Source: a virus
IMG/VR virus record: IMGVR_UViG_3300028598_000006
Span: 1 to 29,346 of that record
Strand: one strand, 5' to 3'
DNA length: 29,346 nucleotides
In this document: in pieces, positions 1 through 29,346 of the stretch
Position numbering within the stretch: position 1 is the first letter of the stretch
Layout: each line of letters starts with the position of its first letter
The notes under the pieces: model-generated
What the model saw: the letters and a program-made list of their open reading frames with translations, nothing else
The model's database searches: none
What the model was told of the DNA's origin: nothing
Program-made: the position numbers and the translations under genes

Positions 1-637
1 GATAAATGACCTGGTTGGTGTTGACCCCAAGCATGAACATCGTGCCGCCGTCCGCGCTGAACATGACGGCCATTGGACTGGTGTTTTGTGGCGACGTGTC
101 TTTGACAACCGGGCTCCCAAGCGTCGAGACGTCCCAAGGCGTCGAGAGCGTATAGCCGTTGATGTCCTGGCCCGTGTTGCCTGCGACATAGCATTTGTCT
201 CCGGCCGCAGAGAACCAGAGGCCCGTGGGGAAGGTGTCCTGGGTTCCCACGCTGCCGGATTCGAGTGAGTAGGTGAGTCTCGTTTCTGGTTCTGTTTCCC
301 ACCATTCATGGACGTACGCGTCGAAGCCGGCTGCCTGCAGCGTGTCCTGAATGTACTGCGGGTCCTGGCCTCCCTGCGCCTGCCAGCGCGCCGCCAGCGC
401 AAGCCTCCGCGCCGTGTCTGTCCCACCGCCGTCTAGCTGAAACTGCTGCTCCCACTTCTCCAGCTCTCGCGTCGTCTCGGGGAAGATGTCGAGCCACACG
501 TCATCAACAAACTCCACCGCGTCCGCGGTCGGGCTTTGCGCCAGCGCCTCGAACAGCTTCCGCAGCTGCTTCTCCGCAACCAAAGACCAGGCTTCGGTGC
601 GCGGAAGAAGATGCTGGAACTGCCGAAAGAATCTCAT
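1..637 (-). CDS. YmfQ/Mu gp48-like baseplate protein fused to propeller repeats (partial)
   Basis: The gene starts with ATG at 637, three bases after the fibre gene stops, and is open to the window edge, giving 212 codons without a stop. Residues about 1-113 look like the YmfQ/DUF2313 family (Mu gp48): an N-terminal LLPRTEAW, then DIFPETTRELEKWEQQF and an AQGGQDPQYIQDTL segment. In Mu-type tails this protein follows gp47 and closes the baseplate. From about residue 115 the protein changes to repeats of the type GYTLSTPWDVST and FSAAGDKCYVAG, the same kind found in the neighbouring fibre gene. The order gp47, fibre, YmfQ is unusual, because YmfQ normally comes directly after gp47. The start has only a weak ribosome site (GTAGGGA). 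The C-terminus lies outside the window. Family assignment rests on remembered motifs, not a search. Confidence 0.75.
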   Translation of the reverse strand, partial: MRFFRQFQHLLPRTEAWSLVAEKQLRKLFEALAQSPTADAVEFVDDVWLDIFPETTRELEKWEQQFQLDGGGTDTARRLALAARWQAQGGQDPQYIQDTLQAAGFDAYVHEWWETEPETRLTYSLESGSVGTQDTFPTGLWFSAAGDKCYVAGNTGQDINGYTLSTPWDVSTLGSPVVKDTSPQNTSPMAVMFSADGGTMFMLGVNTNQVIY

Positions 638-640
638 TCC

Positions 641-1714
641 CTACGCGCCCACAACTCGACTTGTCGAAAACAGGTACGCTTCCCCGTTGTCCACGACGAC
701 CATCATGGTCCTCTCGTGGTTGACGTTTATTTTGGTGATGGTCTGCGTGCCCGGCAAAAGCGTTTCGAGATTCAGGCTCTTGCTGTTGTACGTGCCCGTG
801 CTGATGTCGAACGGGGTTGAAAGAACGAACTCCTCGATGGATTCAGCAGTGCCACAAATCCAGAACAGCCGACCGTCCTTGCTGATGGCCAAGCTCGTCG
901 GCACCGTCTCCTGAAGTTGGTTGAGGGAGTTGGTGCTGTATGTACCCGTGCTCAAGTCCCAGGCGGTCGAGAGTGTGTACTCGTAGATTTGATTCGAGAG
1001 CCTTGCAACGACATATATTTTCTTGCCGTCGTAGCTGATGCACATGCCGGTCGGGTCGTTGCCGGTTGTCTCCGTGGACGTGTCCAGCTCATTGGCGTCC
1101 TTTGTCGCGCTGGCGATGTCCCACGGCGTCGGGCAGGTGTAACTCGCGACGTCCCCGCTGAGTGAACCGAGAACAAAGAGCTGCGTCCCGTCATCCCTCC
1201 AGGCCATTTCCTCTGGCCCGTTGTCGAACGCCGTCGTGTTGATGCGGGTGGAGTCTCCGTCGTAGGTCGCGGACGAGATGACGTAGGGAAGAGAAAGCGT
1301 CCACTGCCAGATGTACGTACCGGAGGCGATGATGAGCTTGGTCCCGTCCGGGCTTATTATCCCGCTTCGGGAGAGGGCTATCTGCGTCGTCGTGTCGTAC
1401 AGCGGGTCGAGCCAGACCGCAGCGTCGAGGTCGAAGGGAAGGACGAGAAGATTGCCGGGCGTGCCAAGGCGGACGTCATCCGCGTCCATGTACTGAGAGG
1501 CGCCAACTTTGTCCGGTGTCCCGGTTGCGGTGATGCCGACCCTGGAGAGCTTGTACTGGAGGTATCCCCAGAGGTCTGCGAGCCAATCCTTCTCCAGCGG
1601 CGTCCCCGTGCCATCGCCGGTCGTGATGACGTTTTGCGGCTTGCCGAGGGGATAGCCAGTTGGGTCGCTCGTATCAATCTGGCCGGTGTACTTTGTCGAT
1701 GGGATGATTGCCAT
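641..1714 (-). CDS. Tail fibre protein with beta-propeller-like repeats
   Basis: A 357-residue protein downstream of the baseplate J-like gene. Residues about 36-80 (GTPLEKDWLADLWGYLQYK followed by GITATGTPDKVGASQY) resemble the N-terminal attachment region of phage tail fibres. Residues about 115-345 hold four or more repeats built around a strand of type YTLSTAWDLSTGTY (near residues 139, 192, 247 and 297). Each is followed by a loop of type SxDGxxLFVxG, as in WD40/YVTN-like propellers. No signal peptide or membrane segment is seen. The likely role is host-surface contact at the tail tip, inferred from position and repeats. It ends immediately before the YmfQ-like gene, which carries the same repeats. 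The sugar or protein it binds cannot be told. Confidence 0.75.
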   Translation of the reverse strand: MAIIPSTKYTGQIDTSDPTGYPLGKPQNVITTGDGTGTPLEKDWLADLWGYLQYKLSRVGITATGTPDKVGASQYMDADDVRLGTPGNLLVLPFDLDAAVWLDPLYDTTTQIALSRSGIISPDGTKLIIASGTYIWQWTLSLPYVISSATYDGDSTRINTTAFDNGPEEMAWRDDGTQLFVLGSLSGDVASYTCPTPWDIASATKDANELDTSTETTGNDPTGMCISYDGKKIYVVARLSNQIYEYTLSTAWDLSTGTYSTNSLNQLQETVPTSLAISKDGRLFWICGTAESIEEFVLSTPFDISTGTYNSKSLNLETLLPGTQTITKINVNHERTMMVVVDNGEAYLFSTSRVVGA

Positions 1715-1723
1715 GGGGTTTCC

Positions 1724-2917
1724 TTACGCGAACGTGATGGTGCCGAGCTTTGCCAGTTCGCCTTCGTCTAGGGTGTAGCCGTTGATTTCTGTGAGCCCGC
1801 GGAAGAGGGAGACTTGCGCAACGGTGCCACCCACTGTCTCCGCCGCCTGGTTCACGATGCCGCCGACGCTGCCCTGCGTCACCCGGTCCTCGCGCGGCAG
1901 GAAAGAGAGGCCGACGATGAAGGGCGCCCGCGTGCGCAGCCAGTCGTCCAACGCGTTGGTGACGGCAGTCTCCGCGGCCGACAGGTCCGCGGCCTCCAGC
2001 CCACCCACGACAACGCCAAAGCCGGTGCGCGTGATGGGCAGGGTGTTGACGAGGGCGTTGGCCGGGCGGTTCGTGGCCAGGCCGCCGCTGTCCAGCGCAA
2101 TGGCGGTCGCCACGGCGTCCAGCTGCGCCTGGGTGGGGATGCCGTCTGCGGAGCCGCTGCTGGCCTCCGTGGCCTCTACGTACACGTCCACCTCCCCTGG
2201 GTCGCCCGTGTACGGCCAGACCGAGAGAATGCCCGCCACGTCGGCGCCCCAGATGCGATAATCAGCGTACGCGCCTCCCTGCGGCTGCAGCGCTGCCCGC
2301 TCGATGACGCGCTGGCGGTACACCTCGGGGTCCTCGGCGTCGGCGCCGGTGACGGTGGTACTGGCCACCGTGGCATCCTCCGCGACATTTGCTTGCGGGT
2401 TGGCGAAGGAGATGGTGTCACCGTCGTTCAGGTTCCCCAGCGTGCCCGCGCCACCGTTGTCCACCTGGTCGCTGCTGGCGCGCACGGTGATGGTCTTGGT
2501 TGCTGCGTCCAGCGTCACCGCAGAGAGCGTGAGGTAGAGCACCCCGGTCTCCGACCGAAGGAGCTGAGAGCCGGCGGGGAGGGAGCCCGTTTGGTTGAGG
2601 ACGGAGATGGTGGCCGTGCCCTCCCAACGCGTTGCGTCATTGGGTTTGCCGACGCCCAGTAGCACGCCCCACTCGGTGAGCGGGTTGACCGTCTTGCCGT
2701 TGACGACCGTGTCCTTGGACGACGCCGTGGCCACGAACATCTGCAGCAGCGAGAAGCCGGCATACTTGTAGACGAGGATGAACACGGCCCCGAGCGCCTT
2801 GGCGAGCACGCGCGAGAAGAGCTTGGGGAGGAACGGTACGGTCTGCGAAAGCTTCGACTCTATCTGGTTGACGATGTTGTCGCTGATTTGCGCAATCGTG
2901 GGCGTGCTGAGGCTCAT
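1724..2917 (-). CDS. Baseplate wedge protein, Mu gp47/baseplate J-like
   Basis: A 397-residue protein matching the baseplate J family. The N-terminus reads TIAQISDNIVNQIESKLS. It is followed by an LLGVGKP segment and an EGTATISVL domain with GSLPAGSQLLRSETGVLY, typical of J proteins. Next come EDPEVYRQRVIERAALQPQGG and ADYRIWGADVAGILSVWPY, which are hallmarks of the family. J-like proteins form the baseplate wedge of contractile tails and bridge the hub to the fibres. The start ATG overlaps the stop of the gp46-like gene by four bases (ATGA), which suggests translational coupling. The length is close to that of Mu gp47-type proteins. Nothing looks broken. Confidence 0.92.
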   Translation of the reverse strand: MSLSTPTIAQISDNIVNQIESKLSQTVPFLPKLFSRVLAKALGAVFILVYKYAGFSLLQMFVATASSKDTVVNGKTVNPLTEWGVLLGVGKPNDATRWEGTATISVLNQTGSLPAGSQLLRSETGVLYLTLSAVTLDAATKTITVRASSDQVDNGGAGTLGNLNDGDTISFANPQANVAEDATVASTTVTGADAEDPEVYRQRVIERAALQPQGGAYADYRIWGADVAGILSVWPYTGDPGEVDVYVEATEASSGSADGIPTQAQLDAVATAIALDSGGLATNRPANALVNTLPITRTGFGVVVGGLEAADLSAAETAVTNALDDWLRTRAPFIVGLSFLPREDRVTQGSVGGIVNQAAETVGGTVAQVSLFRGLTEINGYTLDEGELAKLGTITFA

Positions 2918-3348
2918 AGTGTCACCGATACCAGGAACGTGAACGAGTATTCATTGTCGCCAAGCTGGATGTCCACGGTCAGCTCTAGCCTGTCGTACGC
3001 GGGCACGGAGGCGGAGACGCGCACCTCATCCGCCACCCCCTCGGAGGTGAACCACGCCAAGTCCAGCCCCGCCGCGTCCTCGATGCGAAGAACGTCTGAG
3101 GCGAGGTTCTTGCTCGCTTGGATGGCGCCTTGGAAGCGGCTTCGGTACTGCCGCACCGGGTCCGTCTCCGTCCGGTTGCCCCACCATTGGAGCGCGTCGG
3201 TGCTCTCGCTCCCGTTGTCCTCGATGTTGCCGCCGAGGAGGGAGAGGTAGGCCGCAGTCTCGTAGCCGACCGGCGAAAGCTCAGGGTTGCCCTGCACGAA
3301 GTTGATTTCGCCGCCGTCGCCCGTTTGATACAGCCGAACGTCAGTCAT
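2914..3348 (-). CDS. Mu gp46-like baseplate protein
   Basis: A 144-residue protein at the gp46 place in the Mu-type tail order. The N-terminus has DVRLYQTGDGGEINFVQG and then GYETAAYLSLLGG followed by WWGNR. The sequence (DVRL, a GLETA-like segment, WWG) is typical of the GP46 family, which works like gp25-type wedge proteins in the baseplate. The gene overlaps both neighbours by four bases (ATGA at 3345-3348 and 2914-2917). The family usually has about 140 residues, so the gene looks complete. Confidence 0.85.
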   Translation of the reverse strand: MTDVRLYQTGDGGEINFVQGNPELSPVGYETAAYLSLLGGNIEDNGSESTDALQWWGNRTETDPVRQYRSRFQGAIQASKNLASDVLRIEDAAGLDLAWFTSEGVADEVRVSASVPAYDRLELTVDIQLGDNEYSFTFLVSVTL

Positions 3349-3884
3349 ACGCCCTTCACCTTGTCGCAGCCCACCGCGCCCGGGTCATAGGTCTTGTCGG
3401 GAACGTCCGATGTCCCAGCGAGCGTGCCGACCCCAGACGTGCCACCCGCGCAGACGTCGTGCGCATGCTTGTGGTCGTTGTGCGCGGTCTTGAGCTTCTC
3501 TAGCTCCGCCTCCACCCGGTCGGCCCGCGCAATCAGCTCCTCGCACACGTCCTGGCCGATGTGCACGAACTCCTCATCTGCCGCCATGCGGAGCGTGACC
3601 AGGACGGCGCCATCACTGTCTCGGGAGTACAGCCGCACCTCTCCGGGGTTGGCGATGCCCTCGTTCTTTGGGTCCACGTAGCCGAGAACCACCCAGCGTC
3701 CCGTCCCCGCCCCTTGCGTCACCCCCACGTAGTCGTCCTGCAGTGGCGGCGCGTCGATGCCGGCGGGTGCCACGTGGTCCGCAATCGCCGTGTCCTCTCC
3801 ACCCGGGTCGAACTTGACGCCGATGACTTGCTCGCCCTCGATTTGCTCTCGAAGGAACTCTATGACGGAACCAATCAATCCCAT
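3345..3884 (-). CDS. Baseplate central spike, Mu gp45/gpV-like
   Basis: A 179-residue protein between the hub protein and gp46. It has an OB-like N-terminal half (DDYVGVTQGAGTGRWVVLGY), then a beta-rich part with EVRLYSRDSDGAVLVTLRM, a short helix (VEAELEKLKTAHNDH), and a C-terminal tip with HKHAHDVCAGG and GTSDVPDK. Spike proteins of the Mu gp45/P2 gpV type often bear histidines near the tip that bind metal. The HKHAH cluster at about residues 138-142 could do this, but that is inferred. The protein would trimerise below the hub and puncture the outer membrane. Its start overlaps the hub gene's end by ten bases. Confidence 0.8.
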   Translation of the reverse strand: MGLIGSVIEFLREQIEGEQVIGVKFDPGGEDTAIADHVAPAGIDAPPLQDDYVGVTQGAGTGRWVVLGYVDPKNEGIANPGEVRLYSRDSDGAVLVTLRMAADEEFVHIGQDVCEELIARADRVEAELEKLKTAHNDHKHAHDVCAGGTSGVGTLAGTSDVPDKTYDPGAVGCDKVKGV

Positions 3885-4915
3885 GGCAGCACCTCAGGAA
3901 GCTGACCGCTGAACGCACCGGGTAACACGAGTCCCAGGGACGCCGTGGTCGCTTCCTTGTTTTGTCTCAGCACGACGTCTCGAATGAGCATCGTGGTCTT
4001 GTTGTACACCATCGCCCCGGGCGCTTCGAGGGTGAGGAGCGTGTTGGGAGCGAACAGTCCGCCGGCCGGGTCGCGCCACGTCGGCAGCTCGACGACGTAT
4101 GCCACCATGTTCCCAAACATCCGCGCCATGCGCGCCTGGACGGCAGTGGGGAGGTCGGGCGCTCGCACGTCGTCTGCGTTGTAGCTCAGCGGTCGCACGA
4201 CCGACGGGAGCTTCGGGTTCTGCACCGTGTACCGGCTGCCGCGCCTGCCCGCCTTCGTCTTGGCAAAGCCCGTGATTTCAGAGAAGTACGCTTGCGGGCT
4301 GAAGGTGGCGGCGATGCTTTGGCACGGTTGCTCCCCTTCCCGGAGGGAGACGACGGGGACGCCGGCGCCCACGGACTGGAAGAAGCGGAGGCGCCCGGCC
4401 GCGGTGTTGCTGATGACGAGACTGCGCTGCTTTGCCAGCTTCGTGAGGAAGTCGAACACCTTGTCCGTCCGCTCCATCTTCACGCGCCGGAATGCGGCGC
4501 CGGCGGGCGCGTCGAACTCTACTTGTACGCCAAAGGGAGCAGCGAGCTGGTCAGCGATTTGCTGCAGCGTCATCCCGTTGAACTCGATGGGGAACGCGGA
4601 CTCAGGCGCGTTGACGTCGGAGAGCACGGCGGGGAGGGCGTAGCCTTGGCACTCCACCGTCTTGCTGCTCGGCGTCGTCTTTGGCTCCACGCCCACGAGT
4701 TGCCCGGAGAAGAGCAAGTCGTTGTCCACCTCCACCGTCAACGGCTTGAAGGTGAAGGGCTTGAAGGTGTTGCGGAAGTCCTGGTCGTCCGGTTCAAAGA
4801 CGCTGGTGAACGCGCAGAGGTCAAAGCTGTCAAGAGAGAGCGTGAGCTCCACCTGTTCCCAGTACGACCACCGCTGCCCGTCTATCTTGAGGACGACGTC
4901 ATCCGTAATAGGCAA
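3875..4915 (-). CDS. Baseplate hub protein, Mu P (gp44)/gpD-like
   Basis: A 346-residue protein of the contractile-tail hub family (Mu P, P2 gpD, T4 gp27). Visible marks are the N-terminal VVLKIDGQRWSYWEQVEL, the central FNGMTLQQIADQLAAPFGV followed by DKVFDFLTKLAKQRSLVIS, and LRFFQSVGAGVPVVSLREG, all normal for this family. The hub trimer joins the end of the tube to the spike encoded just downstream. The gene overlaps the end of the N-like gene by 17 bases and the spike gene by ten. The length agrees with Mu P-type hubs of about 340-380 residues. Confidence 0.88.
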   Translation of the reverse strand: MPITDDVVLKIDGQRWSYWEQVELTLSLDSFDLCAFTSVFEPDDQDFRNTFKPFTFKPLTVEVDNDLLFSGQLVGVEPKTTPSSKTVECQGYALPAVLSDVNAPESAFPIEFNGMTLQQIADQLAAPFGVQVEFDAPAGAAFRRVKMERTDKVFDFLTKLAKQRSLVISNTAAGRLRFFQSVGAGVPVVSLREGEQPCQSIAATFSPQAYFSEITGFAKTKAGRRGSRYTVQNPKLPSVVRPLSYNADDVRAPDLPTAVQARMARMFGNMVAYVVELPTWRDPAGGLFAPNTLLTLEAPGAMVYNKTTMLIRDVVLRQNKEATTASLGLVLPGAFSGQLPEVLPWD

Positions 4916-6173
4916 TCCGGTCCCCCTTCTCCAGCTCTAGGATTTGGGAGCCCGTCAGGTCGTTGTTGTTGATGAGACGGTTCAGCGTCTCGTCGTCTAC
5001 ATTGCCGTACACCTCGGACGCCACGTCCACGATGGTCCGATTCCGGCCAAGGACCAGCACGCGCTCGGAGAGCAGGGTGAAGGAAATCTCCACGACCAAG
5101 CCCGCCGCGAGGGCGACACTTTGCTGAAGGGTTTGGTAGGAGGTGCCCACGTCACACGTCAGCGCCGCGTACCCGGCCTCGCGCCACGCCACCCAGTCGT
5201 CGAACAGCTGGAGCACGGTGTCCGCCGCCGCCTGGGCGTCCGTGCGCGTCTCGAACTCTGTCTCCAACAGCGACACGAGCGTTCCGTTCACCGCCGCAGC
5301 CGCGCTGAGGTCCGTGAGGAAGAAATCGTTTGCGATATCGGTGGCTTCGAGCGGAAGGCTCAGCCCCACGGCGCCCGCCGGGTCCCCTGCTTTGCTGCCG
5401 AACAGGACCACCGCGAAGTCCCGGTATCCCAACACGCGGTCCACGAACCCGCTGATGGCCCGGCCCGGCAGCGCGATGAGGTTGCAGAGTTGCTGCGCCA
5501 GGTTCAGCGGCTGCCCGACCAAGATGTCCAGCGACAGGTTGATGGCGTCCTGCGCGTCCCGGAACAGGTTGTTCACCTCCGTCGTCACCGCGGCCACCGT
5601 GCCCAGTGTCGCCTCAATGCCGGAGAGCACGTTCTGCGTCGTGGCCTTCAGGTTGCCTTGCGCGAGGAGCGTGGAGACGTCAACCGTGTCCTCGAACTGC
5701 GAGGGGCCAGTGGTGGAGATGAACTCTGCGGTACTCGCCTCCAGCTGGCTCCGCGCGTCCAGTTGGTTGGATGGGTAGACGAGCTTCGTGGTTTCCCAGA
5801 ACGTGACTTGAATCACCGTCTGGTTGGCGCGCGTCTTGAGGTCGTCACGGCGGGAGATGGGGCCGAACGGAACCACGTCCGCCTCTCCATACAGCGGGTG
5901 ACTCAGGCGCCCCGGCCCTTTCTGCAGCAGCGCCCGCTCAAACGTCGTGGCAAGCAAGTCGTGGTCGTCGCCGGAGAAGTAGCAGCGCAGGGGAAACTTC
6001 TGCGCGCCGAACCCGTTGTCTTGCACGTACGTCCCGTCCACCCCGGGGAACTCGAAGCCCGCCGTGCGCTTTACTGTTTCACGTGAAACATCTTCGTACG
6101 AAAAGACCAGTCCGGTGTCCGGCGAGTCGGGCGGGAAGTACGCGGCGGTTCGGAGTCTATCTTCCCAGGTCAT
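4899..6173 (-). CDS. Tail/DNA circularisation protein, Mu N (gp43)-like
   Basis: A 424-residue protein. The first 90 residues (WEDRLRTAAYFPPDS, then FEFPGVDGTYVQDNG and FPLRCYFSGDDHDLLA) match the DNA_circ_N domain of Mu N. The C-terminus (about 370-424: ILVLGRNRTIVDVASEVYG, then LELEKGDRIAYYG) looks like a small LysM/tail-protein-X fold, which helps dock proteins at the baseplate. Between them lies an alanine-rich helical region. The start ATG follows the tape-measure stop directly (TAGATG), so the two genes are probably co-translated. Despite the family name, Mu N is a structural baseplate/tail protein. The assignment is firm for the N-terminal domain and softer for the C-terminal one. Confidence 0.85.
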   Translation of the reverse strand: MTWEDRLRTAAYFPPDSPDTGLVFSYEDVSRETVKRTAGFEFPGVDGTYVQDNGFGAQKFPLRCYFSGDDHDLLATTFERALLQKGPGRLSHPLYGEADVVPFGPISRRDDLKTRANQTVIQVTFWETTKLVYPSNQLDARSQLEASTAEFISTTGPSQFEDTVDVSTLLAQGNLKATTQNVLSGIEATLGTVAAVTTEVNNLFRDAQDAINLSLDILVGQPLNLAQQLCNLIALPGRAISGFVDRVLGYRDFAVVLFGSKAGDPAGAVGLSLPLEATDIANDFFLTDLSAAAAVNGTLVSLLETEFETRTDAQAAADTVLQLFDDWVAWREAGYAALTCDVGTSYQTLQQSVALAAGLVVEISFTLLSERVLVLGRNRTIVDVASEVYGNVDDETLNRLINNNDLTGSQILELEKGDRIAYYG

Positions 6174-7964
6174 CTACTCTGCCCCACTTGACGCGACGCG
6201 GAGCTTGCTGCTGTTCCGCGGGCGGTTGCTTGAGACTTCGGCGCGCCCCGTCTCGTCTCGGAGGAGGATGTTGACGTCCTCCTTCATTACGAAGTTCCCG
6301 CCCGGCCCCGGTGGCGTCACCTGCGGAGTGGTTGAGGGAGGGGGAGGCGGCAGGCCGCCGGTGTACGACTCTTCTTCACCACCCCCGCCGAAGATGAAGT
6401 TGCCCATGCGCGCGGCCAAGCCGATGGGGTTGAAGCTGAGAATCTTCCCAATCATCTCGACGATGGTGCCGAGGATGGGTGAGATGCGGTTGGCGCCCTC
6501 CAGTATCGTTGACCAGAGGCTGCGAAGCATGATTTGCGCCTCCCGCCACGTGCCCACCAAGTCCTCCCAGAAGAACGCGACCAAGCCGATGGCTGTGAGG
6601 AAGAGGCCGATGGGGTTGGCGGCGATGGCCGCGGTGAGAACCCAAACCGCGCCCGCCAGCAGCTTGACGCCAACCGCCATGACAGAGAACACGCCCACGA
6701 CGCGCGCAATGCGGGTGAGGACATTGATGATGAGCGGCCCGTTCTCCCGCAGGAACACGAGGAAGTCCGTTACGCCCTCCACGATGAGGTCCTTGTTCTG
6801 CCGCACCCACTCGGTGATGGACTGCACGATGCTGCGGAGGGGCGCCGCTGCTTCTTCGAAGATGGAAATCTTCACCCCCTCCAGCGTGGACTTGAGGATG
6901 GTCATGTCGCCGGTGAGCGTGTCCATGCGTATCGCAGCCATCTTCTTGGCCGCGCCAGAGGCGTTGTTCAGCTGCTTTGTCAGCTCGCCGAGGTTGATGC
7001 CGTTCTTGCGGTCGAACAAGTCCTTGAGGTTCGTGGCTGCCTTCTGTCCTCGCAGCCCGAACAGCTCCGCCATCACCCCCACTTGGTTCAGGTTGCCGCC
7101 ACTCTTCTCCGCCAGCAGCGATATCGTTTCGATGACCTCGGGCAGCGTTTTCATGTCGCCCTCGGCTGTCTTGAAGCTGAGGCCGGCCTTCTTCATCGCC
7201 TTGGCAATCTTGGCCGGTGGCTTGGCCATGCGGGTGAGCATGGTGTTGAAGGAGCTGCCGGCCACGCTGGCGTCTAGCCCCACGTCTTGCAGCAGCGCCA
7301 CGCCAGCAACCGCATCCTCCAGCGGGACGCCCAGCTGCCGGGCGGTGGAGGAAACGTTCTTCAGCGACTCGCCGAGCGTGCCCATGGTCGAGTTCGTCTT
7401 GCTGCTGGCCAGCGCCAACACGTCCGCCACGCGCGCCGCCTCGCTGGTATCAAGCCCGAAACCCTTGAGCGCATTGGACGTGATGTCCGCCACCTCCGCC
7501 ATCTCCAGCCCGGAGGCCGCGGCGGCGTCGAGAACTGCGGGAACAGCCTTCATCGTGTTCTCGACACCGAAGCCGGCGCGCATGAGGATTTCCATGGCCT
7601 GCGCGGACTCGGTGGCCGTGAACTTGGTGGTCTCCCCGAGCTTCTTGGCCTGCTCCTCCATCGCCGCTGTCTGTTTGCGCGTCATGAGCGCAACGGCGCC
7701 GACGTTGGTTATCGCCTGCTCAAAGTCCGCGCCGGCGCTGAGTACCTTGAAGGCAGCGAAGCCGGCCGCGGCACCAAAGACGAGCAGGCCCCGGCCGACC
7801 TTCTTGATGCCGCGGAGGAACTTGCCGGCCGCCGCGCTGGCCTGGCGCATGCTCCGCTTCACGCCGCGGGTGAACTTGCCAAGCCTCCCCTCCATCTTGG
7901 CAATGGGCGCGGAGAACTTGTCGATGGCCTTGAAGATGGCTTCGACGTTGAAACGCGTGGCCAC
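6174..7964 (-). CDS. Tail tape measure protein
   Basis: A 596-residue protein, the largest of the tail genes, placed right after the frameshifted chaperone as usual. It starts with a helix-rich basic N-terminus and then the TP901-type core: LSAGADFEQAITNVGAVA, ETTKFTATESAQAMEILMRAG and VGLDASVAGSSFNTMLTRM. Between about 420 and 500 there are hydrophobic stretches (VLTRIARVVGVFSVMAVGV and WVLTAAIAANPIGLFLTAI), as in tape measures that enter the host membrane. The C-terminus carries a run of prolines after a glycine-rich stretch. The start is a GTG placed directly after the TAA of the frameshifted product, with AAGGGG upstream. The protein sets tail length and is ejected with the DNA. Confidence 0.92.
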   Translation of the reverse strand: MATRFNVEAIFKAIDKFSAPIAKMEGRLGKFTRGVKRSMRQASAAAGKFLRGIKKVGRGLLVFGAAAGFAAFKVLSAGADFEQAITNVGAVALMTRKQTAAMEEQAKKLGETTKFTATESAQAMEILMRAGFGVENTMKAVPAVLDAAAASGLEMAEVADITSNALKGFGLDTSEAARVADVLALASSKTNSTMGTLGESLKNVSSTARQLGVPLEDAVAGVALLQDVGLDASVAGSSFNTMLTRMAKPPAKIAKAMKKAGLSFKTAEGDMKTLPEVIETISLLAEKSGGNLNQVGVMAELFGLRGQKAATNLKDLFDRKNGINLGELTKQLNNASGAAKKMAAIRMDTLTGDMTILKSTLEGVKISIFEEAAAPLRSIVQSITEWVRQNKDLIVEGVTDFLVFLRENGPLIINVLTRIARVVGVFSVMAVGVKLLAGAVWVLTAAIAANPIGLFLTAIGLVAFFWEDLVGTWREAQIMLRSLWSTILEGANRISPILGTIVEMIGKILSFNPIGLAARMGNFIFGGGGEEESYTGGLPPPPPSTTPQVTPPGPGGNFVMKEDVNILLRDETGRAEVSSNRPRNSSKLRVASSGAE

Positions 7965-8596
7965 TTACGACCCCTTCGGTTTCGTTAGCTCTTGCAACTC
8001 AGCGCGGCAGCCCTCGAAGTAGAAGGACACCTCACGCATCGTCATCGTGCGCGGGTCGGGAAGGGACGTGTACAGACGGCACACCTGAAGAAACATCTCT
8101 GAGTAGACCGCCTGCACTGTGTGTTCCTTTCCAAGAAACGCGTCCTCCCCGTCTCGGACAAGGGGCGTCCCCGCTATTGAGCTAAAAAAATCGACGCGAT
8201 TGCCATGCAGACTTTCAGGTCGCGGTTCTTCATGTTGGCAAAGAGGGACACGTTGGTCTTGGTCATGTCGGCCATGACGCGGAACATCTTCGCAACGGTT
8301 TGGTCTTGTGGCTCTGCGCCCCTGTCGCTCCTTCTGGTCGCTCGTTTGTCCATTGCCATGTAGCTGGCGCCGGTTGGTTCGTAGAACGTGATGGGCTCCC
8401 CGCCGCCCGTCTTGGGACGGTAGACCGGTTGCCCATCTTCGTCGATAGAGAGGTTGCCCGAGCATATGCTTCTCACAAGAAGCCCGAGCTGCTGGTTGTC
8501 GTCCTCGTCTAACTCGCTCTCTTCTACGTCGATGTCCATTGCCTCGAAGAACCTGTGCAGCTCTTGTCTGGCAATCTCCTCGGAGACATCTGCCAT
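7965..8596 (-). CDS. Tail assembly chaperone, long form made by -1 frameshift (gpGT / Mu gp42-like)
   Basis: Two overlapping reading frames lie between the tube and the tape measure, where lambda has G/GT and Mu has gp41/gp42. The upstream frame ends at 8174. A second frame, shifted by -1, is open through the junction and ends at 7965, next to the tape-measure start. A slip on T TTT TTA at 8183-8190 would join residues 1-138 of the short form to 72 more (starting SSIAGTPLVRDGEDAF and ending QELTKPKGS), about 210 residues in all. The added part has no sensible start of its own. In lambda the long form binds the tape measure and recruits tube subunits. The frameshift is read from the sequence; its efficiency is unknown. 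Confidence 0.82.
8147..8190 (-). promoter_or_regulatory. Programmed -1 ribosomal frameshift site with downstream hairpin
   Basis: On the minus strand the short chaperone frame reads ATT TTT TTA GCT CAA TAG. The heptamer T TTT TTA fits the X XXY YYZ rule (the same heptamer as HIV-1 gag-pol) and lies two codons before the stop. Downstream there are two possible stems: GGGG-ACG-CCCC about ten bases after the heptamer, and CCCC-TT-GTC-CGA-GAC-GGGG at 8165-8147. These share bases, so they may be alternatives. The seven adenines on the plus strand are at 8184-8190. Confidence 0.8.
8174..8596 (-). CDS. Tail assembly chaperone, short form (gpG / Mu gp41-like)
   Basis: A 140-residue acidic protein that ends at TAG 8174-8176 when no frameshift occurs. 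It starts at ATG 8596 with AAGGAG six bases upstream. The acidic N-terminus (EEIARQELHRFFEAMDID, then EESELDEDDNQQLG) and the tail part MADMTKTNVSLFANM are plausible for a tail chaperone. I recognise it mainly by position and by the slippery site near its end, because these proteins share little sequence. In lambda the short form is made in large excess over the long form. It lies eleven bases after the tube gene's stop. Confidence 0.75.
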   Translation of the reverse strand: MADVSEEIARQELHRFFEAMDIDVEESELDEDDNQQLGLLVRSICSGNLSIDEDGQPVYRPKTGGGEPITFYEPTGASYMAMDKRATRRSDRGAEPQDQTVAKMFRVMADMTKTNVSLFANMKNRDLKVCMAIASIFLAQ

Positions 8597-8606
8597 GGTC
8601 GACTCC

Positions 8607-8990
8607 TTACTGCAGCGTCAGCTGTCCTGAGCCCATCATGCTGATGGTCGCTGTCGCGCTGGTGTTGCTGAAGGACAGCTCATCAGTGAGCGTGCCCGTG
8701 CCTTGATAGGTTGCCTGGGACGCGTACGTGATGGCCATGGGGACAGCGTCCGCCTGGTCCGCCACTTGCTGGAGGAACTGCTGGTCCGCCCTCTCCTCGT
8801 CCACCTCCACCTGGAGGCCTCCGAGGGACCACGGGACGCGCGTCTTGATGGTGCGCGCCGTGCCGTCCCCGTTGGCCTGCACTTCGTTCTCGAAGCCACC
8901 GAGCTTTCGCGAGGTGTCCGCGTCTGCCGCCACCGGGAACAATCTCCCGTTGATGGAGACGCTTTGAATGCTTCCGCCTTTTCCTGCCAT
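8607..8990 (-). CDS. Tail tube protein, Mu M-like
   Basis: A 127-residue protein following the sheath gene. It begins GGSIQSVSINGRLFPVAAD and continues with GGFENEVQANGDGTARTIKT and VPWSLGGLQVEVDEERAD, a pattern of the Mu-type tail tube family. The ending (ATATISMMGSGQLTLQ) forms the last strand. Tube rings stack inside the sheath and give the channel for DNA. Translation starts at ATG 8990 with AGGAGA upstream. The length is normal for the family (about 115-130). Confidence 0.88.
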   Translation of the reverse strand: MAGKGGSIQSVSINGRLFPVAADADTSRKLGGFENEVQANGDGTARTIKTRVPWSLGGLQVEVDEERADQQFLQQVADQADAVPMAITYASQATYQGTGTLTDELSFSNTSATATISMMGSGQLTLQ

Positions 8991-8999
8991 CTGTTTCTC

Positions 9000-10487
9000 C
9001 TATGCCGCGACGGCTGCACTGCCGAAGTAGAAGCCGAAGTTGAGGGTCACGTCCGTGACGTTGACGTTGCCGGAGAGCTGGACCGTCACAGAGACGTTCA
9101 GCCGCTTCGGGTTCTGCGAGTCGATGGTGGCCACGATGGTTTTCTTGGCCGCCGCCGCGTCACTGATTTGCCCTGCCAGCTCCAACCCGTCGAGCACGGT
9201 CGCCACGGCGGCGACGGCTTGCTTGGGTTGCTTGATGTAGCTTTGGACGGCTGGGCTCCCGTCGGGAACGAGGATGGCGCCTTGCCAGTCGTCCTTCGAG
9301 AACTCGATGTCTAGGTTGAAGATGACATTGGACAACTTCACAATGTCCGCGTCAAAGCGGAAGGCCGGGATGGGCTCGCCCACCGGCGCCCAGAAGGTGA
9401 TGATGTTGGAAAGCTGAATCTCGCTGTCCACAATCTCCACCGTGCTTGAGCCCGCCTTCATGGCCGCGTCCCGCTGCGGGAACGTCCACTGGTCCGCATC
9501 TGCGCCGGGCGTCAGCCCGTCCGCGCGCATGCCGCTGTAGAGCCGACCCGGTTCGTTGTTGGCGCGCCGCGCAATGCGCGCAAGCTGCCGCGCGGCCACC
9601 TGGAACGGGAGGTCGATGGAGCCCGGTGCGACCAGCTGCCCATTCACCTTGTCCGTCGTTCGTGCGGCGCTGACCGTGGTCGCGTTCGCCACCGTGGTCG
9701 CCGTGTTGCCCGTGTAGCAGCGGAACGGTTTGCGCACCGTGGCGCCCCACCGCAGCTCCCCCTCGGCCTTGAACAAGTCCATGGTCGCGGTGTCTGCCGC
9801 GTCCATGCAGTTGTGGATGAGCGTGTACCAGACATTCCCCATCTGCGCGATGGCAGCGGTGACGTCTGGATTGACCAACCCGCCTGTCGGCTGGGTGAAG
9901 GCAAACGAGACACCCACGCTCGGCCCCTCTACGGAGACGACGATGGCGTTGGACGAAACCCCTTCCCACTTTGCAGTGAGGTCCAGAACCGTGGTGTTGT
10001 CCACCGCGATGACTGGCATATCCAACACGGCATTGATGGCCGCCTCCATACTCGTGATGATGCTCGCCACGGTGTCAGTGCCCGTGATGACAAACTCGTC
10101 GCTGAGGATGTTGTTTACCCTCACGCGGTACGCGCCGGCTTCTGTCGCCGTGCCACTCGGGGTGATGTCTCCAGCTGCGGCCACGCCGCTCGCATCATCG
10201 TCCAACGGGAACACGGTGAGCGGGATGGTCCCGATGCCGTCTCCGTTGGAGGGGAAGTATTCCTTCGCCGCCAAATGTAAAGGAGAGCCGAACCCGTAGG
10301 TTGCTCCCACCTCCGCGGCGCTAAAGACCACGGCCTTGTCGTTGCTGTAGGTGGCTTGAGCTGCCGTCGTCCCTTGTCCGAACACCCCGATTCGCTGCGG
10401 CACGAATAGCGCCGCACCCCCTCGCAGGTCTTTGAACACGGGCTCGATACCGAGCACGCGTGCCACCGCGCTCACATCAATAGTCAT
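9000..10487 (-). CDS. Contractile tail sheath protein, Mu L-like
   Basis: A 495-residue protein. The N-terminus has RVLGIEPVFKDLRGG and RIGVFGQGTTAAQATYS, followed by GATYGFGSPLHLAAKEYFP, as in Mu L. Later parts show IPAFRFDADIVKLSNVIFN and VTDVTLNFGFYFGS at the C-terminus, typical of the part that forms the sheath's extended mesh. It proves that the tail is contractile. The start ATG (10487) has AGGAG nine bases upstream. The gene sits between the putative tail terminator and the tube, as expected. Confidence 0.93.
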   Translation of the reverse strand: MTIDVSAVARVLGIEPVFKDLRGGAALFVPQRIGVFGQGTTAAQATYSNDKAVVFSAAEVGATYGFGSPLHLAAKEYFPSNGDGIGTIPLTVFPLDDDASGVAAAGDITPSGTATEAGAYRVRVNNILSDEFVITGTDTVASIITSMEAAINAVLDMPVIAVDNTTVLDLTAKWEGVSSNAIVVSVEGPSVGVSFAFTQPTGGLVNPDVTAAIAQMGNVWYTLIHNCMDAADTATMDLFKAEGELRWGATVRKPFRCYTGNTATTVANATTVSAARTTDKVNGQLVAPGSIDLPFQVAARQLARIARRANNEPGRLYSGMRADGLTPGADADQWTFPQRDAAMKAGSSTVEIVDSEIQLSNIITFWAPVGEPIPAFRFDADIVKLSNVIFNLDIEFSKDDWQGAILVPDGSPAVQSYIKQPKQAVAAVATVLDGLELAGQISDAAAAKKTIVATIDSQNPKRLNVSVTVQLSGNVNVTDVTLNFGFYFGSAAVAA

Positions 10488-10503
10488 TCACAAACTCCTG
10501 TCC

Positions 10504-11178
10504 TTAGGTGACATCATACTCTGCGGTGAGGTAAATCTCGCCGGTTTCCTTTCGCAACACTTCAACGCCGATTTGCTCCAGCGGTGCGCCGGCTGCAATG
10601 GGCGCCTCTTCGTAGTAACGAACGCCGAGCCTGAGGCGCTGGGCGTGAACCTGGGTGGCTGCCTTCTCGTCCAGCGGCGGGCGGAACGCGTCGATGGTTT
10701 GCACCATGCGTTTCGTGACCGTGCCGGGAAGGTCGAGGTACGTGTATTCGGCCGCCATGAGGATGTTCCGCACGAGCCTGCAGCCACGGTGCGCCTCGCT
10801 GCTCGCCTTGTAGTCCCCTGCGGTGTGGCCGGTGGCCGCGTAGCTGCTGACGCCGTAGCCGTAGACGTCGATGTTGAATACGCCATCATATGTCTGGTTC
10901 GTGACGACGTTGCTGGCCCTGCCGTCCACCGCACTGCTGTCGAAGTGGATGTTGGCGATGGGTGTGGCGTCCACGACGTCTTGGTCGGGCGCCTGCAAGA
11001 ACTCGTTCCACGGATTGGTGCGGTCGAGGAACACCCGTAGGTTCCACAGCACCGGGTTCTCTGTCGCGGCGATGGCGAGCGCTTTCTGCGCCGCAACCTC
11101 TGCGAGTAGAATCTGGCCGAGCTTGGCGCGGATGATTTCAACATTGTCTTGCTTGTCTATGAGCGTCGCAATGGTCAC
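10504..11178 (-). CDS. Putative tail terminator / neck protein (Mu gp37 position)
   Basis: A 224-residue protein directly before the sheath gene. It starts with GTG at 11178, overlapping the preceding stop as GTGA. Visible features are NPVLWNLRVFLDRTNPWNEF, a strand-rich middle (FNIDVYGYGVSSYAA) and a helix-strand C-terminal part (QRLRLGVRYYEEAP). I do not recognise a named domain with certainty. The place between the head-closure genes and the sheath is where Mu gp37 and tail terminators lie, so a role in ending tail growth or joining the head is inferred from position only. About 220 residues is longer than many tail terminators (130-180). Confidence 0.5.
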   Translation of the reverse strand: MTIATLIDKQDNVEIIRAKLGQILLAEVAAQKALAIAATENPVLWNLRVFLDRTNPWNEFLQAPDQDVVDATPIANIHFDSSAVDGRASNVVTNQTYDGVFNIDVYGYGVSSYAATGHTAGDYKASSEAHRGCRLVRNILMAAEYTYLDLPGTVTKRMVQTIDAFRPPLDEKAATQVHAQRLRLGVRYYEEAPIAAGAPLEQIGVEVLRKETGEIYLTAEYDVT

Positions 11179-11561
11179 GGCTTGTAAATCTCAAGCATGC
11201 AGACGACGAGTCCGAGCGCCGTGTCCGGCATGGAATCGTTGACCTTGTAGTCCACCTCCACGCCCTCGCTGTTCAAGAACGTCATAAGCCAGGGGCGCTT
11301 CGTTTGGTCCGCCACGTTCACCGGCAAGTCTAGGCCGGCTGCAGTGAGGGAACGGATGTGGAGCGCCACGCTGGCGCGACGCCCCGCAACCGCAATCCCC
11401 GTGTCGGGGTCCAGCTCTTCTCCGATGTCGGTCGTGATGCCCAAGAGCCGGCGCTTTTCCCCGTCGGGGTTCGTCACGACAACGGGCCAACCAGGACCAA
11501 GCACATCATCTTGCATGATGGTGCAGAGGTCCTGAATGGCCTGTCGCCGCAACCCGCTCAT
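11175..11561 (-). CDS. Putative head-closure / head-tail joining protein
   Basis: A 128-residue protein coupled to both neighbours by four-base overlaps (ATGA with the upstream gene, GTGA with the downstream one). The N-terminal helix (LRRQAIQDLCTIMQDD) is followed by strands such as WPVVVTNPDGEKRRLLGI and RASVALHIRSLTAAGLDLP. This arrangement, with a beta barrel holding GEELDPDTGIAVAG, suits stopper or connector proteins of the type found in Gifsy-2 and related phages. The function is inferred from this pattern and from its location after the capsid gene. Confidence 0.5.
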   Translation of the reverse strand: MSGLRRQAIQDLCTIMQDDVLGPGWPVVVTNPDGEKRRLLGITTDIGEELDPDTGIAVAGRRASVALHIRSLTAAGLDLPVNVADQTKRPWLMTFLNSEGVEVDYKVNDSMPDTALGLVVCMLEIYKP

Positions 11562-11830
11562 GTCTTGACCAGGTAGCCCTTCTCAAGAAGGGCATCGACA
11601 GCCGCCTGTCCATCAGTGAACAGGTCAGCGGTTATTTCTTCGCCTGGTCCTCTGATGCCGTGGGCGCGGGAGCACGTGATGGACTTCCCCTCTGCCACGA
11701 CAACCTTGGAAGCTGACGGTGCTGACGACTTGGCGCGCCGCCTCGCTGCCACCTTGATGGGCTTCGTGTCCTCTCGCTTTGCTGGTTCCTCCGCGGGAAC
11801 CTCTAGCGTTGGTTCTTGTTCGTCAGCCAT
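11558..11830 (-). CDS. Small protein after capsid gene (possible Mu gp35-like)
   Basis: A 90-residue protein. The N-terminal half is charged and low in complexity (KPIKVAARRRAKSSAPS). The C-terminal part (SRAHGIRGPGEEITADLF, then AAVDALLEKGYLV) resembles the small barrel plus final helix seen in Mu gp35-type proteins, which lie near the capsid gene and may join head and tail. The ATG at 11830 has a very good ribosome site (CAGGAGG, seven bases before). I can support a real gene, but its role is only suggested by the place. Confidence 0.5.
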   Translation of the reverse strand: MADEQEPTLEVPAEEPAKREDTKPIKVAARRRAKSSAPSASKVVVAEGKSITCSRAHGIRGPGEEITADLFTDGQAAVDALLEKGYLVKT

Positions 11831-11843
11831 CTACGCCTCCTGT

Positions 11844-12929
11844 CTACGGAACGGTGTCGAGGCAGCCGAAGGTGTCGATTGCCGTTGGGATGCACAGTGG
11901 CCGCGTTCCCGCGCTCACCATGAGGTGACGTCCGTCTGGCGTGAACCAGGCGTTTGTCGTGAGGTCGACGCCCACGCCACCATCGCTCACGCGCGGCGGG
12001 AGGAACGGTAGAGCTCGCTGCTCCGGTCCACGAAGGAGCGGGATGGCACCGAAGCTCAGGTCAAGACGGCCCGGGGCTAGCATGATGACCTTGTCGTCCT
12101 CGATGTACGGCAACGTATTCCCGGTCTGCGGGTCCTTGTAGCGGCCCGTGTACGACCAGACGTTCAGCCGGTACTGGCCGACGGAGCAGATGCCGTGGAA
12201 CTTGCCGCCAGCCCCGCGCGACTCCGGCGCTTGGATGTTGGTGAGTTCGAAGCGGCGGTTGTCCGCAATGGTCTGCACCTGCGTTGACTTCTGGAAGTTC
12301 AACAGCGCCGTGCGGCCCATGATGACGTTCTCGGCCTCAGCTTTGCCATCGGTGAGGATGACGTCCGCCAGCGACTCAAGGTCGTCGAACGGGACAGAGG
12401 TTGCCGGGGTTGCCCATGTCGCTCCCGTGGTCGGGAAGTGGGTGGCCTTCGGCTTGTAGTCCAACGCGTACAGCGTTGTCCCTGCGTCGTCCTTCAGGTC
12501 GAGCGTTGCTGACTGCAGAACCTGAGAGGCCTGCAGCTCGATGGCCCGGCGCACCTTGCGCTCTAGCTTTCGCATGAGCTTGAAGGCACGCACGGTCGCG
12601 TTCGACTGGAAGTTTGGTTGCATGTAGGGGTCCTCGCCCGCCACCCGCTTGATGAGGTCGTATGCCGTGATGACACCTTCCTCGTCGTAGATGGGAGGAA
12701 TGAACTCCTTGTTGGTGTACAGGCTGCTCTCGTTCTGCCTGCGCCCCACTGTCATGTCCTGGATAACGATGGCCACCTCGCGGTCGTCCCGCTCGATGTC
12801 AATCTCCACCTTCTCACTCGTGTGAAAGTTCTCAGGCGGGCTCTGAAAGTAGCCGCTGAGAAACATCGGGCTTGTAGCGTCCTCGATGTACGCTTGAAGC
12901 ATCCGAAGGGTCGTGTCGTCACTCGCCAT
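11844..12929 (-). CDS. Major capsid protein, lambda gpE-like
   Basis: A 361-residue protein of the lambda gpE capsid family with HK97 fold. Characteristic parts are the N-terminal FLSGYFQSPPENFHTSEKV, then VEIDIERDDREVAIVIQD, and the middle AYDLIKRVAGEDPY. Later parts are RRFELTNIQAPESR and IEDDKVIMLAPGRLD. The end reads GRHLMVSAGTRPLCIP. Several hundred copies would form the shell. The gene follows the decoration protein gene. The start ATG has AGAGGGGAAC upstream. Length is near lambda gpE (341). Confidence 0.92.
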   Translation of the reverse strand: MASDDTTLRMLQAYIEDATSPMFLSGYFQSPPENFHTSEKVEIDIERDDREVAIVIQDMTVGRRQNESSLYTNKEFIPPIYDEEGVITAYDLIKRVAGEDPYMQPNFQSNATVRAFKLMRKLERKVRRAIELQASQVLQSATLDLKDDAGTTLYALDYKPKATHFPTTGATWATPATSVPFDDLESLADVILTDGKAEAENVIMGRTALLNFQKSTQVQTIADNRRFELTNIQAPESRGAGGKFHGICSVGQYRLNVWSYTGRYKDPQTGNTLPYIEDDKVIMLAPGRLDLSFGAIPLLRGPEQRALPFLPPRVSDGGVGVDLTTNAWFTPDGRHLMVSAGTRPLCIPTAIDTFGCLDTVP

Positions 12930-12944
12930 TAGTCTGTTCCCCTC

Positions 12945-13349
12945 TTATTGGTTGTCCAAGACAGCAAGCTGCTCGGTGGACAGGGCGGTGATTCCCACGT
13001 CCTGAAGTTGACGGATGTTCTCTGCATCGATGTTGCTGCCGTCGCCAGTTGCATCTTCGAGGAGCCGGTCGCTATTGACCACGCCTCCCACAAGAACGCG
13101 CGCCGTCTCGTCGCCGGCGCCCGCGGCCTCCAGCTCGTACGTCAGCACCGCCTTGGGAATCTCGCTCCCGTCCGCCGCGCCGTTGACCCAGAGGACGTAG
13201 GCCCCTGCCGGTGCAGCCGTAAGGACGGCGAGCAGGGTGCCGGGCGCGTACACGTCCGCACCTGCGAAGGTGATGGTTGCGTCCTGAAACTCCCCGTCGC
13301 GCAGCTCCACGCTTCCGGTGTCGACGTTCGTGATTGTGATGTTAGCCAT
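12945..13349 (-). CDS. Head decoration protein, lambda gpD-like
   Basis: A 134-residue protein located between protease/scaffold and capsid, where lambda has gpD. The sequence is beta-rich with AGADVYAPGTLLAVLT and KAVLTYELEAAGAGDETARVL, ending in a short helix (ENIRQLQDVGITALSTEQL) that fits the gpD fold. Trimers would stabilise the expanded capsid. The ATG overlaps the preceding TAA (ATGGCTAA), so translation is probably coupled. Confidence 0.82.
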   Translation of the reverse strand: MANITITNVDTGSVELRDGEFQDATITFAGADVYAPGTLLAVLTAAPAGAYVLWVNGAADGSEIPKAVLTYELEAAGAGDETARVLVGGVVNSDRLLEDATGDGSNIDAENIRQLQDVGITALSTEQLAVLDNQ

Positions 13350-13722
13350 TTGCGTGTCCCCCCTGGGCGCGTTGCTTGCCGAGCAGGCGCTCTACGCCGT
13401 CCGCCACCTGGGAGCCGAGGTCCTTTGACTTCGACTTCTGTGCAGCAGCCAGCGCCTTCTCTGCGTCCTCTTCATCGCGCTCCCGCGCCGTGGTGTCGGA
13501 CCGTGATGCCATCGCCGCCATGTACTCGGCTTGAATGCCGAAGCCCATGTCGGTTCCTTCCCGAATCGCTTTCACGGCGATGGGAAGGGCTCCTGCCTTC
13601 TCACCAACGAGCAGATGTCCGATGCACCGCTCCCGCTCTTGCGCGATTCCCTGTTCAATGCCCGATGCGACGACCGCTTGGTATAGCGCGGGGTGCTGGG
13701 CTTTCAGTTCCTCTACGTTCAT
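13342..13722 (-). CDS. Internal-start scaffold protein, lambda Nu3-like
   Basis: Inside the protease gene and in its frame lies an ATG at 13722 with a strong ribosome site (GGAGGGG, six bases before). It would give a 126-residue protein starting MNVEELKAQHPALYQAVV and ending in a helical, highly charged tail (ERDEEDAEKALAAAQKSKSK). In lambda the scaffold Nu3 is made the same way from inside gene C. The strong site is visible; that the product is made is inferred by analogy. Confidence 0.75.
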   Translation of the reverse strand: MNVEELKAQHPALYQAVVASGIEQGIAQERERCIGHLLVGEKAGALPIAVKAIREGTDMGFGIQAEYMAAMASRSDTTARERDEEDAEKALAAAQKSKSKDLGSQVADGVERLLGKQRAQGGHANG

Positions 13723-14511
13723 TACTTTCCCCTCCGCACCGCGCGTGAGTGCGGTGGCATTGGTTTCCGGGACAGCCCGCAAGATTGGTCTTGCAATGCT
13801 GTCAATCATATTTCGTTTCTTGGCTTCGCTCGCCAGTAACGTCGCGCCGCGTCCAAAGCTCTCGCTCACCGTGGCGGCTGCCGTATCACGGTGCGACGCA
13901 ATGGCCTCCACGAGCAGGCCGTGTATCGCATCCAGGTTCTTCACGATGACGGCGCGCCCCGCTTCCGTCGTTGGGTCGGGCCGCTTGTCCGGGCTCTCCG
14001 TGTTGGTGAGCGTGACGATGCTCTCGTCCACCACCATGCTCTGCACGACGCCGATGCTGCCGAACGTGGCTGCCGGGTTGCTGGCCTCGATGGGTCCGGC
14101 GGCGGCGGCGATGGCGTAGGCTGCGGACTGGGCGTTGCTGGCAAGAACGCTGATGGGTTTGGAGAACGATTCGATGGCGGCCAGCGTATCAAACAAGCCA
14201 TCGACATGGCCACCCGGGCTGTCCACCACCATGCGCACCGCTTGCACGCTCGGGTCCGTCTCCGCCGCCGCGAGCGCCGCTTGGATGTCCCGGTACGACG
14301 TGTTCCCGCCGCCGAACAGGGCTGCAAACAAATCCGGCTCCTTGGTCAGGACGCCCGCGACCATGATGTCTTGAGTTCCCCCACCGCCGAACGAACCACC
14401 TGCCTGGCGTTGCGACTGCGCATGTTGTCGCTGTTCCTCAGCGGTGGGGAATAGTTTGGCAGCCTGCGCTTCGAGGAGAGCCTTGAGTACGTTTTCAGCC
14501 AGCAGCCACAT
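13342..14511 (-). CDS. Prohead protease with scaffold domain, lambda gpC-like (S49)
   Basis: A signal-peptide-peptidase-like S49 protease that matures the procapsid. I place the start at ATG 14511, which has AGGAAGAGGAAG upstream; an earlier in-frame start at 14610 would add basic residues that only mirror the portal's acidic tail. From this start (389 residues), VVDSPGGHVDGLFDTL at about 96-110 supplies the oxyanion loop. Ser129 in SNAQSAAYAIAAAAG is the likely nucleophile and Lys176 in SPDKRPDP the likely general base (the Ser-Lys dyad of gpC). The C-terminal third, rich in Ala, Glu and Lys, is the scaffold part. It overlaps the portal end by 17 bases. Confidence 0.9.
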   Translation of the reverse strand: MWLLAENVLKALLEAQAAKLFPTAEEQRQHAQSQRQAGGSFGGGGTQDIMVAGVLTKEPDLFAALFGGGNTSYRDIQAALAAAETDPSVQAVRMVVDSPGGHVDGLFDTLAAIESFSKPISVLASNAQSAAYAIAAAAGPIEASNPAATFGSIGVVQSMVVDESIVTLTNTESPDKRPDPTTEAGRAVIVKNLDAIHGLLVEAIASHRDTAAATVSESFGRGATLLASEAKKRNMIDSIARPILRAVPETNATALTRGAEGKVMNVEELKAQHPALYQAVVASGIEQGIAQERERCIGHLLVGEKAGALPIAVKAIREGTDMGFGIQAEYMAAMASRSDTTARERDEEDAEKALAAAQKSKSKDLGSQVADGVERLLGKQRAQGGHANG

Positions 14512-16141
14512 CTTCTTCTTCCTCTTCCTCGACGTCCTCAACCGGTTCCACGGGCGGTGCATTGGTGGCCGGTGTGATGTCGATGTTGAGCGGTTCGTTG
14601 GCCTCCGCAAGCATCTCGTTTTCGCCGCGGAGCTTCTTGATGTTCTTTGAGAACTTGGTTCCCGTCAGCTCTCGCGCCGCCAGGTCGTTCGTTATCCAAC
14701 CGTGATGGATGAGCATCTCGTACCCTTTGGCCTGCTTCAGCATGTCCGTCGAGGGCTTGATGTGACCCGCCCACTCCGACTGCACCCACGCACCCCACCG
14801 CGGCCAGTCCCGTGCCCGGTAGCTGTCCACGAGCCCGGGCGCCGCAACGTCTCCGCGCAACGCCTGGCTCAGCAGCCACTCTTGGTAGATGGGGGCGCAG
14901 AAGTTCTGACCAATGTCCGTCCGAATGCGATTGAGATAAATCTTGAACTCGTTGATGGCCGCCTGCGACGCGGAGTAGTTGTTGGAGAAGCTGAGGAGAA
15001 GAATCTCCGGCGGTATCTCGTTCGACCACGCGTAGACGCGGAGCATGGCTTCCTCGAACTCGCCAAACTTCTCGTCCGTGCCCTGGGAACCAAACGCCTC
15101 GGGCGTCTCCCCTGGGTTCAACTCCTCCACCACCAAGCCGGGAATGAAATCGGAGACGGAGAACGTGCGCTCAACCCCGTCCTCGCCCAACACGCTGTCC
15201 TCACCGCGCCGCGTGGCGCCGCCGCTGATGGGCATCGACGGTATCTTCTCCTGGTCCTTCTTGATGAACATGGCGAGGATGCTGTTGATGACCGCCTTGC
15301 GGAGCGCCGCGTCCTTGTAGCGGTCCACCTCTTTCAGCATCTGCAGAAATAGGGACAGCAACGGCTGGCCACGCACCTCGTCTAAGAGGTGGTCGGTACC
15401 GTACACCAGCCAAGCCTGTCGACGTCCTGAACGCGCACCGTACGCCGGGAGACGACGATGCGTGCCGTCCGCCTGCAGAACCCAGTACGCGACGTGCCTG
15501 CCGTCGCCATCCATCTCGACGCCGTGGCGGATTAGCTTGTCCGGTCCCACGCCATCAGTGCCGGAGAACGGGGTGAGGATAGTGCGGCCGTCCACCAGCT
15601 GCACCCTCGGCATTCCCGTCCGCCTGTCCATGCGCAGTACGACAAGAACGTCTCCGCCAATGAAGGACGCGCGCCGCATCTCCGCCTGGAGGCTGCCGAA
15701 GCGGTGCTGCTCTTTGAAGTCGCAGATGCGCGGTTGCTGGGACCAGACGTGGAAACGCTGCTCCACCGACTCGCTCCAGTCCTCCAGCGCGCTCTCCTGC
15801 ATCCCCAGCATCATCTCCTCAGGGCTCGCGCCAAGCTCCAGCCCGGTGTTGATTTCGTTGGTGATGAGACGCCGCACGAGTCCACGCGCGTACGCGTTGG
15901 TCTTGAACAGCTCGATGCTCCGCTCGCGCAACGTCCAGTAGTCGTGGAACACCTGGGTCGTCGGACCAAACCCACCCGGGAAAGTTTCACCCGTATTCAA
16001 ACCCATGCGGACACTCGTTGCGCTGCGAAGCGATGCGCTGGCGCGCGGCAAGTCGCTCACGCTCACATACTGCTTCGCCGGCTCCGCGGGTGCCGCGGGT
16101 GCAGTGCGAAAGACGGTTCCAAGCCAATCCCCGAAGCTCAT
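14495..16141 (-). CDS. Portal protein, lambda gpB-like
   Basis: A 548-residue portal of the lambda gpB family. Motifs seen are TNAYARGLVRRLITNEINTG near the N-terminus, EMRRASFIGGDVLVVLRMD, and LSFSNNYSASQAAINEFK in the clip/stem part, with QNFCAPIYQEWL after it. The last 16 residues are almost all acidic. The ring sits at one capsid vertex and is the DNA gate. I chose ATG 16141, although GTG 16144 (overlapping the previous stop as GTGA) and TTG 16147 are also possible. The gene follows the gpW-like gene as in lambda. Confidence 0.93.
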   Translation of the reverse strand: MSFGDWLGTVFRTAPAAPAEPAKQYVSVSDLPRASASLRSATSVRMGLNTGETFPGGFGPTTQVFHDYWTLRERSIELFKTNAYARGLVRRLITNEINTGLELGASPEEMMLGMQESALEDWSESVEQRFHVWSQQPRICDFKEQHRFGSLQAEMRRASFIGGDVLVVLRMDRRTGMPRVQLVDGRTILTPFSGTDGVGPDKLIRHGVEMDGDGRHVAYWVLQADGTHRRLPAYGARSGRRQAWLVYGTDHLLDEVRGQPLLSLFLQMLKEVDRYKDAALRKAVINSILAMFIKKDQEKIPSMPISGGATRRGEDSVLGEDGVERTFSVSDFIPGLVVEELNPGETPEAFGSQGTDEKFGEFEEAMLRVYAWSNEIPPEILLLSFSNNYSASQAAINEFKIYLNRIRTDIGQNFCAPIYQEWLLSQALRGDVAAPGLVDSYRARDWPRWGAWVQSEWAGHIKPSTDMLKQAKGYEMLIHHGWITNDLAARELTGTKFSKNIKKLRGENEMLAEANEPLNIDITPATNAPPVEPVEDVEEEEEEDVAAG

Positions 16142-16398
16142 CACCAACCTGGCCGGGCGTACGTGCTTCCGCCGTAGAGTTGCGCGTAGAGGTTGGCGCG
16201 CTGCTGGTACAATCCTTCCAGCGTCACCCGTAGCTGCGCCAGCTGCGGCCGTGTCACCGTCTGCTCCGTCTGGCCGGTGTTGATGCGGTAGCTTTGCGCC
16301 CCGCTTCCCAGCGCCAGTGCCGCCGTCTCATACTCGGCAATCGCGGTGTCGTGCCACGCGAGTCGTTCCTTCAGCCAAGCTGTATCACGTGCGGTCAT
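16141..16398 (-). CDS. gpW-position head-tail joining protein
   Basis: An 85-residue protein between the terminase and the portal, exactly the place of lambda gene W. It contains an N-terminal helix (TAWLKERLAWHDTAIAEYE), a short beta turn (QSYRINTGQTEQTVTRPQ) and a second helix (LAQLRVTLEGLYQQRANL). This helix-hairpin-helix layout is that of gpW, which fills the portal channel after packaging. The length is slightly above lambda gpW (68). It could also belong to the small DUF6148-type family. ATGA overlap with the terminase gene. Confidence 0.65.
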   Translation of the reverse strand: MTARDTAWLKERLAWHDTAIAEYETAALALGSGAQSYRINTGQTEQTVTRPQLAQLRVTLEGLYQQRANLYAQLYGGSTYARPGW

Positions 16399-18488
16399 GC
16401 TGCTGTCTCAACGAAGAGCTTCTGCTGCTCGACCAGGTCGTAGAACTTGGTCCAGTCCACGTAGTCCATCTCGAACTGGTTGCGGCACACGTCCCAGGCT
16501 ATCAAATCTAGCGCGGCGTTGCTGTAAATCAGAAGGTCCCATAACTCATTCGCCGCGCCGCTCGGTCGGTGCCACTCCCATCCTATACGCTGTCGAGTGG
16601 TCGCGTGCAGCTTCTCCCTTTTCGTTTCCACCGTCAACTCCTTGAGCTGGGCGTCCGTGCAATCTCGCGGCGCGTTGAAGTAGCCGACGGGCTGTTGTCC
16701 CAGTCCGTCCCACCCGCGGCTCAGTCCCGCCTTCCACCGGTCTTTGTATACGTCCACCGTGACACCGAACGCTCGTGTGCCCATGGGAGTGCTGAACTCG
16801 TTGAACTCTTTGTGCCGCGCGGACTTGGGCGGGACGTCTTGTCCCTTGATGGGAAACACCCCGTTTTCGTACTCGCTTGCGAACCCGTACACGACGTCCG
16901 CCCGGTACCCGCTGTCCACCAAAGTGATGGCCGGGCGGTAGATGAGCCCTTCGTCCGTCGTCCAGTTCTGGAACTCCACAAGCTCGCGCAACTTCCCCCA
17001 CGTCTCCGGGTCGTCCAGCTGTTCCGTGTCCCCGACCCACTTGAAGTAGTCGACCAACGCGCAACGCCGGCCGCGCGCCCATCCAAAGATGCCGACGGCG
17101 AGGTTGTCCTTGTGTACGTCCACCGCACACGTCAGCAGCAAGATGCGGCTCCCCATGTGGTCGACCGCGAGCTTGTTTGGGATGGTTCCGTACGCGTACT
17201 CGCGCCGGTGCGTGCTCACCCGCTGGAACGTCAGGCGCTCCCCGCGCTGCTCAAAGGGGCGGCCGAGGACGTTGTTGTAGAACACCTGGAGCTTGAAGAT
17301 GTCGCGTACCCGGTCGTGCTCCACGTCCCAAGCCTCCAGCCATAGCTTCACGCAGCTCTCCCACGACTGCATCCCCACCGGCGAGTAGAGGGCGGAGACG
17401 TGGTAGCTGCGGTTCTGTGGGCTGGTCGGCGTCGCCGTCGGCTTCCACTCCGCCCCGTACTCCGGGCTCAACAGCTTCGTCTTGTCGTGGTTCTGGTGCT
17501 CGTGCCCGCATGCTTTGCAAACGTAGCGGACGGAGCCGGGCACGAGGTTCCCGTCGTCATCCAAATCCCAGGTGATGCCGGACACTTCGCCCGTATCGTT
17601 GTTCGACCGCGTCCACGCCAGCGTCTGCTGCGCCTGGCAAGCGAGGCAGCGGACGAAGTACATGCGTTGGTCCCCTTGCTTGTAGAGGTCGTAGATTTTG
17701 CTGGTCTGCGTCTCCAGCGGCGTGCTCACCGCCACGAGCTTCCGGCTGCTTTCGTAGGCCGCGGTCCGGTCGACGCAGAGTTGCCAGGGGTCCCCGTCCT
17801 TCCCCACCTTCTGCGGCCACCCGTCCACCTCGTCGCCGTAGAAGATTTGCATGGACACGGAGCGCATCTTGTTCGCGTTCTGCGCCCCCATGGGGATGAG
17901 GAAGCCGCCACCCTCCCAGTCGATGCGCTTGTCTGTCTTGCCCGTTTTGCGCGTGCTGATGGTGTCGCTGCTCTTGACCAGGTGGGCGAGCCCCGAGTGC
18001 TGGAGCATGGGGGTGATGTAGGAATCCATCCTGTTCTTCGCCAGCTCTGCGTCCGCGGTGACGAGCATGCACGGCGCATTCTTCACGTGCGCGATGGCGT
18101 AGCCGAGGCCGTTCTCCAAGATGCCGACGGTGACGCCAATCTGGACGCCCTTCATCACCGCCACCTGGCGCACCACGGACTCCATGTCTAAACAGTCAAC
18201 GATTTCACGCAGGTACGGCGTGACGTCGAAGCGGTAGTACCCGGGTATCGTGGACACGCTGCTGGGGAGGTACCGGTTCTGCTCCGCCCACTCGCTTGGC
18301 TTCAGGTGCTCAAGCTCGTGGGTGAGGTCGCGCACTTGGTTGGCGAGCCAGGTGAGGTCACCAAGCCCGTCGTCCCGCACCCGCGCTCGACCAACGAACT
18401 CGGGTTCAGCTGTTGAGCTTTGGTGGCGCTGCTCCCCCGCCGCCCGTTGGAGCCAGTGCAGCGACGACCACGTCATAAGTTCGGGCAT
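16395..18488 (-). CDS. Terminase large subunit, lambda GpA-like
   Basis: A 697-residue packaging motor and nuclease. The ATPase half has a deviant P-loop KGVQIGVTVG (Lys at its start, as in lambda gpA KSARVGYS) and a Walker B-like FYGDEVDGW. Two Cys pairs (RCLACQ and VCKACGHEH) suggest a zinc site. The nuclease half has LTCAVDVHKDNLAVGIFGWA and ALVDYFKW, with a further Asp in ITLVDSGYRADVVYG. The start is set at ATG 18488; TTG 18491 and ATG 18473 are also possible. All give a long overlap (more than 65 bases) with the small-subunit gene, so the true start may be further in. Confidence 0.93.
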   Translation of the reverse strand: MPELMTWSSLHWLQRAAGEQRHQSSTAEPEFVGRARVRDDGLGDLTWLANQVRDLTHELEHLKPSEWAEQNRYLPSSVSTIPGYYRFDVTPYLREIVDCLDMESVVRQVAVMKGVQIGVTVGILENGLGYAIAHVKNAPCMLVTADAELAKNRMDSYITPMLQHSGLAHLVKSSDTISTRKTGKTDKRIDWEGGGFLIPMGAQNANKMRSVSMQIFYGDEVDGWPQKVGKDGDPWQLCVDRTAAYESSRKLVAVSTPLETQTSKIYDLYKQGDQRMYFVRCLACQAQQTLAWTRSNNDTGEVSGITWDLDDDGNLVPGSVRYVCKACGHEHQNHDKTKLLSPEYGAEWKPTATPTSPQNRSYHVSALYSPVGMQSWESCVKLWLEAWDVEHDRVRDIFKLQVFYNNVLGRPFEQRGERLTFQRVSTHRREYAYGTIPNKLAVDHMGSRILLLTCAVDVHKDNLAVGIFGWARGRRCALVDYFKWVGDTEQLDDPETWGKLRELVEFQNWTTDEGLIYRPAITLVDSGYRADVVYGFASEYENGVFPIKGQDVPPKSARHKEFNEFSTPMGTRAFGVTVDVYKDRWKAGLSRGWDGLGQQPVGYFNAPRDCTDAQLKELTVETKREKLHATTRQRIGWEWHRPSGAANELWDLLIYSNAALDLIAWDVCRNQFEMDYVDWTKFYDLVEQQKLFVETAA

Positions 18489-18873
18489 CAAGTCTCTCTC
18501 TCAGGTAGTCCAACATCTCCAACGCCATCTCCTGTCGAATCTGGATGGCGAGCGTCGCCTTGGTCCCGTATTCCTCCGGCGCCCGCTTTTCCAGGTACCA
18601 CTTGGCGGCGTTGAGCGCGGAGCGGTTGTCCGTCCGGTCCGTCATGATGCGCTTCACCGTGTTCTCGGCCGCCGTCGTCTGCTCGGCTTCGATGGCCTGT
18701 ATCTCCAGGTCGAACTCGTACTTCGGACCCTCGCCCTCGTGGCGTCCTTGCCGCCGCCAGTTCCACACCGTCTGCCGCGTCACCCGCGCCCGTTGCGCCG
18801 CACGCGTCAGCTCGCTGCCCTGGCGGAGGTAGCGGATGATGTCGGCGGCCCGTTCTTCGTTGAACTTTGACAT
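18406..18873 (-). CDS. Terminase small subunit candidate (HTH protein)
   Basis: A 155-residue protein immediately before the large terminase gene. The N-terminus has a helix-turn-helix (SELTRAAQRARVTRQTVWNW) preceded by FNEERAADIIRYLRQG, as in phage small terminases. Middle helices (KRIMTDRTDNRSALNAAKWY, then LEKRAPEEYG) are typical of this group, which bind the packaging site and form a ring. The ribosome site is weak. Its end overlaps the large-subunit start. A second HTH gene upstream (18911-19696) also resembles a packaging protein, so which one plays the Nu1 role is not settled. Confidence 0.78.
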   Translation of the reverse strand: MSKFNEERAADIIRYLRQGSELTRAAQRARVTRQTVWNWRRQGRHEGEGPKYEFDLEIQAIEAEQTTAAENTVKRIMTDRTDNRSALNAAKWYLEKRAPEEYGTKATLAIQIRQEMALEMLDYLRERLDARTYDVVVAALAPTGGGGAAPPKLNS

Positions 18874-18910
18874 GAGATGTTCTAACCGCGCGGGAGGTCA
18901 AAGGTTCGGT

Positions 18911-19696
18911 TCAAGGTTTGGGTTCAAGGGCACGCTCCGCAGTCTCTTTCACGTTGCGGAGAACGCCCGAGATTATCTCTTTGACCACCCGCTCGGACTC
19001 CTCCTTAGATACCTCACTCAGCGCCGCCGCGTAAAGCCTGGCGACCAGGGTGCGCGGCACATCGCCCAGGAGCCGCCGGTTGCTGTCCTCCCAGGCGGAG
19101 AACACCGTGCGCCTCACCAAGTCCCGCCGCACTAGCTCGCCCCGGTACTCCTGGTTCCGGATGCGCTTCTGCTCCACGTCCTCAATCTTGCTGTGCGCCT
19201 CCAGCCAGTCCTTGAACACGCGCTCGGTGCCAAACTGGTTCACAATGTCGCGTATCGTCATGTCCGCGTACGCGCCCAGGTTGTCCTCGTTGTGCACCAC
19301 GACAGGGGACACGCCGTCCACGCGGCGTCCATTCTTGTCTGGAGCGGGGGGTTGCGGCCCACCACCGTCCCCATTCACTGTCCGCGCGTCCGCCGCCCCG
19401 TTCCCCTTCTTGTGGCTCGCCAGGTACGCCACGGCCGCCGCGTGCTCCACGTCCACCCTGTCCCGGTGCAGCGCCGGCTTCAGCTTCCCTCTGCATGCCT
19501 TCGTCACCGCGCTCGGGCTCACCCCGCACATGCGCGCGAAGTGGCTCTTGGTGACGTGCTTGGTTTTCCGTGGCTTGGTCAAAAGCGTCTCATTCCAGCC
19601 ATTTTGGGCGAGAGGTGGCGCGTTGCTAAAAAGTGGCACAGCGGGGGGGGTGCCTGCGCAGTACCTTTTCGGACAGAAAACATGTCCTAGAGCCAC
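18911..19696 (-). CDS. Nu1-like HTH DNA-binding protein, possible second packaging subunit
   Basis: A protein of up to 261 residues with a helix-turn-helix at about 53-70 (SHFARMCGVSPSAVTKACRG). It is followed by DRVDVEHAAAVAYLASHK, a segment found in Nu1-like and related HTH packaging proteins. The remaining part is helical and charged (EDVEQKRIRNQEYRGELVRR), ending VVKEIISGVLRNVKETAERA. It would bind DNA; the site is unknown. The start is uncertain: GTG 19696 overlaps the previous gene by ten bases, but the first 45 residues are proline-rich and contain a stretch of eight cytosines on the coding strand, so a later start is possible. Confidence 0.6.
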   Translation of the reverse strand: MALGHVFCPKRYCAGTPPAVPLFSNAPPLAQNGWNETLLTKPRKTKHVTKSHFARMCGVSPSAVTKACRGKLKPALHRDRVDVEHAAAVAYLASHKKGNGAADARTVNGDGGGPQPPAPDKNGRRVDGVSPVVVHNEDNLGAYADMTIRDIVNQFGTERVFKDWLEAHSKIEDVEQKRIRNQEYRGELVRRDLVRRTVFSAWEDSNRRLLGDVPRTLVARLYAAALSEVSKEESERVVKEIISGVLRNVKETAERALEPKP

Positions 19697-20388
19697 CCCT
19701 GCCTGCGCAGCTGCCTCACGATGGCAAGAGCGTGGAGTGTGGCAAGTCGTGGGTTCACTTTTTCAAGCGTTGGCTCCAATGTAGGATGTGCGGGTACACG
19801 TACGCTGATGCGAGTGAGGTCAATGATGAGGTCTATCTTTGGGTTCTTCTTGCTCCCGGACACCTTGTAGAGTCCCTTGCGTGCTCCAACCTCCATGTAG
19901 GCCACCTTGGAGCGGCCCCCTCCACGTTGCGCTTGCCGTACAGCGTCGGCATTCTTCTGTCGTTGTGTCCCCCCTCTTCCTGTGTAGCGTTGGATTTTGT
20001 TGAGACGGTTGCCTGGGCGGACGACCTTGGTACGGGGACGGGCACCCCTGCCCTCCCCACTGGCGACGCTGGTATGGATGGGGACACCCCTTGCATCGGA
20101 CACCGTGCCGCCCTCCTCCAGCTTGCTCATGTAGCTGCGCACGCTGCCCACGACGCTCTCCATGCGGGAGACTTGCTTGCCCGTGGCGTTTCGGGTCTTG
20201 ATGCCGCGCTGCGTCCACGTGTTTCGAACGGTCATTCGGCGGTGTATCTCGCCTGTCCACTCGCGCTTGGTGAAAAAGGCGCTCGCGTTTAGGCTGTCCC
20301 GGACCGCGAAGGGAACGGCGTCGAGCCGCACCCGCTCCAGCTTGCCGAGTAACACGTCCAAATCATTCGACTTGATTTCGAGCTTCAT
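19687..20388 (-). CDS. Putative minor tail/virion protein (gpZ-like)
   Basis: A 233-residue basic protein with ATG at 20388, placed there because GGAGGA lies just before it. The N-terminal part (LDVLLGKLERVRLDAVPFAV, then RDSLNASAFFTKREWTGEIH) followed by TWTQRGIKTRNATGK looks like minor tail proteins of the lambda gpZ/tail-completion type. The middle is low in complexity and rich in Arg, Lys and Gly. It overlaps the preceding small gene by ATGA. It lies before the terminase genes instead of with the tail genes, which is odd for a gpZ-like protein. The family call is tentative. Confidence 0.45.
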   Translation of the reverse strand: MKLEIKSNDLDVLLGKLERVRLDAVPFAVRDSLNASAFFTKREWTGEIHRRMTVRNTWTQRGIKTRNATGKQVSRMESVVGSVRSYMSKLEEGGTVSDARGVPIHTSVASGEGRGARPRTKVVRPGNRLNKIQRYTGRGGTQRQKNADAVRQAQRGGGRSKVAYMEVGARKGLYKVSGSKKNPKIDLIIDLTRISVRVPAHPTLEPTLEKVNPRLATLHALAIVRQLRRQGWL

Positions 20389-20618
20389 AAATCCTCCGTG
20401 AGCGGACAGGTGTGGCGCTGCCCGCAGAACGGGTCGGTGCGGTGCGGACAGGTGAACACGGAGATGGCCGGACACAACCGACGAAGCCCGCACATCGGAC
20501 AGAACGCGAAATCGCCTTCGTGTGCGCAGCTCTCGCAAGCGTAGACGGGGACCATGGTGTCGTGCCGGTGGGGATGCGCCTCATCTGGGACAGGGAACCG
20601 CTTCACCGTGGCGCTCAT
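20385..20618 (-). CDS. Small cysteine-rich (zinc-ribbon-like) protein
   Basis: A 77-residue protein starting at ATG 20618, overlapping the preceding stop as ATGA. It holds the cysteine patterns YACESCAHEGDFAFCPMCG and LCPAISVFTCPH, with FCGQRHTC near the end, so it probably binds one or two zinc ions. The arrangement of CxxC pairs is like rubredoxin-type ribbons. The role is unknown. It is part of a chain of coupled small genes between queE and the virion genes. Confidence 0.6.
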   Translation of the reverse strand: MSATVKRFPVPDEAHPHRHDTMVPVYACESCAHEGDFAFCPMCGLRRLCPAISVFTCPHRTDPFCGQRHTCPLTEDL

Positions 20619-20800
20619 CGCTTGGCCCGCACGGGGATGTTCCGCACCTCCAGCAACCGCTCTCCGGTGCTGTCCCACTTTTCGACATGCGTGAAGCTCT
20701 GGCTCTCGATGGTGAGGACGAGTTTGTCACCCTCCCGCTTCACGTTGCAAGAGACATCGTACGACTCCAGCTGCGCCACCTTGCGTTTCAATACACTCAC
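20615..20800 (-). CDS. Small protein of unknown function
   Basis: A 61-residue protein with GTG at 20800 overlapping the upstream stop (GTGA), with GAGGAACGG as ribosome site. It starts VSVLKRKVAQLESYDVSC and has an alternating pattern of strands (KREGDKLVLTIESQSFTHV). No known domain is recognised. The tight overlaps on both sides are the best support that it is real. Confidence 0.5.
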   Translation of the reverse strand: MSVLKRKVAQLESYDVSCNVKREGDKLVLTIESQSFTHVEKWDSTGERLLEVRNIPVRAKR

Positions 20801-20985
20801 CGCCGTTCCTCCATCCCCAAGCGCACCGGGTTGCACTCACAACAGCAGAATAGCTTGACGGCATCGTAGACGCTCCCCTCCTTGCGCTCGTAGAAGAGGC
20901 AGGCGAAGTGAATCGTTTTCATTCCGCAGCTCCTGCACCATCGGACAGAGAGCTCTCGCCGCTCGTCTCCAGGCACTAGCTTCAC
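20797..20985 (-). CDS. Small zinc-ribbon-like protein
   Basis: A 62-residue protein, GTG start at 20985 overlapping the previous stop as GTGA. Cysteines in WCRSCGMKTIHFACLF and KLFCCCECNPVRLG suggest a zinc ribbon with two CxxC-type knuckles. The pattern CRSCGMKTIH resembles the CKTCHRKTVH of the gene just upstream, so the two may be diverged duplicates. Function unknown. Confidence 0.55.
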   Translation of the reverse strand: MKLVPGDERRELSVRWCRSCGMKTIHFACLFYERKEGSVYDAVKLFCCCECNPVRLGMEERR

Positions 20986-21191
20986 CGCGGCTGCACCCAC
21001 GTCCGCACTGTCCTGCACCGCTTGCACTGCAGAGCCATGTGGGGCTGGTAGTACCCGGGCTCAGAGTCGGTGAGGACGACTTCGACATGCACCGTCTTTC
21101 GGTGGCACGTCTTGCAGTGGACCGCGGAGACTTCTCGTCCCGTCGCTGTCACCACATCAGGACCAGGGGTGATGTGCAGGTGGCCGCTCAT
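20982..21191 (-). CDS. Small zinc-ribbon-like protein
   Basis: A 69-residue protein whose ATG at 21191 overlaps the stop of queE (ATGA). It has two CxxC pairs, HCKTCHRKTVHVEVVL and LQCKRCRTVRTW, about 27 residues apart, in keeping with a single zinc-ribbon fold. It shares the C-x2-C-x-KT-x-H pattern with the next gene. It may bind nucleic acid or protein; no function can be given. Confidence 0.6.
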   Translation of the reverse strand: MSGHLHITPGPDVVTATGREVSAVHCKTCHRKTVHVEVVLTDSEPGYYQPHMALQCKRCRTVRTWVQPR

Positions 21192-21826
21192 TGGAGGTCC
21201 AGGTACTTGTGGGTCTGCGCGCTCAGGTGCGCCCCTGTCTCCAAGCACGCGGCGACGCAGAGGTCCGTGGCGCGCCCACTCTGGCTCACCGGCTGCAGGT
21301 AGAGCTGGACGCCGTTCGCACGCTGCTCCGGCAGCCACGCATCAATCGCCCGCTCCACGTCCGCCTCCTTGCCTACCACGCACTTCAACTCGTTGGCCCT
21401 GTACAGCACATCATCGCGCACCTTGCGCCCACCTGGCATGTCCCACTTTGGGGAGACGGTGACCCACGTATCATCGTGGACACGTACCGGGTACGTCCCA
21501 CTCGTCTCAAGCGACACGGTGAAGCCGCGGGAGATGAGACTAGAGGTGGCCTCCAGCAAGTCGTACGCCGCCGGCTCCCCACCGGTGATGACGATGTGGT
21601 GAATGCCCGGCTTGGCGCCGTATTGGGCGCGGACGAAGTCCGCCAAGTCCCTACCACGGACCACGGCGAGGATGTCGTGTGCGCCAAAGTCCCACGACTC
21701 CTTCGTGTCGCACCACGGACACCCCACATCACACCCCTGCAGGCGGACGAACACGCTGGGCGCTCCCGTCCACCGGCCTTCGCCTTGGATGGTGGGAAAG
21801 ATTTCTCTGATGCGGAGCTGGCTCAT
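21188..21826 (-). CDS. queE: 7-carboxy-7-deazaguanine synthase (radical SAM)
   Basis: A 212-residue radical-SAM enzyme that converts 6-carboxy-tetrahydropterin (CPH4) to 7-carboxy-7-deazaguanine (CDG). The N-terminus IREIFPTIQGEGRWTGAPS is the QueE hallmark. The iron-sulphur ligands are Cys32, Cys36 and Cys39 in GCDVGCPWCDT (C-x3-C-x2-C, the radical-SAM spacing). VITGGEPAAYD gives the GGEP SAM-binding motif. The length is usual. The ribosome site (GGGTAACGAG) is weak. It lies 32 bases from the divergent plus-strand transglutaminase-like gene, so it either has its own promoter inside that region or is on a message reading antisense through it. Confidence 0.95.
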   Translation of the reverse strand: MSQLRIREIFPTIQGEGRWTGAPSVFVRLQGCDVGCPWCDTKESWDFGAHDILAVVRGRDLADFVRAQYGAKPGIHHIVITGGEPAAYDLLEATSSLISRGFTVSLETSGTYPVRVHDDTWVTVSPKWDMPGGRKVRDDVLYRANELKCVVGKEADVERAIDAWLPEQRANGVQLYLQPVSQSGRATDLCVAACLETGAHLSAQTHKYLDLQ

Positions 21827-21858
21827 CTCGTTACCCTGTATCGGTGGGGGGTTTGGGA

Positions 21859-22425
21859 ATGAAGGATTGGTTCGTGCGGCTGTTTTATCGTCGCTTCTAC
21901 TGGCTCGTGCCGCTCTGGTACGGCCTCTCTCTCAACGTGACACGGATGCGGCGTTGGCCGCCATTGCCAAAGTTCTACAACGAGCGTGAAATAGCGACGG
22001 AGTTGGCGTGGGGGAAGAACTGGCGGCCCGACCCGTTGCGCGGACTGTTGGACGTGGTGATGGACCCGCGCAAGCTCCAGCACCGCATCGAGTGCGGAGA
22101 GACGGAGTTTGGGGACTGCGACGACCATGCACTCTACTGGGCGACGGCGCTGCTGCAGAGCGGAATGGCGGACAGGGCGTGGCTGGGGACCGTTTGGTAC
22201 GGGGAGGGCCACGTCGTCTGCGTCTACCAGCGGGGGAAGCTGGCGTACTGGGTGGACTACGGGTTGCCCGCCCACGTCGTCGCCCCGTGGGGCTGGGCGC
22301 ACCTTGTCGCCACCCAGCGCGGGCGCGTGGCCATGTGCGCCGGCATGATGGAGGTCCGTTTGCGGCCAAGTGGCGCGCCCCGGCTGCGGGTATGCCGCGG
22401 GCGGCGCAGCAGCTCCAGCCTGTAG
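21859..22425 (+). CDS. Transglutaminase-like cysteine protease-fold protein
   Basis: The only plus-strand gene in the left 27 kb. ATG 21859 is preferred (188 residues), with GGTGGGGGG seven bases upstream; GTG 21844 is an alternative. The N-terminus is aromatic and hydrophobic (residues 4-24, WFVRLFYRRFYWLVPLWYG), possibly a membrane-touching helix. A Cys-His-Asp triad is visible: Cys87 in FGDCDDHALYWATALL (the GDCDDxA pattern of bacterial transglutaminase-like cysteine proteases), His118 in GEGHVVCVYQ and Asp133 in YWVDYG. It may cut or modify a protein. It converges on queD (six bases away) and diverges from queE, so it looks like a moron gene added to the operon. Confidence 0.7.
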   Translation: MKDWFVRLFYRRFYWLVPLWYGLSLNVTRMRRWPPLPKFYNEREIATELAWGKNWRPDPLRGLLDVVMDPRKLQHRIECGETEFGDCDDHALYWATALLQSGMADRAWLGTVWYGEGHVVCVYQRGKLAYWVDYGLPAHVVAPWGWAHLVATQRGRVAMCAGMMEVRLRPSGAPRLRVCRGRRSSSSL

Positions 22426-22430
22426 AGCGG

Positions 22431-22865
22431 TCAGAGCGCGTACTCCGCGGCGCACTTCCGCGTCTCCTCAACGCGACAACGTGCGAGCCGGAGGCCGTGG
22501 GGTAACACCTCCGGCCCGACGTTGTCGACCAAGTATCGCGCCATGTTCTCGGCCGTGGGATTGAACGGGACCACGGCGATGTCATCCAGGAAAGACCCCT
22601 CAGGCCCGACCGCCGCTAGCAAAAGTTCCAACTTCGGGTCATCCTCCCAAAGAATCATGCGGTGGTCCCAATGTTTCTCAAGCCATTCACAGAGCAGCGA
22701 CTTGATGATGGAGAAGTCCAGGACGCGCCCCACGGTGTCAAGCTCCTCGGCCTCTACGTAGAAATGCACCCGGTAGTTATGCCCGTGGAGGTGTGCGCAT
22801 TTGTTTTCGTGTCCCGTGACGCGGTGTCCGGCCGAGAAGTCGTGGTATCGAGTGGCGAGAATCAC
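22431..22865 (-). CDS. queD: 6-carboxytetrahydropterin synthase
   Basis: A 144-residue enzyme that turns dihydroneopterin triphosphate into CPH4 in the preQ0 route. Zinc ligands are His14 (DFSAGHRV) and His27/His29 (LHGHNY). Cys23, four residues before the HGH, is the catalytic thiol. Asp67-His68 in WDHRMIL and Glu134 in RVEET complete the active site of the QueD family. Thus all expected residues are present, in contrast to the second QueD-like gene at 23940. The start overlaps the HNH gene's stop (ATGA). Confidence 0.95.
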   Translation of the reverse strand: MILATRYHDFSAGHRVTGHENKCAHLHGHNYRVHFYVEAEELDTVGRVLDFSIIKSLLCEWLEKHWDHRMILWEDDPKLELLLAAVGPEGSFLDDIAVVPFNPTAENMARYLVDNVGPEVLPHGLRLARCRVEETRKCAAEYAL

Positions 22866-23356
22866 GTCGTTGTTCCTTTGCGACGGTTTTCTTCAGCGGG
22901 CAGGTGCTGAAGGTTTGGGGCCACGTGCAGCCCGCAGACCGTTTTCCCTGCCAACGGGACAATATGGTCGACGTGGTGTCCGCGTGGACACGAGCGGTAG
23001 ACGTTCGCGATGGCCGCATGGTCAGCCCAAGCGGGCGTCGCGCGGCGAATCTTGTGGCTACGTTTGCCGCTCACACGAAACTTGCTGATGTATTTCGCGG
23101 GGTCCCACCACACACCGGCTCGTATGGGAACCAGCAGCGCGCGTCTCCGTGCAACGCGGCGGCAGCGTATCGCAAGACCCTTCGCCTGCTCACGAAACTT
23201 GGGCTCCATCCAGACCGGCGGCTCTTCGGTGTCGAATATGGCGAAGCACTTGAAGGGCCAGCGACCGTCTTGCACGAAGCCGTAATCGAAGAGCGCTTGC
23301 GTTTCAATGTCCGCAAACACAGAAAGAGCAACCGACGCCTCGTTGGACAAAATCAC
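22862..23356 (-). CDS. HNH endonuclease (probable free-standing homing type)
   Basis: A 164-residue protein with a C-terminal HNH domain: HHVDHIVPLAGKTVCGLH followed by APNLQHLPAEENRRKG, with the DH, the second His and the N of the motif in place. Before it, RRATPAWADHAAIANVY is the helix often found in phage HNH enzymes. The N-terminal ~50 residues are not recognised. The GTG start overlaps the folE stop and its own stop overlaps the queD start, so it was inserted with precise coupling into a metabolic operon. Such enzymes usually cut a DNA site and spread the gene. Confidence 0.82.
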   Translation of the reverse strand: MILSNEASVALSVFADIETQALFDYGFVQDGRWPFKCFAIFDTEEPPVWMEPKFREQAKGLAIRCRRVARRRALLVPIRAGVWWDPAKYISKFRVSGKRSHKIRRATPAWADHAAIANVYRSCPRGHHVDHIVPLAGKTVCGLHVAPNLQHLPAEENRRKGTTT

Positions 23357-23943
23357 GCTCCACCGCCGGAGTCCGCCAAATGCCAGAACTCGTCCCGCAC
23401 CGAGTGGTCCTGAAACGCGCCCAGCAACGCCTCAGTCACCATCACGCCGCCCTTGCGGACACCTCGACACGTCATGCACTGGTGGACGCTGCGGACACGT
23501 ACACCCACGCCAAGCGGCGCAAGCGCCCAGCTGAGGGAGTCCGCCACCTGGTGCGTCAGCCGCTCCTGCACCTGTAGACGCGCGGCGTACATCTCCACGA
23601 GCCGCCCGAGCTTGGAGAGGCCAACAACGACACCGCTCTCCCCCGGGATGTATCCGACGTCCACGTGTCCCATGAACGGGAGCATATGGTGCTCGCACGT
23701 GCTCGTCATCGGGTAGCCGGCCAGGACAATCATCTGGTCGTAGGCGATGTTCGAGAAGCCGTTCTCGCCGCTCGTGGTCTTGAGCACGTCTATGGCGTTC
23801 TTCCCGTACCCGTCCAACATCTCCGCCCATGCGCGCGCAACGCGCGCCGGGGTGTCCGCCAGCCCCTCGCGCGTCGGGTCCTCGCCCACGCCCCGCAGCA
23901 AGTCGTAGACCGCTTGCTGCACCGCAGTCGTATCAAATGTCAT
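23353..23943 (-). CDS. folE: GTP cyclohydrolase I
   Basis: A 196-residue enzyme that makes dihydroneopterin triphosphate from GTP, the first step to preQ0. It has DPTREGLADTPARVARAW, then STCEHHMLPFMGHVDVGYIP with Cys83 and His86 as zinc ligands, GLSKLGRLVEMYARRLQ-like text (here AARLQVQERLT) and QCMTCRGVRKGG holding the third zinc cysteine. The length is close to FolE type IA. It overlaps the second QueD-like gene by ATGA. A phage copy would raise the supply of precursor in the cell. Confidence 0.95.
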   Translation of the reverse strand: MTFDTTAVQQAVYDLLRGVGEDPTREGLADTPARVARAWAEMLDGYGKNAIDVLKTTSGENGFSNIAYDQMIVLAGYPMTSTCEHHMLPFMGHVDVGYIPGESGVVVGLSKLGRLVEMYAARLQVQERLTHQVADSLSWALAPLGVGVRVRSVHQCMTCRGVRKGGVMVTEALLGAFQDHSVRDEFWHLADSGGGA

Positions 23944-24380
23944 CCCTCGCTGGCCTCCACGTCAAAGTTCTCGCGCACTCGGACAGCGAACTGGACGTCG
24001 GGGAAGGCCTCGCGGAGCTTGCGGCGCAAGATGCGAGCCATGTTCTCTGTCGTGGCGCGCACGCCCTCAAAGTCCTTGTGAACCGACAGGTTCGTGTTGT
24101 CCCACATGGCAACCATGTCCCGCAGCACCTCGTCGTCCACGACCCAAGACTGTCCACCGCGCTCGCACTCGCTGGTCAACAGCTCGTTGGCACGCGCCGA
24201 GATTGAGATTTCAAAGTTGTGGCCGTGCGAGTCCCGCAGGACATCACACAAGCCGGTGAAACCATTGAAGTAGTCGCCCGTGACGGCCGCGGCCATCGCC
24301 TTGTCGTGGGCGTCGTAGGTCCGTTCGTCGTTGAAGTGGCACGACTGGATGGTGAAAGCTCGGTTGTACTCCACGGTCAT
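23940..24380 (-). CDS. QueD-fold paralogue lacking the catalytic Cys and His
   Basis: A 146-residue protein of the 6-pyruvoyl-tetrahydropterin synthase/QueD fold. Zinc ligands His15 (QSCHFNDERTY) and His52/His54 (DSHGHNFEIS) are present, and TTENMARILRRKL plus RVREN match the C-terminal helix and glutamate. The catalytic Cys expected four residues before HGH is Leu48 (the nearest Cys is 45), and the Asp-His pair reads WDNTNL, with Asn replacing the His. So it can hardly act as an ordinary CPH4 synthase. It may carry out another step on a deazaguanine or pterin. It is coupled to the ArcS-like gene and to folE by four-base overlaps. Confidence 0.8.
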   Translation of the reverse strand: MTVEYNRAFTIQSCHFNDERTYDAHDKAMAAAVTGDYFNGFTGLCDVLRDSHGHNFEISISARANELLTSECERGGQSWVVDDEVLRDMVAMWDNTNLSVHKDFEGVRATTENMARILRRKLREAFPDVQFAVRVRENFDVEASEG

Positions 24381-25345
24381 TCTCCCGATGGGTGTTGTCG
24401 CATGGCCTGTTCGAGCCTATCGAGGTGCTCGGGCAGCGTCAGGTTCTCATAGGTGTCCCGTGGGTGCGAGCCCAAAACGAAGTGGACACCTTCCGCCTCC
24501 AGCGTGTTGGCTTCCTGCAGCCCACGGCGCACCGCGGACGCGTAGAAGTCCGAGTAGACGACGATAGCATCATAGGCATGGCGGCTGAAGTACCACCGCA
24601 CCGTGTCCGTCACCCGCTGCAGGTTGGGAATCCCGCTATCGTACAGCGGCATGTCGTCCCATAGCTCCTGCGGCACGAGGCCGAGGACGCCGGTGGCGAT
24701 GATGAGGTGCCAACTATTGTCAGGCAGCCGCCGCATCACCTCACGGTGCGTCGCGCTCGGGTACGGCTTCTCCGCCGCGCACGGGACAATCACGCAGCGC
24801 GACTTGAACGTGTCGTAGGCCTCCAGCCTTGCCCGGTACTGCTGCACCTCGGGGCGGAAGAAGGAGCCGTTGCACGTCACCGGAAACTCTCGCTTCAACC
24901 GCTGCCCGCGCAACGGGCACGGCCACTCCGTGTCTGCGCAGTACAGCGCATGAACCAGCTCGGGGCGGCACGTGCTCGCAATCTCGACCACCCGGCGCTT
25001 GTCCCGCGCCCGTTTGTACTCTCCGAGCCAGTCGAAGGTTTCGCAATCCCACACCCTAGTGAAGCCGACGGTCCTTACGTGGTGACCGAGGTCAGCAAGG
25101 AACGGCGCCCATGTGGACGGCACGTTGTCGAGCGCGAACGGCAGCGATGCGCACGCCAGCATCTTGAACAGGGCGAGCCAGCCATCGTACTCATGGGCGT
25201 AGCCGTGCCCACTGCTCCCATCCAAGACCAGCGACAGGTCCAGGCTTCTCGGGGACACCTCGTAGGTGTCCAAGCTGCTTTCTCCATCGGACGCGGGCTT
25301 GCTGCTCCTCGCTGAGGTACCAATCGACTTCGTCTCTGAGGTCAT
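24377..25345 (-). CDS. ArcS core-domain-like protein, predicted 7-deazaguanine tailoring enzyme
   Basis: A 322-residue protein from ATG 25345 (GGGAG six bases before; GTG 25357 and GTG 25258 are other candidates). Around residues 186-200 it reads VIVPCAAEKPYPSATH, close to the PC-x3-KPY-S-H signature of the archaeosine synthase core (DUF5591). LGLVPQELWDDMPLYDSG at 221-238 is also typical of that domain. In archaea ArcS adds lysine to preQ0 in tRNA on the way to archaeosine. Here the neighbours are DNA-modification genes, so the substrate would be preQ0 in DNA. The N-terminal ~60 residues (Ser-rich) and the 155-base overlap with dpdA make the start unsure. No archaeosine-forming radical SAM partner is seen in the window. 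Confidence 0.72.
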   Translation of the reverse strand: MTSETKSIGTSARSSKPASDGESSLDTYEVSPRSLDLSLVLDGSSGHGYAHEYDGWLALFKMLACASLPFALDNVPSTWAPFLADLGHHVRTVGFTRVWDCETFDWLGEYKRARDKRRVVEIASTCRPELVHALYCADTEWPCPLRGQRLKREFPVTCNGSFFRPEVQQYRARLEAYDTFKSRCVIVPCAAEKPYPSATHREVMRRLPDNSWHLIIATGVLGLVPQELWDDMPLYDSGIPNLQRVTDTVRWYFSRHAYDAIVVYSDFYASAVRRGLQEANTLEAEGVHFVLGSHPRDTYENLTLPEHLDRLEQAMRQHPSGE

Positions 25346-26018
25346 GTTTGCTCCCACGGACGCTCATGCGCCCTTTTGCATTGCCCTTCATCGTCCGCCA
25401 CGTCCCCCACTTGGTTGGCCCAGACTCCCACGAGGAGGAGTCCACCGAGTGGAATGGCAGCGCACGCAAGCACGCCGCATCGACCACCGCGAAGCCGTGG
25501 ACCTTGGCGGGCCAAACGCGGGACAGGCATTGGTTGAAGAACCGTATCTTTTCATTCCTGTGCATCGGCTTCCCGCCGGTGCCGGACACAGCGATTTTCG
25601 GGTACGTCTCGCCCAGGTGCAGCAACACCTCCTCCGGCTCCCCCTTGTGATACGTGGGAATGGCGCGGACGCCTTGCCGCCACATCTCCTCCACGTTGCG
25701 CAAGCCGGCCTCCCAGCTGTCGATGACGTCCAAGCCGAACACCTCCACCAGCGTCGGGTCCACCGCCTGCAGCTCCAGGCAGACGTTGATGAACTCCTGC
25801 AGGTCGATGCGCTTGCCGGACTTGAACGCGGAGAACGCGCCCGAGTCCATCACCCAGTCCCGGACATCGTACTCGTGCCGGCTCTTGAGCCACTGCTTGA
25901 GGTAGACGTAGCTGACCAGGACGGAAGGCAGGTTCTCCGGCTTCACACCTGGTCGCGGGCCGAGCCCGGTGCGCAGGGCATGCGGCGGTCCACTGTAGGC
26001 GAGCCGGATGTGCGTCAC
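25191..26018 (-). CDS. dpdA: DNA 7-deazaguanine transglycosylase, DpdA-like
   Basis: A 275-residue TGT-like enzyme expected to exchange guanine in DNA for preQ0 or a derivative. GTG 26018 overlaps the preceding stop (GTGA). WVMDSGAFSAFKSGKRID holds Asp58, matching the DSGxF motif of the TGT superfamily. VFGLDVIDSWEAGLRN holds Asp97 and Asp100, and ECG/AVSG-type residues follow in TYPKIAVSGTGGKPMH. The C-terminus has SVRGSKHDLRDEVDWYLSEE, a pattern I associate with phage DpdA. The TGT zinc site is not present, as in other short DpdA forms. The subfamily (DpdA1-4) was not determined. Confidence 0.85.
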   Translation of the reverse strand: MTHIRLAYSGPPHALRTGLGPRPGVKPENLPSVLVSYVYLKQWLKSRHEYDVRDWVMDSGAFSAFKSGKRIDLQEFINVCLELQAVDPTLVEVFGLDVIDSWEAGLRNVEEMWRQGVRAIPTYHKGEPEEVLLHLGETYPKIAVSGTGGKPMHRNEKIRFFNQCLSRVWPAKVHGFAVVDAACLRALPFHSVDSSSWESGPTKWGTWRTMKGNAKGRMSVRGSKHDLRDEVDWYLSEEQQARVRWRKQLGHLRGVPEKPGPVAGLGWEQWARLRP

Positions 26019-26614
26019 TCCTTGGCCATCCACGTCATCGCAAACTCCACCACCGCGGCACCCGGCAACACCTTCTCGCCCGCCAGGTCGCTCATGCGGT
26101 CGAGGGCCTGGCTCACCGCCTCCCACTGCTCGTCCGAAAAGACGATGGTGTGCTTGTGCTCCCCGTCCAGCCCCTCCTCGGCCGCGGGCTCCCAGTTGCC
26201 CTGAAACAAGTTCTCGAAGTCCAAGGACAGCTCCTCGACGTCGAAGCCTTTCTCGTTCAGGTCCGCCAGCTGCGCCGCCAGCTCAGGCCAGTCCCATGTC
26301 GCGAGCTCTGCCGTCCGGTTGTCCGCAATGGCGAACGCCGTGGCCTCCACCGCCGTCTCGTCCACGACAACGGCCGCCACGTGCGTCCATCCCAGGCGCC
26401 GGGCTGCAGCGACGCGGCCATTGCCGGCGCGGACGACCATTCCCTCTCTCTGCACAACGACGGGGTGACGCTGCTTGAACTTCTGGAGGCTCTTGCAGAT
26501 GGCGGTGATGTTGCGCTCGTCGTGTGCCCGCGCGTTGTGGGGGTCGATGTTCAGCTCGTCTATCGCAATCGCAAGCGGCTGCAGGTCTGCGATGATGTTG
26601 TCCGACTCGTTCAT
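26015..26614 (-). CDS. ParB-like protein, possible DpdB counterpart
   Basis: A 199-residue protein from ATG 26614 (overlapping the queC stop as ATGA). Residues about 13-90 form a ParB/Srx-like domain: PLAIAIDELNIDPHNARAHD, then KSLQKFKQRHPVVVQREGM and VVRAGNGRVAAARRLGW, in which GNGR corresponds to the nucleotide-binding loop. The bacterial dpd island has DpdB, a ParB-like protein that acts with DpdA in inserting preQ0. Here a ParB-like gene is coupled directly to dpdA. That supports, but does not prove, a shared role. The alternatives are a partition-type or methyltransferase-associated ParB domain, which is frequent in phages. Confidence 0.72.
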   Translation of the reverse strand: MNESDNIIADLQPLAIAIDELNIDPHNARAHDERNITAICKSLQKFKQRHPVVVQREGMVVRAGNGRVAAARRLGWTHVAAVVVDETAVEATAFAIADNRTAELATWDWPELAAQLADLNEKGFDVEELSLDFENLFQGNWEPAAEEGLDGEHKHTIVFSDEQWEAVSQALDRMSDLAGEKVLPGAAVVEFAMTWMAKE

Positions 26615-27282
26615 GCCGCGTACTGCGTCGGGTCCGCGTTGCCGCTGTCTCGGAATGCTTCCTTGCGTTCCTGGCATGCGCCGCACTTGCCGCAATGGAA
26701 CTCCCCGCCCTCGTAGCACGTCCACGTCAGCGCGTAGGGGACGCTGAGCTTGGAGCCGATGGCGGCGATGTCCGTTTTCGTCTTGTGCACGAATGGCGTG
26801 AGCAGCTGTATCGCCGTGTCCGTTCCCAGGCATAGCGCGCGCTCGATGGCGGCGGCGAACTGCGGGCGGCAGTCCGGGTAGATGGCGTGGTCGCCCGCGT
26901 GTACGCCAATCGCAACCGCGTCCATGTCCCGCGCCACGGCAACACCCCACGCAACGGACACGAAGATGGCGTTGCGGTTGGGAACGACCGTCGCCTTCAT
27001 GCTCTCGCTCTCATAATGTCCATGCGGCACCGCCACCGCGTCGTCCGTTAGCGCGGAGCCGGACAGGTACGGCCGCAGCACCGACAAATCAATGATGTCG
27101 TGGGGCACGTCGTTCGCGGCTGCCAGCTTGCGCGCAAACTCCAGCTCCCGCCGGTGCCGCTGCCCGTAGTCGAACGAGAGCGCCTGCACCTCGTACCCGT
27201 TGTGGAGCAGCCAGTGGAGCAGGGTGGCGCTGTCCATGCCGCCGCTAACAACGGCGAGCGCGTGGGGTGGGTTTGGGGCCAT
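26611..27282 (-). CDS. queC: 7-cyano-7-deazaguanine (preQ0) synthase
   Basis: A 223-residue ATP-dependent enzyme that turns CDG into preQ0. The PP-loop SGGMDSATLLHWLL is at residues 13-26. The zinc cluster at the C-terminus has four Cys in TCYEGGEFHCGKCGACQERK. IGVHAGDHAIYPDCRPQF is typical of QueC. No Gat-QueC fusion is seen. The start ATG 27282 has no ribosome site, being preceded by CACCCCCCGTAT; the message may be leaderless or the first gene of an operon whose promoter is in the region to the right. This is the first gene of the leftward block. Confidence 0.95.
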   Translation of the reverse strand: MAPNPPHALAVVSGGMDSATLLHWLLHNGYEVQALSFDYGQRHRRELEFARKLAAANDVPHDIIDLSVLRPYLSGSALTDDAVAVPHGHYESESMKATVVPNRNAIFVSVAWGVAVARDMDAVAIGVHAGDHAIYPDCRPQFAAAIERALCLGTDTAIQLLTPFVHKTKTDIAAIGSKLSVPYALTWTCYEGGEFHCGKCGACQERKEAFRDSGNADPTQYAA

Positions 27283-27480
27283 ATACGGGGGGTGTATCAG
27301 GCCAGACCCGAAAAAGCGAGGTCAAATGAGCCCTTTTGGACGGCCCCGATGGGGTTTGTTACATTGTACGTATACAAGGCCACTGGCCGCCCGGGGTAGA
27401 GCTAGCCCAAACCCACCCGGACCCACCCAGCCCCTTGGCTCCTTCACAACTAAAAAGAACCCGCTAGTAGGCAACGGCGA
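27283..27480. other. Non-coding region upstream of queC, possible control region
   Basis: A stretch without a convincing gene between the leftward and rightward blocks. It contains an AT-richer island, two small palindromic sites (listed separately) and a short CCCC-GAT-GGGG stem near 27344-27354. The promoters for both blocks are expected here or just beyond, but I see no box pair close to the sigma-70 consensus on either strand. A TTGACC (minus, 27325-27320) is followed 20 bases later by TGATAC, which is too far apart to be convincing. Confidence 0.4.
27364..27388. promoter_or_regulatory. Adjacent inverted repeats, possible operator
   Basis: TTGTA-CGTA-TACAA (27364-27377) is a perfect inverted repeat with a four-base spacer. 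It is directly followed by GGCCA-C-TGGCC (27378-27388), another perfect one. They lie in the only AT-rich patch of a GC-rich gap, between divergent gene blocks, as expected for repressor or activator sites. The function is inferred from shape and place only. Confidence 0.3.
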
Positions 27481-27660
27481 AAAGAGGTGGGGCGAGGATG
27501 CAAGATTTCCCCCCACCGGTTGGACGACAACCAACACGCCACGCAGAAACGGTGCTCAAGCGCAAGCACGTACCACCGGGACAGAGCCAGACGACACTTT
27601 AGGTTTGAAGCGGAGTAGGCATACGAGGCGCCGGTGGGCGCCCAGCCGAAACGACAGGTA

Positions 27661-27708
27661 GCCGGACACGCAATGGCCCCGCGGGATGCGGGAGCCGCGT
27701 GCAACGGC
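27661..27708 (+). other. Compound hairpin, 17 base pairs
   Basis: Four stacked stems in 48 bases: GCCG/CGGC, CACGC/GCGTG, GGC/GCC and CCCGC/GCGGG, separated by GA against CAA, a bulge AAT and a bulge A, with the loop GGGAT. All 17 pairs are Watson-Crick. It lies inside the gene-free region and is the longest fold there. Confidence 0.6.
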
Positions 27709-27790
27709 AAGCGAGCGGAGACTACGCCGTCGAGCGTACGAGCAAGCGTACCGATGAACCGCGCGAAGTGGAAGCAACTGGACATGACGC

Positions 27791-27827
27791 GGAGTAGACG
27801 CAACCCGGGCACGGTGTTGCGTCCTCC
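27791..27827 (+). other. Hairpin, 15 base pairs
   Basis: GGAG, TA bulge, GACGCAAC, CCG, loop GGCA, CGG, T bulge, GTTGCGTC, CTCC. The central eight pairs are perfect. No U-run follows, so it is not a standard terminator. It could instead be an RNase III or regulatory structure ahead of the small genes. Confidence 0.6.
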
Positions 27828-27829
27828 CT

Positions 27830-27861
27830 CGTGCGGCTGAGCATTTACGTTCGGACGCACG
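27830..27861 (+). promoter_or_regulatory. Leader hairpin just before ribosome site
   Basis: CGTGCG/CGCACG, a G-A mismatch, then CTGAGC/GTTCGG with two G-U pairs and the loop ATTTAC. It ends two bases before GGAGG (27864-27868) of the first rightward gene (ATG 27873). Its place suggests control of stability or translation. The G-U pairs show it works in plus-strand RNA only. Confidence 0.5.
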
Positions 27862-27872
27862 ATGGAGGAAAC

Positions 27873-28037
27873 ATGAAACGAACAACCAAACGAAACCGAT
27901 ACATTGCGCCGCCCACTGCAGAGCTGAAGCGGCTGTACGAACTGGAAGAGATTCCCGAGCACGAAATCACCATTGGAGAAGCCGAGGAGCTTTACGAGCT
28001 GCAGCAAGCTGTCGAGCGAGGGCTGATATGCAACTGA
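27873..28037 (+). CDS. Small hypothetical early-region protein
   Basis: A 54-residue protein with ATG 27873 behind a clear GGAGGAAAC ribosome site. It is basic at the start (KRTTKRNRYIAPP) and helical and acidic afterwards (ELKRLYELEEIPEHEI, then GEAEELYELQQAVER). No domain recognised. The first of the rightward genes, directly after the structured region. Confidence 0.65.
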   Translation: MKRTTKRNRYIAPPTAELKRLYELEEIPEHEITIGEAEELYELQQAVERGLICN

Positions 28038-28240
28038 AGAACCGCACGGTGCTGAAACGAAAAGCGAACACGCTCTGGCGCATGGTGGAGGACATTGGAC
28101 GCCTTCGAAACATGGACGAGAGCCTTACACCGGCAGCGCACTACGAGGTGACGGAGGTGCTTGGCGCCTTGTCCCACGCCGCACGCCAACTGGACCAAGC
28201 GGTTGCCAACGTGGCCGCCAACGAAGGGACGAACAAATGA
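28028..28240 (+). CDS. Small hypothetical helical protein
   Basis: A 70-residue protein overlapping the previous gene's end by ten bases and the next one's start by four (ATGA). It is predicted to be mainly helical (TVLKRKANTLWRMVEDIGRL, then AHYEVTEVLGALSHAARQLD). The function is unknown. The tight packing supports an operon of small early-type genes. Confidence 0.6.
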   Translation: MQLKNRTVLKRKANTLWRMVEDIGRLRNMDESLTPAAHYEVTEVLGALSHAARQLDQAVANVAANEGTNK

Positions 28241-28584
28241 CAACGATAAACGGCAAGCGGCTGCACATCGCCGCATTCGACGACAAGGGCATTGCAACCG
28301 TCCTGCTAGACGGTGAGCGGTACGGCGACGTGAAGCGGTTGCAACGCTGGGACTGGAACGGGCGTATGCGAACCAAGGGATACATCGTCACGTTCGCCAA
28401 GCACACCGGCCTCAAGGGCTTCCGCATGGACCTGGACCTGGAGCACTTCCGAAAGGCCGCGAACAGGAACCAACGGCGCATCGCCCAAACGATGCACGCA
28501 AACATGAAGGGCACGGTGCGCAACGTCCTTCTTGAGAAGTACGGCACGGACGCCGAGCGCGCACCGTACCAACGACAAGCCTAA
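28237..28584 (+). CDS. Hypothetical protein
   Basis: A 115-residue basic protein. The N-terminal half looks beta-rich (GKRLHIAAFDDKGIATVLL, then GERYGDVKRLQRWDW) and the C-terminal half helical (LEHFRKAANRNQRRIAQTM). I recognise no family. It overlaps the previous gene by ATGA. About 38 bases of A-rich sequence follow before the next gene. Confidence 0.6.
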   Translation: MTTINGKRLHIAAFDDKGIATVLLDGERYGDVKRLQRWDWNGRMRTKGYIVTFAKHTGLKGFRMDLDLEHFRKAANRNQRRIAQTMHANMKGTVRNVLLEKYGTDAERAPYQRQA

Positions 28585-28622
28585 ACAAACGAAACACGAA
28601 ACAACAAACAAGGAAAAGAACA

Positions 28623-29084
28623 ATGACTACCAACGATTACTTCAACGACCAAACATTCCACACCCGAGACGACCTGGACGACAAGCGCATTGAGCTGGAG
28701 CACGCGGCCGAGGAGCTTGCCAACCTGTACAACACCATCGACGACGCGGTGAGCGCGGCCGAGGGCCTTGTGGATTACCACCGGGACGAGCTTGGCATCG
28801 AGCAGGTGATTCTCACTGACACTGACCGCCTGGAGGAAGTGGCCATGGAGATTGAGGGCGCGGCGGACGACATGGCGGTTGCCTTGGCTGCGTTGCCGGA
28901 CGTGACGGTGCTGCAGCAGAATCTCATCCGATGCGAGCACTGCAAAGGAACCAGCTTCAACGCAATCCCGATGATGGCTGCGCCGCTGGGCACCGCGTAC
29001 AGCTTCGGGACAAGCATCGAGTGCGACTGCGGCCACGTCTTGCGCTTCACCGAGGGCCTTCTTGAGAACGGATGTGCGTCATGA
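28623..29084 (+). CDS. Hypothetical protein with C-terminal zinc ribbon
   Basis: A 153-residue protein after an AAGGAAAAG ribosome site. The first 100 residues are acidic and helical (DKRIELEHAAEELANLYN and VAMEIEGAADDMAVALAAL), possibly a coiled coil. The C-terminus has IRCEHCKGTSFN and IECDCGHVLRF, two Cys pairs about 29 residues apart that fit a zinc ribbon. It may bind nucleic acid or a host protein. Family unknown. Confidence 0.65.
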   Translation: MTTNDYFNDQTFHTRDDLDDKRIELEHAAEELANLYNTIDDAVSAAEGLVDYHRDELGIEQVILTDTDRLEEVAMEIEGAADDMAVALAALPDVTVLQQNLIRCEHCKGTSFNAIPMMAAPLGTAYSFGTSIECDCGHVLRFTEGLLENGCAS

Positions 29085-29143
29085 AACCGAAACTGATTTA
29101 CAGCCGCATTGGCAGAAGAACCGAAGGAGGACGCCAGCCATGA
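29081..29143 (+). CDS. Very short peptide gene candidate (20 residues)
   Basis: An ATG overlapping the previous stop (ATGA) opens a 20-residue frame (MKPKLIYSRIGRRTEGGRQP) that ends at 29143, overlapping the next start. It is basic. It may be a real micro-gene or only the leader that carries the next ribosome site. Evidence is weak. Confidence 0.3.
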   Translation: MKPKLIYSRIGRRTEGGRQP

Positions 29144-29238
29144 GCACATTCTTTGAGGTGGCGCAGGCGATATTCCTGCTTTCCGGCTCCGTGGCCTTGC
29201 TGACTTGGGTCGTTTTCATGTGGAGGGACATGAGATGA
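29140..29238 (+). CDS. Small single-pass membrane protein candidate
   Basis: A 32-residue frame with GGAGGA nine bases before ATG 29140. Residues about 8-28 (AQAIFLLSGSVALLTWVVFM) form one hydrophobic membrane span, followed by the basic WRDMR, so the C-terminus would be cytoplasmic. Short membrane peptides of this kind are frequent in phage early regions. Confidence 0.5.
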   Translation: MSTFFEVAQAIFLLSGSVALLTWVVFMWRDMR

Positions 29239-29273
29239 AAGACCCATCCGAAACCATTTGAAAGGAGCAACCA

Positions 29274-29346
29274 ATGAAAAAAGAAACACTGAACTACTTG
29301 CTGAACGTGGCGCGCAACGGCCACCGCATCGAACTGGTCCAACCGG
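29274..29346 (+). CDS. Hypothetical protein (partial, runs off window)
   Basis: ATG 29274 with AGGAGCAACC upstream opens a frame beginning MKKETLNYLLNVARNG that is open to the window end. Only 24 codons are visible, so no family can be given. Confidence 0.5.
   Translation, partial: MKKETLNYLLNVARNGHRIELVQP

Follow-up and report, generated by a model that had tools for sequence, protein, structure and literature searches.

A probable translational-control element at the end of a 5' leader between two divergent gene blocks of an uncultured phage

What is encoded in a long gap between two divergent gene blocks of a phage genome, when the gap is rich in predicted RNA stems and carries no gene? 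The question is raised by the window analysed here, a virus record of 29,346 bases in which the tail, sheath and terminase genes lie on the minus strand. On that same strand there is also a 7-deazaguanine (queuosine-type) cluster (20837-27282, with queC, tgt-like, DUF5591, two PTPS/queD-like, folE-like and queE-like genes), whose last point is the start of queC at 27282. From 27873 to the end of the record the plus strand encodes small genes without family matches, the first of them (27873-28037) specifying a protein of 54 amino acids. The phage is uncultured and tailed, and this rightward block is probably its early one, a label that we apply because its direction is opposite to that of the structural genes. 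The two blocks are separated by 590 nt (27283-27872) without a supported gene, which agrees with a first-pass annotation that had seen about 380 gene-free bases here. That annotation had proposed a large structured RNA at 27484-27862, to be understood as a new phage ncRNA, an unusual leader or perhaps an origin of replication. A search of the window for tRNA and tmRNA genes was negative, and a sigma-70 promoter scan recognised none.

The region does fold better than shuffled sequence. On the plus strand, 27484-27862 reaches -158.6 kcal/mol against -141.5 +/- 5.3 for the shuffles (z -3.21, with none of 100 shuffles as good; z -3.46 in a repeat run), and the signal is weaker on the minus strand (z -2.28). 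However, nearly all of this signal is contributed by the final 84 nt of the gap (27789-27872), which taken alone give z -5.65 on the plus strand and -3.39 on the minus strand, whereas 27484-27788 is barely unusual (z -2.17 and -1.85, respectively). All the stems that had been listed in the first pass are present, but only the last one, together with its neighbour, is exceptional: those in 27484-27788, including a 12-bp CACGC..GCGTG hairpin, are ordinary for GC-rich sequence.

A relative of this locus was found through queC, whose best match in IMG/VR (69% identity) lies in contig 3300010392_002424, hereafter L002. Its layout is that of the window, with que genes pointing one way, a gap, and small genes pointing the other way. 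Two blocks are common to the two gaps: a 30-nt upstream element and the ~113 nt that immediately precede the start codon (72% identity, E 4e-10). The module formed by the final 84 nt sits directly before a start codon in L002 too, and since the gene that follows it there is unrelated to that of the window, it is the leader that is conserved and not the gene. In L002 the module also folds unusually well, with z -4.78 on the mRNA strand and -1.95 on the opposite one. Two other hits, L084 and L134, correspond to the same locus as L002, and the comparison of the module is one of two sequences. The hunt for more members was unproductive: searching with the protein of the first plus-strand gene gave no relatives, protein-led searches with QueC, the terminase and QueD retrieved the module only in L002 (and in its equivalents), blastn with the region as query gave only chance matches among phage records, and the other matches of module-based DNA-pattern scans over viral and genome contigs were coding sequence or unrelated hairpins. 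Among the strays we rejected L104, the best of them (32 bits), which is a long and perfect inverted repeat that no start codon follows, and L114, which lies in frame within a reading frame. Consistent with the first-pass view that the region fits no recognised structured RNA, a scan of the window and L002 with Rfam 15 gave no family above the gathering threshold, preQ1 riboswitches and large phage RNAs included. The motif appears to be uncommon, or confined to phages that have been poorly sampled.

The module is composed of a short G-rich segment, CGGAGU-N-GA, followed by two hairpins and the Shine-Dalgarno (SD) sequence of the first plus-strand gene. The first hairpin, P1 (27799-27821), has 9 pairs and one bulge. 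The second, P2, consists of 20 pairs around one mismatch that is common to both phages, with an upper stem whose arms (27829-27842 and 27849-27862) enclose the loop AUUUAC (27843-27848). At its base, P2 is predicted to pair UCCUCC (27822-27827, identical in L002) with the SD GGAGGA (27864-27869), which ends 3 nt before the AUG at 27873; the first-pass end point, 27862, had left out this key part, namely the SD and the start codon. In the window, the probabilities of the SD:anti-SD pairs are 0.71-1.0, with 0.31 for the outermost U-A pair, and in L002 they are 0.75-0.81, with 0.51 for the outermost one; in the full leader, the probability that the first four SD bases are unpaired is about 0. Moreover, when 22 gene starts of the window were compared, the 84 nt upstream of this one were by far the most stable (-46.4, against -32.3 for the next), and its SD is strong. 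As P2 would take the SD into a stable structure just before the AUG, folding at equilibrium is predicted to close the ribosome-binding site of the first gene, and this occlusion is well supported as a prediction by the pairing probabilities in the two phages.

The pattern of change between the two phages points in the same direction. In the two-sequence alignment 96.5% of the cells are paired, and 6 of the 29 pairs have changed on both sides and are still paired: two of them in P1, in which 100% of the cells are paired, and four in the upper stem of P2. By contrast, the loop of P2 is identical in both phages except for one inserted A, and the tip GCAUUU.CGU is conserved. When the pairing was slid by 1-3 columns, only 38-50% of the cells were paired, with 0-1 double changes, and 7 of 500 shuffles reached the observed level of covariation, a level that rests on one comparison because only two sequences were found. 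A covariance model of the module scores 107 bits on the plus strand of the window, 95 bits in L002 on the strand of the gene, and 27 bits on the minus strand of the window. The two G-U pairs of the last hairpin that had been said to fit the plus strand only are confirmed as T27838-G27853 and G27841-T27850. Taken together, we consider that the last 84 nt of a 5' leader of ~420 nt are probably a cis-acting translational control element or switch, assigned to the SD-occluding translational-control leaders, which is a functional class and not a homology family. Since the structured part ends the leader and contains the SD of the block, the "unusual leader" was the right branch of the first-pass proposal; the compensatory changes hoped for in a relative are found in the 84-nt module and not in the remainder of the region. 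A protein-coding role for the module was discarded, the frames of the two phages differing by indels and their peptides being without match. Elsewhere in the leader, the small upstream ORFs at 27498-27602 and 27784-27840 and their L002 equivalents have nothing in common. L002 carries at 4362-4219 (minus strand; also in L134) a 47-codon upstream ORF with a good SD, and the window ORF that starts at 27498, with 34 codons and a poor SD, occupies a similar place without evident similarity.

Three other readings of the region as a whole have to be weighed against this one. A structured non-coding RNA of ~380 nt is what the overall z of -3.2 to -3.5 and the several local stems would suggest, but the signal lies in the final 84 nt, the remaining 300 nt (z -2.2) have no counterpart in L002, and no Rfam family matches. 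In fact, the diverged spacer of the leader (27452-27788) contains several ordinary stems without evidence of conserved structure; the L002 spacer folds at shuffle level (z -0.74), and in a structure-profile alignment the two spacers resembled each other no more than shuffles do, in structure or in sequence (41 of 60 shuffles scored at least equally), whereas the 3' module, used as a control, scored far above all shuffles. As the spacer shares nothing beyond shuffles, there is no basis for one structured RNA over the whole stretch, the middle of which is neither exceptionally stable nor conserved, and we regard this reading as very improbable. An element acting as DNA, either a replication origin or the operator of a DNA-binding protein in a divergent promoter region, would suit the position between divergent blocks and the inverted repeat made by the 19-nt arms 27822-27840 and 27851-27869. 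For the conserved module, though, the compensatory changes and the G-U pairs, conserved or lineage-specific, which fit plus-strand RNA only, indicate RNA; the covariance model separates the strands as described, the inverted repeat includes the SD, and a search for iterons was negative. We regard both the origin and the operator as improbable, an origin within the spacer being conceivable. A metabolite riboswitch, for example one for 7-deazaguanine given the adjacent queC, has in its favour the neighbouring queuosine-type cluster and the fact that many translational riboswitches use bistable control of the SD as their output. Such a reading seems to us scarcely credible here: the que genes are transcribed the opposite way, upstream of the switch no aptamer-like domain is conserved, and neither preQ1 nor any other Rfam family was matched.

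How would a translational control element of this kind operate? The conserved block begins exactly at CGGAGT, 9 nt 5' of P1, and not at P1 itself. This segment, CGGAGTAGA (27790-27798; 8 of its 9 letters identical in L002), resembles a second copy of the SD and could compete for the anti-SD: GGAG (27791-27794) can pair with CUCC and GA (27797-27798) with UC, two bases being bulged, so that P1 is extended, and all six pairs are possible in both phages. For the module alone, the gap between the open and closed states is 2.8 kcal/mol in the window and 2.6 in L002; it is 4.0 and 6.3 kcal/mol, respectively, in the full leader, and about 5-6 kcal/mol once 60 nt of the gene are added. In simulated nascent RNA the probability of the open state is 0.58-1.0, with the competitor paired at 0.8-0.9, and it drops to less than 0.2 as soon as the SD has been made. 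Random genomic 9-mers substituted for the competitor equal it in 67 of 1500 cases (window) and 49 of 1500 (L002), and shuffles of the window's own G-rich flank equal it in 41%. Since all the pairing letters of the competitor are identical in both phages, the open state shows no covariation. Strand exchange is thus plausible and weaker than occlusion, on account of the flank controls, the gap in longer contexts and the identity of the competitor letters. The folding gives no hint of a sharp thermosensor: a shift in temperature between 10 and 55 C changes the open-closed gap only from 4.9-5.1 to 1.6 kcal/mol. The window leader (27600-27795) has three copies of CGGAG, and the L002 leader, by eye, three as well; these copies may be spares of the competitor or chance.

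In the mechanism that we propose, CGGAGU-N-GA would act as a decoy copy of the SD, taking UCCUCC, extending P1 and freeing the SD. P1 and upper P2 would stay folded in both states, which would therefore differ only in the partner of six bases. The nascent RNA would be open until the SD is transcribed and would then move to the closed arrangement. This could have either of two outcomes: (i) a limited period in which ribosomes can load, after which translation is shut off; or (ii) a switch set by a factor, through ribosomes or through a phage protein that reads the P2 tip GCAUUU.CGU. Tentatively, we suggest a timing switch in a DNA phage that would need no protein, in which a single anti-SD strand would be contested by the true SD and its duplicate (GGAG-UN-GA), the first gene being translated only from fresh RNA and shutting itself off as the leader equilibrates.

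Two other accounts keep the closed hairpin and dispense with the exchange. The module could be a static translational operator in which P2 closes the SD and a protein bound at the GCAUUU.CGU tip stabilises or melts P2, CGGAGU being a ribosome standby site or incidental. Phage coat-protein repressors act on start-site hairpins by binding, and the retention of the P2 tip while the stem below it changed by compensation would be explained. A start-site hairpin melted by a protein is known, too, from phage Mu mom (PMC6483171). We hold this account to be possible but doubtful, as no candidate binding protein was identified and the conserved CGGAGU-N-GA is left unexplained or needs a second role. The other account is a Nus-factor/RNase III leader resembling lambda nutL-N, with a boxA and an antiterminated transcript in which RNase III would cut P2, a 20-pair interrupted helix, leaving the SD free. 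It draws on the conserved upstream element CCCACCCAGCCCCTTGGCTCCTTCACAACT (27422-27451, plus strand), which lies ~420 nt before the AUG, is identical at 25 of 30 positions in L002 (4471-4442, minus strand) and is equally far from the start codon there. The A-over-T excess of the transcribed strand starts near this element in both phages, consistent with a leader that begins there. The element holds a weakly boxA-like string, GCTCCTTCACA: compared with the consensus GYTCTTTAANA (PMC5725501), which is gamma-proteobacterial and may not be that of the host, the boxA-like part TGGCTCYTTCACAACT has one mismatch in L002 (GCTCTTTCACA) and two in the window. However, matches with two mismatches number 18 in the window against 11 expected, the resemblance to boxA is by itself not significant, and neither a boxB partner nor an N-like protein was found, so that we consider a Nus/RNase III leader unlikely. 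The element is a lead in the direction of lambda N; it may be boxA-like, or some promoter or operator.

Among known systems, those nearest by mechanism to the proposed SD-occluding switch would be the MS2 maturation leader and Mu mom, the likeness being one of working only, with no homology claimed. In the MS2 maturation-protein leader, as far as the work of van Meerten et al. (2001) is summarised in PMC6733600, delayed RNA folding controls translation, a transient structure leaving the start site free until the final, closing fold. MS2, however, is an RNA phage with a cloverleaf leader, whereas here a DNA phage carries a pair of hairpins in tandem, with an explicit duplicate of the SD. In Mu mom, too, the start signals of a phage mRNA are hidden in a hairpin that adjoins a second one, but there the stem holds the start codon and is melted by Com (PMC6483171), while here it is the SD that the stem holds, a Com-like protein was not identified and, unlike mom, the hidden gene has no family match. 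The boxA leaders of lambda nutL-N and E. coli suhB (PMC5725501) likewise combine an upstream boxA-like element with control of first-gene translation; in the present case the boxA match is weak, boxB and N are missing from what was found, and the hairpin that closes the SD is the one to which the SD belongs. Finally, the type I toxin mRNAs aapA3 and hok share with the module anti-SD strands that sequester the SD and metastable alternatives, but the nascent state of aapA3 is closed (PMC6733600) and here it is predicted to be open; instead of a small hydrophobic protein, the 54-aa ORF (27873-28037) encodes one that is, by eye, rich in charged residues.

Outside the model phages, the module offers a compact and testable case in which translation would be gated where a phage gene block begins, and its definition (84 nt, a covariance model and two alternative structures) is sufficient for searching larger metagenome collections. 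If the strand exchange were true, it would parallel, in a DNA phage, the delayed-folding control of MS2, with a six-base swap as the moving part. As to the phage itself, no close isolate was found when the terminase (16395-18491, minus strand) was compared with isolate records, the nearest matches being to Shewanella, Vibrio and Acinetobacter phages (45-49%); a tail sheath gene is also present. The occurrence of a que cluster in a tail-sheath phage suggests a 7-deazaguanine-type modification of its DNA, of the sort that PMC6884629 reports in other phages.
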